Below, piece after piece: positions 1 through 64,000 of a stretch of DNA of 64,000 nt. Made by a program: the position numbers and the translations under genes. Each line of letters opens with the position of its first letter. The stretch's first letter is position 1. The stretch spans positions 124,001 through 188,000 of the forward strand of contig NZ_MBLO01000235.1 in NCBI RefSeq assembly GCF_001854805.1, in the 5' to 3' direction. The DNA is from Pseudofrankia coriaricola (GTDB lineage: Bacteria; Actinomycetota; Actinomycetes; Frankiales; Frankiaceae). The notes beneath the pieces are model-generated. The model was not told the origin of the DNA, ran no database searches, and was given only the letters and a program-made list of their open reading frames with translations.

Positions 1-141
1 ATCGTCGTACTGCGCTACGGTCCTACCGCGGCGCTCGACCGACAGATCCGCGACATCCTCGATGACACGACGAGATATCGCCAGATCGCGCAGGTACCAG
101 ATGCCAGCGGTTGGACCATCTGGCGCCGGGTCGCCCCCTGA
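1..141 (+). CDS. C-terminal end of an unidentified protein (5' truncated by window)
   Basis: An open frame runs from the first base to a TGA at 139-141 and gives 46 residues ending in IWRRVAP. The start lies outside the window. The segment is hydrophilic and has no catalytic motif I can name. Its position, convergent with the GH26/GT2 polysaccharide pair, would fit the cytosolic or periplasmic tail of a membrane glycosyltransferase, but this is a guess from context. Codon use matches neighbouring genes, so I regard it as real coding sequence. Confidence 0.5.
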   Translation: MVVLRYGPTAALDRQIRDILDDTTRYRQIAQVPDASGWTIWRRVAP

Positions 142-212
142 CCTTGCTCTGATCTCGCCCTGACCCTTGCCGGCGTACGCCGAGATTGGCCGAAGGCAGC
201 AGAGGGCCAAGG

Positions 213-1331
213 TCAGCGGAGCGGCGCCAGGGTCAACCGGGGCTTGTTCCCTCGCTGCCAGGTCACGTCGTAGCGCGGATCGGCGGCGCCAGCCGCGAAT
301 GCCCGCGCGGCCGTGGGTGACACGGCCACCCGCCAGTCGGTCTCCTTCATGGCCTCCTGCCAGATGACACCGATGATCTCCGGGTGCCGAGGAAGGGAGT
401 CGAAGAGCTGGGCGATCCATTCAGCCTTGCGCCCCGCCCCGTCGGCCGCGCCCGTCTCCGTGATCACGATCGGCTTCGGGGTGATCCGCGAGACCTCGGC
501 GATGCTGCTGTCGAACAGCTCGTCGAAGGACCTGTAGGCCTCAAGGCCCGCCGTGCCGTAGTAGCCGGAGAAGCCCACCCAGTCCACATACGCGTCGCCC
601 GGATAGAGCTCGGCGAGCGGGGTGGAGTTCTGGTAGCTGATGTTCGGGCTCCAGATCCATACGACGTTCCTCGCCCCCTCCGCCGCGAAGATGTCATGGA
701 CGTGGCGCCAGGCCCGGACATAGTCCCCAGGCTTGTTGCCGTTCGCCTGTTCGGACCATGGGTACCAGTAACCGTTCATCTCGTGCGCGAACCGCATGCC
801 GATCGTGTAGTCGAGTTTCTTGACTCCGCGCGCCCAAGACCGGATGTAGGAGTCGAAGGAGCCGTCGATGATCCTGCTGAGCTGGTATTTTGGTTGTTCG
901 CCGCGGAGCTTGTCGTTCATGGGCACGACGGTGTAGTCCCACGGCTCCCAGGCCACTATCGGCATCATCCCCAGGCGCGCGACCTTGTCCAGCGCGTCGG
1001 CACTGAAACCGTCCGCGGCCCAGCCCTGGGAGAACTGGTAGGCCCGAGGCCGGTAGGTCGTCGTCCGGGCGAAGTCCGCGGCGGCGCCGAAGTCGTGGAC
1101 TCCCTCGGCGGTCATGATGCCGAGGAAGACCTTTCCCCAGTCGGGGAAGACCGTCGCGGGGCCCGCCGGGTCCGGGATGGCGGAAGGCGGCATGAGATCC
1201 GCTGGCAGCTCGCCGGCCAGCGTCGCCGGCGGTGTCTCGGCTCCGGCCAGGTTCGGCGCCACCCGAAAGACATAGCCGGCGAGCGCGAGCACCAGGACCA
1301 GGCCGAGCACCCGCGGCACCGCGAGCCTCAC
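213..1331 (-). CDS. Secreted or membrane-anchored glycoside hydrolase, GH26-like
   Basis: The 372-residue protein has an N-terminal hydrophobic segment (about residues 5-22), which is a signal peptide or anchor, so the enzyme acts outside the membrane. The fold carries the GH26 signatures: FAHEMNGYWYPW holds the presumed acid/base Glu184, and VITETG the presumed nucleophile Glu292. GH26 enzymes cleave beta-mannans or mixed-linkage beta-glucans. The GTG start overlaps the stop of the upstream GT2 synthase by 4 bp (GTGA), so the two are translationally coupled. The pairing resembles BcsA with its BcsZ glucanase: a synthase plus a hydrolase trimming the same polymer. The substrate is inferred, not shown. 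Confidence 0.85.
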   Translation of the reverse strand: MRLAVPRVLGLVLVLALAGYVFRVAPNLAGAETPPATLAGELPADLMPPSAIPDPAGPATVFPDWGKVFLGIMTAEGVHDFGAAADFARTTTYRPRAYQFSQGWAADGFSADALDKVARLGMMPIVAWEPWDYTVVPMNDKLRGEQPKYQLSRIIDGSFDSYIRSWARGVKKLDYTIGMRFAHEMNGYWYPWSEQANGNKPGDYVRAWRHVHDIFAAEGARNVVWIWSPNISYQNSTPLAELYPGDAYVDWVGFSGYYGTAGLEAYRSFDELFDSSIAEVSRITPKPIVITETGAADGAGRKAEWIAQLFDSLPRHPEIIGVIWQEAMKETDWRVAVSPTAARAFAAGAADPRYDVTWQRGNKPRLTLAPLR

Positions 1332-3217
1332 CGCGCGCCTTCCTTGCCCGGAGTCTTCTCGGCCAGCCGCGGGGCCAGCAGGAGCTGGTTCTCCACCCGG
1401 TCCGAGGCGGCGGGCGCGGGTATGCGCGGCACCGCCGCGGGCAGGTCACCGGATGCGGGCACGTCATCAGATGTCGTGGCCCCACCGCGCGCGGCGATTC
1501 TTCCCACCGCGGCGATCAGGGGCGGGGACATCCCCACCACGAGGCTGAGGAGCGCCCAGGCCTGCGGGGTGGCGTAGTGGCGGTTCACGGCGAGGTTGAC
1601 GCCCAGCAGGGCCCCGGCGATGGCTGCCCAGGCGAGGTGCAGACGGAACGTGCGAAGCGACTCGCTGCTGCGCAGCTCTCCCTTGGCGGTGACCGCGTAG
1701 GCCAGCGGCCGGCGCAGCAGCGCGGCGAACGCGGCGGACACGTAGATCGGCCCGGCGAACAGCGTCAGAGCCATACCGGATATCCCGGCCTCACGTCTTT
1801 CGTGATCGGCGAGGTTGAATCGGCGAAGCCACAGCCAAACGCTGAGCCAGCTGCCCAGGCTCGCTGACCACAGCGTCAGCCACGGATCACCGGGCAGGCT
1901 GATCGCGGTGGCGCCGAAAATCAGGTAGGCGATCGTTGCCAGGCTGCCGAACAGCAGGCTCATGGCGACGCTCGGATAGTAGAACTGCACCATTCCGTAC
2001 AGCAGCCGCTGGCGGGCGCGCAGCCTGATCCCGGCCTTCGCCCGGCGGCGCAGCTTGACGTCCCAGACGCCGTACGCCCATCGTTTCTGCTGGTTGAAGT
2101 AGTCGGTCCAGGTGGTCGGCCCCTCGCCGATCGCGATCACGTCGGGCGTGTAGACACCCTTCCAGGGGTTTCCGGTCGCCGGGTTGACCGTGCCCTGTAC
2201 CCGCATGCTGGTCAGGTGGTCCTCGATGATCGAGTCCTGGTAGCCGCCGATCTGTCGCCAGGCGTCCGGGCGGTAGAGGTGGTTGGTGCCGATCAACAGC
2301 GGCGCGTCCAGGCCGTTTCCGCCCCGTTCGATCACGCCGTTGAAGAGGTACTGCTGCATCGAGGCCCCGCGCGCCACCCAGTTCTCACGCATGTTCCCGT
2401 AGACCTGGGGAGCCACGACAAAGGCGACGTCCGGATCGCGGAAGTAGCCCAGGGTGCGTTCCAGGAAACAGGTCAGTGGCACGTGGTCGGGATCCATCTG
2501 GGCCACCACGTCATAGTGGCTCTCGTGTTCGGCGCGCCAGGCGTTGTGATTGCCGGACTTGCTTCGGACCCGGAACTCGCCGCTGGGCTGGTTGTACTCG
2601 GGGCGTCCTTTGCGGCTGAAGTGCATGATCCCCAGCTCGTCCGCGATCCGCCGGACCTCCGGATCGTCCTCCTCGTCCAGGATCCACGGTGTCAGGAAAC
2701 CGTCGGGGTAGGAGATCTCCCGCATCGCCCGCAGGGTCCGGGCCACGACGGAGATTGGTTCCTTCGACGGAACGATCGTGGTGAGCACCGCCACCCGCAG
2801 CCCCGGGGGCGGGGTGAACGGTACGGGGTCCTTGGCGTTCCAGGCGAGTATCCAGATGACAGTGACCTGAACGAGTCTGATGACCTCGACGAGGATGACG
2901 AGGCAGAAACTCACCCGGGCCAGGGTCAGCCGCCAGTCGCCGATCCCGATCACGCCGGGGCCGGGCACGTGCGCCGGCAGCAGCAGCCATCCGATGAGCA
3001 GCAGGTCCACCAGCGCGGTGAAGGCGAACAGGAGGGTGAGGGCGAACCGGCGGCCCGGCGGCACGACGGAGCGGAACTCCACCCGCGGGCTCTCGCCCCG
3101 CGGAGCGGACAGGGGTCCACATGCCTCGGCGCAGCGCGCATAGGCGTCCCACACCGTGAGGTTGCGGCGGGCGTGCTTCGCCACCGGCCGCGCGGGTTTC
3201 CGCCCGGCTACCGCCAT
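1328..3217 (-). CDS. Membrane family-2 glycosyltransferase, cellulose-synthase-like
   Basis: This 629-residue processive GT2 has two N-terminal membrane segments, a cytosolic catalytic domain and several C-terminal membrane segments. Visible motifs are DPD (about residues 242-244), ED in the TED position (332-333) and QQKRW (376-380), the Q(Q/R)xRW signature of processive beta-glycan synthases. I chose ATG at 3215-3217 because AGGGGG lies 5-6 bases upstream; an in-frame start 33 bp further upstream lacks this. It is coupled to the GH26 hydrolase downstream. No PilZ domain is visible, so c-di-GMP control of the BcsA type is not indicated. It probably polymerises and exports an exopolysaccharide; the sugar is unknown. 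Confidence 0.85.
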   Translation of the reverse strand: MAVAGRKPARPVAKHARRNLTVWDAYARCAEACGPLSAPRGESPRVEFRSVVPPGRRFALTLLFAFTALVDLLLIGWLLLPAHVPGPGVIGIGDWRLTLARVSFCLVILVEVIRLVQVTVIWILAWNAKDPVPFTPPPGLRVAVLTTIVPSKEPISVVARTLRAMREISYPDGFLTPWILDEEDDPEVRRIADELGIMHFSRKGRPEYNQPSGEFRVRSKSGNHNAWRAEHESHYDVVAQMDPDHVPLTCFLERTLGYFRDPDVAFVVAPQVYGNMRENWVARGASMQQYLFNGVIERGGNGLDAPLLIGTNHLYRPDAWRQIGGYQDSIIEDHLTSMRVQGTVNPATGNPWKGVYTPDVIAIGEGPTTWTDYFNQQKRWAYGVWDVKLRRRAKAGIRLRARQRLLYGMVQFYYPSVAMSLLFGSLATIAYLIFGATAISLPGDPWLTLWSASLGSWLSVWLWLRRFNLADHERREAGISGMALTLFAGPIYVSAAFAALLRRPLAYAVTAKGELRSSESLRTFRLHLAWAAIAGALLGVNLAVNRHYATPQAWALLSLVVGMSPPLIAAVGRIAARGGATTSDDVPASGDLPAAVPRIPAPAASDRVENQLLLAPRLAEKTPGKEGAR

Positions 3218-3292
3218 AGCTTCCCCCTCGCCATGGGCCGCCCTGACCACCTGGCTCCTGGTGCGGAATCAGCGAGCCGACAGGGACGTGAG

Positions 3293-3328
3293 CTTTGTTA
3301 CGTCAGAAGGCTTTGTTACGTCAGAAGG
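3293..3328. repeat. 18-bp perfect tandem repeat upstream of the GT2/GH26 operon
   Basis: CTTTGTTACGTCAGAAGG occurs twice head to tail (3293-3310 and 3311-3328). Each unit carries the near-palindrome TTACGTCA. It lies 76-111 bp upstream of the GT2 start in a 450-bp intergenic stretch, which suggests a tandem operator, but no regulator is identified. Confidence 0.7.
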
Positions 3329-3676
3329 CAGTGCCCCGCGCCTCGACAGCTGTCGCCGAACGCGTTTGGTGATCGCCTCGCAAGGCCGTGAAACATCGAG
3401 CGGGCACCGGAGGGGGCGGGAGGTCTGGACTCTCGGCGGGATGGCTCCGAATGGTCGTCGAGCACTGGTCCACCGGCTGGCCGGACACGTACGACCACGG
3501 TGGACTGGAACAGGGTGATCCCGAACAGGAACGACCTGAAGGGCCGCCTTCTGGGCACTTTAGCGAAGCGGTCGCGCGCACGGACAGGAGGGTGCCGTTC
3601 GCCGCCGGTCGCCGGCCGGGCGGCGGCGGGCACCGTACGGTATCCACAGAGGGAAAACCGTGATCACGCGAAGAGG
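3329..3676. other. Intergenic region between GT2 operon promoter and kinase 3' end
   Basis: Several short overlapping reading frames occur here on both strands, but none has a recognisable domain or a convincing start. I see no gene, RNA or strong hairpin. Confidence 0.5.
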
Positions 3677-5875
3677 TCATCCGACGCGCACTGCGTAGAG
3701 TTCGTTGTCGTCGGTCCCGAAGTAGGCGATGCCGTCGGCGACCGCGACCGTGTGCACTCCGCTGCTGGCCGGGTACGCCCACCGCTGGGCCCCCGTGGCG
3801 GCGTCGATGGCGTAAAGATTGGCATCGCTGCTGCCGAGGTAGACGGTGTTACCGACCACCGTCGGCGCGCTGACGTCCCCCGCGGCGCGGAACGTCCACA
3901 GTTTTTCCCCGCTTGTGGCGCGAAGCGCGTGCAGGGTCCGATCATTACCGCCCATATAGACAACACCATTGGCGATGGTCGGCCCGGCACCGACGGAGAC
4001 GCCGCCGAATGTCCAGGCCTTGTTCCCGCTGCCGGCGTCGACGGCGTAAAGGGTTCCATCGCCACTGCCGAAGTAGACCATCCCGCCCATCACGCCGGGA
4101 ATACCGGACACCGCGCCGGAGGTGGGAAACTTCCATCTCTGCTCTCCGCTGGAGGCGTCCACGGCGTAAAGATTGGTGTCACTGCTGCCGACGTACACGG
4201 TCTCACCGGCCATGGTCGGTGAATGCGTGTCGTTCTCGGTCGGAAACTTCCACCGGAGCGTGCCGGCGACCGCATCGACGGCGTACAGGTGGAAATCGGC
4301 GCTGCCGACATACACGACGCCCCCGCCCCCCACCGCGGTGTGTACGATCCCGCCGGTCTGGTATGCCCAGCGCTGCTGGCCCGTGACGGCGTCGATGGCG
4401 TACAGATTGGTGTCGTCGGCGCCGAGGTAGACCACCCCGCCGAGGGTGAAGGGAGCCGATCCGAGCGCGGCGTTGGTCCTGTACTTCCACGCCGCTGCCC
4501 CGGTCGATGTCCGAAGCGCGTACAAGGTGCCGTCGTTGCTGGACACGTATACGAAGTCGCCCGCGACCCGGGGGCGGGAGAACGTGGTGCCAACCGTGCG
4601 GAATTTCCAGCGCAGGGTCCTGGACGCAGGAGCGTCGTCGTCGAGAAGCAGCCAGGCGGTCGTTCCGGCGGCGGCGGCGCCCGCCGCGCCCACCGCGCCG
4701 ATCGCGCCGATCAGCAGCCGGCGGCGGCTGGGCCGCGGTTGCCGAGATGGCTGGAGAGGTGGTTCCTCGGGAGTCGTGCGGGCCCAGGAGAAGGGCGCGG
4801 GCTCCGCGGGTTCCTGGCGGACCGTCGGCTCGCCCGCGACGGGGATGGGCGTGGGGGAGATGCTCTGTTCCCGCGTCGCCATGTCCGCCGACCCGCGCGC
4901 GCCGGATGGAGTGGCCCCCGGGGGTCGGCTGTCGGTCGGGGGATTCGGCGGGATGGGCGTCGTTCCCAGCGGGGCCGGCGTCGGTCCCATCAGGGGCGGC
5001 GGTGTTTCGATCGTGATCGGCGCCTGGGCGAAGGCGGCGGCCAGCCAGCCCGGCGGGAACATGTCCGCGGCGCCCTGCCCGCCGGTCAGTTCCCTGAGGA
5101 TGGTGGCCAGATCAGGCCGCCTGGCGGGGTCCTTGGACAGGCAGGCGGCCAACAGAGGCCGCAGCTCGTCCGGTACCTGGGCTAGTTCCGGCGGAGCATG
5201 CACGCTCCGGTAGAGCATCGCGGGCACGGACCCGACGCCGAACGGACCGGTTCCGGTGACGGTGAACGCGAGGACCGCGCCGAACGCGAAAATGTCGGTC
5301 GGCGGCCCGACCGGTTTACCCTGCACCTGTTCTGGCGACATGAATCCCGGCGAGCCCATCATGGCGCCGGCATGGGTGAGGGTCCCCGAATCCGCGAGCG
5401 AGGATATCCCGAAGTCGATCAGACGGGGACCGTCGGGTGCGAGCAGCACGTTGGCGGGTTTGAGGTCCCGATGGATCAGGCCGGCGGCGTGGACGGCGGT
5501 GAGTGCCTCCGCCAGCGCGGCGCCGAGCGCTCGCACGGACGCCATCGGAAGCGGTCCGGCATCATGGATCGCGGCGTTGAGGGACGGGCCCGGAATGAAG
5601 GCGGTGGCCAGCCAGGGCGGATCCGCGTCGAGATCGGCGTCAATGACCGGCGCCGCGAAGAATCCGCTCACAGCCCTGGATGCGGCCACCTCACGGGCGA
5701 ACCGCTGACGGATGTGCGTCTCCTGGACGAGATCTGGCCGGATAACCTTGATGGCCACCCGGCGTCCGCTCGGCGAGAAGGCGAGATACACCCGTCCCAT
5801 ACCGCCGCTGCCCAGTACGGCCGCGAGCCGATAACTTCCAACCGTCGGCGGGTCGTTCGGACCCAATGCCTCCAA
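3677..5875 (-). CDS. Transmembrane Ser/Thr protein kinase with PQQ-type beta-propeller
   Basis: The 732-residue PknB-type kinase has a G-loop GSGGMG, Lys43 in VAIKVI, catalytic HRDLKPAN (Asp137), DFG (Asp154) and a SPEQ activation-segment end, giving a kinase domain over about residues 14-270. A Pro-rich linker and one membrane segment (387-411) follow. The outer part (about 420-732) has seven to eight repeats of the form NLYAIDAxTGxxRW, typical of a PQQ/pyrrolo-quinoline beta-propeller, and probably senses an extracellular ligand. I prefer the TTG start at 5873-5875, which has GGAGGGAG 5-6 bases upstream; a GTG 30 bp upstream lacks a ribosome site. The propeller repeats are also visible in the DNA at 3680-4560. 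Confidence 0.92.
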   Translation of the reverse strand: MEALGPNDPPTVGSYRLAAVLGSGGMGRVYLAFSPSGRRVAIKVIRPDLVQETHIRQRFAREVAASRAVSGFFAAPVIDADLDADPPWLATAFIPGPSLNAAIHDAGPLPMASVRALGAALAEALTAVHAAGLIHRDLKPANVLLAPDGPRLIDFGISSLADSGTLTHAGAMMGSPGFMSPEQVQGKPVGPPTDIFAFGAVLAFTVTGTGPFGVGSVPAMLYRSVHAPPELAQVPDELRPLLAACLSKDPARRPDLATILRELTGGQGAADMFPPGWLAAAFAQAPITIETPPPLMGPTPAPLGTTPIPPNPPTDSRPPGATPSGARGSADMATREQSISPTPIPVAGEPTVRQEPAEPAPFSWARTTPEEPPLQPSRQPRPSRRRLLIGAIGAVGAAGAAAAGTTAWLLLDDDAPASRTLRWKFRTVGTTFSRPRVAGDFVYVSSNDGTLYALRTSTGAAAWKYRTNAALGSAPFTLGGVVYLGADDTNLYAIDAVTGQQRWAYQTGGIVHTAVGGGGVVYVGSADFHLYAVDAVAGTLRWKFPTENDTHSPTMAGETVYVGSSDTNLYAVDASSGEQRWKFPTSGAVSGIPGVMGGMVYFGSGDGTLYAVDAGSGNKAWTFGGVSVGAGPTIANGVVYMGGNDRTLHALRATSGEKLWTFRAAGDVSAPTVVGNTVYLGSSDANLYAIDAATGAQRWAYPASSGVHTVAVADGIAYFGTDDNELYAVRVG

Positions 5876-6277
5876 GGCCGCTCCCTCCCCGCGCCGCCGG
5901 ACCACGGCTTCTCGGCCCGGTGGAAACTCTACCTGCAGAGATCGGTGGGCAGACCGCGCCCGGCGCGGTATCCGTTCAGGTATCCGCCGATCCCGCTTCT
6001 GGCCGTCGCGGGGCAGGAGATGACTTCGAGTGGGTGTTCCGTGGCACGCTCGTTTTCAGGTTTCCGACCCATGGATTACTGTCTGTAGTCATGAAGTGTG
6101 ATCGTCGCCCGTGGTGTTACGGCTGGTGTATCCGACCATGACACAGTGTTCGGCTGCTGTGTCCCGCTCGCCCACGGCGATACGACGAGAACGCCGGCCG
6201 AGTCGCACGGCTCGGTTCACCCTCCGGACAGCTCTGTCCGGAGGACGACAGATCGACAGCCGGGTTAAGGCGCGCGG
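5876..6277. other. Intergenic region, kinase upstream and ATPase downstream, with two inverted repeats
   Basis: About 400 bp without a supported gene. It holds an inverted repeat GACACAG-N10-CTGTGTC (6140-6163) and the hairpin at 6222-6243 listed separately. The A+T content around 6030-6110 is somewhat higher, as expected for the kinase promoter, but no clear -35/-10 pair stands out. Confidence 0.5.
6222..6243 (-). terminator. Perfect inverted repeat just past the ATPase stop
   Basis: CTCCGGACAG and CTGTCCGGAG form 10-bp perfect arms around 2 bases. The hairpin lies 34 bp beyond the stop of the minus-strand ATPase gene and has no T-run, like many actinobacterial terminators. An operator is the alternative. 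Confidence 0.6.
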
Positions 6278-6724
6278 CTAGCGACCAAGCCAGAACCAGA
6301 CGGTCTTCCCCCCGTCACTGTGTACGTTCGTGCCCCAGTCGGCCGCGAGCGTCGCGACAAGGTGGAGGCCGCGGCCGCCGGACGCGCCCAGGCTCACCGG
6401 CCAGTGAACCGGCCACCGGCGGCTGTCGGCGTCGCGGACGCCGAACCAGATCACCAGTTCGCCGGCCCGGACCTCGACCTCGGCCGCGCTGTCCGCGTGC
6501 ACGACCGCGTTGGTGACGATTTCGCTCAGCAGCAGGATCGCGTCGTCGACCAGGGCCGGTTCGCATCCGTGGCGGGTTAACACCTCGGCCGCCCGCCGCC
6601 GGGCGGTCCGGGGCGACTCGGGACTGGCCGGCACCGCGAATACATCGAGTACCGCGCCCCGTGGGGGACTCTGGGAAGGTCGCAGAGAGCGCGGCTCGCC
6701 CGTCGGCGGGACAGTCAGACCCAC
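6278..6724 (-). CDS. RsbW-like ATP-binding (GHKL) serine kinase / anti-sigma regulator
   Basis: This small 148-residue protein is a stand-alone HATPase_c domain. It has the N-box LSEIVTNAVVHA, a VRDADSR segment in the G1 position and GGRGLHLVATLA in the G2 position. Such proteins bind anti-sigma antagonists or sigma factors and form partner-switching modules with SpoIIE-type phosphatases. The gene lies 80 bp downstream of the SpoIIE phosphatase gene on the same strand, so the two probably form one antagonistic pair. The start is a GTG with only a weak ribosome site. No cognate STAS protein or sigma factor is in the window. Confidence 0.85.
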   Translation of the reverse strand: MGLTVPPTGEPRSLRPSQSPPRGAVLDVFAVPASPESPRTARRRAAEVLTRHGCEPALVDDAILLLSEIVTNAVVHADSAAEVEVRAGELVIWFGVRDADSRRWPVHWPVSLGASGGRGLHLVATLAADWGTNVHSDGGKTVWFWLGR

Positions 6725-6804
6725 GGCGCGACCACCTTCTCTCGATCCGCCTGAAAGATGCCGATGCGGGTCGTACCCGGCCGAACGGCGCTATCACCCC
6801 GCAG

Positions 6805-9186
6805 TTATGCCAGCAGTTCGACGATGACCAGACAGGTGTCGTCGTCGGTGTCCGGCGTGCAGTGCGCGAGCAGGAAGTCCGCCCGTCGCCCGACGTCCGG
6901 GTGGGGCGCGGCGGCGAGACGCAGCAGGTCACGCAGCGACTCGTCGAGGCCGGTGCCCCGCCGCTCGACGAGTCCGTCGGTGTAGAGCAGCAGGGCGTCG
7001 CCGGGTGTGAGCTGCGTGACGGTCTCCTCGTAGGAGACGTCGGGATCGACACCCAGCAGCAGGCCGTCGGGGACCGGGAGCGCCTCGGCCCGGCCGTCGC
7101 GGACGAGGACGGGGGGCAGGTGCCCGGCGCGTGCCCAGCGTAGGGCGCGGTCCTCCGGCCGGTAGAGGCCGCAGACGACGGTGGCGGTGATGTCGTCGGT
7201 GAGGTGGCAGGCGACGTTGTTCAGCCACCGCAGCAGCTGCCCGGGCCCGGCGCCGGTGACGGCGAGGCCTCGCAGGCCGTTGCGCAGCGCCGTCATCCCC
7301 GCGACCGACCGGATGCTGTGGCCGGCGACGTCGCCGACGGCCAGCAGGATCTGCCCGTCGGGCAGCACTATCGCGTCGTACCAGTCGCCGCCGACCAGGC
7401 TCTCCTGCTCGGCGGGCCGGTAACGGACGGCTACGGCGAGGCCGCTGGTGGTCAGCAGCGGCTGGGCCTCCGGGAGGATCGCCTTCTGGAGGGCGAGCGC
7501 GAGCATGTGCTGGCTCGCGGCCCGCGCCTCGGAGTCCGCGAGCTGGCTCTGCGTGGCGTGCAGGACGAGCTCGGTCCGGTACTGGTCGGTGAGGTCCTGG
7601 TAGACCCCGCGGACGCCGATCAGGGTGCCGGCGGTGTCGGTGACCGGCTCGGCGAACGTGCGCCAGTGCCGCAGCCCGCCGTCGGGCAGCAGGACGCGGA
7701 ACGAGGCGGTCGCAGCCCGGCCGAGCCGTAGCAGCGCCGCGCGGAAGTGCTCGAACGCGTCCCGGTCCTCGGCGTGGACGTGCGGGTGCAGGTCCTCGAG
7801 CGCGATCGGCGGCGCCGAACGCGGGAGGTGGAAGAGGTCGTAGGTGTTGTCCGTCCACCGGATGGCCCCGCTGCCGACGTCCTCCTGCCAGCCGCCGAAA
7901 CCGCCGAGCCGCTGGACGTGGGTGCCCAGCGAGGCTGGCGCGTCCGCCCCGTCGGTGAACCGCCAGCTGATCGCGACCCCGTCGGCGTGCCTGGTCACGC
8001 GGATGTCCATCTCGCGGCTGACGATCACGTCGCCGACCAGGCAGAGCAGCATCGTGCGGTCGGCCGCGTACGGGGCGCCGGTGCTCAGCACGTCGACCGC
8101 CCGGCCGAACAGGCCGTCGTCCGCGCCCATCAGGGGATAGAGGTCGAGCAGCCGGGCGCCGCGCACCTCGTCCGCGGGCAGCCGGGCGGGGTCGACGAAG
8201 TCGCGGTTGACATAGGTGACCCGGAAGTCGACGACCTCGCCGGCGTTGTCGCGCATGGCCTGGGCGAGCAGGACCGAGCCGGCGAGCCCGTCCAGCAGGG
8301 CCGGCAGCCAGGCATCCGGCACCCGTCCGCCGTCGCCGCCGCCGGCGGTGGCGGTGGCGGTGGCGGTGGCGGCATCGGCGCCGGCCGGGCCGTCGCCCTC
8401 CTCGACGCGCGGCCGCAGCGCGCGCTGGCAGACGTCGGCGAGGGCGGCGAGCTCCCGCAGCAGGCGGGTGCCGTCGGCCTCCATCGGCCGCGTCCAGCAG
8501 ATCTCGACCGCGCCCACCAGGGTGCCGGCGTTCAGCAGCGGCAGCGCGGCCCGGGCCCCGCTCCACGATCCCAGCCGCGGAGGTGCCGGCGGATCGGTGG
8601 CCCCGTTGTCTGGAGGCGTTCCGGCCGGCCACCACACCGGCTGCCCCTGGGCGACCGCCCTGGTGGGCGCGCAGTCCAGCTGTGGGGGTATCCGCCGCCA
8701 GCGGCTCGCGTCGAGCGCCGTGAGGCCGTGCTGTCCCACCAGGGTGAGCGCGCCGTCCGGTTCCAGCATCCAGAGCGCGATGGCGCAGGCTCCATGGGCG
8801 GCGAGGCCTTCCTGCAGCACCGCCCGGGCGACCGCGTCACCGTCCGCGGCGTGGTCCGCCGTCGTGGCGGCGCGCCAGAGCCGCCGCCACGCTCCCGCCT
8901 TCGCGGGGGCGCCGGCGACGGTCGGCCGTGGCTCGCCCAGCAGCTCGGCGGCGAACTCGGCGGGGCTGACGCCGGCGGTGTGCGCCAGCCGCTGGAGCTG
9001 GTCGGCGGCGTCGGCCGGGGAGGCGCCCAGCCGCGCCATGAGGAGGCCGACGGCCAGGTCCACGAGGTGGGCGCCGGAGGCCCGGGCTTCTAGCTCGAAG
9101 ATCCGCTGCCGTTGCCGGATGACGATGTCGAGGAGCCGGTTGCGGCGTTCTGGCGACGGCTCGGGCTCCTGCGGCGTTCGGGCCAC
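6805..9186 (-). CDS. ANTAR-GAF-PAS-PAS-SpoIIE (PP2C) phosphatase
   Basis: This 793-residue cytosolic sensor phosphatase has, in order, an ANTAR-like helical segment (about residues 10-75), a GAF domain (about 85-240), two PAS domains (the second includes IRWTDNTYDLFHLP) and a C-terminal SpoIIE/PP2C domain with GGDWYDA and VGDVAGHS metal-binding motifs. I place the start at GTG 9184-9186, behind AGAGGAG; the open frame extends 150 bp further but lacks SpoIIE-family similarity or a ribosome site there. Between GAF and PAS is a (Thr-Ala)n tract encoded by a GGTGGC hexamer repeat (about 8340-8370). It probably dephosphorylates a STAS partner opposed by the neighbouring ATPase. Confidence 0.88.
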   Translation of the reverse strand: MARTPQEPEPSPERRNRLLDIVIRQRQRIFELEARASGAHLVDLAVGLLMARLGASPADAADQLQRLAHTAGVSPAEFAAELLGEPRPTVAGAPAKAGAWRRLWRAATTADHAADGDAVARAVLQEGLAAHGACAIALWMLEPDGALTLVGQHGLTALDASRWRRIPPQLDCAPTRAVAQGQPVWWPAGTPPDNGATDPPAPPRLGSWSGARAALPLLNAGTLVGAVEICWTRPMEADGTRLLRELAALADVCQRALRPRVEEGDGPAGADAATATATATAGGGDGGRVPDAWLPALLDGLAGSVLLAQAMRDNAGEVVDFRVTYVNRDFVDPARLPADEVRGARLLDLYPLMGADDGLFGRAVDVLSTGAPYAADRTMLLCLVGDVIVSREMDIRVTRHADGVAISWRFTDGADAPASLGTHVQRLGGFGGWQEDVGSGAIRWTDNTYDLFHLPRSAPPIALEDLHPHVHAEDRDAFEHFRAALLRLGRAATASFRVLLPDGGLRHWRTFAEPVTDTAGTLIGVRGVYQDLTDQYRTELVLHATQSQLADSEARAASQHMLALALQKAILPEAQPLLTTSGLAVAVRYRPAEQESLVGGDWYDAIVLPDGQILLAVGDVAGHSIRSVAGMTALRNGLRGLAVTGAGPGQLLRWLNNVACHLTDDITATVVCGLYRPEDRALRWARAGHLPPVLVRDGRAEALPVPDGLLLGVDPDVSYEETVTQLTPGDALLLYTDGLVERRGTGLDESLRDLLRLAAAPHPDVGRRADFLLAHCTPDTDDDTCLVIVELLA

Positions 9187-9280
9187 CCTTCTCCTCTTGC
9201 TTGCCCCCGTGAAGGCTTCCCACCTGCGGGCCGCTATGGCGCCGCTTACCCTACTGGGATGCCATTGATAGCTGGGTGAC

Positions 9281-9329
9281 ACGGCCGCCGGGTGTGCTAA
9301 GAAAGATCGTTCTCGCACACCCTTTGGCC
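9281..9329. repeat. Dispersed 49-bp palindromic repeat, copy 1
   Basis: This copy matches the one at 20538-20586 at 45 of 49 positions and in the same orientation. The core is GGGTGTGC-N17-GCACACCC, bounded by GGCC on both sides. It lies between the divergent phosphatase and hybrid kinase genes. Its nature, operator or mobile palindrome, is unknown. Confidence 0.85.
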
Positions 9330-9417
9330 ATCCCAAGGCATGATGGCTGCCAATGCGCTATCGCTATCGATGTCGCCGCACCGTGCCGGCGCCTGGACAC
9401 TCGCCGGGAGAATGTCG

Positions 9418-13284
<3,867 letters not shown>

Positions 13285-13303
13285 CCGCCACCACGCCACC
13301 ACG

Positions 13304-13342
13304 CCACCACGCCGTCGCCTCAGCGCGGTGGCGGCGTGGTGG
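13304..13342. terminator. Bidirectional hairpin between convergent kinase and amidase genes
   Basis: Arms 13304-13319 and 13327-13342 pair at 14 of 16 positions around a 7-base loop. There is no T-run. The hairpin lies between the stops at 13284 (+) and 13388 (-). The left side overlaps three copies of the octamer CCACCACG. Confidence 0.7.
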
Positions 13343-13387
13343 TCAGGGGCAGCCCCTACCGGCAGCCGGTAGCCCGGACGGCGACGG

Positions 13388-14833
13388 TCAGGCCCGCCGG
13401 GCGGAGAGCGGCGGCCGGCGGTCGCGCCAGGGCATCGCCTCCTCCAGCGCGGCCGAGACGCGCAGCAGCAGGTCCTCCCGCCCGTGGGCGGCGATGATCT
13501 GGACGCCGATGGGCAGGTCGCCCGCGCTCTGCCCGAGCGGCAGGCTGACCGCCGGCACGCCGGTCACGTTGGCGACGCTGGTGAACGGCCCGAAGTCGAA
13601 GATCTCGCGAAGCCAGCTCTCGACGGTGTGGCCCGGGTCGTCATAGCGGAGCGTGCCGTGCGGCACCGGCAGGCGCGCGAGCGTCGGGGTCACCAGCAGG
13701 TCGTGCTCGGCGAGGAAACGGTCGAGGACCTGCCCGACCCGGCCGGCCGCGTCCAGCCCCGCGACGAGGTCGACGGCACCGTGCTCCCGGGCGTAGGCCA
13801 GGACCCGCCGGGAGACGGCCTCGAGGCGGTCGGCCGGCGGCTGCCGGGGGGCCAGCAGGAACGGGGCGGCCATGGCGACCGTCTCGATCATGCAGGCCCG
13901 GATCACCTCGTCCCACCCGAGCGGCGGCGACGCCTCCTCGACGTGGTGCCCCAGCGCCGCGAGCGCCTCGCCGGCGTGCACGGTCGCCGCGGCGACCTCC
14001 GGGTCGACCCCGGCGCCGGACCAGGCCCGGGTCGTCACCGCCACCCGCAGGCCGCCGCCCTGGGACGGCCCGCCGGCGCGCGCGTCGGGCCGCACCTCCC
14101 GCGCGTACGGGCGCGCGGGTGGCGGCGCGGCGAAGGCGCCGCCGGCCATCGGCCCGTGCACCGCGTCGAGCAGCGCCGCCGCGTCGCGGACGGTGCGGGT
14201 CAGCGCGAACTCGGAGAGCATGCCGAACGCCGCCGCCCCGAGCCCGGCGCCCGTCGGCGTCCGGCCGCGGCTCGGCTTGAGCCCGACCAGGCCGCAGCAG
14301 GACGCCGGCACCCGGATCGAGCCGGCTCCGTCGTTGGCATGGGCGACCGGGACGGCGCCCGCCGCGACCAGGGCGGCGGCGCCACCGCTGGAGCCGCCGA
14401 CGGTGCGGGACGGATCCCAGGGGTTGCGCACCGGGCCGTGCAGCAGCGGCTCGGTGGTGAAGCTCAGCCCCATCTCCGGGGAGATCGTCAGACCCAGCGT
14501 CACCAGGCCGGCGGCCCGGAACCGGCGCATCAGCTCATGGTCGGCCGGGGCCGGGATCCCGGGGCCCAGGCTCCGGCTCCCGCACCGGAACGGCACCCCC
14601 TCGGCCATCGGGCCCGTGTCCTTGATGAGGAACGGCACCCCGCCGAGCGGGCCCTGGGGGTCGTGGCTCAGCGCCGGGCCGAACAGGGGCGCGGCCAGGG
14701 CGTTCAGCCGGTCGTTCGCCCACCCCAGCGCCTTCCGCGCCGCCGCCTCGACCTCGGCGGCGCTCACCTCGCCCTTGGCGATCAGCGTCCGTAGGCCGAC
14801 CGCGTCGTGACACGCGTATTCGTGCAGATCCAT
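13388..14833 (-). CDS. Amidase-signature family hydrolase
   Basis: The 481-residue protein has the full Ser-cisSer-Lys triad of the amidase signature family: Lys71 in IKDTG, Ser148 in GGSSGG and the nucleophile Ser172 in GAGSIRVPAS. The family hydrolyses amide bonds in aryl, alkyl or cyclic amides, and the sequence does not reveal the substrate. I chose ATG 14831-14833, which begins MDLHEY as in family members; upstream in-frame codons give a low-complexity Arg/Ala extension. It has no signal peptide and should be cytosolic. It is preceded by a strong hairpin and seems to be a single-gene unit. Confidence 0.88.
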   Translation of the reverse strand: MDLHEYACHDAVGLRTLIAKGEVSAAEVEAAARKALGWANDRLNALAAPLFGPALSHDPQGPLGGVPFLIKDTGPMAEGVPFRCGSRSLGPGIPAPADHELMRRFRAAGLVTLGLTISPEMGLSFTTEPLLHGPVRNPWDPSRTVGGSSGGAAALVAAGAVPVAHANDGAGSIRVPASCCGLVGLKPSRGRTPTGAGLGAAAFGMLSEFALTRTVRDAAALLDAVHGPMAGGAFAAPPPARPYAREVRPDARAGGPSQGGGLRVAVTTRAWSGAGVDPEVAAATVHAGEALAALGHHVEEASPPLGWDEVIRACMIETVAMAAPFLLAPRQPPADRLEAVSRRVLAYAREHGAVDLVAGLDAAGRVGQVLDRFLAEHDLLVTPTLARLPVPHGTLRYDDPGHTVESWLREIFDFGPFTSVANVTGVPAVSLPLGQSAGDLPIGVQIIAAHGREDLLLRVSAALEEAMPWRDRRPPLSARRA

Positions 14834-14909
14834 GGAATGTCTCGTCTCCGGGGCGGACGCCGCGCGGGCGCCCGCCCCACGTCGGTCCAGGTCAGGGCAT
14901 AGGACGGTG

Positions 14910-14944
14910 GCCCGGCCGCGCTCGGGTGACCGAGCCGGCCGGGC
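14910..14944 (-). terminator. Strong hairpin downstream of the NmrA-like/FAD-oxidase operon
   Basis: Left arm 14910-14925 and right arm 14930-14944 form a 15-bp stem with one bulged base and a GTGA loop, about 70 bp past the reductase stop at 15013. There is no T-run. A second, weaker hairpin (about 14856-14884) lies between it and the amidase start. Confidence 0.65.
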
Positions 14945-15012
14945 TGGCACTACGTCGCTACGCCGTCAGACTCGGGCGGAGACGTCCCTGGAGAGATTCA
15001 TCGGTGGAACCT

Positions 15013-15948
15013 CTACGCCAGGTCGCCCGCCTTTGCCAAGGCATTTTCGGCGCGGCCGTCCTCGCCGCCGTCGCCTTGCGCCGGGCTGGCCGGCTGGAAC
15101 AGGTGGGCGTGGTCGCGCGCGAAGTCGGTGACCGACCGTGGCGCCCGACCGGTGACGTCCCGCACGTCGGTGGTGGTCGTCGCCATCCACCCCTCCCGCT
15201 GCGCGACGAAGATCGCGACGATGGCGTCCGCGACCATCGGCGGCAGCCCGTCCGCGGTCATGGCCTGCCGGGCGTCCTCGTCGCCGACATGGACGTAGCG
15301 GACGGGCTGGCCGATGGCCGTGCCCAGCTCCCGGGCGACGCGCTCGAAGGTGATCGCCTCCGGTCCCGTCAGCGTGTAGGCCCGGCCCTCGTGCCCCTCG
15401 CCGGTCAGGCACTCGACGGCCACGTCGGCCACGTCCCGCGGGTCGACGAAGGAGATCTCGGCGGCGCCGGCTGGGGCGAACAGCATCCCGGTGCTCGCGA
15501 TGGCCTGGGCGTGGGCCAGCAGGTTGGTCAGGTAGGTCCGGGGGCGCAGCAGCACCATGGGCAGCCCGGACGCGGCCAGGTGCCGCTCGATGGCGCCGTG
15601 CCAGCTGTCGAAGACCAGTGGTGAGGCGGGGTACGGGTCGGGGCCCGACAGCTTGACGACGAGGCCGACGCCGGCGGCCGCCGCCGCGTCGATCGCCGCG
15701 CGCTCGTGCCCGATCTGCCCGGGGACGTTGCCGCAGGCCAGGAAGAGCCGGTCGACGCCGGACAGGGCGCGGGCGAGCGTTTCGCGGTCGGAGAAGTCGC
15801 CGACCGCGAGCTGCACGCCGGGGCCGAGGACGCGGGCCGCGGCGTCGGCGTCGCGGACGAACGCCCGCACCGGGACGCCGCGGCCGGCGAGGCCGCGCAC
15901 GACGTGCCGGCCGACGGTACCGGTCGCGCCGGTCACCAGGATCTTCAT
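15013..15948 (-). CDS. NmrA-like NAD(P)-binding protein (atypical SDR)
   Basis: The 311-residue Rossmann protein begins [17 protein letters not shown], a GxxGxxG dinucleotide motif, and has the NmrA/QOR2 layout with a C-terminal [13 protein letters not shown] region. It lacks the classical YxxxK catalytic pair, so it may be a redox sensor or quinone-type reductase. The ATG at 15946-15948 has GGGAG 7 bases upstream and overlaps the FAD oxidase stop by 4 bp, so the two are cotranslated. The family usually binds NADPH. The substrate is unknown. Confidence 0.85.
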
Positions 15949-17351
15949 CGGGAGACTCCCTCGCTCGTGGGGATGTTCGGGTTGAGACGGAAGACGTTCG
16001 ACGGGTCCAAGCGGTCCTTGAGGGCGGTCAGCCGGCCGAGCCGGTCGCCGTACGCGGCCCGGACGCCGGCGGGGCCCTCGTCGGACAGGAAGGTGGCGAA
16101 CTGGCCGGCGCTCTCGGGCCGCAGGCGCTGCCACCCGTCGCGCGCCCAGGCCAGGTGCCGCTCGTGGCCCGGGTCGCCCGGGCGCCAGTTCGCGATCAGG
16201 CGCAGCTCGAAGCCGGGCTCGCGAGGGCCGACGGCGGTGGCGTCCGGCGCCACCCGGCTGGCCGCGCCGCCGATCATCCACCCGTTGAGCAGCGACAGCG
16301 GTGACGTGATCGAGGCGATGGCGTCGACGACGGCGTCGATGGCCGTGTCGGACAGGTCCGGCAGCCGGTGGGAGCGCCAGTAGGAGCAGTTCCCTGGCGA
16401 GGCGCTGATGTCGAGCAGCGACTGCAGGGCGCGGTAGGGGACCGGGCGGACGAGGTCGCCGATCGGTGTTCCCACCCCGCGCAGCGGCGCCAACACCGCG
16501 GCGCCCTCGGCGAGATCGCCGCACCAGACGGGCAGCAACCCGAGCACCGGGGTGCCGTACCGCTCGGCCGGCAGGAAGGGCATCGGGGGAGCCAGCATGG
16601 CGACGAGGGCGACGCCGAGCTCGTCGGGAGCCATGGGCGCGAACTCCCGCAGGAAGCGCAGCACCTGTGGCGCCTGGTCCAGCGGCCAGAAGACCGGTCC
16701 GCCGAGGACGACGGGCCCGACCGGGTGCAGGCCGTACTCGAACGCGGTGACGACGCCGAAGTTGCCGCCGCCGCCGCGCAGCCCCCACAGCAGCTCCGGC
16801 TCGGTCATGGCGTCGACCCGCAGCCGGTCGCCGTCGGCGGTGACCAGGTCGGCGGCCAGCAGGTTGTCGACGGTCAGCCCGTGCCGGCGCATCAGGTGCC
16901 CGAACCCGCCGCCGAGCGTCACCCCGCCGATCCCGGTGGAGCTGACCGAGCCGCCAGTGGTGGCCAGGCCGTGCCGCCCGGTTGCGAGGTCGAACTCGGC
17001 CCAGGTCAGGCCGCCCGCCGCGCGCGCGGTGCGGCCGGCGGGGTCGACCGACACCGCCTTCAGCTGCGACAGGTCGATCACGATGCCGTCGTCGCACACG
17101 CCGTACCCGAGTACGGAGTGGCCGCCGCCGCGGACCGCGACCGGCAGGTCACGTTCGCGGGCGAACCGGATCGCCGCCTGGACGTCGTCGGTGCCGGCGC
17201 AGCGGGCGATCAGGGCGGGATGGCGGTCGACGGCGCCATTCCAGACCTGACGGGCCTCGGCATAGCCCTCTTCGCCCGGTCGCAGCACCGTTCCGCGGAA
17301 GTTGCGGCGCAGCGCGTCCGGCGGATCGCGGCGCAAGGTTGTCGTGGTCAT
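15945..17351 (-). CDS. FAD-linked oxidoreductase, PCMH/BBE type
   Basis: The 468-residue protein has an N-terminal FAD-binding PCMH domain with [11 protein letters not shown], whose His is usually the covalent FAD site, and a C-terminal berberine-bridge-like segment ending [10 protein letters not shown]. The [13 protein letters not shown] segment has no Cys, so bicovalent flavin attachment of the strict BBE type is unlikely. Family members oxidise sugars, alkaloids and polyketides. There is no signal peptide. It lies 87 bp downstream of a SARP-type regulator and is coupled to the NmrA-like gene, which suggests a regulated redox pair for a secondary metabolite or xenobiotic. Confidence 0.88.
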
Positions 17352-17438
17352 GCGGGCAGGGTGCGCGGGCGGGCGTTCCGCGAGCGTTCCTCGACGCCGG
17401 GCTCAGCGTTTGGCGCCCGGTTCGCCGGTGTCAGGCCG

Positions 17439-20438
17439 TCAGGTGTCCAGCTCCGCCCGCGCCGCGGCGTCCCAGACCCGCACGTCGTCGGCCAGCAGTC
17501 GCCTGGCCGTCTCGCGGCGCTCGCCGTCGAGCCCGGCGGCCCGCGCGGCGGCCAGGCGGAAACGCAGCAGCATCGCGGGCACGCCCGGGGCGGTGTCACA
17601 GCCCGGATCGGCCAGCGCGGCGTCGATGACCGCCAGTCCCGAACCCGCCGCGCCGTCCAGGACGTCGAGGTAGCCGGTCATCGCGTCGGTGACGAGCCGG
17701 ATCGGCGGCGCCTCGACACGCTGGCGCATCGCCGCAAGCTCCGCGACATGTTGCCGCAGCGACGGCAGGTCCGCCAGGTCCAGGTCGAGCAGCGCGGCGA
17801 ACAGCAGGGCCCCGGCGAGCGTGAACGGGTGGTTGACCGCCCGGGCGAGCTCGAGCGAGCGGTGCCGCAACCGGTGTGCCTCGGGCATGTCGCCGAGGCA
17901 GAAATGCACGTGCGCGAGGCGGGCGAGGCAGAGCGCCTGCGGGTCCTGGCCGTAGGCCAGCAGATGCGCCGGCCGGTTCTCTGGTCGGTAGCGGTCGATG
18001 GCGGCGCGCAGATGATCGCGAGCCGACGTCGCGTCGCCCCGCCAGGCCGCCGCGACGCCTTGGACGAAGTTGCCCTCGACGGCGAGCACGTCGTCACTCT
18101 CACCCAGAGCACACAGCTGTCCGCCATATTCGAGGGCCGCGTCGAACTCCCCACGCGACAGCACGGCCATCGCGCGCGCCCGCATCAGCGGTGCCGCCGG
18201 TTCGACGCCGAGGCGCTCGGCGAGGGCGAACGCCCGGTCCAACGCCGTGCGCAGCCGAGGCGACGCGTACCCGGCGGCGGCGCTCAGCGGCCCGGGCAGC
18301 GCGGTCAACAGGGCCAGCTCGTGCTCGTCGCGGTTCCGGGACTCCGGCCCCGACCGCAGGAGCGTCCAGGCCCGGTCCAGCAGGTCGGCGGCCTCCGCGT
18401 CGGCGTGGCGCCGCCCCGCCGCCTGGGCGGCGCGTGCGTACCAGTCGACCGCCTCGTCGCGGGCGCCGGCCTGGTGCAGGTGGGCGGCGATCTGCCCGGC
18501 GACCTCGTCCCACCGGCCGGCGTGGATGTCCTGGAGCGCCCGGGCGAGCTGCGTGTGGCTGTGGCGGCGGCGCGCCGGCGACATCAGGCGGTAGGCGACC
18601 TCGCGCAGCTTGCCGTGGCTGAAGTCGTAGGTGTCGCCGCCGCTGGTCAGCAGCAGCTGCCGCCGCCACACCTCGTCGAGGTCCCGGGCGGCCTCGTTCT
18701 CGCCACCTGGGTGGATCCTGACGAGCAGATCGACCGAGACCGATGATCCCGCCGCGGCCGCCACGCCGATCAGGTCCCGGGCGCTGTCCGTCAACGGCAG
18801 CAGCCGTGCCTCCAGAACGGCCTGCACCCGCGGCGTGAGCACTCGCGGCTCGGCACCGCGCCAGCCCGCCCGCAGCGCCTCGACGAGGAACAACGGATTG
18901 CCCGCCGTCTCGTCATGGAGCCGGTCGGCGTCCGCGCGGTCCAGGTCATGCCCGAGCCCTCGGGCGAGCGCGGCTGACTCCGCCCGCTCCAGCCGGCCCA
19001 GGGCCAGCTCGGTGTGGCGGCCGAGTGCCCGCAGGCCACCGAGCAGCCCGTGCAGCGGGTGCCCGGGGTCCGTGTCGACTAGGCGAGCCGTGGCGGCCAC
19101 GAGCAGCGGCGCCGGTGGGTCGGCGCGCACCAGGTAGTGCAGGAACTGCAGCGTCGGGGCGTCGGCGGCGTGCAGGTCGTCCGCGACCAGCAGCACCGGT
19201 CCCTGGCCGGCGCCCGCGCGCAGCGCCTGCGCGGCCGCGTCGAACAGCCGCAGGCGCGAGCCTGGCTCCGCCGGGGCCCGCTGGACCGACAGCTCCGGCA
19301 GCAGCGGGGCGAGGGCCGCGAGCTGCGCGGGGGTGAGGTGCCCGCGCCAGCGGGCCACGCCGAGGTCGCGCAGCCAGGCCGCCACGGGGGCGTACGCCAG
19401 CGCCCCCTCCGCCTCGTACGACCGGGCGTGCGCGGTGGCCGCGCCGCGCCGCGCGGCCCAGTGCCGGAACTCCTCGACCAGGCGGGTCTTGCCCACGCCG
19501 GCCTCGCCGGTGACCGCGACGAGATGGGGCACTCCGGAGCCGGCGTCGCGCCACAGCTCGGTCAGGTGTTGCCGCTGCGCCTGGCGTCCCACGAAGGCCG
19601 CCGCGCCGCTCGTTCTCGGCGCGTCGTCGCCCTTCGGTAGCAGCGTCTCGTACAACGCCCGGGTCTTGTCGGACGGCTGGACGCCAAGTTCGTCCTCCAG
19701 CGTGGCCACGCATTCGTGGTAGGCGTTCACCGCCCTGGCCCGGTCGCCCTGCGCGTCGTACAGCCGCATCAGCCACCGGTAGGGCGGCTCGGCGAGCCGG
19801 TCGTAACGGCGGGCGCGTTCCGCGTAGCCGACCGCGGCGTCGATCTCGCCGCGCCTCGTGAGCAGCGGCACCAACCGGGCGAGTACCGCCATGACCCGCT
19901 GGCGGTACTGCTCCCGGTCCGCGATCAGCCACTCGTCGTACCAGCCGTCCAGCAGGTCGCCCGCGTACAGGTCGGCCGCCAGTCGCAGCCTTTCCAGCGC
20001 GTTGGCATCGTTCTCGCCGGGCTTGGCGTTCTCGCCGAACTGGATGTTCTCGCCCGGCTGGGCGGCTTCGTCGGGCTGAGCGGTCTCGCTGGACAGTGCG
20101 GTCTCGCTGGACGCCGCCACAGCCGCGTCAAACGCCGTGATGTCCGCGGAGAACTCGCGAAGTGAGAGCGTCTGCGCGGTCACCTCCACGTGGCGGTCCG
20201 CGGCGGGAAGCAGGGCGCGCAGCGTGTGCAGCACATGCCTGAGGTTCGTGCGGGCCTGTTGCTCGGTGGAATCGGGCCAGAGGAGAAACGCGACCTGCTC
20301 ACGTCGCTGCGGGGCGCCCCGCCGCAGCGCCAGATATGCCAGCAGCGACTGCGCCCGCAACGACGTCATCACGACGGGCGTCCCGCCCGAGCGGACCTCG
20401 AACGCGCCGAGCAGGCGTACCTCCAGCACGTCGCCCAT
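17439..20438 (-). CDS. SARP/BTAD transcriptional regulator with AAA ATPase and TPR domains
   Basis: The 999-residue AfsR-like regulator has an N-terminal winged helix of OmpR type (about residues 5-95), a BTAD domain (about 100-270), a NACHT/AAA ATPase with Walker A GEAGVGKT (311-318) and a Walker B-like VLLVADDLHAAD, and a C-terminal helical/TPR region. A short Glu/Gln repeat (about residues 110-145) interrupts the BTAD part, encoded by imperfect direct repeats. Such proteins activate adjacent metabolic genes. The FAD oxidase/NmrA pair directly downstream on the same strand is the likely target. The ATG has GGGCGAGG very close upstream. Confidence 0.9.
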   Translation of the reverse strand: MGDVLEVRLLGAFEVRSGGTPVVMTSLRAQSLLAYLALRRGAPQRREQVAFLLWPDSTEQQARTNLRHVLHTLRALLPAADRHVEVTAQTLSLREFSADITAFDAAVAASSETALSSETAQPDEAAQPGENIQFGENAKPGENDANALERLRLAADLYAGDLLDGWYDEWLIADREQYRQRVMAVLARLVPLLTRRGEIDAAVGYAERARRYDRLAEPPYRWLMRLYDAQGDRARAVNAYHECVATLEDELGVQPSDKTRALYETLLPKGDDAPRTSGAAAFVGRQAQRQHLTELWRDAGSGVPHLVAVTGEAGVGKTRLVEEFRHWAARRGAATAHARSYEAEGALAYAPVAAWLRDLGVARWRGHLTPAQLAALAPLLPELSVQRAPAEPGSRLRLFDAAAQALRAGAGQGPVLLVADDLHAADAPTLQFLHYLVRADPPAPLLVAATARLVDTDPGHPLHGLLGGLRALGRHTELALGRLERAESAALARGLGHDLDRADADRLHDETAGNPLFLVEALRAGWRGAEPRVLTPRVQAVLEARLLPLTDSARDLIGVAAAAGSSVSVDLLVRIHPGGENEAARDLDEVWRRQLLLTSGGDTYDFSHGKLREVAYRLMSPARRRHSHTQLARALQDIHAGRWDEVAGQIAAHLHQAGARDEAVDWYARAAQAAGRRHADAEAADLLDRAWTLLRSGPESRNRDEHELALLTALPGPLSAAAGYASPRLRTALDRAFALAERLGVEPAAPLMRARAMAVLSRGEFDAALEYGGQLCALGESDDVLAVEGNFVQGVAAAWRGDATSARDHLRAAIDRYRPENRPAHLLAYGQDPQALCLARLAHVHFCLGDMPEAHRLRHRSLELARAVNHPFTLAGALLFAALLDLDLADLPSLRQHVAELAAMRQRVEAPPIRLVTDAMTGYLDVLDGAAGSGLAVIDAALADPGCDTAPGVPAMLLRFRLAAARAAGLDGERRETARRLLADDVRVWDAAARAELDT

Positions 20439-20537
20439 CCTCGCCCGAGATCTCCGGCCGAACCAGCGAGTTGAAGCGCGCCAGGCGCCGACCGGAAACC
20501 CGCGACCGAGACGAACCCATCAGTGATCCTGGGGACA

Positions 20538-20586
20538 ACGGCCGCCGGGTGTGCGAAGGAAGATCATTTTCGCACACCCTTTGGCC
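20538..20586. repeat. Dispersed 49-bp palindromic repeat, copy 2
   Basis: This copy has a perfect 11-bp inverted repeat, GGGTGTGCGAA and TTCGCACACCC, around an 11-base loop, bounded by GGCC. It matches copy 1 at 45 of 49 positions. Like copy 1 it lies between two divergent genes. Confidence 0.85.
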
Positions 20587-20675
20587 CTCTAGCCGGACAG
20601 ATCACCTGGATCCTGGAGGAGTCCGGTCCCCGCTGGCGGCCGAGCCACGGGATCCCGCGACGGCCGCCCGAATCC

Positions 20676-20711
20676 GTGCCGCCCGGCTGGGTCGGCCCAG
20701 CCGGGCGGCAC
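20676..20711 (+). promoter_or_regulatory. Perfect 16-bp hairpin just upstream of the MFS start
   Basis: Arms 20676-20691 and 20696-20711 are perfectly complementary around TCGG. The right arm ends 19 bp before the GTG start, so the structure would sit in the 5' leader or promoter. A small GAGGA-TG-TCCTC palindrome also covers the ribosome site. The upstream gene is divergent, so this is not its terminator. Confidence 0.65.
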
Positions 20712-20730
20712 GCTGCGAGGATGTCCTCCC

Positions 20731-22020
20731 GTGGCCTGGTTCGATCGGTTCGAGGCGCTGCGCGTCGACACGACGCCGCTGCGCACCTCGCGTGACTTCC
20801 GCCTGCTGTTGACGGCCGGCACCGTCTTCTACCTCGGTGGCATGGTCACCTACGTCGCCGTTCCCTACCAGCTCTACGCCCTGACCCACTCCAACGCCAT
20901 GGTCGGCGCCGTCGGCGCGGTGGAGCTCCTTCCCCTGCTCGTCTTCGGCCTGTACGGCGGGGCGCTGGCCGACCATGTCGACCGTCGCCGCCTCCTGGTG
21001 CGCAGCGGCCTCGCGCAGGCGGCCGTCACGGCGGTGCTCGCGGCCAACGCCTTCCGGGGCCATCCAAGCACCTGGGTGATCTTTGTGGCGGCCGCGGCGC
21101 TGGCGAGCACCAGCAGCCTGCAGCGGCCCTCCCGCGAGGCGCTGTTCCCGCGCACCGTCGCCCACGAGGAACTGCCCGCGGCGAGCGCGCTCGACAGTAT
21201 GGGCCTGCAGGCCGGCATGCTCGCCGGCCCGGCCCTCGGCGGCCTCCTGGTGGCGTATGCGGGCATCGGCTGGTGTTTCGTGATCGACGTGTGTGGCCTG
21301 CTCATCGCCAGCCTGCTGTACACGCTGATGCGCCGCTACCCGCATCGGGTCGAGACGACACCCCCGAGCCTGGCCGCGGTCGCCGAGGGTCTGCGTTACG
21401 CCCTGTCCCGTCGGGACCTGGTCGGCACCTATCTGGTCGACGTCGCCGCGATGCTGCTCGCGATGCCGGTGGTGCTCTTCCCCGCGCTGGCTGAGCGGAC
21501 GTTCCACCAGCCGCAGCTGCTCGGCCTGCTCTATTCGGCCGAGACGGTCGGGGCGCTGGTCGCGACGGCGCTGTCCGGCTGGACCAGCCGGGTGCACCAC
21601 CACGGCCGCGCGATCGCGGCGGCCGCGGCGGTGTACGGGCTGTGCATCGCGCTCGCGGGTGTGATGCCCACGCTGTGGCTGGTGGCCTGCGCCCTGGCCG
21701 CGGCCGGCGCCGCCGACATGATCTCCGGCGTCTTCCGCTCGACCATCTGGAACCAGACCATCCCCGAGACGATGCGCGGCCGGCTGGCCGGCATCGAGCT
21801 GCTCTCCTACTCTCTCGGCCCGCTCGGCGGGCAGGTGCGCGCCGGTGTCACCGCCGATCTGTGGAGCGTCCGCGGGAGCATCACCTCCGGCGGCCTGGCC
21901 TGCGTCGTCGGCGTCGGCGCGACGGCGGCCTGGCTGCGCGACTTCCGGTCCTACGACGCGCGTACCGACCAGCACGCCGTCGCCGAGCGCGCGACGCGCG
22001 CCGCCGCCGGAGACCGGTGA
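20731..22020 (+). CDS. MFS exporter, EntS-like (MFS_3)
   Basis: The 429-residue protein has about ten to twelve membrane helices. The loop GGALADHVDRRRLL is the MFS motif A between helices 2 and 3, and the overall pattern is that of the MFS_3 group, which includes the enterobactin exporter EntS and macrolide efflux pumps. It starts at GTG with GAGGA about 9 bases upstream. It is divergent from the SARP regulator, so the shared 290-bp region may be jointly controlled. The substrate is unknown; a small secreted metabolite is plausible. Confidence 0.85.
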   Translation: MAWFDRFEALRVDTTPLRTSRDFRLLLTAGTVFYLGGMVTYVAVPYQLYALTHSNAMVGAVGAVELLPLLVFGLYGGALADHVDRRRLLVRSGLAQAAVTAVLAANAFRGHPSTWVIFVAAAALASTSSLQRPSREALFPRTVAHEELPAASALDSMGLQAGMLAGPALGGLLVAYAGIGWCFVIDVCGLLIASLLYTLMRRYPHRVETTPPSLAAVAEGLRYALSRRDLVGTYLVDVAAMLLAMPVVLFPALAERTFHQPQLLGLLYSAETVGALVATALSGWTSRVHHHGRAIAAAAAVYGLCIALAGVMPTLWLVACALAAAGAADMISGVFRSTIWNQTIPETMRGRLAGIELLSYSLGPLGGQVRAGVTADLWSVRGSITSGGLACVVGVGATAAWLRDFRSYDARTDQHAVAERATRAAAGDR

Positions 22021-22124
22021 CGGATCCCTCAGAGCCGACGGCTCCCGAGTCTGTTTTGTGCATGCGCAGACCGTGATCAATCTGGCTTCTCGCCTACGGA
22101 GCGCGGCGAAGATCGCTGGCTGGG

Positions 22125-22130
22125 TATGCT
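22125..22130 (+). promoter_or_regulatory. -10 element of a probable leaderless promoter
   Basis: TATGCT followed by 7 bases and ATG (22138) fits the TANNNT-N6/7-ATG layout of leaderless actinobacterial transcripts. No clear ribosome site is present. I see no convincing -35. Confidence 0.5.
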
Positions 22131-22137
22131 CGGCCGC

Positions 22138-23487
22138 ATGGGTCAAGACCCGGCTTCGCGGGCACCGTCCTCGGCGGATCCAGAGTCGCGGCCACCGTTC
22201 CCGTCGTGGGCGGGGCCGGCCGGGCCGGGCGAGGCGGACGCCCGGCTGGCGCCCGGCCCGGGGAGTGGCGGGGATCCCGTCGGCGACGTGGCGGTCCCGG
22301 GGCCGAGGGTTCCGGTGGGGACCTCCGAGCTGGTCATCCCGGATATCCGGCTGATCCGCAAGCGGACCGGCGGGGAGCATCGCGCGACGTTCTTCGAGCT
22401 GTTCTTCGACCTCGTCTACGTCTTCGCGGTCACGCAACTCTCGCACTACCTGCTCGCGGACCTGAGCTGGGCGGGCGCCGGCCGGGCCACCTTCCTGCTG
22501 GTCGTCGTCTACTGGGCGTGGAACTACACGACCTGGATGGCGAACTGGTTCGACCCGAGCACGGTCGCCGTCCGCCTGGTGCTGGTGTTCGTCATGCTGG
22601 CGAGCCTGCTGATGGCGGTCGCGGTTCCGGAGGCGTTCGGTGAGCGCGGGCTCCTGTTCGCGGCCAGCTACGTGGCGCTGCAGATCGGCCGCAACGTCTT
22701 CGTCGTCGCCGTCACCCCCGCCGGCGCGTTCCACCGTAACTTCGAGCAGATCCTCGCCTGGAGTGTGCTGTCGGCGCCGCTGTGGATCGTGGGCGGGTTC
22801 GTCGACGGCGGCGCGCGCTGGGCGCCGTGGGGAGCCGCGCTGCTGGTGGACCTGGTCGCGCCGCTCGTCCTGTACTGGGTTCCCCGGATGGGGTCGACAC
22901 CCACCAGCCAGTGGCAGGTCGACGGCAACCACTTCGCCGAGCGCTTCCAGCTGTTCGTCATCATCGCGCTCGGGGAGAGCATCGTGCTGGCCGGGGCGAC
23001 CGCGTCCGAGTCGGATCTCACCGCCGCGGTCGTCGTCGCGCTCGGCGTCGCGTTCCTCCTGTCGACGGCGCTGTGGTGGCTGTACTTCGGCCAGGTCTCC
23101 GAAGCCGTGGCGCGGCGGATCGGCCGCAGTGCGCCGACCGAGGCCGGCCGGCTCGGTCGGGACGTCTACACCTACCTGCATCTGCCGATCGTCGCCGGCA
23201 TCGTGCTTTCGGCCGTCGGTCTCGAGCTGGTGATCGCCCACCCTCACGACGAGCTGCACCTGGCGGGCGCCCTGGCGACCTGTGGAGGCCCCGCCCTTCT
23301 CCTCGCCGGCCTCGCGGCCTGCTGCGCGCGGGTCGGCCGCCGCCGGGCCTGGTGGCCGCTGGCGGTGGCGGTGGTCATACTCGGCTGCGCGCCGCTCGTC
23401 GCCGGCGTCGCCAGCCTGACGGCCGTGGGAGCCCTCACCGCCGTTCTGATCGGCGCCGCGGCGGTCGAGCAGGCCCGCTCGGACTGA
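22138..23487 (+). CDS. LtrA-family (low temperature requirement A) membrane protein
   Basis: The 449-residue protein has a disordered Pro/Gly-rich N-terminal tail (about 65 residues), then the family signature FFELFFDLVYVFAVTQLSH and about ten membrane helices, with further conserved FALIxLGES-like text (FVIIALGESIVLAG). LtrA was named from a Listeria cold-growth mutant, and its biochemical role is not settled. I start it at ATG 22138 because the -10-like TATGCT sits 7 bases upstream; an in-frame ATG at 22126 overlaps that hexamer. It appears monocistronic. Confidence 0.85.
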   Translation: MGQDPASRAPSSADPESRPPFPSWAGPAGPGEADARLAPGPGSGGDPVGDVAVPGPRVPVGTSELVIPDIRLIRKRTGGEHRATFFELFFDLVYVFAVTQLSHYLLADLSWAGAGRATFLLVVVYWAWNYTTWMANWFDPSTVAVRLVLVFVMLASLLMAVAVPEAFGERGLLFAASYVALQIGRNVFVVAVTPAGAFHRNFEQILAWSVLSAPLWIVGGFVDGGARWAPWGAALLVDLVAPLVLYWVPRMGSTPTSQWQVDGNHFAERFQLFVIIALGESIVLAGATASESDLTAAVVVALGVAFLLSTALWWLYFGQVSEAVARRIGRSAPTEAGRLGRDVYTYLHLPIVAGIVLSAVGLELVIAHPHDELHLAGALATCGGPALLLAGLAACCARVGRRRAWWPLAVAVVILGCAPLVAGVASLTAVGALTAVLIGAAAVEQARSD

Positions 23488-24050
23488 GAGCCTCTCCCAT
23501 TCGGGAAGTCGAGTTCCTCATTACGGGACCACGCCTGCCGCGGTGACCTGCCAGCCAGGTGGCTGACGCGTGGCCGGCCCCACCCGGCCACGACCAGCGC
23601 AAGGCGTCCGAAGACACGGGAATACTGCTACTCGCCTGTGCGAGTAAGCGACGCGGGAACCGTGTTCGAAATCGCCCGGAGCCGCCGGTCTCGCCATCTG
23701 GTGTGGCGGTCCGTCGCGCCGGTGAAACCTTCGCGCGAACCGCGGGAGGCTCACCGCCGCTTCCGCATCGACAGTATCGCCCAGGAATGAGACAATTCGC
23801 GCGGCCCCACATGGAGCGAGCGCCGCGCGGCTCACCGGGCGCGCGCCGGCCGTGTCGGGTTCCTGACATGGTGAGGTCCGGCCCGGATTCCTTGCCCACA
23901 TATTCGTCGGGCCTATTCTGCCGTCCGGCGTCCCGCAGATCCGAGCGGAAAGCCGGCGCGGTGGCGACGTCGGCCCGCTGGCCTGATTCGACGCGAGCGT
24001 CGCTATTCGTCGTCCGTGCCCAGGGGCACGGGATGAGGAGGTATCCGAGG
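23488..24050. other. 560-bp intergenic stretch
   Basis: Only overlapping frames with irregular codon use are seen. A small hairpin ACTCGC-CTGT-GCGAGT lies at about 23631-23646. It probably contains the promoter of the secreted protein gene. No gene or RNA can be supported. Confidence 0.5.
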
Positions 24051-24596
24051 ATGCTGGCAGCAGTAAGGACGAGAAAGGCGCGCTGGGCATTGGTCCCGGC
24101 GCTGCTCACGGCGTCGTTCGCGCTCATCGCGAGCGGGGGCGGTGCCGCTCAGGCCGGCGGCGTGCCGAGCGCGACCTGCCCGAGCGGTACCCGGGTGAAC
24201 ATCACCATCCCTGAGGCGGGCGCGCCGGTTCACCCGGCCGTGCACGTCGACACCGGCTTCTACGCGCTGAGCGGGTTCTTCTGGCCACCAAGCACGCTGA
24301 TAGCCTGCCGCACCTCGTTCAAGGCGGGCCATCCGGTCGTGCGCCCGGGCGGTACCGGCTGCCACCAGGGCGCGCTGCCGCTGCAGATCCCAAGCGAGCT
24401 ACCGACGGACCTCTCGACGGCTGTGGCGGTCGACTGGGGGACGTTCCTGCCGGGCGGCTGGTACTTCGGTGGTAGTCGCGGCCCCGACTGGGCGACCGTC
24501 TGCTGGTATGCGCGACAGCCGGCGAACGACGGCACCCCCGCCGGCGCGCCGACGACGGGTACGCCAGCCATCGCGGCGGCATCGGTACCCAGCTGA
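24051..24596 (+). CDS. Small secreted protein of unknown function
   Basis: The 181-residue protein has a classical signal peptide: positive n-region RTRKAR, hydrophobic core WALVPALLTASFALIA, and AQA/GG as a likely signal-peptidase I site. The mature part, about 145 residues, has four Cys (in ATCPSG, IACRTS, TGCHQG and TVCWYA) that could form two disulfides. It is rich in Pro, Gly and Thr. I do not recognise a family. The start ATG 24051 has AGGAGG 9 bases upstream; an ATG 18 bp earlier overlaps that site. Neighbours give no functional clue. Confidence 0.7.
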   Translation: MLAAVRTRKARWALVPALLTASFALIASGGGAAQAGGVPSATCPSGTRVNITIPEAGAPVHPAVHVDTGFYALSGFFWPPSTLIACRTSFKAGHPVVRPGGTGCHQGALPLQIPSELPTDLSTAVAVDWGTFLPGGWYFGGSRGPDWATVCWYARQPANDGTPAGAPTTGTPAIAAASVPS

Positions 24597-24732
24597 CACG
24601 ACCACCCGGGCGGCCCGGTGCCCGACCATGAGGCCGAGGCCGACGGCTTGGGTCCTGGGCAGCCACCGGCCGCCGCGGCTCCGCCCGCGGAGTGTCCGGA
24701 AACCCGGCCGCCGCCGCGGCGGCGACGCTCCT

Positions 24733-24738
24733 TAGGGT
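24733..24738 (+). promoter_or_regulatory. -10 element of a probable leaderless promoter (GNAT gene)
   Basis: TAGGGT, 7 bases, then ATG at 24746. This is the same spacing as at 22125. No ribosome site precedes the ATG. Confidence 0.5.
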
Positions 24739-24745
24739 CGCCGCC

Positions 24746-25381
24746 ATGACCTCACCCGGCGCCGCGTTCCCCAGCCCCGCGTTTCCCGGCCCCGCGCTCG
24801 GGCCGCTCCGGCCGAGCTACCCGGTGGAGACCGAGCGGCTGCTGCTGCGCCCCATCGACCCCGTCGGGGATGTCGACGGGATGCACGCCTACCGCTCCCG
24901 AGCGGATGTCTGCCGCTACATCCCGCCGGAGCCGATGGACCGGGCGCAGATCGCCGAACGGCTCGCCAACCCGGACTTCTCCCGGGCGGAGCTCGACCGG
25001 GAGGGGCAGGCGCTCACGCTCGCCGTCGTCCTCAAGGAGACGGGGGAGCTGATCGGCGATGTGGTCATTTTCTGGCGCAGCACTGAACACCGCGGCGGTG
25101 AGATCGGGTATGTCATCAACCCTGATCACCACGGCAACGGTTACGCGACGGAGGCGGCACGGGCACTGCTGGCGCTGCTTTTCGACGAGTTCCGGCTGCA
25201 CCGGGTGACCGCCCGCATCGACGCCGAGAACCCCGCCTCGGCGGCGGTGCTCACGAAGCTCGGAATGCGGCGGGAGGCGGTGCTGGTGGAGAACGAGTGG
25301 TTCAAGGGCCGGTGGAGCACTGAGATCGACTTCGCGATCCTCGACCGGGAATGGCGCGCCCTGCGAGGCCAGGACGGCTGA
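24746..25381 (+). CDS. GNAT N-acetyltransferase, RimJ/RimL-like
   Basis: The 211-residue protein has the RimJ/RimL type GNAT fold (Acetyltransf_3): it begins after a Pro-rich tail with ETERLLLRPI, contains EIGYVINPDHHGNGYATEAARALL, the acetyl-CoA pyrophosphate-binding loop, and ends with ENPASAAVLTKLGMRREA. It transfers acetyl from acetyl-CoA to a protein N-terminus or small amine; the substrate is unknown. The ATG at 24746 is favoured by the leaderless-type promoter and by family length. Confidence 0.85.
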   Translation: MTSPGAAFPSPAFPGPALGPLRPSYPVETERLLLRPIDPVGDVDGMHAYRSRADVCRYIPPEPMDRAQIAERLANPDFSRAELDREGQALTLAVVLKETGELIGDVVIFWRSTEHRGGEIGYVINPDHHGNGYATEAARALLALLFDEFRLHRVTARIDAENPASAAVLTKLGMRREAVLVENEWFKGRWSTEIDFAILDREWRALRGQDG

Positions 25382-25439
25382 CTCCTTATCGCCGATGAGT
25401 GAGCTGTACCGGCCGCGGGAGAAGTCGACGGTGTCTCGC

Positions 25440-25463
25440 CGGGTGGTACGACGGTACTACCCG
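25440..25463 (+). promoter_or_regulatory. Inverted repeat upstream of the ABC exporter operon
   Basis: CGGGTGGTAC-GACG-GTACTACCCG (9 of 10 paired) lies about 50-70 bp before a TAGCGT hexamer (25513-25518). A further GCGGTACCAC half-site is at about 25486. It is a candidate operator for the NarL-type regulator encoded downstream. Confidence 0.5.
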
Positions 25464-25512
25464 CCGGTCGGATTTCCCCCCGCGGTACCACGGACCGCGC
25501 GGGTCCCGCTTC

Positions 25513-25518
25513 TAGCGT
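25513..25518 (+). promoter_or_regulatory. -10-like hexamer TAGCGT of the ABC exporter operon
   Basis: TAGCGT lies 51 bp before the ABC ATPase ATG. The same TAGCGTCG octamer precedes the lipoprotein operon at 31742. No good -35 is visible, as expected for an activator-dependent promoter. Confidence 0.4.
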
Positions 25519-25569
25519 CGCGGATAGACGCGCCGGACGGACCGGCACGGTCCGGAGCGGGGATGGGCG

Positions 25570-26508
25570 ATGATCGAGGCACACCAGCTGACGAAACGGT
25601 ATGGCGAGAAGATGGCGGTGGACCGGCTGGACTTCGCCGTCCGGCCCGGGACCGTCACCGGCTTCCTGGGACCCAACGGCTCGGGCAAGTCCACGACGAT
25701 GCGGATGATCATTGGGCTGGACGCCCCGACCAGTGGCACCGTGAGCGTCAACGGCCGCCGCTACGCCCAGCACGGCGCCCCGTTGCAGGAGGTCGGGACG
25801 CTGCTGGAGGCTAAGTCGGTCCATCCCGGCCGTTCCGCCTACAACCACCTGCTGGCGCAGGCGTACACCCACGGGATCCCGCGCCGGCGCGTGGACGAGG
25901 TGATCGAGCTGACCGGGCTGCAGGCGGTGGCGACGAAGCGGGCCGGCAAGTTCTCACTCGGCATGGGACAGCGGCTGGGCATCGCCGCGGCACTGCTCGG
26001 CGACCCGGCGACCGTGATGCTCGACGAGCCGGTGAACGGCCTGGACCCCGAGGGCGTCCTGTGGATCCGCAACCTGCTCACCGGGCTGGCCGCCGAGGGA
26101 CGCACGGTCTTCGTGTCCTCGCACCTCATGAGCGAGATGGCGCTGGTCGCCACCCACCTCATCGTCGTCGGACGCGGCCGGCTGCTCGCGGACACCACCG
26201 TGCAGGACCTGGTCCGCGACGCCGGCGGCGACACGGTGCAGGTGGCCTCGGCCGACCCCGGCCGCCTGCGCGAGATCCTGGCCGGCCCCGGCATCGAGAT
26301 CACCGGCCGAGCGGGCTCCGAGGAACTGCGGGTGACTGGCATGTCGGCCCGCGCCATCGGGCTGCGGGCCGCCGAGCACGGCATCGCCCTGTTCGAGCTC
26401 ACCGCGAGGACGGTCTCGCTGGAGGAGGCGTTCATGGACCTGACGCGGGACGCCGTGGAGTACCACGGCACCACCGCCGCCGGCGCGACGATCGAGCGGG
26501 CGGCATGA
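25570..26508 (+). CDS. ABC exporter ATP-binding protein (DrrA/BcrA-like)
   Basis: The 312-residue ATPase has Walker A GPNGSGKST, signature SLGMGQRL (variant of LSGGQ), Walker B ATVMLDEP and switch His in VSSHLMSE. The C-terminal extension after residue 220 is typical of DrrA/BcrA drug-export subunits. It energises the permease encoded next, whose start overlaps its stop by 4 bp. A NarL-type kinase and regulator follow after a terminator-like hairpin, which suggests that the system senses and exports the same class of compound, such as a peptide antibiotic. This is inferred from the common arrangement. Confidence 0.9.
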   Translation: MIEAHQLTKRYGEKMAVDRLDFAVRPGTVTGFLGPNGSGKSTTMRMIIGLDAPTSGTVSVNGRRYAQHGAPLQEVGTLLEAKSVHPGRSAYNHLLAQAYTHGIPRRRVDEVIELTGLQAVATKRAGKFSLGMGQRLGIAAALLGDPATVMLDEPVNGLDPEGVLWIRNLLTGLAAEGRTVFVSSHLMSEMALVATHLIVVGRGRLLADTTVQDLVRDAGGDTVQVASADPGRLREILAGPGIEITGRAGSEELRVTGMSARAIGLRAAEHGIALFELTARTVSLEEAFMDLTRDAVEYHGTTAAGATIERAA

Positions 26509-27353
26509 CCACCATCACCTCGGCCCCGGCCTCGGCGTCGACTCCCGCCCGGCCCACCCGCCCGGCCTACAAGGTGACCGGGCCACGGGTGCTGCGCTCG
26601 GAATGGGCGAAGCTGTGGTCACTGCGCTCCACCTGGATCGCGCTCGGCCTCGGCGTGCTGTTCCTGGTGGCGTTCGGCCTGATCGCCGCGGCCCGGTACA
26701 AGTCGGTGATCACCTCCGGGCAGCGCCTGGACCCGGACTGGGCCGACTCGACCGCCGTGAGCCTCTCGCTGTTCGGCACCGGCCCGGCCCAGTTGGCACT
26801 GGGCGTGCTGGGCGTCCTGGTCAGCGCCGGTGAGTACACCACCGGCATGGTCCGCTCCACACTGGCGGCCGTACCGCGTCGGCTGCCCGTGCTGTGGTCC
26901 AAGTCCGCTGTGTTCGGCCTGATCGCGCTCGTGGCCGCCACCGTCAGCGTGGTGGTGACCTTCCTGATCGCCAGCGGCATCGTCTCCGGTACGCGCGCGG
27001 CGATGACGATCTCGGATCCGGGCGTGGTGCGCTGCCTGCTCGGGGCGGGCCTCTACCTCGGCCTGGTCGGTGTCATCGGCGTCGCGCTGGGCGCGGTGCT
27101 GCGGTCGGTGGCGGGCGGCATCGCGGTGCTGGTCGGCGCGCTGATGCTGGTCCCCGGCCTGATCTCGCTGCTGCCGTCGAGCTGGCAGGACAACATTGGC
27201 CCGTACCTGCCGAGCAACGCCGGCCAGTCGATGTTCGCGCTGACCCATGACGCCACGAGCCTGTCGCCCACGGCTGGGCTCGTCGCCTTCGTCGGCTGGA
27301 CGGTGCTCGCGCTGGCCGGAGCCGCCTATCGGCTGGTCCGCACCGACGCCTGA
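26505..27353 (+). CDS. ABC exporter permease (ABC-2 type)
   Basis: The 282-residue membrane protein has about six helices in the ABC-2 pattern: a cytosolic Pro-rich N-terminus, SEWAKLWSLRSTWIALGLG at the first helix, and helices through 300. The SEW(A/T)K motif is common in actinobacterial ABC-2 permeases. ATG overlaps the ATPase stop (ATGA). It forms the membrane path for export together with the ATPase. Confidence 0.88.
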   Translation: MTTITSAPASASTPARPTRPAYKVTGPRVLRSEWAKLWSLRSTWIALGLGVLFLVAFGLIAAARYKSVITSGQRLDPDWADSTAVSLSLFGTGPAQLALGVLGVLVSAGEYTTGMVRSTLAAVPRRLPVLWSKSAVFGLIALVAATVSVVVTFLIASGIVSGTRAAMTISDPGVVRCLLGAGLYLGLVGVIGVALGAVLRSVAGGIAVLVGALMLVPGLISLLPSSWQDNIGPYLPSNAGQSMFALTHDATSLSPTAGLVAFVGWTVLALAGAAYRLVRTDA

Positions 27354-27369
27354 CCTCGTCGCGGGGTTT

Positions 27370-27418
27370 CCCGAAGGATCCGCGTCCGCGGATCCTTCGG
27401 GCGCCTGCAGGCAGGCGC
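27370..27418 (+). terminator. Two adjacent hairpins after the ABC permease
   Basis: Hairpin 1: 27370-27384 with 27387-27401, 15 bp perfect arms. Hairpin 2: 27401-27408 with 27411-27418, 8 bp perfect arms. They share a base. There is no T-run. They lie between the permease stop and the kinase start, so they may terminate or attenuate read-through into the two-component genes. Confidence 0.7.
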
Positions 27419-27530
27419 TGGCGAGCCTCGCGGGTTCACGGCCTACCGGCGGGCACAGCGTCCTCGCGTACGGTCGGCGCGGTGCCCGGCGCCGTGCCGG
27501 CACGTGCCGTCGACAGGGCAGGTGATATCC

Positions 27531-28874
27531 ATGAGCAGCGAAAGCCTCGCGGGGGTGGAGGTATCGCCGGCCCGGCCGCTTGCCGCGACCCACCCCCTGC
27601 CAGGGCACCCGCTGATCGCGTGGCTGGTCCGCGCCGGCCACCGCCTTCGGCGGATGGACCGAAACCATCCGTGGGTCCTCGACACGTCGGTGATGGCCGC
27701 GGTCTTCCTGGTGTTCGGCCTACCGGGTCTCGTGCACGACGGGGACGGCCCGCACCCCTCCGACGAGCCAGGCGAGCTGGCGATCACCTTCAGGCACCTT
27801 CCGGTGGCGGCCACGCTGGCGTTGCAGGCCGCTCTGCTGCTGCCCCTGCTGTGGCGCCGCCGGGCACCGTTCGCGGCGTTCGCGGCGATCGCGGTGGTGT
27901 TCCTGCTGCACTGGTTCCTCGGAGCGTTCCTGCGCGCCGACGTGGCGCTATTCGTCGCGCTGTACAGCGTGGCCCTGCACGGACGCTTCCGGCAGCTGCC
28001 CTGGGCGTGCGCGGCCGCGGTGGGCGTGCTGGTGCTGGTGGCCATCCGGGTGTCCGCCGCGGCATCCGTGTGGGAGGTGCTGTTCTTCCTGCTCAGCACC
28101 GCCACGGCCGCGATCGCCCTGGGACTCACGGTGCGGATCCGCCGCGCCCAGCTCGCCGGCCTGCGCGAGCGCGCGGCCAGCCTCGAGCTCGAACGCGACC
28201 AGCGCAGCAAGCTGGCCGCCGCCACCGAACGCACCCGGGTGGCCCGCGAGATGCACGACATCATCGGCCACAGCCTGTCCGTCATCGTCACCCTCGCCGA
28301 CGCCGGCGCGTACGCGGCCGAGACCCGCCCCGAACGAGGCACCGAGGCGCTGCGGCTCGTCGGGGATACCGGCCGCCAGGCGCTGGGTGAACTGCGCCGC
28401 CTGCTCGGCGTCCTGCGCGAGCGGTCCGACGCGCCCGAACTGAGCCCCCAGCCCCGGATCGCCGACATCGAGGCGCTGTGCGCCCGTGTCCGGGAGGCCG
28501 GGCCGGACGTCGTGTACCGGTCCGGTGGCGACCTGGACGCGCTGGACCGCGGGGTGCAGCTGATGGCGTACCGCATCGTTCAGGAGGCCCTCACCAACAC
28601 CCTCAAGCACGCCGATCCCAGCGCCCGGGCCCAGGTGACGCTTGCGGTGGAAGGGACGCGGTTGCGGATACGTGTCCACAACACGGGGCCGCCCGATGGC
28701 GCCGGGCAACCAGGGCCGGCGCCCGAGGAAGGACACGGCATCGCCGGCATGCGGGAACGAGCAGCCCTGTACGGCGGCACCGTCACCGCGGGCGCCGCCG
28801 TCGACGGTGGCTGGACCGTCCAGGCGGTCCTCGACGTAACATCGCTCCCGGGCGGGGCAGGCGGCCTGGCATGA
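27531..28874 (+). CDS. NarL-family sensor histidine kinase (HisKA_3)
   Basis: The 447-residue kinase has about five N-terminal membrane helices (about residues 50-200), a short coiled coil, a HisKA_3 dimerisation domain with REMHDIIGHSLS (His242), and a GHKL ATPase domain with EGHGIAGMRERAALYGG. Helical-input kinases without a large outer domain often respond to membrane-active drugs. The ATG at 27531 has AGGTGA 6-7 bases upstream. Its stop overlaps the response regulator start by 4 bp. Confidence 0.9.
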   Translation: MSSESLAGVEVSPARPLAATHPLPGHPLIAWLVRAGHRLRRMDRNHPWVLDTSVMAAVFLVFGLPGLVHDGDGPHPSDEPGELAITFRHLPVAATLALQAALLLPLLWRRRAPFAAFAAIAVVFLLHWFLGAFLRADVALFVALYSVALHGRFRQLPWACAAAVGVLVLVAIRVSAAASVWEVLFFLLSTATAAIALGLTVRIRRAQLAGLRERAASLELERDQRSKLAAATERTRVAREMHDIIGHSLSVIVTLADAGAYAAETRPERGTEALRLVGDTGRQALGELRRLLGVLRERSDAPELSPQPRIADIEALCARVREAGPDVVYRSGGDLDALDRGVQLMAYRIVQEALTNTLKHADPSARAQVTLAVEGTRLRIRVHNTGPPDGAGQPGPAPEEGHGIAGMRERAALYGGTVTAGAAVDGGWTVQAVLDVTSLPGGAGGLA

Positions 28875-29548
28875 CCACCGTTCTCATCGCGGACGACCAG
28901 CCCCTGCAGCGCTATGGCTTTCGGATGCTGTTGGAGGCGGCGCCCGACACGGAGGTGATCGGCGAGGCCGCGCACGGAGCCGAAGCCGTGCGCCGGGCGG
29001 CCGAACTGCGGCCCGACGTCGTCCTCATGGACATCCGCATGCCAGGGATGGACGGCATCGAGGCAACCCGGCGCATCATCGCGACCGGCGGCCGTTCCCG
29101 CGTCCTCGTCCTGACCACGTTCGACCTGGACGAATACGCCTACGCGGCACTGCGCGCGGGGGCCAGCGGCTTTCTGCTCAAGGACGCCCATCCGGAGGAG
29201 CTGCTGGCCGGGATCCGCGCCGTCGCCTGCGGCGATGCCGTCATCGCGCCCGCCCTCACCCGGCGTCTGCTCGACGCCTACGCCCACCACCTGCCGGCGA
29301 ACCCGGCCGCGCCGCGCAGCCAGGACGATCCCCGTTGGCAGGCCCTGACCGATCGCGAGCGGGAGATCCTGGTCGCGATCGGGCGTGGCCAGACCAACGG
29401 CGAGATCGCCGAGCGCCTGGTGCTGTCGGAGTCGACCGTCAAGACCCACGTCGGCCGGGTGCTGGCGAAGATCGGCGCGCGTGACCGCATCCAGGCTGTG
29501 ATCTTCGCGTACGACCTGGGCCTGAACCGGCCGCCCGGGGCCGTGTGA
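28871..29548 (+). CDS. NarL/FixJ-family response regulator
   Basis: The 225-residue regulator has a receiver with the phospho-acceptor Asp54 (VVLMDIRMPGMDG), Thr and Lys in VLTTF and LLKDAH, and a C-terminal LuxR-type helix-turn-helix (LTDREREILVAIGRGQTNGEIAERLVLSESTVKTHVGRV). It is cotranslated with the kinase. The likely target is the ABC exporter promoter upstream. The stop codon lies inside an 11-bp tandem duplication (29546-29567). Confidence 0.92.
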   Translation: MTTVLIADDQPLQRYGFRMLLEAAPDTEVIGEAAHGAEAVRRAAELRPDVVLMDIRMPGMDGIEATRRIIATGGRSRVLVLTTFDLDEYAYAALRAGASGFLLKDAHPEELLAGIRAVACGDAVIAPALTRRLLDAYAHHLPANPAAPRSQDDPRWQALTDREREILVAIGRGQTNGEIAERLVLSESTVKTHVGRVLAKIGARDRIQAVIFAYDLGLNRPPGAV

Positions 29549-29567
29549 CCGCGGGGTGACCGCGGGG
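29546..29567 (+). repeat. 11-bp tandem duplication over the response-regulator stop
   Basis: TGACCGCGGGG occurs twice (29546-29556, 29557-29567). The first three bases are the stop codon of the NarL-type regulator. Confidence 0.75.
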
Positions 29568-29616
29568 TGGTAACTGGTTGTCGTCGGCGAGCGGCGGCTG
29601 AAGCGGAGGACAGTGC

Positions 29617-30315
29617 GTGGTGGCGGAGCTTCTGGTGGTGGAGGACGACGCGACCATCGGTGGTGCGCTCGAGGCCGCCCTGCGCTCGTACCGCCACTCG
29701 GTCACCCTGGCACCGACGGGTGCCGACGCCATGACCGCGGTTCGGCGCGTCTCCTTCGACCTCGTTCTGCTCGATCTGGGGCTGCCGGACCGGGACGGCA
29801 TCGAGCTGTGCCGCGACATCCGGGCTCGGCTGCCCGGATCGGTGATCGTGATCCTCACCGCCCGGGATGAGGAGATCGATGTCGTCGTCGGGTTGGAGGC
29901 GGGGGCCGACGACTATCTGACGAAACCGTTTCGCTCGGCCGAGCTCGCGGCGCGGATTCGCGCGCATCTGCGGCGCGGGAGCGCGATGGTCGCGGCTGCG
30001 CGGCGGCTGAGCGTCGGCGCGCTGCGCGTGGACGGGCCGGCCCGGCGCGCGTGGCTGGCCGAGGTCGAGATCGAGTTGCGGGCGAAGGAGTTCGACCTGC
30101 TGGCGCGGCTGGCGTCCGATCCGGGCCGGGTCGTGACGCGCGACGCGTTGATGCGGGACGTGTGGGACGAGCACTGGTTCGGGTCGACGAAGACGCTGGA
30201 CGTGCACGTGTCGGCGCTGCGCGCCAAGCTTGCCGCCGCGACGCGGCAGGCGGCCGTGCCCGCGCCCGAGATCGTGACGGTGCGCGGCCGCGGGTACCGG
30301 ATGGAGCCCGTGTAG
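29617..30315 (+). CDS. OmpR/PhoB-family response regulator
   Basis: The 232-residue regulator has a receiver domain (Asp53 in LVLLDLGLPDRDG, Lys in YLTKPF) and a winged-helix DNA-binding domain with EFDLLARLASDPGRVVTRDALMRDVW and VRGRGYRMEPV. The GTG start follows GGAGGA by 6-7 bases. Its presumed partner kinase lies on the opposite strand, tail to tail, with only 9 bp between the stops, which is unusual because such pairs are normally in one operon. Candidate tandem half-sites for it lie upstream of the lipoprotein-ABC operon. Confidence 0.9.
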   Translation: MVAELLVVEDDATIGGALEAALRSYRHSVTLAPTGADAMTAVRRVSFDLVLLDLGLPDRDGIELCRDIRARLPGSVIVILTARDEEIDVVVGLEAGADDYLTKPFRSAELAARIRAHLRRGSAMVAAARRLSVGALRVDGPARRAWLAEVEIELRAKEFDLLARLASDPGRVVTRDALMRDVWDEHWFGSTKTLDVHVSALRAKLAAATRQAAVPAPEIVTVRGRGYRMEPV

Positions 30316-30324
30316 GCGACGTGC

Positions 30325-31611
30325 TCAGGGGCCGTCGTCGTCCGCGGCCATGAACAGCGTGAAGGTCGGCGGCGCGCGGTGGGTCACGGTGAGCCGGGCG
30401 CCCTCGGCGAGCGCGAGACTGCGGGCGAGCGCCAGGCCGATGCCGGTTCCGGCGGCCCGCGTCGAGCGCCGGCTGAACAGGTCGGCGGTCTCGCCGGCCA
30501 GCGCTCGCCCCTCGTCGCTGACCTCCAGCGCGACGGAACCGGCGATCTCGCGCAGGCGGACGGTGACCGTGCCACGGCCGTGGGTGCTGGCGTTGTCGAG
30601 CAGGACCTCGGCGATCTGACGGGCACAGGCGTGCGACATGCGCGGCTGGGCCGCGTCCAGTAGCGGCAGCACCCGCAGCGGCCGGCCGCGCGCCGCGAGC
30701 GGGCCGTGCCATCGCTGCCGGATCTCCTCAAGCAGACGGGTGAGGTCGACCGGATCGCCGCCGCGCGCGGTGTCGCGGGTGAGGGCGAGCAGGTCGCTGA
30801 TGGTGACGTCCAGGCGGTCCGCGGCGGCCAGGGCGGTGGCGAGGGCCTGGTCCCGGTCGGCGTCCGGCTCGGCGGCGGCGGTCTCGAGCGTGAGGCGCAG
30901 GCCGGTCAGGGGCGTGCGCAGCTGGTGGGACAGATCGGCGGCGAAGGCGCGCTCGCGTTCGAGCAGGGTTCCCAGGCGCCCAGCGGTCTTGTTCAGCGAC
31001 GCGGCCAGCGAGTCGAGCTCGGCGATGTCGCTGCCCGCCGCGCGGACACTGAAGTCCCCGTCGCCGAGCCCGTCCGCCGCCGCGCGCAGCGCCTCCACCG
31101 GCCCCGCGAGCCGGTGGGACAGGCGTCGTGCGAGGAACCAGGCGGCGGCGAGCGCGGCCGCTCCCAGAACCGCCATCGCGGCCCAGGCCAGCCCGATGCG
31201 CTGGTAGGCGTCGGCGCGGCCGACGGTGGCGAGCACGGCCCCGGAGACGGCGTCGCCGTCGCTCACCGGGACCGCGACCGCGTAGCTCCCGTCGAGGACG
31301 GCGGAGGCGCCGTGGCCGGCGAGCGCGCCCCCGACGATCGGCGGGGCGAGGACCGGCCCGGCGCCGTACACCCGGCGGCCGTCGACGCGGTACACGCTGA
31401 TCCGGGCATCGGAGTCGGCCGAGAGGGTCGGCGCGGACCCGACGGTCAGGTCGCCGGTCACGGCGACCGCGGCGGTGTCGGCGGCCCGCTGCAGCTCGCT
31501 GTGCTCCTGACTCACGACATACAGCGCGACCGCCACGGCGAGCGGGACGGCGAACAGCCCGATCGCCACCGCCGCCGACCGTACGGCCAGGGCGACCACC
31601 CGTGCGCGCAC
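30325..31611 (-). CDS. OmpR-type sensor histidine kinase, convergent with its regulator
   Basis: The 428-residue kinase has two membrane helices (about residues 12-34 and 138-161) around an outer domain of about 100 residues, a HAMP linker, HisKA (His229 in DLSHQLRTP) and GHKL (LLDNASTHGRG, GTGIGLALARS). I chose GTG 31609-31611 because GGAGG lies 6 bases upstream; further upstream starts add a weak tail. It is divergent from the lipoprotein-ABC-FtsX operon and convergent with the OmpR-type regulator. This arrangement suggests that it senses a cell-envelope signal and controls that exporter, as in BceRS-like modules. Confidence 0.9.
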   Translation of the reverse strand: MRARVVALAVRSAAVAIGLFAVPLAVAVALYVVSQEHSELQRAADTAAVAVTGDLTVGSAPTLSADSDARISVYRVDGRRVYGAGPVLAPPIVGGALAGHGASAVLDGSYAVAVPVSDGDAVSGAVLATVGRADAYQRIGLAWAAMAVLGAAALAAAWFLARRLSHRLAGPVEALRAAADGLGDGDFSVRAAGSDIAELDSLAASLNKTAGRLGTLLERERAFAADLSHQLRTPLTGLRLTLETAAAEPDADRDQALATALAAADRLDVTISDLLALTRDTARGGDPVDLTRLLEEIRQRWHGPLAARGRPLRVLPLLDAAQPRMSHACARQIAEVLLDNASTHGRGTVTVRLREIAGSVALEVSDEGRALAGETADLFSRRSTRAAGTGIGLALARSLALAEGARLTVTHRAPPTFTLFMAADDDGP

Positions 31612-31692
31612 GCTCACCTCCGTCGGGAACCGCCAGCCGAGGGCTACGACGCTATGGCCAGCGTCGCGCACCGGCGGCCGGTGCCGCGTCCG

Positions 31693-31709
31693 TTTGCCAG
31701 CCGCTTACC
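31693..31709 (+). promoter_or_regulatory. Candidate OmpR-type direct-repeat site before the lipoprotein operon
   Basis: TTTGCC and CTTACC half-sites start 11 bp apart, the spacing expected for tandem winged-helix regulators. They end about 33 bp before the -10-like TAGCGT at 31742-31747. Confidence 0.4.
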
Positions 31710-31789
31710 CTCGCCGAGCAGTCGCCTTCCCCAGCCCTGCCTAGCGTCGCTGCCCGAGGCATACGACGACCGAGGAAAGGGGCCAGGCG

Positions 31790-32470
31790 ATGGCGTTGGC
31801 GCATCCCAGGCGGGCACGGATCGCGGCGTGCGTGGCGACCGCCGCGCTGGCGGTGACCGCATGTAGTTCCAGCGGTTCCACGCCGACAGCAGCCCCCTCG
31901 CCAGGCGGCTCAGTCACCCCGGCAACGGTCGCGCCCGCATCCTCGACGCCCGGCGGCGGCTCCGGCTCCTCGATACCGGCCGCGCCCGAGACGGAGTCCA
32001 ACCCCGCCGGCGACATCCCCGACTCGCAGGCGTTCGTCACATACGCGCCGGCGGGCGCGCCCTACAGCGTCGAGGTTCCCGAAGGCTGGGCCCGCACCAC
32101 CGCGACGGGCGGCGCGACGTTCACGGACAAGTACAACATGATCACCATCACGGTCGCGAAGGCCGCGCCGAGCGACCCGGTCGCCTACGCGAAGGCGACC
32201 GAGCTGCCCGCCGTCCAGGCCGCCAGCCAGGGCTTCGCGGACGGCAAGGTCGTCGGCACTGTGCGGCGCAAGGCCGGGCCGGCGGTGCTGATGACCTACC
32301 GCGCCTACTCGCCCCCGAACCCGGTCACGGGGAAGGTGGCGGTCGAGGACGTCGAGCGCTACGAGTTCTTCCAGGCCGGAACCGAGGTGGCCCTGACGCT
32401 CGCCGGACCCGTCGGATCGGACAACGTCGATCCGTGGCGGCAGGTCACCGACTCGTTTCGCTGGCGCTGA
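31790..32470 (+). CDS. Lipoprotein of unknown function, first gene of FtsX-type ABC operon
   Basis: The 226-residue precursor has a lipobox AVTAC (Cys about 25) after a basic n-region and a hydrophobic core. A Ser/Thr/Pro/Gly spacer (about 26-80) and a compact domain (about 85-226) follow, beginning YSVEVPEGWARTTATGG, which resembles small extracellular lipoproteins annotated as hypothetical. It is probably anchored on the outer face of the membrane and may deliver or sense the ABC substrate. GAGGAAAGG precedes the ATG. The ABC ATPase gene begins 14 bp after its stop. Confidence 0.82.
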   Translation: MALAHPRRARIAACVATAALAVTACSSSGSTPTAAPSPGGSVTPATVAPASSTPGGGSGSSIPAAPETESNPAGDIPDSQAFVTYAPAGAPYSVEVPEGWARTTATGGATFTDKYNMITITVAKAAPSDPVAYAKATELPAVQAASQGFADGKVVGTVRRKAGPAVLMTYRAYSPPNPVTGKVAVEDVERYEFFQAGTEVALTLAGPVGSDNVDPWRQVTDSFRWR

Positions 32471-32484
32471 GAGCCGAGGCCGTC

Positions 32485-33174
32485 GTGACCGCGTCGGTGG
32501 ACGCCCGCCCGGATCCCGTCGTGCTGCGGGCCGCGTCGTTGTATCGCTTCTTCCGGGCCGGCGACGAGGAGACGCTGGCCCTGCAAGGCGTGTCGCTCGC
32601 CGTGGCGCCCGGGGAGATCCTGGCCGTGGCGGGCCCGTCCGGCTCGGGGAAGTCGACGCTGCTGGCCTGTCTGGCCGGCATCGACGAACCCGACGGCGGC
32701 ACGGTCACCGTCGCCGGCCGCCGCCTGAGCCATCGCCTCGAAGCCGAGCGGGCGCGCCTGCGCGCCAGTCTCGTCGGACTGCTGTTCCAGAGTGCCAACC
32801 TGCTGGCGCACCTCACCGTCGCGCGGAACATCCAGCTCGTGCGCCGGCTTGTGCGCGGCCCGGTGGCCACGCCGGTGGACGATCTCCTCGACCAGCTCGG
32901 CATCGGCCGTCGCGGCGGCGCCTACCCCGCCGAGCTCTCCGGCGGCGAGCTGGCCCGCGCCGGACTGGCGGTCGCCCTCGCCAACGACCCGGTCGTGCTG
33001 CTCGCCGACGAGCCGACGGGCGAGCTCGACCTCGCCACCGAGCGCGCCGTCCTCGAGCTGCTGCGTGCCCGCGCCCGCGCCGGTCTGGCGGTCGTCATCG
33101 CCAGTCACAGCCCAGCGGTCGCGGCCGCGGCCGACCGCACCGTGTCGCTCACCGACGGAAGGCTCGATCCGTGA
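32485..33174 (+). CDS. ABC transporter ATP-binding protein 1 (LolD/MacB-like)
   Basis: The 229-residue ATPase has Walker A GPSGSGKST, a signature LSGGELAR (Q replaced by E), Walker B VVLLADEPTGELD and switch His in IASHSP. The MacB/LolD type partners FtsX-like permeases. I chose the GTG at 32485 because it is the first start after the lipoprotein stop and has CCGAGG upstream. Its stop overlaps the next ATPase start (GTGA). Two different ATPases for one permease suggest a heterodimeric ATPase. Confidence 0.88.
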   Translation: MTASVDARPDPVVLRAASLYRFFRAGDEETLALQGVSLAVAPGEILAVAGPSGSGKSTLLACLAGIDEPDGGTVTVAGRRLSHRLEAERARLRASLVGLLFQSANLLAHLTVARNIQLVRRLVRGPVATPVDDLLDQLGIGRRGGAYPAELSGGELARAGLAVALANDPVVLLADEPTGELDLATERAVLELLRARARAGLAVVIASHSPAVAAAADRTVSLTDGRLDP

Positions 33175-34055
33175 CCCACCAGGACGTACCAGCCGGAGGG
33201 GGGCGAAAAGGCATGAAACCCGACGTGAGCATCACGTCGGCCGGTGGTCCGTCGACCGATCCAACGTCGACCGCCGCGCCGTCGATGGACGCGGGGCCTG
33301 CCAAGGCGGGGCTGGTCGACACCACGCTGGCCGAGACCTCGCCCAAGCGGACCGTTCCCCAGCAGGCCGTCCTGGTGGACTGTCACGAGCTGGCGTGCAC
33401 CTTCGGCGCGGGGCCGTCGGCAGTCGTCGCCGTCCATGGCGTGAGCGTCCAGATCCGGCCGCGCGACCAGATCGCCGTCACCGGACCGTCCGGTTCGGGC
33501 AAGTCCACCCTGCTGCACCTGCTCGGCGGCCTTGTGCCCCCGACGGCCGGGACGATCAGCTGGCCCGGCCTCGGCGGTCACCCGCTCGGTTCTCCCGGAC
33601 GTGTCGGCACCATCTTCCAGGCGCCGAGCCTGATCCCCTCGCTCGACGTCGTCGAGAACGTGATGCTGCCGCTGCTGCTGGCGAACACCGACCCCGCCAA
33701 GGCCACCCGGCGGGCACACGCCGCCCTGCGGGCCGTGGACATCGGCTTCCTCGCCGCGCGGGTGCCGGACGAGCTCTCCGGCGGACAGGCCCAGCGGGTC
33801 GCCGTCGCCCGCGCGTTGGCATGCCGGCCCCGCCTCATTCTCGCGGACGAGCCGACGGGACACCTGGACCACGCCACCGCCACCGCGCTCCTCACCGCGC
33901 TGCTCGCCGCCTGTGAGCAGACCGGCGCCGCCCTGCTGATCTCCACGCACGACCGGGCCATCGCCGGCCGGCTGTCCCGACAGTGGGTCATGCGCGACGG
34001 CGGCCTCGTCACGGCCAGCGCGGCGGCCGATCCCGCCGGGCAGGTGACGAGATGA
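33171..34055 (+). CDS. ABC transporter ATP-binding protein 2 (LolD/MacB-like)
   Basis: The 294-residue ATPase has an extended Ser/Thr-rich N-terminal tail (about 65 residues), then Walker A GPSGSGKST, LSGGQAQRVAVARAL and Walker B LILADEPTGHLD. The GTG at 33171 overlaps the preceding stop. An internal ATG at 33213, with GGAGGGGGG 9 bases upstream, is a plausible alternative start. The 3' end overlaps the permease start (ATGA). Probably pairs with ATPase 1. Confidence 0.88.
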   Translation: MTHQDVPAGGGRKGMKPDVSITSAGGPSTDPTSTAAPSMDAGPAKAGLVDTTLAETSPKRTVPQQAVLVDCHELACTFGAGPSAVVAVHGVSVQIRPRDQIAVTGPSGSGKSTLLHLLGGLVPPTAGTISWPGLGGHPLGSPGRVGTIFQAPSLIPSLDVVENVMLPLLLANTDPAKATRRAHAALRAVDIGFLAARVPDELSGGQAQRVAVARALACRPRLILADEPTGHLDHATATALLTALLAACEQTGAALLISTHDRAIAGRLSRQWVMRDGGLVTASAAADPAGQVTR

Positions 34056-36712
34056 TCCGCCTCTGGCTCCTCGGCTCGCTGCGCCGCCGCGCCGGCCGGC
34101 TCGTCGCCGCCGCGCTCGGCGTGGCGATCGCCGTCGCGCTGCTGGCCTCGCTGGGCGCGTTCCTGACGCACTCGAAGGCGACGATGACCTCCCGCGCGGT
34201 GCACGGCGTCTCGGTGGACTGGCAGGTCCAGGTGCAGCCCGGCGCCGGCACGGGGGAAGTCGAACGGCTCCTGCAGGACACACCCACCGTCGCCGCGTCC
34301 GTGCCCGTCGGGTTCGCGACCAGCACCGGGCTGTCAGCCGACACCCAGGGCTCCACCCAGACCACCGGGCCGGGCGTCGTGCTGGGCCTCGGCGCGGGCT
34401 ACCAGCGGACCTTCCCGGGCGAGCTGCGCCTGCTCGCCGGCATGCTGGACGGGCCGGTGCTCGCCCAGCAGGCCGCGGCGAACCTGCACGCCGGGCCGGG
34501 GGACGTCGTCACCATCGGCCGGGCCGGGCTGCCCCCGGTCCAGGCCCGGATCGCCGGCGTGGTCGAGCTGCCGCTGGCGGACTCGCTGTTCCAGGTGGTC
34601 GGCGCCCCCCCGACCGCGCAGCGGGCCGCTCCACCGGACAACGTCCTGCTGCTTTCCCAGGACGAGTGGCAACAGGACTTCGCACCGCTGGCCGCGGCTC
34701 GGCCGGACCTGGTGACGACCCAGTTCCATGTCGCCACGGCCCGCGCGCTGCCCGCCGACCCGGCCGCGGCCTACACCGCCGCGACCCGGGCCTCGAACAA
34801 CGTCCTCGCCCGCGCCGCCGGCGCCGCGATCGTCGGCGACAACCTGGCCGCCACGCTCGACGCCGCCCGCCAGGACGCCGCCTACGCCCAGGTGCTGTTC
34901 CTGTTCCTGGGGCTGCCCGGCGCGATCCTCGCGGCCCTGCTCACCGCCGTCATCGTCGCGGCGGGCGGCGATCGGCGCCGCCTCGAGCAGGGACTGCTGC
35001 GGGCGCGAGGCGCGACGGCCCGGCAGCTGACCCGGCTGGCCGCCACGGAGGCGGGCGTGGTCGCCACGCTCGGCGCCGTACTGGGTCTCGCGGCGGCCGC
35101 GCTGGTCGGAGTGGCCGCCTTCGGGACCGTCCGGTTCGGAACGACCACCGGTGCCGCGCTCGCCTGGGGCGCGGCGGCGGCCGGCGCGGGACTGCTCGTC
35201 GCACTCCTCACGATCCTGGTCCCCGCCGGGCGCGACGCGCGGGTCGTAACCGTCGCGGCGTCCCGCCGGCGGCTGGCCGCGCCGCGGTATCCGCTGTGGG
35301 CGCGGTACGGCCTCGACGCCGTGCTGCTGCTCGTCGCCGGCCTGGTGTTCTCGGCGACCAGCCGCAACGGGTACCAGCTGGTCGTTGCCCCGGAAGGGGT
35401 GCCCACCCTCTCGGTCTCGTACTGGGCGTTCGCCGGCCCGGCGCTGCTCTGGCTCGGCGCGGGCCTGTTGGCGTGGCGGGTCAGCGACCTGGTCCTCGGT
35501 CCCGGGCGCCGGGTCGTCGCCGCCGCGCTGCGCCCGTTCACCGGCCGGCTGTACGCGACGATCGCCAGCGGCATGGCCCGGCAGCGCCGCCCGCTGGCCA
35601 GGGCGGTCGTGCTGCTCGCCCTGGCACTGTCCTTCGCGGTCTCGACCGCCGTGTTCAACGCCACCTACCGGCAGCAGGCCGAGGTCGACGCCCAGCTCAC
35701 CAACGGGGCCGACGTCACCGCCACCCCCGTGCCGGGCACGACGCCGCCCGCGGGCCTCGCCGACCGGCTCGCGGCCATCGACGGCGTGCGCGCCGTCGAA
35801 CCGATCCAGCACCGGTTCGCCTACATCGGCCCCGACCTGCAGGACCTCTACGGCGTGCGGCCGGGCACCATCACGCGCGCCACGGCGCTGCGGGACGCCT
35901 ACTTCCGCGGCGGCACCGCCGCCGACCTGATCCACCGGATCGCGACCGAGCCGGATGCCATCCTCGTCTCGGCCGAGACGGTCAAGGACTACCAGCTCTC
36001 GCCGGGTGACCCGCTGACCCTGCGGCTGCTCGAGGGAGGCTCCGGCCGCCAGGTTCCCGTCCGGTTCCGGTACGTCGGCGTCGTGACCGAGTTCCCGACG
36101 GCGCCGAAGGACAGCTTCTTCGTCGCCAACGCCGACTACGTCGCCCAGCGGACCGGGAACGGCGCCGCCGGAGCGTTCCTGATCGACACCGGTGGGCACC
36201 ACACAACGGCGGTGGCGCACACGGCGGCGTCCCTGCTCGGGTCGGCCGCCACCGTCACCGACATCGCGACCGTGCGGGGGAGCGTCGGCTCCAGCCTGAC
36301 CTCGGTCGACCTCGCCGGCCTGACCCGCGTCGAGCTCGCCTTCGCCCTGGTGCTCGCCGCGGCCGCCGGCGGCCTGGTCTTCGGGCTCGGCCTGAGCGAG
36401 CGCCGGCGCACCGTCGCCCTGGCCACCGCGCTCGGCGCGCGTCCGCGGCACCTGCGCGCCATGATCCTCAGCGAGGCGGCGGCCGTGTCCATCGGGGGGC
36501 TGGTCGCCGGCGTCGCGACCGGCGCCAGTCTGTCCCTCATGCTGGCCAAGGTCCTCACCGGCGTCTTCGACCCGCCGCCGTCGGCGCTCGCGGTGCCCTG
36601 GGCCTACCTTCTCGGCGCCCTCGCGGCCGCCGTCGTCACCCTCTTCGGCGTTGCCGTCGTGGCAAGCCACCTCGCTCGCCGCCCCGCCCTGACCCTGCTG
36701 CGGGAGCTGTGA
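34052..36712 (+). CDS. FtsX-like ABC permease
   Basis: The 886-residue permease has about ten membrane helices, with the two FtsX domains of the long MacB/LolC-like type. The first helix is close to the N-terminus and is followed by a large outer domain (about residues 45-280). A second large outer domain (about 560-740) is followed by three C-terminal helices containing GLSERRRTVALATALGARPRHLRAMIL, the typical coupling segment. Such transporters work mechanically on lipids, lipoproteins or antimicrobial peptides. The operon context (lipoprotein, two ATPases, divergent envelope-sensing kinase) fits a defence or lipoprotein-sorting role. The substrate is unknown. Confidence 0.9.
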   Translation: MIRLWLLGSLRRRAGRLVAAALGVAIAVALLASLGAFLTHSKATMTSRAVHGVSVDWQVQVQPGAGTGEVERLLQDTPTVAASVPVGFATSTGLSADTQGSTQTTGPGVVLGLGAGYQRTFPGELRLLAGMLDGPVLAQQAAANLHAGPGDVVTIGRAGLPPVQARIAGVVELPLADSLFQVVGAPPTAQRAAPPDNVLLLSQDEWQQDFAPLAAARPDLVTTQFHVATARALPADPAAAYTAATRASNNVLARAAGAAIVGDNLAATLDAARQDAAYAQVLFLFLGLPGAILAALLTAVIVAAGGDRRRLEQGLLRARGATARQLTRLAATEAGVVATLGAVLGLAAAALVGVAAFGTVRFGTTTGAALAWGAAAAGAGLLVALLTILVPAGRDARVVTVAASRRRLAAPRYPLWARYGLDAVLLLVAGLVFSATSRNGYQLVVAPEGVPTLSVSYWAFAGPALLWLGAGLLAWRVSDLVLGPGRRVVAAALRPFTGRLYATIASGMARQRRPLARAVVLLALALSFAVSTAVFNATYRQQAEVDAQLTNGADVTATPVPGTTPPAGLADRLAAIDGVRAVEPIQHRFAYIGPDLQDLYGVRPGTITRATALRDAYFRGGTAADLIHRIATEPDAILVSAETVKDYQLSPGDPLTLRLLEGGSGRQVPVRFRYVGVVTEFPTAPKDSFFVANADYVAQRTGNGAAGAFLIDTGGHHTTAVAHTAASLLGSAATVTDIATVRGSVGSSLTSVDLAGLTRVELAFALVLAAAAGGLVFGLGLSERRRTVALATALGARPRHLRAMILSEAAAVSIGGLVAGVATGASLSLMLAKVLTGVFDPPPSALAVPWAYLLGALAAAVVTLFGVAVVASHLARRPALTLLREL

Positions 36713-36805
36713 GGACGGCCACGGCGCCGTCGACGCCGGCTCCCGACGCCGGGCCTCGACGCCCGTGCCCACCTGGCCCGCCGCCGCGTGCGGCCAGGGG
36801 GCAGG

Positions 36806-36965
36806 TCAGGCGAGGAGGTCGTGCACCAGGACCGGAGCCAGACCGGCCGCGCGCAGGTTCGCGACGATCCGAGGAAACGCGCGGACCGTTCCCGGATGGC
36901 CGAAGTGCATGTTCACGATCGAGCCCGGTCGCGCACCGGCCCGCACCCGGGCTCCCCTGCCGTCG
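36806..36965 (-). pseudogene. C-terminal remnant of a polysaccharide deacetylase (NodB fold)
   Basis: On the minus strand the frame ending at TGA 36806-36808 reads GSIVNMHFGHPGTVRAF followed by PRIVANLRAAGLAPVLVHDLLA, which matches the final part of NodB-type deacetylases (GSIVLMHDG... then LPxIIxxLRxxGYxxVxxxDLL). About 50 residues are recognisable, and the catalytic DD/HxxxH part is absent. Upstream in the same frame is a stop at about 36985, and a different gene ends at 37021. I regard it as a decayed fragment. Confidence 0.65.
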
Positions 36966-37020
36966 ACAGCGTGCCCGTGACTTCATCCGAACAAGCTGTG
37001 ACCAGCGCCGTGTCGGTGGG

Positions 37021-37704
37021 TCAGTCGGCCTGGGCGCTCGTCCTCAGCCGATAGCCGGCCCCGCGCACTGTTTCCAGCTGCGAGACCCCGAACGGTTTGT
37101 CGATCTTGCGTCGGAGATAGGCGATGTACTGGTCGACCACGTTGGAGGTGCCGTCGTAGGCGAAGTCCCAGACGTGTTCGAGGATGGCCGTGCGGCTGAG
37201 GACCTCGCCGGGATGGCGCATCAGGTACTCCAGGAGCGCGAACTCCTTCGGGGACAGGTCCAGGCCGACGCCGTCGCGGCTCGCGGCCCGGCCCGCCGGG
37301 TCCAGGCGCAGCCCGCTGACGTCGAGCACGACGGGGCGTTCGTGGGATCCGCGCCGGATCAGCGCCCGTACCCGGGCCGAGAGCTCGTCGAAACTGAAGG
37401 GCTTGGGCAGGTAGTCGTCGGCGCCGACGTTCAGCCCGCGGACCCGGTCGGTGACGTCACCTCGGGCCGAGAGCATCAGCACCGGGGCCCAGCGGCCGGC
37501 GGCCCGCAGGCGCTTGCACACCTCGAACCCGTCGAGCCCCGGCAGCATCAGGTCGAGAACAATCACGTCGTAGGCGACCTCGCTGGCCTGCCACACCGCG
37601 TCGGCGCCGTCCGCGACGATGTCGACGGCGAACCCCTCCTCGGTCAGCCCCCGGCGCAGCAACGCGGCGGTGCGCGTCTCGTCCTCGACAACCAGCACCC
37701 GCAT
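37021..37704 (-). CDS. OmpR-family response regulator
   Basis: The 227-residue regulator has a receiver (Asp51 in VIVLDLMLPGLDGF, Lys in YLPKPF) and a winged-helix domain with LDLSPKEFALLEYLMRHPGEVLSRTAILEHVW and VRGAGYRLRT. I chose ATG 37702-37704: the -10 TATCGT lies 6 bases upstream and no ribosome site is present, so it is probably leaderless. The promoter and first codons are duplicated in inverted orientation at 40691-40754, in front of a kinase gene that may be its partner. A stop-proximal deacetylase remnant follows. Confidence 0.92.
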   Translation of the reverse strand: MRVLVVEDETRTAALLRRGLTEEGFAVDIVADGADAVWQASEVAYDVIVLDLMLPGLDGFEVCKRLRAAGRWAPVLMLSARGDVTDRVRGLNVGADDYLPKPFSFDELSARVRALIRRGSHERPVVLDVSGLRLDPAGRAASRDGVGLDLSPKEFALLEYLMRHPGEVLSRTAILEHVWDFAYDGTSNVVDQYIAYLRRKIDKPFGVSQLETVRGAGYRLRTSAQAD

Positions 37705-37741
37705 GGCCGCACGATAGGACCACCAAGATGTGAATTCGATG
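37668..37741 (-). repeat. Inverted duplication of promoter and 5' end of response regulator, copy 1
   Basis: The minus strand from 37741 to about 37668 contains the promoter (CATCGAATTCACATC, TTGGTGGTCC, TATCGT at 37716-37711) and the first 12 codons of the regulator. Its 38-bp promoter part is nearly identical to 40691-40730 on the plus strand (two visible mismatches between CATCGAAT and GGCCATG). Confidence 0.85.
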
Positions 37742-37808
37742 TGCACCCGGCCAGTGCGGCGCCGGGCGTGCCGGTTCGCTGCCCGCCAGCGCGAGGAGAA
37801 TCTCGTCG

Positions 37809-38573
37809 GTGCCGGTGGACGTACGCATGATTGTCGGGCTTGGGTGCCTTCTCGCGGTGGCGGTCGGGTGCCTGTTGTGGGCGCGGGTCGACGGGGCCGC
37901 GGCGGCGGTGACGGCGGTGGTGCGCGCGGTCGTCCAGCTCGCGCTCGTCAGCCTCGCGCTGCGTGGGGTGTTCTCGGCCCCGCCGGCCGCCGCGGCGGCG
38001 TTGGCCGTGATGCTGGGCGCCGCCGTGATCACCTCCACGCGCAGGCTGACGGCCTTCCGGCGGCCGTTCCTGGCCGTCGCAGGCTCGTGTGTGGCCGGCG
38101 CCGCGGTCACGCTGGGCATCGTGTTCGCGGTTCCGGTTCTCGACCTGTCTACGCGCCACCTGATCGCGCTGTCCGGCAGCGTCTTCGGCGGCACGATGAC
38201 GGCCTGCACCCTGGTCGGTCGCCGGCTTTCCGACGGGCTGGCGCAGCGTCGTGACGAGGTCGAGGGCTGGCTCGCGCTCGGTGCCACGCCCCGGCAGGCC
38301 TGCGCGCCGATCGCCCGCAGGTCGGTCGGTGAGGCGCTGGTGCCCGCGCTGGACCAGACCCGCACCACGGGACTGGTGACCCTGCCCGGGGCGTTCGTCG
38401 GGGCGCTGCTGGGTGGGGCGAGCCCCGGGGACGCGGCCCGCTTCCAGATCGTCATCCTGACCGGTCTGCTCACGGCGGAGACGGTCGCCGCCGTCGCGCT
38501 CGCCTACCTGCTCGGCGCGCCCCGGGTGCTTCCCCTCGGCCCCCAGCCCTCCGAACACCGCGGCGGCGCGTAG
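37809..38573 (+). CDS. FetB/YbbM-family ABC permease (UPF0014)
   Basis: The 254-residue membrane protein has about seven helices with the FetB/YbbM pattern, including ARVDGAAAAVTAVVRAVVQLALVSLALRG near the start and GLVTLPGAFVGALLGGASPGDAARFQIVI toward the end. In E. coli FetAB is linked to iron export and oxidative-stress resistance. The partner ATPase FetA/YbbL, usually adjacent, is not present here. Start is GTG at 37809; GTG 37815 or ATG 37827 are alternatives. It is divergent from the response regulator and convergent with the DedA gene. Confidence 0.82.
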   Translation: MPVDVRMIVGLGCLLAVAVGCLLWARVDGAAAAVTAVVRAVVQLALVSLALRGVFSAPPAAAAALAVMLGAAVITSTRRLTAFRRPFLAVAGSCVAGAAVTLGIVFAVPVLDLSTRHLIALSGSVFGGTMTACTLVGRRLSDGLAQRRDEVEGWLALGATPRQACAPIARRSVGEALVPALDQTRTTGLVTLPGAFVGALLGGASPGDAARFQIVILTGLLTAETVAAVALAYLLGAPRVLPLGPQPSEHRGGA

Positions 38574-38672
38574 GCGCCTGGAGGTTATGGACTCCTGGAG
38601 GCGCGGACGCCTGGGCGCGTGGGAGCGGCGCGCCCGGTCGCCCGACTGGTTTCGACGATTTCGCGCCCGAGC

Positions 38673-39359
38673 TCAGCGGGTCGGCCGGGGGTCGGTGTCC
38701 TCGGCGTGCTCGGGGGAGCGGTGCCTGCCGCTGGCCGAGCGCCGGCTGGCCAGCTCCCGCAGGACCGGGATGGCCGAGAGCAGGACGATGACCAGGGTGA
38801 TGGGGATGATGTAGTGGTCGATCGGAACCGACCGGCCGAGGCCGTACCCGAGCAGCGTCACGCCCACAGACCACACCAGGCCGCCGACGATGTTGTAAAG
38901 CAGGAAGGTGCGGGCCGGGACACCGATGACACCGGCGACCGGGTTCATGAAGGTGCGGACGATCGGGACGAACCGTGCCAGGATGATCGACTTTCCGTAG
39001 CCGTATCGCTCGAGGAACTCCTGGGCCCGGGCGACGTTCTCCTGCTTGAACAGCCGGGAGTCCGGTCGGTTGAACAGCCTGGGGCCGGTCCGCCGGCCGA
39101 TGAAATAGCCCGTCTGCGCGCCGAGAAGCGCCGCCACGGCGACACCGACCAGCACGGCGCCGATGTTGAAATGCGGGCGGTCACCGGTGGCGGCGGTCGC
39201 GCTGTAGGCGCCGGCGAGGAAAAGGAGCGAGTCGCCGGGCAGGAAGAACCCTATGAGCAGGCCGGTCTCGGCGAAGATGATCAGGATGAGCCCGGTCAGG
39301 CCAAAGGTCGAGGCGAGCGAAGCTGGGTCAAGAAAGTTGACGGCCAGTGGGCCTGGCAT
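38673..39359 (-). CDS. DedA/SNARE-associated family membrane protein
   Basis: The 228-residue protein has four to six helices and the DedA signature: FAETGLLIGFFLPGDSLLFLAG, and RFVPIVRTFMNPVAGVIGVP with the conserved Arg residues. DedA proteins have recently been linked to undecaprenyl-phosphate flipping and to membrane homeostasis. The gene follows the UppP gene, another enzyme of the same lipid carrier cycle, by 185 bp on the same strand. The ATG at 39357-39359 has GAAGGGAC upstream. A charged C-terminal tail ends in HRSPEHAEDTDPRPTR. Confidence 0.88.
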   Translation of the reverse strand: MPGPLAVNFLDPASLASTFGLTGLILIIFAETGLLIGFFLPGDSLLFLAGAYSATAATGDRPHFNIGAVLVGVAVAALLGAQTGYFIGRRTGPRLFNRPDSRLFKQENVARAQEFLERYGYGKSIILARFVPIVRTFMNPVAGVIGVPARTFLLYNIVGGLVWSVGVTLLGYGLGRSVPIDHYIIPITLVIVLLSAIPVLRELASRRSASGRHRSPEHAEDTDPRPTR

Positions 39360-39544
39360 GGTGGATGTCCCTTCGAGAACGATGCTGAGGGGTGGGCCTG
39401 GGAACAACGACTGGGCGGGGTCGGTGGCGACTGTCCGACGGGCCGGCTGGGCGGGCGCCGTTGGCGGCGGCCGGGGCCCGAGCCCGACGAGCGGCCCGCC
39501 GGGGGAACGGATCCGGGCCTGGCTGGCTCCGGCCCGCGCGGCGG

Positions 39545-40381
39545 TCAGGCGTTCAGGGCGCCCGTGGCGAGAAGCCCGAACAGGAGCACGCCGATGACCA
39601 CGCGGTAGACGACGAACGCGCGGAAGGTGTGGCCGGCGACGAACCTCAGCAGCCAGGCGATCGAGGCGTAGGCGACGACGAAGGACACCAGGGTTCCCAC
39701 CGCGAGGGCGGTGGTGGACACCGAGCCACTGGTGGCGTCCTTCAGCTCGTACAGCCCCGCGCCCGTCAACGCCGGTATCGAGAGGAAGAACGACAGCCGG
39801 GTGGCGGCGACCCGGTCAAGGTCGCGGAAGAGGCCGGTGGTGATGGTGGCGCCGGACCGCGAGAACCCGGGAAACAGCAGCGCGAGGATCTGGGACGAGC
39901 CGACGATCATCGCGTCGGGTAGCCGGATGTCCCCCTCGCCGCGCTTGTGTCGACCGAAACGGTCACCCGCCCACATGTACGCGCTGCCGACCAGCAGCGA
40001 GCCGGCCACCACCCACAGCGAGCCGAGCGGGCCGTCGATGAGCGACTTGGCCGCGAGCCCGACGAGCACGACCGGGATGGTCGCGAGGATGACCCACCAG
40101 GCGAACGAGTAGTCGGGGTCGCGCCGGGCGGGCGCGCTGGCGAGGCCACGCCCCCAGGCGACGGCGAAGCGCCGGATATCGCTGAAGAAGTACACGAGCA
40201 CGGCCAGGATCGCGCCCGCCTGGATCACCGCCGTGAAACCGACGACCGAGTTGTCGTCGACCGGTATGTTCATCAGGCCTTCGGTGATCTTCAGGTGGCC
40301 GGTGGACGATACCGGCAGGAACTCCGTCAGCCCTTCCACAATCCCCAGGACGACGGCCTGGCCGGCACTGATCGCACTCAC
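39545..40381 (-). CDS. uppP: Undecaprenyl-diphosphatase
   Basis: The 278-residue protein has the BacA/UppP signatures GIVEGLTEFLPVSSTGHL and LFPGFSRSGATITTGLF and about eight helices. It removes a phosphate from undecaprenyl diphosphate on the outer face of the membrane, regenerating the carrier for peptidoglycan and exopolysaccharide synthesis, and can confer bacitracin resistance. I chose GTG 40379-40381, with GGAGG about 10 bases upstream; the open frame extends further upstream but with no conserved text. Its neighbours DedA and an envelope two-component system fit lipid-carrier recycling. Confidence 0.92.
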   Translation of the reverse strand: MSAISAGQAVVLGIVEGLTEFLPVSSTGHLKITEGLMNIPVDDNSVVGFTAVIQAGAILAVLVYFFSDIRRFAVAWGRGLASAPARRDPDYSFAWWVILATIPVVLVGLAAKSLIDGPLGSLWVVAGSLLVGSAYMWAGDRFGRHKRGEGDIRLPDAMIVGSSQILALLFPGFSRSGATITTGLFRDLDRVAATRLSFFLSIPALTGAGLYELKDATSGSVSTTALAVGTLVSFVVAYASIAWLLRFVAGHTFRAFVVYRVVIGVLLFGLLATGALNA

Positions 40382-40690
40382 GTGATCGGATCCTCCGCTG
40401 GTTCCGGCGCACTCGCGCCGCTCCCGCGCCGGCGAGGCGAGGCGGCCACGGCCTCGAAGCCGTTCACAGTACGGAGATGCATCCGGGAGCCCGTCCGCCA
40501 GCCGCCCACGCCAGGGGCCGCGCGGCCTTGACATGACGAAGTGGACGTTATCGGGCCGGGGATGTGAGGACTGTGTGAGCGCCACCGGCGCCACCGGCGC
40601 CAACGGCGGACCACGTCGGCCCGGCCGTGGCCGAAAGCCGGCGGTGGAGGGTGGAAAGCGAACGGCCGACGGTGGGTCGACGCGGGCATA
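40382..40690. other. Intergenic region between uppP and the duplicated promoter
   Basis: About 310 bp without a supported gene. It contains three tandem 9-mers GCGCCACCG (40579-40605, last copy one mismatch). The uppP promoter should lie here, but no clear consensus was found. Confidence 0.5.
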
Positions 40691-40754
40691 CATCGAATCC
40701 ACATCTCGGTGGTCCTATCGTGCGGCCATGCTGGTGGATGACGAGACGCGGACC
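40691..40754 (+). repeat. Inverted duplication of response-regulator promoter and 5' end, copy 2
   Basis: This is the partner of 37668-37741 in opposite orientation. It keeps the -10 TATCGT (40716-40721) followed by 6 bases and ATG (40728), and the codons for DETRT. Two short in-frame deletions lie between ATG and DETRT. Confidence 0.85.
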
Positions 40755-40787
40755 GTGGAACGACCGCTCCGCGGCCGGGCGGCCTGA
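40728..40787 (+). pseudogene. Remnant 5' end of a response-regulator gene, 19 codons, as leader of a kinase gene
   Basis: ATG 40728 opens a 19-codon frame, MLVDDETRTVERPLRGRAA. The intact regulator starts MRVLVVEDETRTAALLRRG. It stops 11 bp before the kinase ATG, so it may now act as a leader peptide that feeds ribosomes to the kinase. Confidence 0.65.
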
Positions 40788-40798
40788 ACGGTCGGTCG

Positions 40799-42208
40799 AT
40801 GTCCCTTCGGATTCGGCTCGCGGCGCTGTTCGGGCTGGGCACGACGCTCGTGCTCGCCGGCGCGGGCGTGCTGTTCTACCTCCAGCTGCGGGCCAGTCTG
40901 TGGCGGTCGCTGGACGCGACCCTTTCGGCTCGCGCCGAGGCGCTGCGCACCCGCATCGCCGTGACCGGCACGTCACCCGAGCGCGCGTTGGCGTCCGCGA
41001 GCCCGCTCACCCAGCTGGTCACGGCCGACGGCCGGGTGCTCGCGGCGTCCCCCAGCACCGAGACCCGGCCGCTGGTCGGCGCCGACGTCCTCCAGGCGGC
41101 CCAGCACAGGACGACGCTGGTCACCGTCCGAATGCAGGGGGAGAAGGCGAGAGTTCTCGCGGAGCCCGTCAACGTCCTGTCCGTCGGTCCGGTGGTGCTT
41201 GTCGTCGCCGCGCCCCGGGACATCACCGACGACGCCGAGGACCGCATCCGTGACGTGATGGCGATCGCCTGCGTCCCCCTGGTCGCCCTGTCCACCCTGG
41301 CGGCGTGGTGGCTTTCCGGCGCGGCGCTGCGGCCCGTCGAGCGCATGCGCCGGCAGGCCGCCGCGCTGGGCGTGGCCGACCTCGGTGGCCGCCTGGAGAT
41401 CCCGCCCACCCGCGATGAGCTCGCCGCGCTGGCCGCGACGATGAACGACCTGCTGGATCGCCTCCATGCCGCGCGCACCCGCGACCGGGCCTTTGTCGCC
41501 GACGCGGGCCACGAGCTGCGCACCCCGCTGACCAACCTCAAGGCGGAGCTGGACCTGGCCCAGCGACCGGGTCGGACCCGCGAGGACCTTACCGAGGCGC
41601 TGTCCAGCGCGGCCGTCGAAACCGACCGCCTCATCCGTCTGGCCGAGACGCTGCTCGGTCTCGCCCGCTACGACGCCGATCCCGACCAGTTCGTCTACCG
41701 AGAGCGGATGCCTCTCACGCCGCTTCTCGAACGCGCCGTCAAGGCCGCCATGCCCGCGGCCCAGGGCGCCGGGACGACGCTTCGGCTCGCCACCACGCAG
41801 GCCGTCGTCCTCCACGCCGACCCGGACCGGGTCCGGCAGGCCGTCGACAACCTGTTCAGCAACGCCATCAGGCACACGCCCGCCGGCTCATCCATCGACG
41901 TCCGCGCCGAGCTCACTGACCTCAGCGCCAACGGCGCGACGGCGCTACCCGCGGTGATGATCGAGGTTCGTGATCGTGGCCCGGGCTTCCCGCCGGACTT
42001 CCTCCCGCATGCCTTCGAACGGTTCACCCGCGCCGACGCCGCCCGCGGCCGGGTCGACGGCGGCGCCGGTCTAGGCCTCGCCATCGTGGCCGCGATCGCG
42101 ACCGCCCACGGTGGCCACGTGACCGCCGCCAACCATCCCGACGGCGGCGCCGTGGTCACCGTCGTCCTCCCGCTCGGCGAGAGCGGGCCGCGGCCACCGA
42201 CCGCGTGA
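40799..42208 (+). CDS. OmpR-type sensor histidine kinase
   Basis: The 469-residue kinase has two membrane helices (about residues 6-29 and 153-173), an outer PAS-like segment of about 120 residues, a HAMP linker, HisKA (His238 in DAGHELRTPLTN) and GHKL (NLFSNAIRH, RDRGPGF, GAGLGLAIV). It starts at ATG 40799, just after the regulator remnant, under a promoter nearly identical to that of the regulator at 37021-37704. That regulator is its probable partner. The last codons are inside a 20-bp tandem duplication (42190-42229) that includes the stop. Confidence 0.92.
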   Translation: MSLRIRLAALFGLGTTLVLAGAGVLFYLQLRASLWRSLDATLSARAEALRTRIAVTGTSPERALASASPLTQLVTADGRVLAASPSTETRPLVGADVLQAAQHRTTLVTVRMQGEKARVLAEPVNVLSVGPVVLVVAAPRDITDDAEDRIRDVMAIACVPLVALSTLAAWWLSGAALRPVERMRRQAAALGVADLGGRLEIPPTRDELAALAATMNDLLDRLHAARTRDRAFVADAGHELRTPLTNLKAELDLAQRPGRTREDLTEALSSAAVETDRLIRLAETLLGLARYDADPDQFVYRERMPLTPLLERAVKAAMPAAQGAGTTLRLATTQAVVLHADPDRVRQAVDNLFSNAIRHTPAGSSIDVRAELTDLSANGATALPAVMIEVRDRGPGFPPDFLPHAFERFTRADAARGRVDGGAGLGLAIVAAIATAHGGHVTAANHPDGGAVVTVVLPLGESGPRPPTA

Positions 42209-42229
42209 CGCGGCCACCGAGCGGGTGAC
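42190..42229 (+). repeat. 20-bp tandem duplication over the kinase stop codon
   Basis: Two 20-bp units, 42190-42209 and 42210-42229, differ at two positions. The first holds the stop TGA at 42206-42208. Confidence 0.7.
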
Positions 42230-42274
42230 AGGCACGCGGGCTTTCCGCGTCGCCCGTGTGCGTCCCGCCGACGG

Positions 42275-43264
42275 TCAGCCCACGGTCAGCACGGTCTTGG
42301 CGACCGAGTCCCGGTTCTCCAGCGCCGCATGGGCCCGCGCCGCCTCGTCGAGCGGGAAGGTCTGCCCGATGACGGGGTGTAGCCGACGACCCAGGGCGGG
42401 CAGGAGGTCGCGGGCGAGCCGGGTCCGTTCGGCCGCCGGGATCCGCAGGTCACCGATGCCCGTGATCGTGACGGCACGCCGGCGGGCCTCGTCGGGATCG
42501 ACCTGGGCGAAGGATCCGCTGGGCGTGCCGTGGGCGGAGAAGTGGCCGCCGTCGGCGACGAGTCCGTAGGCGTCCAGGCCGAGGGTGCCGCCGACGCCGT
42601 CGAGCACCACGTCGGGGCGGGCGGCGCTCGTCGCCTCCAGCACCTGGTCCGTCCAGCCGGGGAGGCTGTAGTCGACGACGGCCTCGGCGCCCACGGCCGC
42701 CACCGCGTCGAGCTTGGCCTTGCCGCGGGCCGCGCCGACGACCCGCGCGCCGCGGGCGCGCAGCAGCTGGACGAGCAGGATGCCCATCGCTCCGGCGGCA
42801 CCCAGGACCAGGACTCGCTGCCCGGGCTCGACGCGGGCGAGCTCGACGATGCGCAGGGCGGTGGGCCCGTCGTGCAGCACCGCGACGGCCTCGAGCGGGT
42901 CGACACCGTCGGGTACCGCGACCAGTTCGTCCGCCGGGGCGACGGCCCGCTCGGCGTAGCCGCCCCAGCCGCCGGGGCCGCCCGTGTGGGCGATGACCCG
43001 TCGTCCCAGCCAGCCGTCCTCGACGCCGTCGCCCACCGAGACGACCTGCCCGCCGACGCCGTTGCCTGGCACGTAAGGGGGTCGGATCGGGAAGAAGTCC
43101 TTGCCCAGCCCGGACCGGACCAGGATGTCCACGAACATCACGTCGATGGCGGTGACGGCGAGAAGGACCTCGCCGGGGCCGGGAACCGGGTCGGGAAGGT
43201 CGGTGGGAACGAGAACCTCCGGGCCGCCGAAGCGGGCCACCTCGATCGCGCGCATGGTGTTCAC
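42275..43264 (-). CDS. Zinc-free quinone oxidoreductase-like (MDR family)
   Basis: The 329-residue protein has the MDR fold: a GroES-like part with GGPEVL and YVPGNGVGGQVVSVG, then a Rossmann domain with GAAGAMGILLVQLLRARGARV. Zn ligands are absent, which places it with NADPH:quinone reductases (QOR). It should reduce quinones or enones with NADPH. The GTG at 43264 overlaps the stop of the F420-type oxidoreductase upstream (GTGA), so both are coupled; ATG 43255 is an alternative. The operon starts with a SoxR-like promoter, which fits a redox-stress role. Confidence 0.88.
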   Translation of the reverse strand: MNTMRAIEVARFGGPEVLVPTDLPDPVPGPGEVLLAVTAIDVMFVDILVRSGLGKDFFPIRPPYVPGNGVGGQVVSVGDGVEDGWLGRRVIAHTGGPGGWGGYAERAVAPADELVAVPDGVDPLEAVAVLHDGPTALRIVELARVEPGQRVLVLGAAGAMGILLVQLLRARGARVVGAARGKAKLDAVAAVGAEAVVDYSLPGWTDQVLEATSAARPDVVLDGVGGTLGLDAYGLVADGGHFSAHGTPSGSFAQVDPDEARRRAVTITGIGDLRIPAAERTRLARDLLPALGRRLHPVIGQTFPLDEAARAHAALENRDSVAKTVLTVG

Positions 43265-43698
43265 ACCCGGCCCGGCCAGGCGCTGTCGTGCGTGACGCCG
43301 TGCGTGACGTCGCGCGTGTGCAGGCCGGGACTGTCCGGGTCGACGTTGTAGGCGACCACGCGCCGCGGGTGAATCCGGATGATCTCCGCCGCGAGATGCG
43401 GGTCGGCGGACGGGAGCGTCGCGATCTCGGCGACCCCGCGGATCTCCAGGAAGTGCGCGCCCTGCATGGTCGCCTCGGTCACCTCGTCGATGACGAAGGC
43501 CACCCGCGGATTGGCCTGGACGTTGCGGTACTTGGCGCTGGAGGCCATCCTGTACCCCGCGATGTCAATCGTTCCCAGGGCGGGGTTGTAGGTGAACCCG
43601 AGCGGCTTGACCTGCGGCACGCCGTCCGGTCCGATGGTCGACAGGTGGCCTCGGGGCTGGCGGAGCAGAAACCGCTGCTCGGCGTCGCTGAAGATCAT
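43261..43698 (-). CDS. PPOX-class F420/FMN-dependent oxidoreductase
   Basis: The 145-residue split-barrel protein begins MIFSDAEQRFLLRQPRGHLSTIGPDG and has the pattern of actinobacterial PPOX-class F420-dependent enzymes (PNPOx-like), including IDIAGYRM and ANPRVAFVIDEV. It probably reduces a small electrophile with F420H2 or FMN. The ATG at 43696-43698 is preceded by a -10 at 6 bases (TACGGT), so it is likely leaderless although GAGGG is also close. First gene of an operon with the quinone oxidoreductase. Confidence 0.85.
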   Translation of the reverse strand: MIFSDAEQRFLLRQPRGHLSTIGPDGVPQVKPLGFTYNPALGTIDIAGYRMASSAKYRNVQANPRVAFVIDEVTEATMQGAHFLEIRGVAEIATLPSADPHLAAEIIRIHPRRVVAYNVDPDSPGLHTRDVTHGVTHDSAWPGRV

Positions 43699-43704
43699 GC
43701 CCTC

Positions 43705-43735
43705 ACCGTAGGACCTCAAGTGAGGTTGAGGTCAA
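43705..43735 (-). promoter_or_regulatory. Promoter with 19-bp spacer holding a SoxR-like dyad
   Basis: On the minus strand -35 TTGACC (43735-43730) and -10 TACGGT (43710-43705) are separated by 19 bp, the long spacer typical of MerR-family promoters. Between them is a dyad with CCTCAAG-N4-GTTGAGG (43714-43731), one mismatch from the SoxR box CCTCAAG-N4-CTTGAGG. Wider arms GACCTCAA/TTGAGGTC are perfect. No MerR/SoxR gene lies in the window. Confidence 0.75.
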
Positions 43736-43740
43736 CGGGC

Positions 43741-43801
43741 AGATCACTACCTCCGTGTCGTCGCAGTCGCGGATTCGGCCAAATCGCGACGGCGGCGACA
43801 C
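43741..43801. repeat. Dispersed palindromic element, family 2, copy 1
   Basis: The 47-bp core 43755-43801 (GTGTCGTCGC ... GGCGACAC) is an imperfect palindrome around CGGCC. It matches the complement of 53361-53407 at 39 of 47 positions, with the flank AGATCACTACCTCC also shared (12 of 14). Confidence 0.75.
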
Positions 43802-43923
43802 GCGACGTGCGCGCACAGCCGAGTCCCGCGCGGTCCAGCCGGGCCCGGGCGGGCAGCGCGCCCGCCCGGGCCCCGCGGATGACACATGGCGTGGGCGGAA
43901 ACCCACGGCGGCGTTCTCTTCGG

Positions 43924-44712
43924 TTAGCTCGGCTCGATGATCATTTCGCGCCAGCGGTCGATCTGCTCCTGGGTCACGCCGTTCGCGATGAGGAAGCCGG
44001 CCACGCCACCGGGCGCGGCCTCGACGGTGTCCAGGACGTGGATGATGGCGCGCGGGTCGAGCGAGAGGGACCCGAGGGACCCGGTGGCCCCGGTGGACTG
44101 GTTCGAGGCGGCCTGTTCGCGCAGGTGCCGGTATTCCTCCCGCTGGGCCAGCGCCTCCCGGACCGCCTGGATCCGCTGTTCCGTGGCCAGGTAGTCCGCG
44201 ACGATCGCGTCGCGTTCGACGCCGGCGACGGCGAGCAGGACCGAGGTCACGATGCCGGTGCGGTCCTTGCCGGCCGCGCAGTGCACGAGGGCGGGTGTGC
44301 GCGGGCCCGATACGAGGAACTCCAGGATACGGGCCAACCCGGCACCGGACCCCTCGAGCATGACGCCGTAGAACGAGGTGTAGTCGTTGCCGATACGGTC
44401 GCGCATCGCCTGCTGGTTGCTAAGACCGGTGAAGTCCATGAGCGGCTCGTGCAGCCAGGTGACGCCGAGCTGGGGGAACCACTCGGCCTCCTTGGGGTTC
44501 TCGAAGGGCGCGCGCAGATCCACGACGCCACGCAGCCCGACGTCGTCACGCAGTAACGCGATGTCCTCGGTGGTGAGGCTGTCCAGGTTGTCACCGCGAA
44601 GCAGCACGCGGGGGCGGACGGTCCCCCCGCCTGCGGGCAGCCCGCCGAGGTCCCGCACGTTGTGGGCCCCGGCTAGCTGGATCCAGCTGGGCACGTGATG
44701 GGCGGTAGTCAT
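43924..44712 (-). CDS. Tyrosine phosphatase, IphP/PTP type
   Basis: The 262-residue phosphatase has the catalytic P-loop HCAAGKDRTG (Cys145, Arg151), and the N-terminal text GAHNVRDLGGLP typical of the IphP-like (Y_phosphatase3) family, which acts on phosphotyrosine or phosphoinositides, for example mycobacterial PtpB. It has no signal peptide. I chose ATG 44710-44712 because TACGGT lies 6 bases upstream (leaderless layout). The last residues EMIIEPS are close to the stop. Likely a single-gene unit. Confidence 0.9.
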   Translation of the reverse strand: MTTAHHVPSWIQLAGAHNVRDLGGLPAGGGTVRPRVLLRGDNLDSLTTEDIALLRDDVGLRGVVDLRAPFENPKEAEWFPQLGVTWLHEPLMDFTGLSNQQAMRDRIGNDYTSFYGVMLEGSGAGLARILEFLVSGPRTPALVHCAAGKDRTGIVTSVLLAVAGVERDAIVADYLATEQRIQAVREALAQREEYRHLREQAASNQSTGATGSLGSLSLDPRAIIHVLDTVEAAPGGVAGFLIANGVTQEQIDRWREMIIEPS

Positions 44713-44923
44713 CCCAGAACCGTAGAACTGACCGATGAAGCGCGGGTGAACATGCACTGGTCAGCCTGGCTCGGCCGGTCGAAACGGCGGCGCCGGCCGC
44801 GGCACCCGCGCCACCGCATCAGCAAAGGCGAACGGCCTGGAGACGGACCGTGGTCGCCGTCCGGCTGAGGGTCAGGAAGTGCGGGAGCGCGGCCGCCGAA
44901 CCAGGCGGCCGCGCTCATTTTTT
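44713..44923 (+). ncRNA. Candidate small transcript ending at an orphan terminator
   Basis: Between the divergent end of the phosphatase promoter and the T-tailed terminator at 44885-44923 lies a 170-bp plus-strand stretch with no supported reading frame. The terminator needs a plus-strand transcript. Its start and nature are not visible, and anti-termination of an antisense transcript is the alternative. Confidence 0.25.
44885..44923 (+). terminator. Intrinsic terminator with T-run, plus strand
   Basis: A perfect 13-bp stem (44885-44897 with 44904-44916), 6-base loop, then ATTTTTT. Both neighbouring genes are on the minus strand. On that strand the hairpin would have no T-run, but it may still end the Nudix transcript. 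Confidence 0.85.
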
Positions 44924-44948
44924 GCGTTGTCGGTTTCCGGCCCGGGGA

Positions 44949-45635
44949 TCAGGCCACGCGTTCGTACCGCCAGCCGGTGTCGAGCATCCACAGCCGGTGG
45001 CGGGCGCCCTCCCGGGCGCCGGGCGCCGGGCCGGCGTACCCCTCGTCGCCGTGCCACATCGCGAGTAGTCCGCCGGGGACCTGGGTGAACTGGGTCTCGA
45101 ACAGCTCGGGCGGTGCGCCCGCCGCGGCCGTCAGGGCGTCGGCGACGCCGGCGTGCGGCGCGAGCGTCCACAGCGTCACCCAGGTCGGTGGCAGCAGCTC
45201 GAGGATGCCCTGGTCGCGCGCCGCCAGGGCGTCCGCCGGGCGTATCCAGCGATGTTCGGTGATCTCCGCGCCGTCCACGACGACGTCCTGCTCGGGCGCC
45301 CGGCCGAGCAGCATCCAGGTCAGGAACCGACGCGCGGCCACGGCGGGCGGGCACCAGTGCGACAGCGGGGTCAGCTCGGCGCCGTCGATGCTGATGCCCG
45401 CCTCCTCCGCCGTCTCCCGCGCGGCGGCCCGGCGGGCGGCCACCAGCTCGGCCGACCCACCGCCCGGAATCTCGCCGCCGAGGTCGCCGGGATCGACCCG
45501 CCCGCCGGGGAACACCCACGCACCGGGCGCGAAGGATGCCGTCGGGCTGCGCCGCAGCAACAGCACCTCCGGCCCGGACGGCCGGTCGCGCAGCAACACG
45601 GCACTGGCGGCGGGCACGGCCAACGGCGAGGTCAT
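44949..45635 (-). CDS. Nudix hydrolase
   Basis: The 228-residue protein has a Nudix box spread over GGRVDPGD...AAARETAEEAGI (GX5EX7REUXEEXGU with an insertion), as in the larger NUDT7/19-like members that act on acyl-CoA or other diphosphates. It should cleave a nucleoside or acyl-CoA diphosphate. I chose ATG 45633-45635; TACGAT lies 7 bases upstream, so it seems leaderless. The upstream in-frame extension has no ribosome site. Confidence 0.87.
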   Translation of the reverse strand: MTSPLAVPAASAVLLRDRPSGPEVLLLRRSPTASFAPGAWVFPGGRVDPGDLGGEIPGGGSAELVAARRAAARETAEEAGISIDGAELTPLSHWCPPAVAARRFLTWMLLGRAPEQDVVVDGAEITEHRWIRPADALAARDQGILELLPPTWVTLWTLAPHAGVADALTAAAGAPPELFETQFTQVPGGLLAMWHGDEGYAGPAPGAREGARHRLWMLDTGWRYERVA

Positions 45636-45739
45636 ACGGCCGATCGTAGGACGTGCCTGGTGACAACCGACGGAATCGCCGGTCACCGCGGCCGGGGTCG
45701 GGGCCGGGCCTGATGACGACGACGGACGGGCGTCGCCGG

Positions 45740-46249
45740 TCAGCGTGAGGTGGAAGCGGGAGCCTGCTCACCATGCGGCTGCGGCTCGCCCGCGGTGGCA
45801 CGTTCGTAGGCACGCAGGGTGTCGACGACCAGCCGTCGCTCGGCCGGGGTCAGTGGCTGGAGTGCCTCCCGCCATGCGGTGGCGCCTCGGCCGAGCCATC
45901 CCTCGATCGCCGGGCGACCGGCTTCGGTGATGCTCACGATCCGTCGTCGGCGGTCGTCGGGGTCCTCGCGGCGTTCCACGACTCCGCCCCGGCTGAGGTC
46001 GGCGACCATGAGGCTGACCGTCGTCGGCGCCACCTCCAACCGCGCGGCCAGGGCATTGACGGTCATGGGTCCGTCGAACAGCAGGTAGGACAGCAACGAC
46101 AGGTGCCGTGGGCCGAGGGCCAGCCCGGCCAGCTCGGCCGGCGGCGGTGTCCGCTTGGCCCGACCGACCAGCTGCGGCATCAACAGCAACAACGCGCGGA
46201 CCGCCTCGTCCACGTCGAGCTCGCCGCCGCGCCCGGGCCCGGTTGACAT
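45740..46249 (-). CDS. MarR-family transcriptional regulator
   Basis: The 169-residue regulator has a winged helix with MTVNALAARLEVAPTTVSLMVADLSRGGVVERREDPDDRRRRIVSIT, the MarR wing signature. I chose ATG 46247-46249, with GGAGG 5 bases upstream. It is divergent from an NmrA-like reductase gene, and two palindromes in the shared region are its likely operators. MarR proteins typically repress an adjacent detoxification gene and are released by phenolic or oxidising ligands. Confidence 0.9.
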   Translation of the reverse strand: MSTGPGRGGELDVDEAVRALLLLMPQLVGRAKRTPPPAELAGLALGPRHLSLLSYLLFDGPMTVNALAARLEVAPTTVSLMVADLSRGGVVERREDPDDRRRRIVSITEAGRPAIEGWLGRGATAWREALQPLTPAERRLVVDTLRAYERATAGEPQPHGEQAPASTSR

Positions 46250-46271
46250 CGCCCTCCTCGCCGTATTTAGC

Positions 46272-46300
46272 TTTGTCGGCAAAACTACTTTGCTAGCAAA
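46272..46300. promoter_or_regulatory. Paired palindromes, probable MarR operators
   Basis: TTTGTCGGCAAA (46272-46283, imperfect) and TTTGCTAGCAAA (46289-46300, perfect) have centres 17 bp apart. They lie in the 91-bp region between the MarR and reductase starts, which is A+T-richer than its surroundings. Confidence 0.75.
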
Positions 46301-46340
46301 CGCTATTTGTCGCGTCTTCGTAGCTCACCGTAGGAGTGTT

Positions 46341-47189
46341 ATGACCATCCTCGTCACTGGCGCGCGCGGGAACCTCGGGTCACGCCTGGTCGCGACGCTG
46401 GCCGCGGCCGGCTGCCCGGTCCGCGGCTCGGCCCGTGACGCCACGACCCTACGGCTGCCTGCCGGCGCCGAGCCGGCCGAACTCGACATCACCGACCCCG
46501 GGCCGGCCGCGGCGGACACGCTGCGTGGCGTCGAGGCGGTCTTCCTCTACCCGGTCATCGGCTCGGTGGACGCGTTCCTGGCGGCGGCGGCTACGGCCGG
46601 CGTGCGCTACCTGGTGCTGCTGTCCTCGCCGGCGGCCTACGAGGCCGGGGAGTTCGACCGGCCGATCGGGCTGGTCCACCGCGCGGTCGAGCGGGCCGTC
46701 GCCGGGGCCGGTCTCGAGCACACTGTGCTCTACCCGAGCTGGCTGGCGACGAACGCCCAGCGCGACTGGGCCGACCAGATCCGGACAACCGGACGGGTGG
46801 CCATGGCCTATGGCGACGCGACCGTCACGCCGATCCATCCTGACGACGTCGCGCAGGTCGCCGCCGACCTGCTCACCCGCGGCACCCACCGCGCCCGGAT
46901 GCAGATCCTCACCGGACCGCGCTCGCTCCACCTTCGGGACGTGGTCACGACCGTCGGCGACGTGCTCGGCGTCGAGATACCCGTCGATGACCTGACGCGC
47001 GACCAGGCACTCGAGCAGGCGAAGGGCCGCATGCCTCGCCCGATCCTCGAAACCCTGCTCGACGTGGCCGCGGCGAGCATCGGCCAGGCGGCCCCCGTCA
47101 ACAACACCGTGGAACGCATCACCGGCCACCCCGCCCGACCGTTTCGCTCCTGGGTCGAAACCCACCGGGCGGATTTCGAGCGCAACTGA
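46341..47189 (+). CDS. NmrA-like NAD(P)-binding protein (atypical SDR)
   Basis: The 282-residue protein begins MTILVTGARGNLGSRLV, a dinucleotide-binding motif, and has the NmrA/QOR2 layout with YPSWLATNAQRDWADQI and IHPDDVAQVAADLL. It should be an NADPH-dependent quinone reductase or redox sensor. ATG has TAGGAG 6 bases upstream. It is divergent from, and probably repressed by, the MarR regulator. A strong terminator follows. Confidence 0.87.
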   Translation: MTILVTGARGNLGSRLVATLAAAGCPVRGSARDATTLRLPAGAEPAELDITDPGPAAADTLRGVEAVFLYPVIGSVDAFLAAAATAGVRYLVLLSSPAAYEAGEFDRPIGLVHRAVERAVAGAGLEHTVLYPSWLATNAQRDWADQIRTTGRVAMAYGDATVTPIHPDDVAQVAADLLTRGTHRARMQILTGPRSLHLRDVVTTVGDVLGVEIPVDDLTRDQALEQAKGRMPRPILETLLDVAAASIGQAAPVNNTVERITGHPARPFRSWVETHRADFERN

Positions 47190-47206
47190 CGACAGCCCTC
47201 CGCGCC

Positions 47207-47240
47207 GCGTGGCCCGGAGCCGCCCGGCTCCGGGCCACGC
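47207..47240 (+). terminator. Perfect hairpin terminator after the NmrA-like gene
   Basis: 15-bp perfect arms (47207-47221, 47226-47240) with a GCCC loop, 17 bp after the stop. There is no T-run. Confidence 0.8.
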
Positions 47241-47275
47241 CGCGGCCCAGTGCGTGCTGACGTCGGATCTGGCGA

Positions 47276-47464
47276 CTACGAGGTGACGGCGACGGCCTGG
47301 CGGACGAGGTCGTCCCGGGTGAGCTGGGCGAGCATGAAGTCAGCGAGGTCGGCGAACGAGATCCTGGACGAGAACGACAGCCACCGGTCGGTGCCCGCCC
47401 CGGACGAGCAGCTGCGCCTGCGGGCGCTGCTCACCAGGGCGGGCGCCGATCCGAGCCTGTTCAC
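47276..47464 (-). pseudogene. C-terminal remnant of an atypical SDR/NAD(P)H-binding protein
   Basis: On the minus strand, the frame ends GTDRWLSFSSRISFADLADF followed by MLAQLTRDDLVRQAVAVTS. This is the usual end of NAD(P)H-binding oxidoreductases (ISRADLADFMLxQL). The catalytic and Rossmann parts are missing: the MFS gene ends only 13 bp further up. It is probably a decayed copy, truncated on its 5' side. Confidence 0.55.
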
Positions 47465-47476
47465 CTGCCGGGCGAC

Positions 47477-48955
47477 CTAGGCGGTGGTATCGCCGGCTGA
47501 GCCGCGGCGTTGGATGGACAGCGCGGCGATCGCGGCCGCGACGCCGGCCGCGGCGCAGAGCGCGAACAGCTCCCGGTAGCTGGCGAGGGAGGGGAGTTCG
47601 GCCGAGCCGAGGGACATCGTCTGCGCCGCGAGGATGCTGCCGCCGATGGCGCTCGCCAGCGAGCTGCCGATGGCCCGGAACAGGGTGTTCATCCCGTTGG
47701 CCGCGGCGATCTCCGCCGGTGGGGTGAAGGCGTTGATGAGGGAGGGCATGGCGGCGTATCCGATGCCGGTGCCGATGCCCACCACGGAGGCGCCGAGGAT
47801 GACCTCCCAGAGCGAGCCGGTGAGGATGATGCGCATTCCCCACCCGAGGGCGACGATGATCGCGCCGAGCGCGAGGGTCTGCCCGGCGCCGCGCATGGCG
47901 ACCAGCCGGGCGGAGACCGGCGCGAGCACGAGCATGCAGATGCCGCTGGGCAGCAGCGTCAGACCGCCGACGAGCATCGATGACCCGAAGCCGTACCCGG
48001 TCGCCTCGGGCGCCTGGACGTAGGACGACGTCCCGATCAGGGAGGCGAACAGGGCGAACCCGAACAGCAGCGAGGCGAGGTTCGTCAGGACGAGCGGCCG
48101 GCGGCGCAGCGTCGCGATGTCGACGAGTGGCCCACGGACCCGGCGCTCGGCGACGACCAGCGCCACGAGCAGCACCACGGCGAGCGCCAGCAGGCCGAGC
48201 ACCCGGGCGGAGCCCCAGCCCCAGTTGGCGGTCTCCGCCAGCGGCAGCAGGAGGGCGACGAGGGCGGCGCTCAGCAGCGCGGTTCCCACCAGGTCCACGC
48301 GCCCGCCGCTGCGGTTGGGCGCCTCGGGCACCAGCCCGAGCACGCTGGCGAACGCGATCACGCCGCCTACGCAGGTGATCCAGAACAGCACGTGGAAGTC
48401 CGCATGCTCGCCGATCACGCCGGCCACCGGCAGGCTGAGCGCGGTGCCGACGCCGAGCATCGCGCTGATCAGCGCGATCGCCGAACCGGCGCGTTCCCGG
48501 GGCAGCAGCGAGCTGAGCAGGCTGATCCCGAGCGGAATCGCCGCTCCCGACGCCCCCTGCAGCGCGCGGCCGGCGATCATCAGGCCGACGTCGTTGGTCA
48601 GCGCGCAGATCAGCGATCCGACCGTCAGCGCCGCGACCGCGATCAGCAGCATCAGGCGCTTGCCGAACATGTCGCCCAGCCGTCCGAACACCGGCACGGC
48701 GACCGCGGCGACAAGCAGCGTCGACGTCAGCAGCCACTCGGCGTTGGTCTGGCTGGTGTGCAGTTCGGCCGGCAGGATCGGCAGCACCGGCACCAGCAGC
48801 CCCTGCGCCATCGACACCATCAGCGCGGCGAGGCCGACCGCCAGAAGCTCCAGCCTCGCGCGGCCGGGGGACGTGCGGGCGCGGATCGCCGCCTCCGCCG
48901 AGCGCGCCGTCGCCTGCGTGGGACGGTCCACCGCCTTTTCGGACAGCTCGGTCAT
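47477..48955 (-). CDS. MFS multidrug exporter, DHA2 (14-helix) family
   Basis: The 492-residue protein has fourteen helices with motif A GRLGDMFGKRLMLL and the motif-C-like VGTALSLPVAGVIGEH. DHA2 members export drugs or dyes in exchange for protons. The ATG has GAAGGG about 6 bases upstream. An inverted repeat about 100 bp upstream (49052-49074) looks like a TetR-type operator, but no regulator gene is adjacent. Confidence 0.9.
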   Translation of the reverse strand: MTELSEKAVDRPTQATARSAEAAIRARTSPGRARLELLAVGLAALMVSMAQGLLVPVLPILPAELHTSQTNAEWLLTSTLLVAAVAVPVFGRLGDMFGKRLMLLIAVAALTVGSLICALTNDVGLMIAGRALQGASGAAIPLGISLLSSLLPRERAGSAIALISAMLGVGTALSLPVAGVIGEHADFHVLFWITCVGGVIAFASVLGLVPEAPNRSGGRVDLVGTALLSAALVALLLPLAETANWGWGSARVLGLLALAVVLLVALVVAERRVRGPLVDIATLRRRPLVLTNLASLLFGFALFASLIGTSSYVQAPEATGYGFGSSMLVGGLTLLPSGICMLVLAPVSARLVAMRGAGQTLALGAIIVALGWGMRIILTGSLWEVILGASVVGIGTGIGYAAMPSLINAFTPPAEIAAANGMNTLFRAIGSSLASAIGGSILAAQTMSLGSAELPSLASYRELFALCAAAGVAAAIAALSIQRRGSAGDTTA

Positions 48956-49456
48956 GCGTCACCCTTCGGGTCAAGATCAAAGAGGTGGGCGGGAGCGTGG
49001 CTGGCGTGCCCATCCACCTACTGGAGGGACTTCTTCCGATTACAGTAACGCAAACGGATGAGATCCCTCCGTTTTGGTGGTGGTGACCACAGTGGCGCCG
49101 AGCACAGCGCTGAAGCCCACCGCGAGAAACCCGCTGCCCGGACACCCGCTGACCAACGCGGACCCGGACCCGGACCAGATCGAGCTCGACACGGAGGCTC
49201 GCCTGAGCCTGGACCGGCCCCTCCCGGACCAGGCTGAGGACGCGCATCCGCCTCGGGCGTAGTACGAAGCGCGACGCTTCGGAGCCGACACGACGGCCGG
49301 GTGCGAGAGTGGTCGCTGGGGCTGGCGAAGCCAGCTGGGAGCCAGGGGACGGCGTCCGCCACGGACAGCGACGTGGAGGACGGACGGGCACGGCCCGCCG
49401 TGAGGCGGCTGGCGCGACGCCAGGGATTCTGGCGTGCGGGAGCGGGAGAAGATTCG
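48956..49456. other. 500-bp intergenic region with an inverted repeat
   Basis: Short frames here have poor codon periodicity, and none is supported. The only clear signal is the repeat at 49052-49074 listed separately. Confidence 0.5.
49052..49074 (-). promoter_or_regulatory. Inverted repeat, candidate operator of the DHA2 exporter gene
   Basis: AAACGGA-N9-TCCGTTT lies about 100 bp upstream of the exporter start in an A+T-richer patch. The dyad size fits a TetR-type dimer. Confidence 0.5.
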
Positions 49457-50704
49457 GTGAACCAGGAACGTGGCGAGGACGGGCGGGAGCCCGGAGACGT
49501 CACCCGTGTCCCGCGACCCGGAGCCTCTCAGGGATGGCCGGAGACCTCCGACGCCGATGGATCCGCGACCCAGAACATCCCTCGCCGGACCATTCCGCCC
49601 CGCTCGACGCCCGCGCCGGCGCAGCCACCTGGCACGTTCGGCCCGACCGAGCCGCCGCCGCCCGCCAGCTCCTACCGCCCGGGGTGGGCCGCGCCGACGG
49701 CCGCCGCCGAACCATGGGACGAGACCCGGGGATGGGCCCGGCCAACCGGGCAGGACAGCGGCTACCAGGACAGCGGCTACGAGGTGATGTACCCGGCCGC
49801 GGCGCATGGCGGCTTCGACGCCACACCGCCCGGCGCGGGCGACGGCCGGCCGCCGGAAGACGCTTCCGGGGCAGGAGAAGGGGCCGGGTCCGGGGTCGGC
49901 GTGGAGCCGCCGACGCGGTGGCGCCCGCCCCGGCGTCGCGTCCTCATACTCACCGCGCTCCCGCTGGTGCTGATCCTGCTGTTCGTGGTGGTCGACCGGG
50001 TCACGGTCTCGGTCGCCGAAGGGGAGATGGCCAAGCAGCTCAAGACGAGTGTGGTGGAGAACGTGGCCTGCGGCGCCCCACCGCCGACGGTGAAGGGCGT
50101 GAGCATCGGCGGCTTCCCGTTCCTCACCCAGGTGCTGTTCGGGAAGTTCCAGAACATCGGCGTGACCGTCGAGGACCTCTCCACCCCGCAGCTGCGGATC
50201 GCTTCGATCCAGGCGAACCTCAAGGGCATCCACGTCCCGCTCAGCCAGATCATCAGCAACAACGTCGGTGAGGTGCGTGTCGACAGCGCGCAGGCGACGG
50301 TCCGGGTCCGCTACGACGACCTGAACACCTTCCTGGCCAGCCAGCCGGGCGGGCTCCGGATCAACCCCAAGGACAACGGGCGGCGCGTCGAGATCACCGG
50401 CACCGCGGACGTGCCGCTGCTCGGAGCCCAGCAGGTCGGCGGGATCACCACGTTCGAGGTCCGCGACAACAAGCTCATCCTGGTTCCCACCGAGATCACC
50501 CTGCGCGGGCTGCTCAACCTCGACATTCCGCTGGGCGGTCTCGGCGAGCTGATCCCGTCGATCCCGATCCCGGTCGGCGAGCTGCCCTTCCAGCTGGACA
50601 TCACCAAGGCGTCGACCGACGCGTCGGGTCTGTCGCTGTCGGCGATCGCCACCAATCTCGTGCTGCCGAAGGCGGAGACGACCCCGCAGTGCAAGCCGTC
50701 GTAG
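49457..50704 (+). CDS. LmeA-like (DUF2993) membrane-anchored lipid-binding protein
   Basis: The 415-residue protein has a disordered Pro/Gly/Ser-rich cytosolic N-terminus (about 1-150, with a QDSGY direct repeat), one membrane helix (about 155-178) and an outer DUF2993/LmeA-like domain beginning VTVSVAEGEMAKQLKTS. In mycobacteria LmeA binds phosphatidylinositol lipids and is needed for lipomannan elongation. I chose GTG 49457 with GGGAGAA 6-8 bases upstream; upstream codons lack family similarity. It is convergent with the DHFR-like gene. Confidence 0.8.
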   Translation: MNQERGEDGREPGDVTRVPRPGASQGWPETSDADGSATQNIPRRTIPPRSTPAPAQPPGTFGPTEPPPPASSYRPGWAAPTAAAEPWDETRGWARPTGQDSGYQDSGYEVMYPAAAHGGFDATPPGAGDGRPPEDASGAGEGAGSGVGVEPPTRWRPPRRRVLILTALPLVLILLFVVVDRVTVSVAEGEMAKQLKTSVVENVACGAPPPTVKGVSIGGFPFLTQVLFGKFQNIGVTVEDLSTPQLRIASIQANLKGIHVPLSQIISNNVGEVRVDSAQATVRVRYDDLNTFLASQPGGLRINPKDNGRRVEITGTADVPLLGAQQVGGITTFEVRDNKLILVPTEITLRGLLNLDIPLGGLGELIPSIPIPVGELPFQLDITKASTDASGLSLSAIATNLVLPKAETTPQCKPS

Positions 50705-50806
50705 CCGCGGCCGCCCAGACGGCCGTCCCGAGCCGCGGCCTTTGCTCGCGACAAGTCGTGTTGGCCCGGCTGGACGGCACCTGGCGGGACAGCGCCCGCC
50801 AACCGG

Positions 50807-51352
50807 TCAGGCGCGAAGCCCGACGACGTCGTAGCGGGCGCAGGCGAAGGCCCGGTTGCGGGTGACCTCGACGAGGCGCAGGTCGAGCCGGCGGGGGAGC
50901 AGCGGCTTGCCCGCGCCGAGGGTCACCGGGGCGAGGGAGACGATCAGCTCGTCGAGGAGGCCGTGGTCGGCGAACTGGCCGGCGAGGTCGCCGCCGCCGA
51001 CCACCCAGACGTCCTTCGTCCCGGCGGCCGCCACAGCGGCGGCGTGCACCGGCCGGATGTCGCCCCGGGCGAACCGGATGTCGGCCGCGTCGACCGGCTT
51101 GAGGTCGCGGCTGGTCAGCACCCACGTCGGCTGCTGGTAGTCCCAGGTGCCGCCGGTGGAGATGTGGTTGTCGAGGAGCCACTGGTAGGTCGACGATCCC
51201 ATCACGAGCGCGCCGACGTGCTCGATGAACTCGTTGTGGTTCATGGGGCCGGCCGGGTCGATGTCCTGGGTGACCAGCCAGTCCAGCGAGTGGTGCTCGT
51301 CGGCGATGAAGCCGTCGAGGGTGGTCGCGGTGTAGTAGGTCGTGCGACTCAT
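50807..51352 (-). CDS. Dihydrofolate-reductase-fold protein (RibD C-terminal type)
   Basis: The 181-residue protein begins MSRTTYYTATTLDGFIADEH, and has VMGSSTYQWLL and VWVVGGGDLAGQFADHGLLDEL, the pattern of the RibD_C/DHFR-like family. Its members reduce unknown substrates with NADPH and are usually not true folate enzymes. ATG overlaps the stop of the AraC/DinB gene (ATGA), so both are cotranslated. Confidence 0.88.
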   Translation of the reverse strand: MSRTTYYTATTLDGFIADEHHSLDWLVTQDIDPAGPMNHNEFIEHVGALVMGSSTYQWLLDNHISTGGTWDYQQPTWVLTSRDLKPVDAADIRFARGDIRPVHAAAVAAAGTKDVWVVGGGDLAGQFADHGLLDELIVSLAPVTLGAGKPLLPRRLDLRLVEVTRNRAFACARYDVVGLRA

Positions 51353-52392
51353 CGGTCGTTCCCTTCCGTCCCGGTTGCCGTGTAGTTGTCGGTCGCTTCG
51401 CCCGTGTTGTCGCCGCTGCCGTCGCCCGTGCCGTCAGCCGGCCCGTCGTTCGGCTGGCCGGCCGGCCCGTGGGCGGCCTCGCCGCGCACGGCGCGCAGCC
51501 ACATGATCGGGTCGCCGTCGTCGACCTCGCGTCCCGCGGCGCGCAGCAGGTGGCGCACCAGCTGGCGGCGGTGCGCCGCGTAGGTGAGGACGTGCGCGAC
51601 GACGCCGCTCAGGACGAAGCTCTCCGGCGGGTCGCACAGCGCGTCGACGAGCCGGTCGTCCCACGCCCCGCGGGCCTCGATGTCGCGCACCACCGCCAGC
51701 CACCGGCCGGCGGTGGCGTCGTGGCGTTCCAGCAGCCGCGCGACGCCGTCGTTCTCGTCCCGCGGCGGCAGGTCGAGGCCCTCGACCGCCGCCAGCCAGA
51801 CCTCCTTCGTCCAGATGTGGTGCTCCAGCACCGCGGCGATCGACCTCTCGGGGCCCTCCCAGGACGTCACGGTCGGGAAGGGAAGCCGCTCGGCGCGGAG
51901 CTCGGCGTCGGGCAGCCCCTTGGCGATTTCCAGGAGGGCCCGGGTGTCGTCCAGGTCGTGGCTGACCAGCTGTTCGGTGAGGGGGTTCATCGTGTGCTCC
52001 GTGGAGTGCACCCACAGCGACATCGGTGGGTGGTAGTGGATGCCGTTCGGCGCGGGCAGCCAGTGGCTGGGCGCGGGCAGGCTCGGCGGGTGGCCGAAGG
52101 CGCGGGTGAAGGCGCGGGTGAAGCCGTCGACGGAGTCGTAACCCGCGGCCCAGGCCGCGTCGGTGACCGTCGATCCCCGCCGCAGCTGCCAGGCGGCGCG
52201 CTCCAGCATCACCCGACGCCGCATCGCCACCGGCGGCTCGCCCGCGCCGCGTGACAGCAGCCGGCTGAAGTGGAACGGCGAGGAGAAGGCCTCACCGGCC
52301 ATCTCGCCGAGGGAACGCGGGACGCCCTCGTCGGCGCCGGCGAGCACCGCGTCGAGCAGCTCGCGCAGGCGGTCACGTCCGGGTTGCGGCAT
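51349..52392 (-). CDS. AraC-type HTH fused to a DinB/YfiT-like domain
   Basis: The 347-residue protein has an N-terminal AraC HTH pair (SSPFHFSRLLSRGAGEPP...AWAAGYDSVDGFTRAFTRAFGHPP, about residues 35-100) and a C-terminal DinB four-helix bundle (about 135-310) with possible metal-site His residues (LEHHIWTKEVW and YAAHRRQLVRH). The tail is low complexity with repeated GDG and TGxx. DinB-like proteins include thiol-dependent (mycothiol/bacillithiol) enzymes. The HTH in front suggests autogenous control of the coupled DHFR-like gene. Confidence 0.85.
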   Translation of the reverse strand: MPQPGRDRLRELLDAVLAGADEGVPRSLGEMAGEAFSSPFHFSRLLSRGAGEPPVAMRRRVMLERAAWQLRRGSTVTDAAWAAGYDSVDGFTRAFTRAFGHPPSLPAPSHWLPAPNGIHYHPPMSLWVHSTEHTMNPLTEQLVSHDLDDTRALLEIAKGLPDAELRAERLPFPTVTSWEGPERSIAAVLEHHIWTKEVWLAAVEGLDLPPRDENDGVARLLERHDATAGRWLAVVRDIEARGAWDDRLVDALCDPPESFVLSGVVAHVLTYAAHRRQLVRHLLRAAGREVDDGDPIMWLRAVRGEAAHGPAGQPNDGPADGTGDGSGDNTGEATDNYTATGTEGNDR

Positions 52393-52458
52393 GAGGCCAG
52401 TCTGTCGGTCGCGCGCCGGTCCACGCCCGACCGATCTTGCGCAGGCCGGGACGCCGCG

Positions 52459-53274
52459 TCAGCGCAGCCGGGTGCCGCTGGCGATGACCAGGGCGACGTC
52501 GATCGCGGCGATCGCCATCGCAGCGCGGAACGCGTGCCGGTCGCCCAGCCGGAGACCGAACGCCGTCAGCACGGCCACGATGCCGAGGACGACGAGGCGC
52601 CAGGCGCTGGGCCCGACGGGGCCGAGCAGGGCGACGACGGAGCCCGCGACGAGCAGCAGCACGGCCGACCAGCGCGCGCCGACGGCCCCGAGGCGCTGCG
52701 GCAGCCCACGTACGCCGGTTTGGGCATCGGTGGCGAGATCGGGCAGCGTGTTCGCGAAATGCGCTCCGCACCCGAGCAGGGCGCCCGCCAGCGGCAGCCA
52801 CCACGGCGGCAGCGGATGCCCCGGCTGCCCGAGAACGACGAAGGTGGGCAGCAGCGCGAACGACACCGCGTAGGGCACGACGGACAGCAGCGTCGCCTTG
52901 AGGCCGAAGTTGTACGCCCACGCGCTCGCGACCGCGCCCAGATGGACCCATCCCGCCCGCCAACCGGAGGCGAACGACAACGGGACGCAGGCGACCAGCG
53001 CGACGGCGGCCGCGAGCGCCACGGTTCTCGGCGTGATGTCGCCCGCGGCGACGGGTTTCTCGGCCCGTCCGCCGATCGCGTCCCGGCTACGGTCGACGAG
53101 GTCGTTACTCCAGCCCACTGACAGCTGCCCGGTGACGACCGCCCCCGCAACCGCGGCGACCCCGGCCGCCGGCCGTCCAACGGCGACCGCCAGCGCGGCG
53201 GCGAACAGCGTCACCGCCGCGGTCGGCTCCGGATGGCAGGCTCGCACCAGCGCACCAATCCGTCCCACAGCCAC
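52459..53274 (-). CDS. UbiA-family prenyltransferase
   Basis: The 271-residue membrane protein has about eight helices. The two Asp-rich motifs are NDLVDRSRDA (about residue 57) and DLATDAQTG (about 180), which bind Mg-diphosphate. UbiA enzymes attach isoprenoid chains to aromatic or other acceptors. The acceptor is unknown. GTG start with GAGG close upstream. A long non-coding region with a palindromic element follows on its 5' side. Confidence 0.88.
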   Translation of the reverse strand: MAVGRIGALVRACHPEPTAAVTLFAAALAVAVGRPAAGVAAVAGAVVTGQLSVGWSNDLVDRSRDAIGGRAEKPVAAGDITPRTVALAAAVALVACVPLSFASGWRAGWVHLGAVASAWAYNFGLKATLLSVVPYAVSFALLPTFVVLGQPGHPLPPWWLPLAGALLGCGAHFANTLPDLATDAQTGVRGLPQRLGAVGARWSAVLLLVAGSVVALLGPVGPSAWRLVVLGIVAVLTAFGLRLGDRHAFRAAMAIAAIDVALVIASGTRLR

Positions 53275-53347
53275 TAGCCTCGCAGACCACGTGGTTCGGG
53301 ACCCAGCGCTGCGGCAGCAAGGTCTAGTTTCGCCCAGAATCGTTCGT

Positions 53348-53420
53348 GATCACCGTGGGCGTGTCGTCGCTGTCGTGATTTGGCCGGATCCACGACGGTG
53401 GCGACACGGTGGTGGTGATC
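53348..53420. repeat. Dispersed palindromic element, family 2, copy 2
   Basis: A 73-bp near-palindrome from GATCACC (53348) to GGTGATC (53420). The 47-bp core 53361-53407 matches 43755-43801 in inverted orientation. Confidence 0.75.
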
Positions 53421-53922
53421 TACCAGTGGCGACCAGCCCCCGACATCCCTCGACGCCCCCGGGATGTCGGCGGTCGGCCGGGACGATGTCCTCGGGGTTG
53501 GGGGCCAGGTCTGTAGCCGCTGTTGGATGCTGGCGTTGAGCTGGGTCAGTAGTCGCTCGAATCCATGGCGACGCTCCCGTCCGGCAGCTGCTCGGATACG
53601 TCCAGGCTGCCGCAGCCGATCATGACAGCGGGCGCGGCACCAAACATATCGGCGGACCGTCGAGACCACCGGCGACCAGCGGGCGGCGGGTGGTACGGCC
53701 TCGCCCGGAAGAAGAATTCCTAATTCGCGCTCATACAATGACGGAAAGTAATAGTATGCAATCTCACGTTTGCGGGTGCTTACGGGCGACGACGGTCATG
53801 GAATCCGACGGCGCGCGTGTGGGTACCCGACGGCGCTGGGACCACCCATTCGGGGGCCGGCGGAAGTAGCGATCTGGTGCACCAAATGACGTGGCGTGGC
53901 GAGACCCGGGGCCGGTCCGCGT

Positions 53923-53951
53923 TTGCTTTTGAGGTGTGAGAGGGCTACAAA
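53923..53951 (+). promoter_or_regulatory. Promoter in front of the GT4/GH130 operon
   Basis: TTGCTT (53923-53928), 17 bp, TACAAA (53946-53951). The match to consensus is partial. The predicted start point falls inside the CIRCE element. Confidence 0.5.
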
Positions 53952-53955
53952 TGGG

Positions 53956-53982
53956 TTAGCACTCAGTAAGGTCGAGTGCCAA
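53956..53982 (+). promoter_or_regulatory. CIRCE (HrcA) operator
   Basis: TTAGCACTC-N9-GAGTGCCAA has the exact 9-9-9 layout of CIRCE (TTAGCACTC-N9-GAGTGCTAA), with one mismatch. The arms extend to 11 bp (GGTTAGCACTC / GAGTGCCAACC). It lies just after a promoter and about 177 bp before the first gene of a carbohydrate operon. HrcA represses groE/dnaK genes from such sites. None of those genes is in the window. Confidence 0.85.
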
Positions 53983-54158
53983 CCGCTGGTGTGACGGATG
54001 CCTAGGCCTACGTGACCTATCGTTTTCGTTTCTGGGCCCCGCCGGTGACCGGCGCTCCTCCCCGCGGGCACGAGCCCCGCGTCGCGCATCCACGGAGCAC
54101 AGCGCTCGCGTGACCGCCGGCCGACTCGGTGTCGGCAACTACCGGAAGGTGGGCCTTC

Positions 54159-55373
54159 GTGCCCCTCCGTTACGGCTTTCTGAGCACCTATTCCCCGACG
54201 CAGTGCGGCCTCGCCACCTTCACGGCGGCCCTTCTCGACGAACTGACCAGCGCGGCGCCCGGCGCCGCCAGCGGGGTGGTACGACTGCTCGAGGCACCAG
54301 CGGGGCCTGGCCCGCGACCAGGGGCCGTCGTGGGGGACCTGGTGGCCGGGACCCCGGGTGGCCCGCGCCGCGCCGCGCGGCTCCTGAACGGTTTCGACAT
54401 CGCGGTCGTGCAGCACGAGTACGGGGTCTACGGCGGCCCGGACGGCGACGAGGTGATCGAGGTACTCGACAATGTCGAGGTGCCGGTGGTGGTCGTCCTG
54501 CACACCGTGCTCGTGAGCCCGTCCCAGCACCAGCGCGAGGTCATGGAGGCGCTGGTCGCGTCCGCGGACGCGGTTGTCGTGATGACCGAGACCGCGCGGG
54601 CCCGGCTGGTCGACGGGTACCGCGTCCACCCGTACCGGGTCTCGGTCATCCCGCACGGCGCGGCGGACAACCGCCGGGCCGCGCCCGCGCGGTCCGCCCG
54701 GCCGACCATCCTCACCTGGGGCCTGCTCGGACCAGGCAAGGGCATCGAGTGGGGCATCGCGGCGATGGCGGAACTGACGGACCTCGACCCGCCTGTGCGC
54801 TACCTCGTCGCGGGGCAGACCCATCCCAAGGTCCTCGCCCGGGATGGCGAGGAGTACCGGGACAGGCTGGCCGCGCTGGCCAGTCGACTCGGCGTGGCCG
54901 ATTCCGTCACCTTCGACCCCCGCTACCTCGACAGCGGGTCGCTCGCCGAGCTCGTGAGCGGCGCCGACGTCGTCCTGCTGCCCTACGACTCCGTCGACCA
55001 GGTGACCTCGGGCATCCTCATCGAGGCGGTCGCGGCGCTGCGGCCGGTCGTCGCCACCCGGTTCCCGCACGCGGTCGAACTGCTCGGCGACGGCGCCGGC
55101 CTGCTCGTGCCGCACGGTGACGTGGCGGCCATCGCGGCGGCGGTGCGCAGCATCGTCACCGATGACGGCGTCGCCCGCGGGCTGACGAGCGCAGCCTCCG
55201 CCCACGCACCCGAGCTGCTGTGGCCCGCGGTGGCGCGGAGCTACCGCCGACTGGCTGCCGGCCTGGCCGCCCGCACCGGGAGCAGGCTCGGCGTCGCACC
55301 CCTACCCGCGCCCCAGCGGGCGCCCGCGCCGGTGCCCACGCCCATGACGGCGACGGCGACGGCGACCCGGTGA
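54159..55373 (+). CDS. Family-4-like glycosyltransferase
   Basis: The 404-residue GT-B enzyme begins MPLRYGFLSTYSPTQCGLATF and contains LLGPGKGIEWGIAAM and DVVLLPYDSVDQVTSGILIEAVAALRPVVATRFPH, the GT4 nucleotide-sugar region with the EX7E-like Glu. It is cytosolic. I chose GTG 54159 with GGAAGG 8-9 bases upstream. It is the first gene of a three-gene operon with 4-bp overlaps, behind a CIRCE operator. The C-terminus has a (Thr-Ala)n tail encoded by a GGCGAC repeat. It probably transfers mannose or glucose to a glycan or small solute. Confidence 0.87.
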   Translation: MPLRYGFLSTYSPTQCGLATFTAALLDELTSAAPGAASGVVRLLEAPAGPGPRPGAVVGDLVAGTPGGPRRAARLLNGFDIAVVQHEYGVYGGPDGDEVIEVLDNVEVPVVVVLHTVLVSPSQHQREVMEALVASADAVVVMTETARARLVDGYRVHPYRVSVIPHGAADNRRAAPARSARPTILTWGLLGPGKGIEWGIAAMAELTDLDPPVRYLVAGQTHPKVLARDGEEYRDRLAALASRLGVADSVTFDPRYLDSGSLAELVSGADVVLLPYDSVDQVTSGILIEAVAALRPVVATRFPHAVELLGDGAGLLVPHGDVAAIAAAVRSIVTDDGVARGLTSAASAHAPELLWPAVARSYRRLAAGLAARTGSRLGVAPLPAPQRAPAPVPTPMTATATATR

Positions 55374-56389
55374 CACCCGCGATCTCGTTTGCCCATCTCT
55401 TCCGACTCAGCGACGACATCGGCCTTTTCGAGCACGCTCTCGGCTCGGTCCCGCGTCGGGAGTACGGGTACTGCGTGGACGACGTCGCGCGCGGGCTGGT
55501 CGTCCTCTCCCGCGAGCCGTCGCCACCCCTGGACCTCATCCGGCTGCTCCAGCTCTATCTCGACTTTGTTCTGGCGGCGCAGGCGCCGGACGGGAGGGTC
55601 GTCAACCGGCGCGACACCGAAGGCCGGTGGCGGGACGACCCCGAACTCGGCGACTGCTGGGGCCGAGCCCTGTGGGGGCTGGGCACCGCGGCGGCCCTGG
55701 CGCCCACCCACCGGCTGCGGGCACTGGCCCGGGCCGGGTTCCATGCCAGCGCCACCCGCCGTTCCCCCTGGCCGCGAGCCATGACGTTCGCCGCCCTCGG
55801 AGCGGGCGAGCTGCTGCTCGCCCATCCGGACGACGGGTCGGCTCGTGCTCTGCTCGCCGACGCCGTCACCGCGATCGGCCCGATCGGCGACGATCCCGGA
55901 TGGCCCTGGCCGGAGCCCACGCTGCGTTACGCCAACGCGGCGGTGCCGGAGGCGCTGATCCTGGCCGGCATGTGCCTGTCCGACCGGACGGCGCGCGCGG
56001 ACGGCCTGCGGCTGCTGGCCTGGCTGCTCCACGTGGAGACCCGGGGCGGAACGCTGTCACCGACCCCCGTCGGCGGCCGGCGTCCGCGGGGCGATCCCAG
56101 GCCTGGCTTCGACCAGCAGCCCATCGAGGCGGCGGCCATCGCGGACGCCTGCGCGCGGGCCCACGCGGCGACCAGCCAGCACCGGTGGCTCACCGGTCTC
56201 CGGCAGGCGCACGGATGGTTCCTCGGCGAGAACGACGCCAGCACTCCGCTGGTCGACACCACGACCGGCGGTTGCCACGACGGCCTCGAACCCGGGGGAC
56301 GCAACGCCAACCAGGGGGCGGAGTCCGCGCTCGCCCTGCTCTCCACGGAGCAGCACGCCCGCCGGCTGCTGGCGCCGAGTACACCGTGA
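55370..56389 (+). CDS. Alpha/alpha-toroid glycosidase-like protein of unknown activity
   Basis: The 339-residue protein begins (GTG) VTPAISFAHLFRLSDDIGLFEHA and has repeated helical segments with DDVARGLVVL, GRWRDDPELGDCWGRALWGLG and RNANQGAESALALL, which look like a six-hairpin (alpha/alpha) toroid as in glycoside hydrolases and mannose epimerases. It is usually annotated as hypothetical or glycosyltransferase-associated. Start and stop overlap both neighbours by 4 bp. I suggest that it acts on the product of the adjacent GT4, but no catalytic residue can be assigned. Confidence 0.7.
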   Translation: MTPAISFAHLFRLSDDIGLFEHALGSVPRREYGYCVDDVARGLVVLSREPSPPLDLIRLLQLYLDFVLAAQAPDGRVVNRRDTEGRWRDDPELGDCWGRALWGLGTAAALAPTHRLRALARAGFHASATRRSPWPRAMTFAALGAGELLLAHPDDGSARALLADAVTAIGPIGDDPGWPWPEPTLRYANAAVPEALILAGMCLSDRTARADGLRLLAWLLHVETRGGTLSPTPVGGRRPRGDPRPGFDQQPIEAAAIADACARAHAATSQHRWLTGLRQAHGWFLGENDASTPLVDTTTGGCHDGLEPGGRNANQGAESALALLSTEQHARRLLAPSTP

Positions 56390-57885
56390 CCCTTGAGTTG
56401 GACCTGGTCACCCGGCTTCCGCTCACGCTGGCCGCGGATCCCGGCAGGGTCATCGCGAAGCTCTTCCTCCCCGGCGAGGAGGGCGCCGAGGGGCACTCCC
56501 GGGCCGCGGGCATCGTGGACCGGGTACTCGCCCTGACCGACGACGAGGTCGACGGCCTCGTCGACGCCCTGCTCGACCGGTTCGAGCCCCGTCACCGGGA
56601 CTACCGGGGCACCCTGGCGCGGCACGCGGCGATCGTGGCTCCCCGCGTCCGGGCGCCGGCCGAGCTCTCGCCGGCGCGCACGCTGCTGCTCGGCGCGAGC
56701 TTCACCGCCGAGTACGCGGTGGAAGGCGCAGCCGTCACCAATCCATCGGCGGTCGCGCACCCCGACCAGTCGGGGCTGCCACCCGGCGCACTGCGCCTGG
56801 TGCTCAGCCTGCGCGCCGTCGGCGAGGGGCACATGTCCTCGATCGGCTTCGCCGTCGGCGTGCTGGGCCCAGGCCCGACGGTACGGCTGGAGTCACGCAC
56901 CGGTCCGCTCACCACCGGCATGGTCGTACCGGTCGCGTGGGAGCGCGGCCGGCTGCGCTCCCTGCTCGCCGACCATGGCCTCGACGATGAGGTCACACGC
57001 TCTGTCCTCGACGCCCTCGACAGGAGTTTGGCCGGCGATGGGCTCGAAAGGGCCTTCGCCAGCATGCCCGCGGAACTCCTGCGCCGTCCGCAGGCCGCCG
57101 GCATCCTGGCCGGGATCCGGTCCGTCGCCGGATCGCTGCGGGGAGTCGAGTTCCCGGTGGACAGCGCCCTCACGCAACGGGTGCTGTGGCCCACTGTCGC
57201 CAGCGAGAGCAAGGGAATGGAAGACGCGCGGTTCGTCCGCTTCACCGCACCGGACGGAACCGTCGACTACCGAGCGACATACACGGCCTATGACGGCACC
57301 CACATCCTGCCGAGACTGCTCACCAGCCCCGACCTGCGGATCTTCACGTCCTCTCCGCTGGCCGGCCCGGCGGCCCGGAACAAGGGGATGGCGCTGTTCC
57401 CCCGGCTTGTCGGCGGCCGTCACCTCGCGCTCTGCCGATCCGACGGGGAGACCACCGGTCTGACGGCGTCCGATGACGGGCTGGTCTGGGAACCGTCCCG
57501 ATCGGTCCATGAACCGAGGGCGCCGTTCGAACTCATTCAGGTCGGCAACTGCGGCTCACCCATCGAGACGTCAGCGGGCTGGCTCGTCCTCACCCACGGC
57601 GTCGGGCCGATGCGCACGTACACAGTGGGAGCGATCCTGCTCGACCTGGCGGACCCGTCCACCGTGGTCGCGACGCTGCCCGAGCCGCTGCTCACCCCGA
57701 CCCTGACCGAGACCGACGGCTATGTCCCCAACGTCGTGTACTCCTGCGGCGGGCTGGTCCATGACGGGCGGCTGTGGCTCCCCTACGGGATCGGTGACTC
57801 CCGGGTCGGGATGGCGAGCGTGCCCGTCGACGCCCTGCTCGCGCGGATGACCCGGGCAACCGCCCGACCCGTCGAACAGAGCTGA
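56386..57885 (+). CDS. GH130-family glycoside phosphorylase/hydrolase
   Basis: The 499-residue protein has the GH130 five-bladed propeller in its C-terminal 300 residues with GMEDARFVRF (Asp280, the catalytic-type Asp), YTAYDG and GNCGSPIET. About 250 N-terminal residues form an extension seen in the longer GH130 subfamilies. GH130 enzymes act on beta-1,2 or beta-1,4 mannosides, mostly as phosphorylases. The GTG overlaps the preceding stop. The stop codon is in a 9-bp tandem repeat that gives a second in-frame stop. No signal peptide, so it is cytosolic. Confidence 0.85.
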   Translation: MTLELDLVTRLPLTLAADPGRVIAKLFLPGEEGAEGHSRAAGIVDRVLALTDDEVDGLVDALLDRFEPRHRDYRGTLARHAAIVAPRVRAPAELSPARTLLLGASFTAEYAVEGAAVTNPSAVAHPDQSGLPPGALRLVLSLRAVGEGHMSSIGFAVGVLGPGPTVRLESRTGPLTTGMVVPVAWERGRLRSLLADHGLDDEVTRSVLDALDRSLAGDGLERAFASMPAELLRRPQAAGILAGIRSVAGSLRGVEFPVDSALTQRVLWPTVASESKGMEDARFVRFTAPDGTVDYRATYTAYDGTHILPRLLTSPDLRIFTSSPLAGPAARNKGMALFPRLVGGRHLALCRSDGETTGLTASDDGLVWEPSRSVHEPRAPFELIQVGNCGSPIETSAGWLVLTHGVGPMRTYTVGAILLDLADPSTVVATLPEPLLTPTLTETDGYVPNVVYSCGGLVHDGRLWLPYGIGDSRVGMASVPVDALLARMTRATARPVEQS

Positions 57886-57899
57886 CGGGCCTGACGGGC
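57882..57899 (+). repeat. 9-bp tandem duplication over the GH130 stop
   Basis: CTGACGGGC occurs twice. The first copy contains the stop TGA (57883-57885). The second gives an in-frame TGA nine bases later. Confidence 0.75.
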
Positions 57900-57916
57900 C
57901 CGAACCGTCGGACAGG

Positions 57917-58918
57917 TCAGCGCAGGATGCGTTCGTAGACGGCGAGATAGTCGGTGACCATACGAGCCATCGAGAACCGCCGGCTCGCGGTGGCCCGGCA
58001 CGCGGCGCGGTCGAGATCCGCGGCGCGGTCCACCGCCGCCACGGCCGCCGCCGGATCGTCCACCAGGAACCCGGTCACTCCCTCGTCCACGACCTCCGGC
58101 ATGGCCCCACGGCGGTAGGCGACAACCGGCGTGCCGCACACCATCGCCTCGACGACCGCCAGGCCGAACGGTTCGTCGAACGCGATGGGATGCAACAGCG
58201 CCGCGGCGGAACCGAGCACCTCCGCTCGCCTGGACGGCCCGACCGGCCCGAGGTAGCTCACGGCGTCCCCGTCGACGTGGGGCCGCACCTGTTCGACGAA
58301 GTAACGCTCGTCCTGAACGATCCCGCAGATCACCAGCCGCCGGCCGGCCAGGCGGGCGATCTCGACGGCCGCCGCGGTGCCCTTGTCGGGATGGATCCGG
58401 CCGAGGACGACCAGGTCCTCCCCACCAGCGACCGAGAACGGAAGGGCGGCCAGATCGACGCCGTGGTACACCGTCGCGGCATAGTCCAGTTCCGGGCTGC
58501 GATCGGCGTCGGAGATGGAGACGTAGGTGGAGGCCGCCCGCGCATAGGCGGGGACGATCCGCGGGTCGGAGAATCCGTGGACCGTCGTGACCATCGGTGC
58601 CCGGACATGCGCCGCGAACGCCAGCGGCAGCCAGTCAAGATGGTTGTGCACGAGGTCGAACTCGCCGGAGCGGGCCAGCGCGTGGGCCACGTGCAACGCC
58701 TCCCACACCCGGCCGTCGAGCGCTGGGTCCTCGGCGTACCCGTGCGGGCACACGCCGTCCAGCTTCCCGGCCGTGCGCGAGTCCAGCGTCGCGAACAGGG
58801 TGACGTCGACGCCGCGCGCCACCAGGCCCTCCGCGAGGTGGCTGGCGATCTGCTCCCACGGGCCGTAATGCTGAGGCGGGGTGCGCCACGCCACCGGCGC
58901 CAGCATCGCGACCTTCAT
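57917..58918 (-). CDS. Family-4 glycosyltransferase, convergent to the GH130 operon
   Basis: The 333-residue GT-B enzyme begins MKVAMLAPVAWRTPPQHYGPWEQI and has a GT4 C-terminal domain with VLGRIHPDKG and HPIAFDEPFGLAVVEAMVCGTPVVAYRRGAMPEVV (EX7E). It is on the opposite strand, and its stop is 31 bp from the GH130 stop. This GT4, the other GT4, the toroid protein and GH130 form a four-gene set that appears to make and break a mannose-like glycan. ATG 58918 has no strong ribosome site. Regulation is separate from the CIRCE promoter. Confidence 0.88.
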   Translation of the reverse strand: MKVAMLAPVAWRTPPQHYGPWEQIASHLAEGLVARGVDVTLFATLDSRTAGKLDGVCPHGYAEDPALDGRVWEALHVAHALARSGEFDLVHNHLDWLPLAFAAHVRAPMVTTVHGFSDPRIVPAYARAASTYVSISDADRSPELDYAATVYHGVDLAALPFSVAGGEDLVVLGRIHPDKGTAAAVEIARLAGRRLVICGIVQDERYFVEQVRPHVDGDAVSYLGPVGPSRRAEVLGSAAALLHPIAFDEPFGLAVVEAMVCGTPVVAYRRGAMPEVVDEGVTGFLVDDPAAAVAAVDRAADLDRAACRATASRRFSMARMVTDYLAVYERILR

Positions 58919-59344
58919 TCTATGATCCGCGTCGCCATGTCGATCACCCTGCTCAACCGCCTCGCATCCAAAAATTCTTCAGCTACGCATGAAAAATGCG
59001 AAAAGGGTGCAAAAGGTCGTTTTTATCACCGGTATGACCCTACTCGGGATTTCGGCCCGTGATACGCGCCGCGCGTACCCGGCCATGATCGACCGCAATG
59101 TCACGCTCGGTGAGAAGCTCCTCGACGTCCCGGTAGCCGCGTCACTGTGCCGCTGCGTCGCTCATGACCAACGGGCGCGGCACGGCAACGTACTGGGACG
59201 AGTTCGGCTGGCTGTACACCCCTGTCCCGAGGAGAGGCCGACCAGGTCAAGGGCGTCGGAGAAGTCGGCTCGCGACCAACGATGTGATTCCGTCACCATC
59301 GTGCGGGCAGCCTACCGACCGCCTCTTCCGCTCCGCCTTCAGGG
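58919..59344. other. Intergenic region with an A+T-rich patch
   Basis: The stretch 58970-59035 is clearly A+T-richer than its surroundings and contains GCAT-AAAA-ATGC type symmetry. It probably holds the GT4 promoter. Short plus-strand frames here have no recognisable domain. Confidence 0.5.
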
Positions 59345-60013
59345 CTACGCGGACACCCTGGATTCGCCGGAGCCGTCCGCGGGCCCGCTGTCCTGAATGC
59401 TCGCGACAATTACCTCGATGGCTCCCTGGATCGCGTTGCTCGCCTGGTCGTGGTCCATGTGCCAGTGCTCGACCAGATGCTGGTAGGAATCGGGGTTCCA
59501 CAGCACGTCGAGCACGGCGGCCGTGGACGCGCGCTCATCCGGCGACCAGTGCGGCGTCGCCGCCTCCACAGCGTCGAGGAGGGCGCGGCGGCGCGTCTGG
59601 CCGGCGGACGTGATCGTCGGGTCGGAGACCGCGGTGGTATACCCCGACGCCGCGAACGAGGACAGTGTCGCGAACGCGCGGCCCGCGGTGTCGGCGACTT
59701 CGTCGAGAGCGATCCCCTGGTAGGTCACGCCGGCTTGCTCCTGCAGGCGCTGCATGACGGCGGTGTGCAGCTCGCGTTCGTTGGCGAAGTGCCGGTAGAC
59801 CGTGCTCTCGCTGACGCCCGCGCCTTCGGCGACCGCCCGGAACGTCAGCTCCCGCCAGTCCCAGGTCCGGAACGTGTGGGCGAGGTCCGCGCCCACGGAC
59901 ACGATTCGCTCCCGGGTGTCCGCGGAGCGCTGGCGCCTGACCGGGCTGTCATAGGCGCGCCGCGCGGTCGGGCCCGCGGTGGCCGTGTCCGCGGAGCTTG
60001 ACTCGGGTCCCAT
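59345..60013 (-). CDS. TetR-family transcriptional regulator
   Basis: The 222-residue regulator has an N-terminal TetR HTH with LTFRAVAEGAGVSESTVYRHFANERELHTAV (about residues 55-85). The C-terminal ligand domain is of an unrecognised class. It is divergent from the sulfotransferase gene. Two 22-bp repeats with internal dyads between them are the likely operators. One overlaps a -10-like TAGACT on its own strand, which suggests autorepression. Confidence 0.88.
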   Translation of the reverse strand: MGPESSSADTATAGPTARRAYDSPVRRQRSADTRERIVSVGADLAHTFRTWDWRELTFRAVAEGAGVSESTVYRHFANERELHTAVMQRLQEQAGVTYQGIALDEVADTAGRAFATLSSFAASGYTTAVSDPTITSAGQTRRRALLDAVEAATPHWSPDERASTAAVLDVLWNPDSYQHLVEHWHMDHDQASNAIQGAIEVIVASIQDSGPADGSGESRVSA

Positions 60014-60017
60014 ATTA

Positions 60018-60065
60018 GCGGGAGTCTACTGCCGCGAATTGTCGTGGGAGTCTGCTCCCGCGAAT
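60018..60065. promoter_or_regulatory. Two 22-bp direct repeats, probable TetR operators
   Basis: 60018-60039 and 60044-60065 read G(C/T)GGGAGTCT(A/G)CT(G/C)CCGCGAAT, starting 26 bp apart. Each has the dyad GGGAG-N4-CTCCC (imperfect in the first). They lie between the TetR start and the sulfotransferase gene. Confidence 0.75.
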
Positions 60066-60220
60066 GTGGCACCGACGCTCCGGGCCGAGCCAGGCCGGGC
60101 GTCCCTCTCCCCTTGCCGAGGCCGAACCGGCCGCCACCCTCGCCTCTGTCTTCGCCCCCACGACGCCGAGAACGCCTGCCCGGTGCCGGACGCGCACACC
60201 CAGCCACACGGGAGACCATC

Positions 60221-61384
60221 ATGACTGACGTCGACGACCTGCTCGCGGCGGCACGTAAGGAAACCGGCCTGGACGACTTCGGCGAGAACACGTTCAGGGA
60301 AGGCCTCGAGCGGCTGGTGGACTCGTTACGCACGGAAGCGAGCCTGAACGCCCTCGGCGAGTTATCCATCCGCGCCCTGATTGTCCAGCTCCTGAAGAGC
60401 CGCCTGCAGGTCGAGGACTGGTACCGCCGCCGTCCGGAGATCGACGACGAGCCTATCCAGGGACCGCTTGTCGGGCTGGGTTTACCCCGCACGGGTTCGA
60501 CGGCGCTCGCGGCGCTGCTCGGGGAGGACCCGCTGGCACGCTCGCTGATGCGGTGGCAGGCGGAGGAGCCGTGCCCGCCGCCCTCGACGGTGCCCGCCCC
60601 GGATCCCCGTATCGCCCGGGCCGAGGCGAGGGCGAAGATGACGCTCGAGATGGCGCCACGGATGGCCGCGCTGGTGCCGTCGTCACCGACTGGGCCCTAC
60701 GAGTGCCACGACCTGATGGGCCTCGACTTCAAGTCGCACTACTTCCAGGCGTTCGCGTACATCCCGTCCTACTCGTCCTGGCTGCTCGACGCGGACCTGA
60801 CGCCGACCTACCTCTACGAGCGCCGGGTGCTGAAGCTTCTCCAGTGGGGGACGGAGCCCAGACCGTGGCGGCTGAAGTGCCCGACGCACCTGATCTTCCT
60901 CGACCACCTGGTCGAGGCGTTCCCGGACGCGCGTTTCGTGATGACGCACCGGGACCCGACCGAGGTGCTCGTCTCCGTCGCCGACGTCTACGCGGTGATG
61001 GTCTCCATGTACAGCGACGAGGTCGACCGGCCCTACCTCGCGGCTCTCAACGTCGAGCACTGGTCGGTCGGGATGCGCCGCGCGCTGGCGTTCCGCGACG
61101 CGGGCCACGACCACCGCTTCTTTGACCTGGACTTCCGCGCCGTACAACGTGACCCCGTGGGCGAGGTCCGCCGCCTCTACACCTGGCTCGGCGAGCCCGT
61201 CACGCCCGAGTTCGAAGCCGGGATGCGGCGCTGGTGGCGTGAGAACGCCGAGAACCGCGAGCAGAACATCCATCCGGACGCGGAAGCCTTTGGCCTCGAC
61301 CTGGAGAAGGCACGGCCGCTGTTCGCCGACTACATCGGCAGGGCGGCCCGGTGGACCGCCCGGGAAGACGCACACACCGCATGA
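60221..61384 (+). CDS. Sulfotransferase family protein
   Basis: The 387-residue protein has the PAPS 5'-phosphate loop LGLPRTGSTAL (about residues 86-96) and the 3'-phosphate segment FVMTHRDPTEVLVSV (about 245-259), typical of the sulfotransferase_3-like groups common in Frankia and mycobacteria. It would transfer sulfate from PAPS to a hydroxyl of a sterol, lipid or other small molecule. ATG 60221 has GGGAG 7 bases upstream. It heads a probable catabolic or modification cluster with the lipocalin-like protein and P450. Confidence 0.88.
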   Translation: MTDVDDLLAAARKETGLDDFGENTFREGLERLVDSLRTEASLNALGELSIRALIVQLLKSRLQVEDWYRRRPEIDDEPIQGPLVGLGLPRTGSTALAALLGEDPLARSLMRWQAEEPCPPPSTVPAPDPRIARAEARAKMTLEMAPRMAALVPSSPTGPYECHDLMGLDFKSHYFQAFAYIPSYSSWLLDADLTPTYLYERRVLKLLQWGTEPRPWRLKCPTHLIFLDHLVEAFPDARFVMTHRDPTEVLVSVADVYAVMVSMYSDEVDRPYLAALNVEHWSVGMRRALAFRDAGHDHRFFDLDFRAVQRDPVGEVRRLYTWLGEPVTPEFEAGMRRWWRENAENREQNIHPDAEAFGLDLEKARPLFADYIGRAARWTAREDAHTA

Positions 61385-61555
61385 TCGCGCCATGGTCGCC
61401 GCGCCGACAGCTGACTCACTCGCGCGAAGAGGGCCTCCTGGCCCCGCCCAGCCACAGGTGACAACGACGCGTGAGGCGCCTGGCGCAGGTTTTGATCCGA
61501 ACGCGACCGGACGCCCCCGCCGCGAACGCGTCCGCCGAACAGAGGAGACAGCACT

Positions 61556-62590
61556 GTGGCCATCGACCTGACGGGTGGACTCGCCGAGGAGCGGGAGTTC
61601 GTCTACGCCAAGCAGCCCGACAACCCCGAGGCGCGGGAGTCGGTCAACGCGTGGATCTGGGATGACAGCGGGACGTTCGGCATCCCGCGCATCGGCGTCG
61701 AGGCCGTGGCCGACCAGTGGGACACGCACGACATCCAGGTCAACATCGCGTTCGCTGACGGACGGGTGTACAGCATGTTCGGCCCGTGGCCGGTGCACGA
61801 CCCCGTCGCGGCCGACGGCCGGGCGCGCATCCTGGGCGCCGGGCCGCTGTCGTTCGAGCTGGTGGAGCCGTACCGCCACCTGCGCCTGAAGCTCGACGGC
61901 ACGGCGCTCGCGACCACCTCCCAGGCACAGGCCGAGGGCTGGACGCCTCGGGACGGCGGCGAGCAGGTATCCGTCAGGGCCGAGATCGACATCTACCCCG
62001 CCGCGCCGCCGTGGGAGAACGGCTCGACGAGCGAGGAGGCCCGACGCATCCTGGCGACGCAGGAGGAGGGCGACCTGATGGGCTACCCCTGGCGGTTCGA
62101 GCAGCTGTGCCGGGCCAGCGGCACGCTCACCATCGGCGACGACGTGCACCGGCTGGACGGCGGCGCGGACAGGATCCGGCGGCAGGGTATCCGGCGGCTG
62201 GCGAAGTTCTGGGGCCACGTGTGGCAGGCGGCGCTCTTCCCCAGCGGCCGCGGCTTCGGCTTCACGATCTACCCGCCGCGCACAGACGGCAAGGCCACCT
62301 ACAACGAGGGCTATGTGGTCGACGGCGGCGAGCTCGTCCCGGCCCGCGTCGTGCGCGCGCCCTGGCTGCGCGCCATCGAGCCGAAGGGCGAGGACGTGTC
62401 GGTGGTGCTGGAAACCGCGAGGGGAACGTTCGAGATCGGCGGTGAGACGCTGGTCTCGACGTTCATGGTGATGCCTCCCGAGGTCGGCGGCGGCATGCAG
62501 CTGCACCAGGGGCTCGCCCGCTACACCTGGGACGGCGAGTCGGCCGTCGGGATGGTCGAACGGTCCAGCACGCCGGAACAGATGGCCTGA
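61556..62590 (+). CDS. Conserved hypothetical protein, lipocalin/CrtC-like
   Basis: The 344-residue protein has no named motif. It is rich in beta-strand patterns with DDSGTFGIPRIGVEAVADQWDTHDI and a C-terminal FVVDG-like region, which resembles the hydroxyneurosporene-synthase/lipocalin-like (DUF7064-type) proteins that accompany steroid and lipid genes in actinobacteria. GTG 61556 has GAGGAG 9 bases upstream. It is cytosolic. Function unknown; substrate binding for the adjacent sulfotransferase or P450 is a guess. Confidence 0.7.
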   Translation: MAIDLTGGLAEEREFVYAKQPDNPEARESVNAWIWDDSGTFGIPRIGVEAVADQWDTHDIQVNIAFADGRVYSMFGPWPVHDPVAADGRARILGAGPLSFELVEPYRHLRLKLDGTALATTSQAQAEGWTPRDGGEQVSVRAEIDIYPAAPPWENGSTSEEARRILATQEEGDLMGYPWRFEQLCRASGTLTIGDDVHRLDGGADRIRRQGIRRLAKFWGHVWQAALFPSGRGFGFTIYPPRTDGKATYNEGYVVDGGELVPARVVRAPWLRAIEPKGEDVSVVLETARGTFEIGGETLVSTFMVMPPEVGGGMQLHQGLARYTWDGESAVGMVERSSTPEQMA

Positions 62591-62856
62591 CAGGCGACCG
62601 GACGGCCTGGGCCTGGGCCGAGCGGGATCCGCCCGGGTCACCGACGGCTACCCGGCGCCGTGGGTCGTGACTCCGGCGGGCGATCGGGTGATCGCATCGT
62701 GTGCCAGGTCCGTGGGCCAGGTTCGTGAACGCATTCCTGGAGGGCGGTACTGGTTGACACTGGGCACTCGCCCAGCTAGAACAGCTGTTAAAACTTGGCA
62801 CGTTCGACCGGGCGTTGCCAGCCGCCGTGCCGCGGCCATCGAAGGAGGCCCGCCAG
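62591..62856. other. Intergenic region with the P450 promoter
   Basis: No gene supported. The clear signal is the promoter at 62754-62789 listed separately. Confidence 0.55.
62754..62789 (+). promoter_or_regulatory. Consensus-like promoter of the P450 gene with embedded dyads
   Basis: -35 TTGACA (62754-62759), 17-bp spacer, -10 TAGAAC (62777-62782). The spacer holds the inverted repeat CTGGGC-ACTC-GCCCAG (62760-62775), and the perfect palindrome AACAGCTGTT (62780-62789) overlaps the -10 and probable start point. Both could be operators. Confidence 0.75.
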
Positions 62857-64000
62857 GTGAGTCGTGACGGCGCGGTCTACTGGGATCCGTTCGACCGTGA
62901 TATCGCCGCGGACCCCTATCCCGTCTACCAACGGCTGCGCGCCGAGGCGCCCCTTTACTACAACGACAAGCACGACTTCTACGCCCTCAGCCGCTACGAG
63001 GACATCAACCGCGGCCTGATCGACTGGAAGACTTTCTCGTCGGCCCGGGGCCCGATCCTGGAAGTCATCAAGGCGAACATCCGGATTCCGCCAGGCACAT
63101 TGCTGATGGAGGACCCGCCGGCCCACGACATCCACCGCGGTCTTCTCGCGCGGGTGTTCACGCCGCGGCGGGTCGCCTCGCTCGAGGTGGAGATCCGGGA
63201 CTTCTGCACGCGCTGTCTCGACCGGCTCGACGGCGCCGACGGCTTCGACGTCATGGCGGAGTTCGCGAACGAGGTGCCGATGCGCGTGATCGGGATGCTG
63301 CTCGGCATCCCGGAATCGGACCAGCTGGCGGTCCGCGAGCGCGCGGACGCGAAACTGCGCACCGAGCCGGGGCAGCAGATGAAGGTGTCCGAGAAGGCGC
63401 TGATGGACACCGACCTGTTCGCCGACTACATCGACTGGCGCGCCGAGCACCCCTCAGACGACCTGATGACCGAGCTGCTGCGCGCCGAGTTCGTGGATAC
63501 CGCCGGCACGACCCGCACGCTCACCCGAGCGGAGATCCTGACCTACGTCACCGTCCTGGCCGGCGCCGGCAACGAGACCACGGCCCGGCTGATCGGCTGG
63601 CTGGCCGCGCTGCTCGACCGGTACCCCGACCAGCGCGCCGAGCTGGTGGCCGATCCTGGGCTCGTCCCGAACACGATCGAGGAGACCCTGAGGTTCGAGC
63701 CGACCGGCCATGCCGTCGCCCGGTACGTCACGGCTGACGTCGAGCTGCACGGCCAGACCGTGCCCGCCGGCAGCGCCATGATGCTGCTCGTCGCGTCGGC
63801 GAACCGCGACGAGGACTGCTGGCCGGAGCCCGACCGGTTCGACATTCACCGCAAGGTCAGCAACCTGCGCACCTTCGGGTTCGGCACCCACTACTGCCTC
63901 GGAGCCTCACTCGCCCGGCTCGAGGCCAGGATCGCGCTCGAGGAGTTCGTGAGGCGCTTCCCGACGTGGGATGTCGACTGGAACAACGTCGCGCTGTCGT
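62857..64000 (+). CDS. Cytochrome P450 (3' end outside window)
   Basis: 381 residues are visible, starting GTG with AGGAGG 8 bases upstream. The I-helix motif is LAGAGNETTA (about residues 234-243), ExxR is EETLR (275-279) and the haem loop FGFGTHYCLGASLARLEAR gives the axial Cys347. The bacterial class I type needs a ferredoxin, and none is in the window. The context with a sulfotransferase suggests hydroxylation followed by sulfation of a lipid or sterol. The last approximately 20-30 residues are cut by the window end. Confidence 0.92.
   Translation, partial: MSRDGAVYWDPFDRDIAADPYPVYQRLRAEAPLYYNDKHDFYALSRYEDINRGLIDWKTFSSARGPILEVIKANIRIPPGTLLMEDPPAHDIHRGLLARVFTPRRVASLEVEIRDFCTRCLDRLDGADGFDVMAEFANEVPMRVIGMLLGIPESDQLAVRERADAKLRTEPGQQMKVSEKALMDTDLFADYIDWRAEHPSDDLMTELLRAEFVDTAGTTRTLTRAEILTYVTVLAGAGNETTARLIGWLAALLDRYPDQRAELVADPGLVPNTIEETLRFEPTGHAVARYVTADVELHGQTVPAGSAMMLLVASANRDEDCWPEPDRFDIHRKVSNLRTFGFGTHYCLGASLARLEARIALEEFVRRFPTWDVDWNNVALS

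Follow-up and report, generated by a model that had tools for sequence, protein, structure and literature searches.

The operon and its upstream region

Within the window, the whole 64,000-nt stretch of Pseudofrankia coriaricola DNA analysed here, a CIRCE element precedes three genes for a GT4-type glycosyltransferase, a protein with a toroid fold and a GH130-family protein. The features of the locus are as follows:

53923..53928, + strand: putative -35 box TTGCTT, from the alignment with promoters of relatives that have or lack groEL
53946..53951, + strand: putative -10 box TACAAA, separated from the -35 box by 17 nt, from the alignment with the relatives' promoters
53956..53982, + strand: CIRCE, presumed HrcA operator, from a pattern scan and the same site in relatives; it lies over the expected transcription start
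53983..54076, + strand: leader from a deleted groEL gene (groEL 5' untranslated region), from the match to the groEL leader of genome G001 and a 69-nt DNA search
54077..54158, + strand: former groEL-GT4 intergenic stretch with the GT4 ribosome-binding site, from the match to G001 after the groEL stop
54159..55373, + strand: GT4-type glycosyltransferase (PF13692, PF00534 and PF13439 over cut-off)
55370..56389, + strand: toroid protein, a predicted alpha/alpha-barrel carbohydrate enzyme (model pLDDT 94.5; fold matches)
56386..57885, + strand: GH130-family protein (PF04041 at 94.5 bits, cut-off 26; fold)

Overlaps of 4 bp (GTGA) join the GT4 and toroid genes at 55370 and the toroid and GH130 genes at 56386, and these coordinates, together with the Pfam assignments of GT4 and GH130, bear out the three-gene carbohydrate operon proposed in the initial annotation. 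In the GH130 protein, approximately 260 N-terminal residues are without any family match. D280 within the motif GMEDAR, the putative catalytic aspartate and proton donor, is invariant in all 25 aligned sequences. The protein scores below the cut-offs of the beta-1,2-mannobiose phosphorylase equivalog NF052550 (111.8 bits against 450) and of another NCBIfam equivalog (104 bits against 550). The toroid protein matched no Pfam family (the query began at its second codon), no NCBIfam family and, by sequence, no PDB entry. Its fold matches 7tem with a Z score of 36, cellobiose 2-epimerases with about 27 (26-28) and GH76 with about 26; the scores of GH9 and GH76 chains are comparable to those of the 2-epimerases, and identity is 8-17% in those comparisons. 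The GT4 protein has remote PDB relatives only. Judged from these families alone, the cassette probably serves the synthesis or remodeling of a glycoside that contains mannose. Of the earlier suggestion of a mannose-type glycan or compatible solute, a mannoside substrate remains plausible from the GH130 protein, whereas no substrate can be assigned to the GT4 and toroid proteins.

The GT4-toroid-GH130 cassette is widespread in other actinobacteria. Clustering of six-frame open reading frames at 74 loci outside the Frankiaceae mainly recovered the cassette's own genes, read in their true frames or in shadow frames; one neighbor, presumably GH13-like, recurred in 19 of the loci, but the clustering was too noisy for assigning a substrate.

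The CIRCE element and similar sites in the genome

The dyad TTAGCACTC-N9-GAGTGCCAA at 53956-53982 departs at one position from the consensus used here, TTAGCACTC-N9-GAGTGCTAA, in the form given in PMC3842655. This site, TTAGCACTCAGTAAGGTCGAGTGCCAA, is the sole match with up to three mismatches in the window, and no such match occurred in any of 100 shuffles of the window. A CIRCE with at most one mismatch is expected by chance about 0.00066 times per genome (11.2 Mb at the window G+C content of 0.723). The exactly spaced, single-mismatch CIRCE described initially is thus confirmed, and by these sequence criteria the dyad is a real CIRCE.

Across the whole genome, the CIRCE pattern occurs at seven places with up to three mismatches, compared with one for a reversed control. 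Only one place, a groEL promoter without any mismatch, is closer to the consensus than the window site with its single mismatch. The same scan found CIRCE elements upstream of groES-groEL1 and of groEL2 (two mismatches each), as well as upstream of hrcA and of a zinc-ribbon (FmdB-like) gene (three mismatches each). The seventh CIRCE-like place, on contig C234, is a weak dyad with three mismatches. The genome encodes the repressor itself (PF01628, E 1.3e-56, over cut-off), and HrcA is encoded in 33 out of 35 Frankiaceae genomes.

A strict sigma-70 scan did not find a promoter upstream of the GT4 operon. The putative -35 and -10 boxes obtained from the alignment lie directly upstream of CIRCE, which would therefore cover the start point. 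Since the dyad falls in the presumed 5' untranslated region and could form a stem, it might also be a palindrome of another kind or a hairpin in the RNA, with no part for HrcA. We consider this very improbable given the low chance expectation and the fact that five of the six other places in the genome precede chaperonin, hrcA or zinc-ribbon genes. Moreover, the leader RNA folds no better than its shuffles (z -0.29), and the predicted fold does not pair the two CIRCE arms. An RNA hairpin or attenuator leader was rejected on the same folding result and on the lack of any terminator-like site in 53700-58100.

Cassette copies in Frankiaceae and the loss of groEL

Among the 35 Frankiaceae genomes, 17 possess the cassette, in 18 copies. 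In eight of these copies groEL directly precedes GT4, giving the order CIRCE-groEL-GT4-toroid-GH130; the absence of a nearby chaperone gene, as stated earlier, is thus true of the window copy but not of these relatives. The contig ends inside groEL in seven of the eight, and CIRCE and cassette are found on one piece only in G001, where a CIRCE with one mismatch precedes groEL. The remaining ten copies lack groEL and fall into five clades of the cassette tree, which corresponds to at least five loss events, given a single gain of groEL. N-terminal remnants of groEL were identified in G030 and G032. It should be noted that the copies do not track genera on this tree, and that transfer versus vertical descent was judged from the cassette tree and upstream flanks alone.

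Loss of the dyad from orthologous promoters had been named beforehand as a refutation of the initial reading. The dyad does persist in such promoters: among the ten groEL-less copies, five, including the window, have a CIRCE with one mismatch, and three (G017, G020 and G021) have a weakened form with 3-4 mismatches, in which both arms carry mirror-image changes. The remaining two, G032 and G033, show the loss, their CIRCE being decayed. Outside the Frankiaceae, CIRCE was absent from all 60 upstream regions of the cassette that were tested (best 6-9 mismatches), whereas nine out of ten of the corresponding genomes that were tested have a CIRCE with at most one mismatch elsewhere. Frankia alni possesses the genes FRAAL1700-1702, which presumably represent the cassette. 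The groEL gene FRAAL1699 of this species responds to AgLTP24, and FRAAL1700-1702 go unmentioned in both papers naming FRAAL1699.

Comparison with G001 locates the deletion. The match between the window and G001 stops at G001 position 184 and restarts at 1843, while the groEL open reading frame of G001 spans 203-1831. Accordingly, the junction lies at about 54076/54077 of the window, and about 1.66 kb has been lost, comprising the groEL open reading frame and its ribosome-binding site. In a blind search with 69 nt of the promoter, the five best matches other than the window's own were the CIRCE-groEL promoters of G011, G001, G012, G002 and G004, with 84-86% identity by the match list; three of the five are tied to the operon by a common flank of more than 5 kb or, in G001, by direct contiguity. 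By homology, the window promoter is a groEL promoter, and, as read from these alignments, its CIRCE belonged as operator to a groEL gene at the head of the operon, a gene since deleted. The claim that the element couples a glycan to folding stress by origin is contradicted by the groEL-bearing copies, the junction and the 69-nt search, all of which show a groEL operator.

A CIRCE that arose de novo in front of a carbohydrate operon, coupling it to folding stress, as implied in the initial annotation, would fit the window taken alone, with no chaperone gene close by. We regard this scenario as extremely improbable, because in the relatives CIRCE and GT4 are separated by groEL or what remains of it, and the promoter and leader are themselves groEL sequence; the groEL-bearing copies and the remnants rule it out, provided that those copies did not all arise by later insertion. 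Movement of groEL to another place instead of its deletion was also rejected: G031 (two contigs) and G032 (one contig) have only two groEL genes each, compared with four in G001. A third groEL gene of the window genome (contigs C159/C137) is part of a second operon copy. On C137, a GT4 stub with a frameshift (residues 1-18 and 12-41) comes after the groEL C-terminus, and no toroid or GH130 match was found on the 2.8 kb covered. As the contigs break inside groEL, the assignment of C159 and C137 to one copy is inferred from the promoter and C-terminus type.

A probable chaperone-free branch of the HrcA/CIRCE regulon

The most plausible scenario, to which we assign a probability of roughly 0.8, is that the operon is the remainder of a heat-shock operon, CIRCE-groEL-GT4-toroid-GH130, that would be repressed by HrcA and released upon stress. 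In Frankiaceae, a chaperonin gene of the groEL2 type, together with the CIRCE promoter driving it, would have come to precede the cassette, and the deletion of groEL in the window lineage would have left promoter, CIRCE and leader directly before GT4. HrcA would bind 53956-53982 over the start point and repress the operon; once unfolded proteins occupy GroE, HrcA would be released and the cassette transcribed along with the chaperonins. The availability of GroE sets the activity of HrcA (PMC3842655). In contrast to the ancestral operon, the product would exert no feedback on HrcA, making the cassette a pure output of the switch, and the sugar enzymes now probably respond to protein-folding stress. 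Several observations speak against this scenario: contigs break inside groEL in every groEL-bearing copy but that of G001, CIRCE is lost or weakened in five groEL-less copies, the strict scan recovered no promoter, and the papers on FRAAL1699 pass over FRAAL1700-1702. The initial interpretation stands as to the real CIRCE, the presence of HrcA, the dyad in orthologues and the carbohydrate cassette, but it missed the origin of the site as a groEL operator.

Whether selection maintains this control is a separate question. Tentatively, HrcA control may be kept by selection, the operator having been co-opted after at least five groEL losses to place a feedback-free cassette that makes or recycles mannosides in the folding-stress response of Frankiaceae; the two operon copies of the window genome would then split the job, one having kept groEL and the other the sugar genes. 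Alternatively, the promoter and CIRCE may be a passive relict of groEL, with the same origin and a different present use: HrcA may bind without benefit, the site would be drifting away, and the cassette would simply have borrowed a strong promoter. This, too, appears quite possible, at somewhat less than even odds. Between G000 and G031, the two genomes that share the deletion of the window, the CIRCE arms differ at none of 18 sites, whereas the leader differs at 27 of its 99 (P 0.006), and in five groEL-less copies the arms are identical at 18 of 18 sites, whereas spacer and flanks average 0.60-0.68. Together with the mirror-image changes described above, these data argue against a relict. 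However, the difference between G000 and G031 is marginal, at P 0.043, when the arms are set against all other sites, and conservation extends to the -35/-10 stretch (30 of 32). The decayed and weakened elements are in line with drift, and the copies, being out of step with genera, may be recent transfers.

HrcA regulons mostly comprise chaperone genes. We found no description of a CIRCE-groEL/GT4-toroid-GH130 operon or of the function of the cassette in open-licence PubMed Central, and keyword searches there returned no paper joining HrcA and CIRCE with Frankia or with the term non-chaperone. The locus suggests a route by which a regulon can gain unrelated genes: a sugar cassette comes to lie behind a duplicated groEL, groEL is deleted and the operator stays. 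Apparently, the cassette remained under the groEL operator after deletion several times. In addition, heat, hrcA and GroE load offer a first handle on a widespread actinobacterial cassette.

With respect to known systems, the window operon probably forms a branch of the HrcA/CIRCE regulon that has no chaperone and whose origin can be traced. In Mycobacterium tuberculosis, HrcA is reported to repress four genes, all of them chaperone genes (PMC7448276), and the class I heat-shock regulon includes groES-groEL1, groEL2 and ruc (Rv0991c). The operator and the repressor family are the same, as is the expected placement over the start point, whereas the genes under presumed control in the window operon encode a glycosyltransferase, a toroid enzyme and a GH130 protein, the chaperone having been lost. 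A non-chaperone HrcA target as such has precedent, since loss of hrcA in Lactobacillus plantarum is reported to affect non-chaperone genes (PMC3842655). Compared with the groE operon, the window copy is devoid of a chaperonin gene, and it shares promoter, leader and cassette with the Frankia CIRCE-groEL operons such as that of G001, differing in the absence of the groEL open reading frame. The C-terminal half of the GH130 protein matches the family of beta-1,2-mannoside phosphorylases (Teth514_1788, 9fj8/9gph; 7fip; Lin0857), although the protein is far below the NCBIfam equivalog cut-offs. Finally, the toroid protein has the fold of the alpha/alpha-barrel enzymes (7tem, cellobiose 2-epimerases, GH9 and GH76), at low identity and with no Pfam or NCBIfam match by which to assign it to a family.

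CIRCE and the genes downstream of it

The initial annotation had placed a CIRCE element, the inverted-repeat operator of the heat-shock repressor HrcA, in front of a carbohydrate operon of Pseudofrankia coriaricola (genome G000), and this was borne out. The site, TTAGCACTCAGTAAGGTCGAGTGCCAA, has one mismatch to the consensus and is the only match with up to three mismatches in the 64 kb scanned; none of 100 shuffles gave a match at this threshold. At up to three mismatches the 11.2-Mb genome contains seven such places versus one with the reversed control, and at up to one mismatch 0.00066 sites per genome are expected by chance, given the base composition of the window. A single HrcA is encoded in G000, and the repressor is present in 33 of 35 Frankiaceae genomes.

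CIRCE-type sites in G000 (C, contig)
C159: before a groEL; 0 mismatches
Window 53956-53982: before the GT4 cassette; 1 mismatch
C213: before groES-groEL1; 2 mismatches
C276: before groEL2; 2 mismatches, plus a second site with 4
C34: upstream of hrcA; 3 mismatches
C272:9723-9749: before a zinc-ribbon gene; 3 mismatches
C234: 3 mismatches

The C272 site (positions 1724-1750 of locus L168) and G005:C1:6171046 (L160) share a conserved CIRCE-like dyad with one altered arm (GCAGTC). A small zinc-ribbon (PF09723) gene follows immediately and may correspond to ruc (Rv0991c), an HrcA-repressed chaperone gene in M. tuberculosis. Further stand-alone groEL genes with their own CIRCE were found at G001:C1:7054156 (L159; CTGGCACTC-N9-GAGTGCCAA), G008:C132 (L171) and G006:C464 (L172).

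Genes downstream of CIRCE in the window
54159-55373, plus strand: GT4 glycosyltransferase
55370-56389, plus strand: toroid protein without a Pfam family
56386-57885, plus strand: GH130 protein
57917-58918, minus strand: another GT4-type glycosyltransferase gene, which converges with the operon and lies outside it

Neighbouring genes of the three-gene cassette overlap by 4 bp. The GH130 protein scores above the Pfam cut-off, and its nearest matches by sequence and by structure are beta-1,2-mannoside phosphorylases, but it falls far below the equivalog cut-offs for that activity. The toroid protein is predicted to be an alpha/alpha barrel (pLDDT 94.5), and its model resembles 7tem (Z 36), sugar 2-epimerases (about 27) and GH76 mannanases (about 26). 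That the product contains mannose is at most plausible.

Origin of the operator from a lost groEL

The GT4 cassette is present in 17 of the 35 Frankiaceae genomes, in 18 copies (a search with GH130 alone gave matches in 18 genomes; G025 has broken pieces). We inspected every copy upstream of GT4: in eight of them GT4 directly follows the end of a groEL, and the other ten lack groEL. In G001, which we take to be strain ACN14a and which has four groEL genes in total (at 1.20, 1.84, 7.05 and 7.31 Mb), a complete groEL lies about 100 bp before GT4, with a CIRCE with one mismatch ahead of it. In the seven other groEL-bearing copies (G002 twice, G004, G008, G011, G012 and G028) the contig ends inside groEL. 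For G004, G011 and G012, a contig ending with CIRCE and the groEL N-terminus shares over 5 kb of flanking DNA on the upstream side with G001; for the remaining four copies the link of CIRCE-groEL to the cassette is weaker (G002, 407 bp) or inferred. This operon groEL is of the groEL2 type, with 94% identity to G000 groEL2 (323 residues compared) and 68% to groEL1.

Alignment of the window promoter with the operon groEL promoters begins at the -35 box, spans CIRCE and extends into the leader. When 69 nt of the window promoter served as a blind DNA query, 22 of 35 genomes gave matches; apart from its own, operon groEL promoters ranked best, and the others, among the matches inspected, were stand-alone groEL promoters. 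The window leader can be aligned with G001 as far as position 184; the ribosome-binding site and the complete ORF (203-1831) are missing, and the match continues from 1843. The G031 alignment runs through the same deletion junction. Among the other groEL-less copies, G010 still has the ribosome-binding site, G030 and G032 retain N-terminal groEL remnants, and in G017, G020 and G021 the groEL-leader match extends to about 30 nt before GT4. The window operon is a non-chaperone operon with a heat-shock operator inherited from a deleted groEL.

In a tree of concatenated cassette proteins the groEL-less copies form five clades, implying at least five losses on the assumption of a single groEL gain; support is low for two relevant branches (0.63 and 0.66). 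The tree is discordant with the genera, the window copy lying closer to copies from a different genus than to the G032 and G033 copies of its own, so that transfer between species is likely.

Cassette loci were also scanned in one genome per species, using the best 80 of 577 confirmed stretches, six from Frankiaceae and 74 from other groups. Within the stretches read, some of them short, none of these 74 loci has a groEL (E 1e-8) or a CIRCE (up to four mismatches). In 66 of them GT4 is upstream and codirectional, and 60 of these have 500 bp or more of DNA ahead of it; in these 60 regions, to which the CIRCE count is confined (the 14 others were left out), the best match to CIRCE has between 6 and 9 mismatches versus 1 in the window. 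Elsewhere in ten non-Frankiaceae genomes CIRCE-type sites occur in all ten at up to three mismatches and in nine at up to one; only the strong sites count, because the reversed control gave 1-9 matches per genome at up to three mismatches. Absence before these outside cassettes, combined with presence elsewhere in the tested genomes, indicates that CIRCE joined the cassette in Frankiaceae, along with groEL.

Fate of CIRCE after groEL loss

The expectation that CIRCE precedes orthologous cassettes held in part for the ten groEL-less copies: it has one mismatch in five (G000, G031, G010, G030, G007), is weaker, with 3-4 mismatches, in three (G017, G020, G021), and has decayed in two (G032, five mismatches; G033, an insertion). 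The variant in G017, G020 and G021 (L037, L038, L041) reads TTAACACTC-N9-GAGTGTCAA, its two arms altered in mirror image. Elsewhere in these three genomes the listed CIRCE-type sites retain GCACTC in at least one arm.

Among the five copies with one mismatch the arms are identical at 18/18 sites (spacer mean 0.62, flanks 0.60-0.68), and much of the spacer and flank divergence may predate the groEL losses. A fairer test of conservation is G000 versus G031, with one deletion junction in common, where changes affect 0/18 arm sites, 27/99 leader sites and 40/240 of all other sites (P 0.006 for the arms against the leader, 0.043 against everything). The -35/-10 stretch is likewise conserved (30/32). 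Selection on the operator is favoured, though not proven. Between G000 and G031 the stretch before GT4 at 54077-54158 (GCGCATCC to the ribosome-binding site) shows strong conservation; it is also recognisable in groEL-bearing copies, contains short inverted repeats and may function in translation or processing.

Two further contigs of G000 carry apparent operon pieces. C159 (L046), whose CIRCE is perfect and whose promoter resembles those of the operon, ends inside groEL; C137 (L195) ends inside the groEL C-terminus, followed by a GT4 start that is frameshifted and lost after about 41 residues, and the stretch read has no toroid or GH130 match. We infer that they form one operon copy, in which case the two copies decayed in opposite ways, that of the window lacking groEL and the other lacking the sugar genes.

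Probable HrcA control and known regulons

Two papers on Frankia alni assign GroEL to FRAAL1134, 1699, 6486 and 6701 (PMC8951365, PMC10520049); one uses 'GroEL homologs' loosely, for a list that also covers tags called grpE and groS in the other. FRAAL1699 is probably the operon groEL, since the order of the four groEL loci in G001 matches that of these tags. The level of its protein is reported to be higher in nodules (FC 2.16; PMC8951365) and its RNA to be up under AgLTP24 (log2 1.39; PMC10520049). FRAAL1700-1702 are not mentioned in the main text of either paper, so neither supports the idea that the cassette is co-induced in that strain.

The operator had initially been read, with no chaperone gene nearby, as coupling a mannose-type glycan or compatible solute to protein-folding stress. 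Half of this stands: HrcA probably controls the window operon (probability about 0.8). The other half gives way to the origin of the operator in a deleted groEL, and an adaptive value of such control for the cassette is a tentative proposition. In M. tuberculosis, HrcA is described as repressing four genes, of which three encode chaperonins and the fourth is the chaperone gene ruc (PMC7448276). For Lactobacillus plantarum, a change in two genes other than chaperone genes is reported in hrcA mutants (PMC3842655). An actinobacterial sugar cassette under HrcA would be new within the literature searched.
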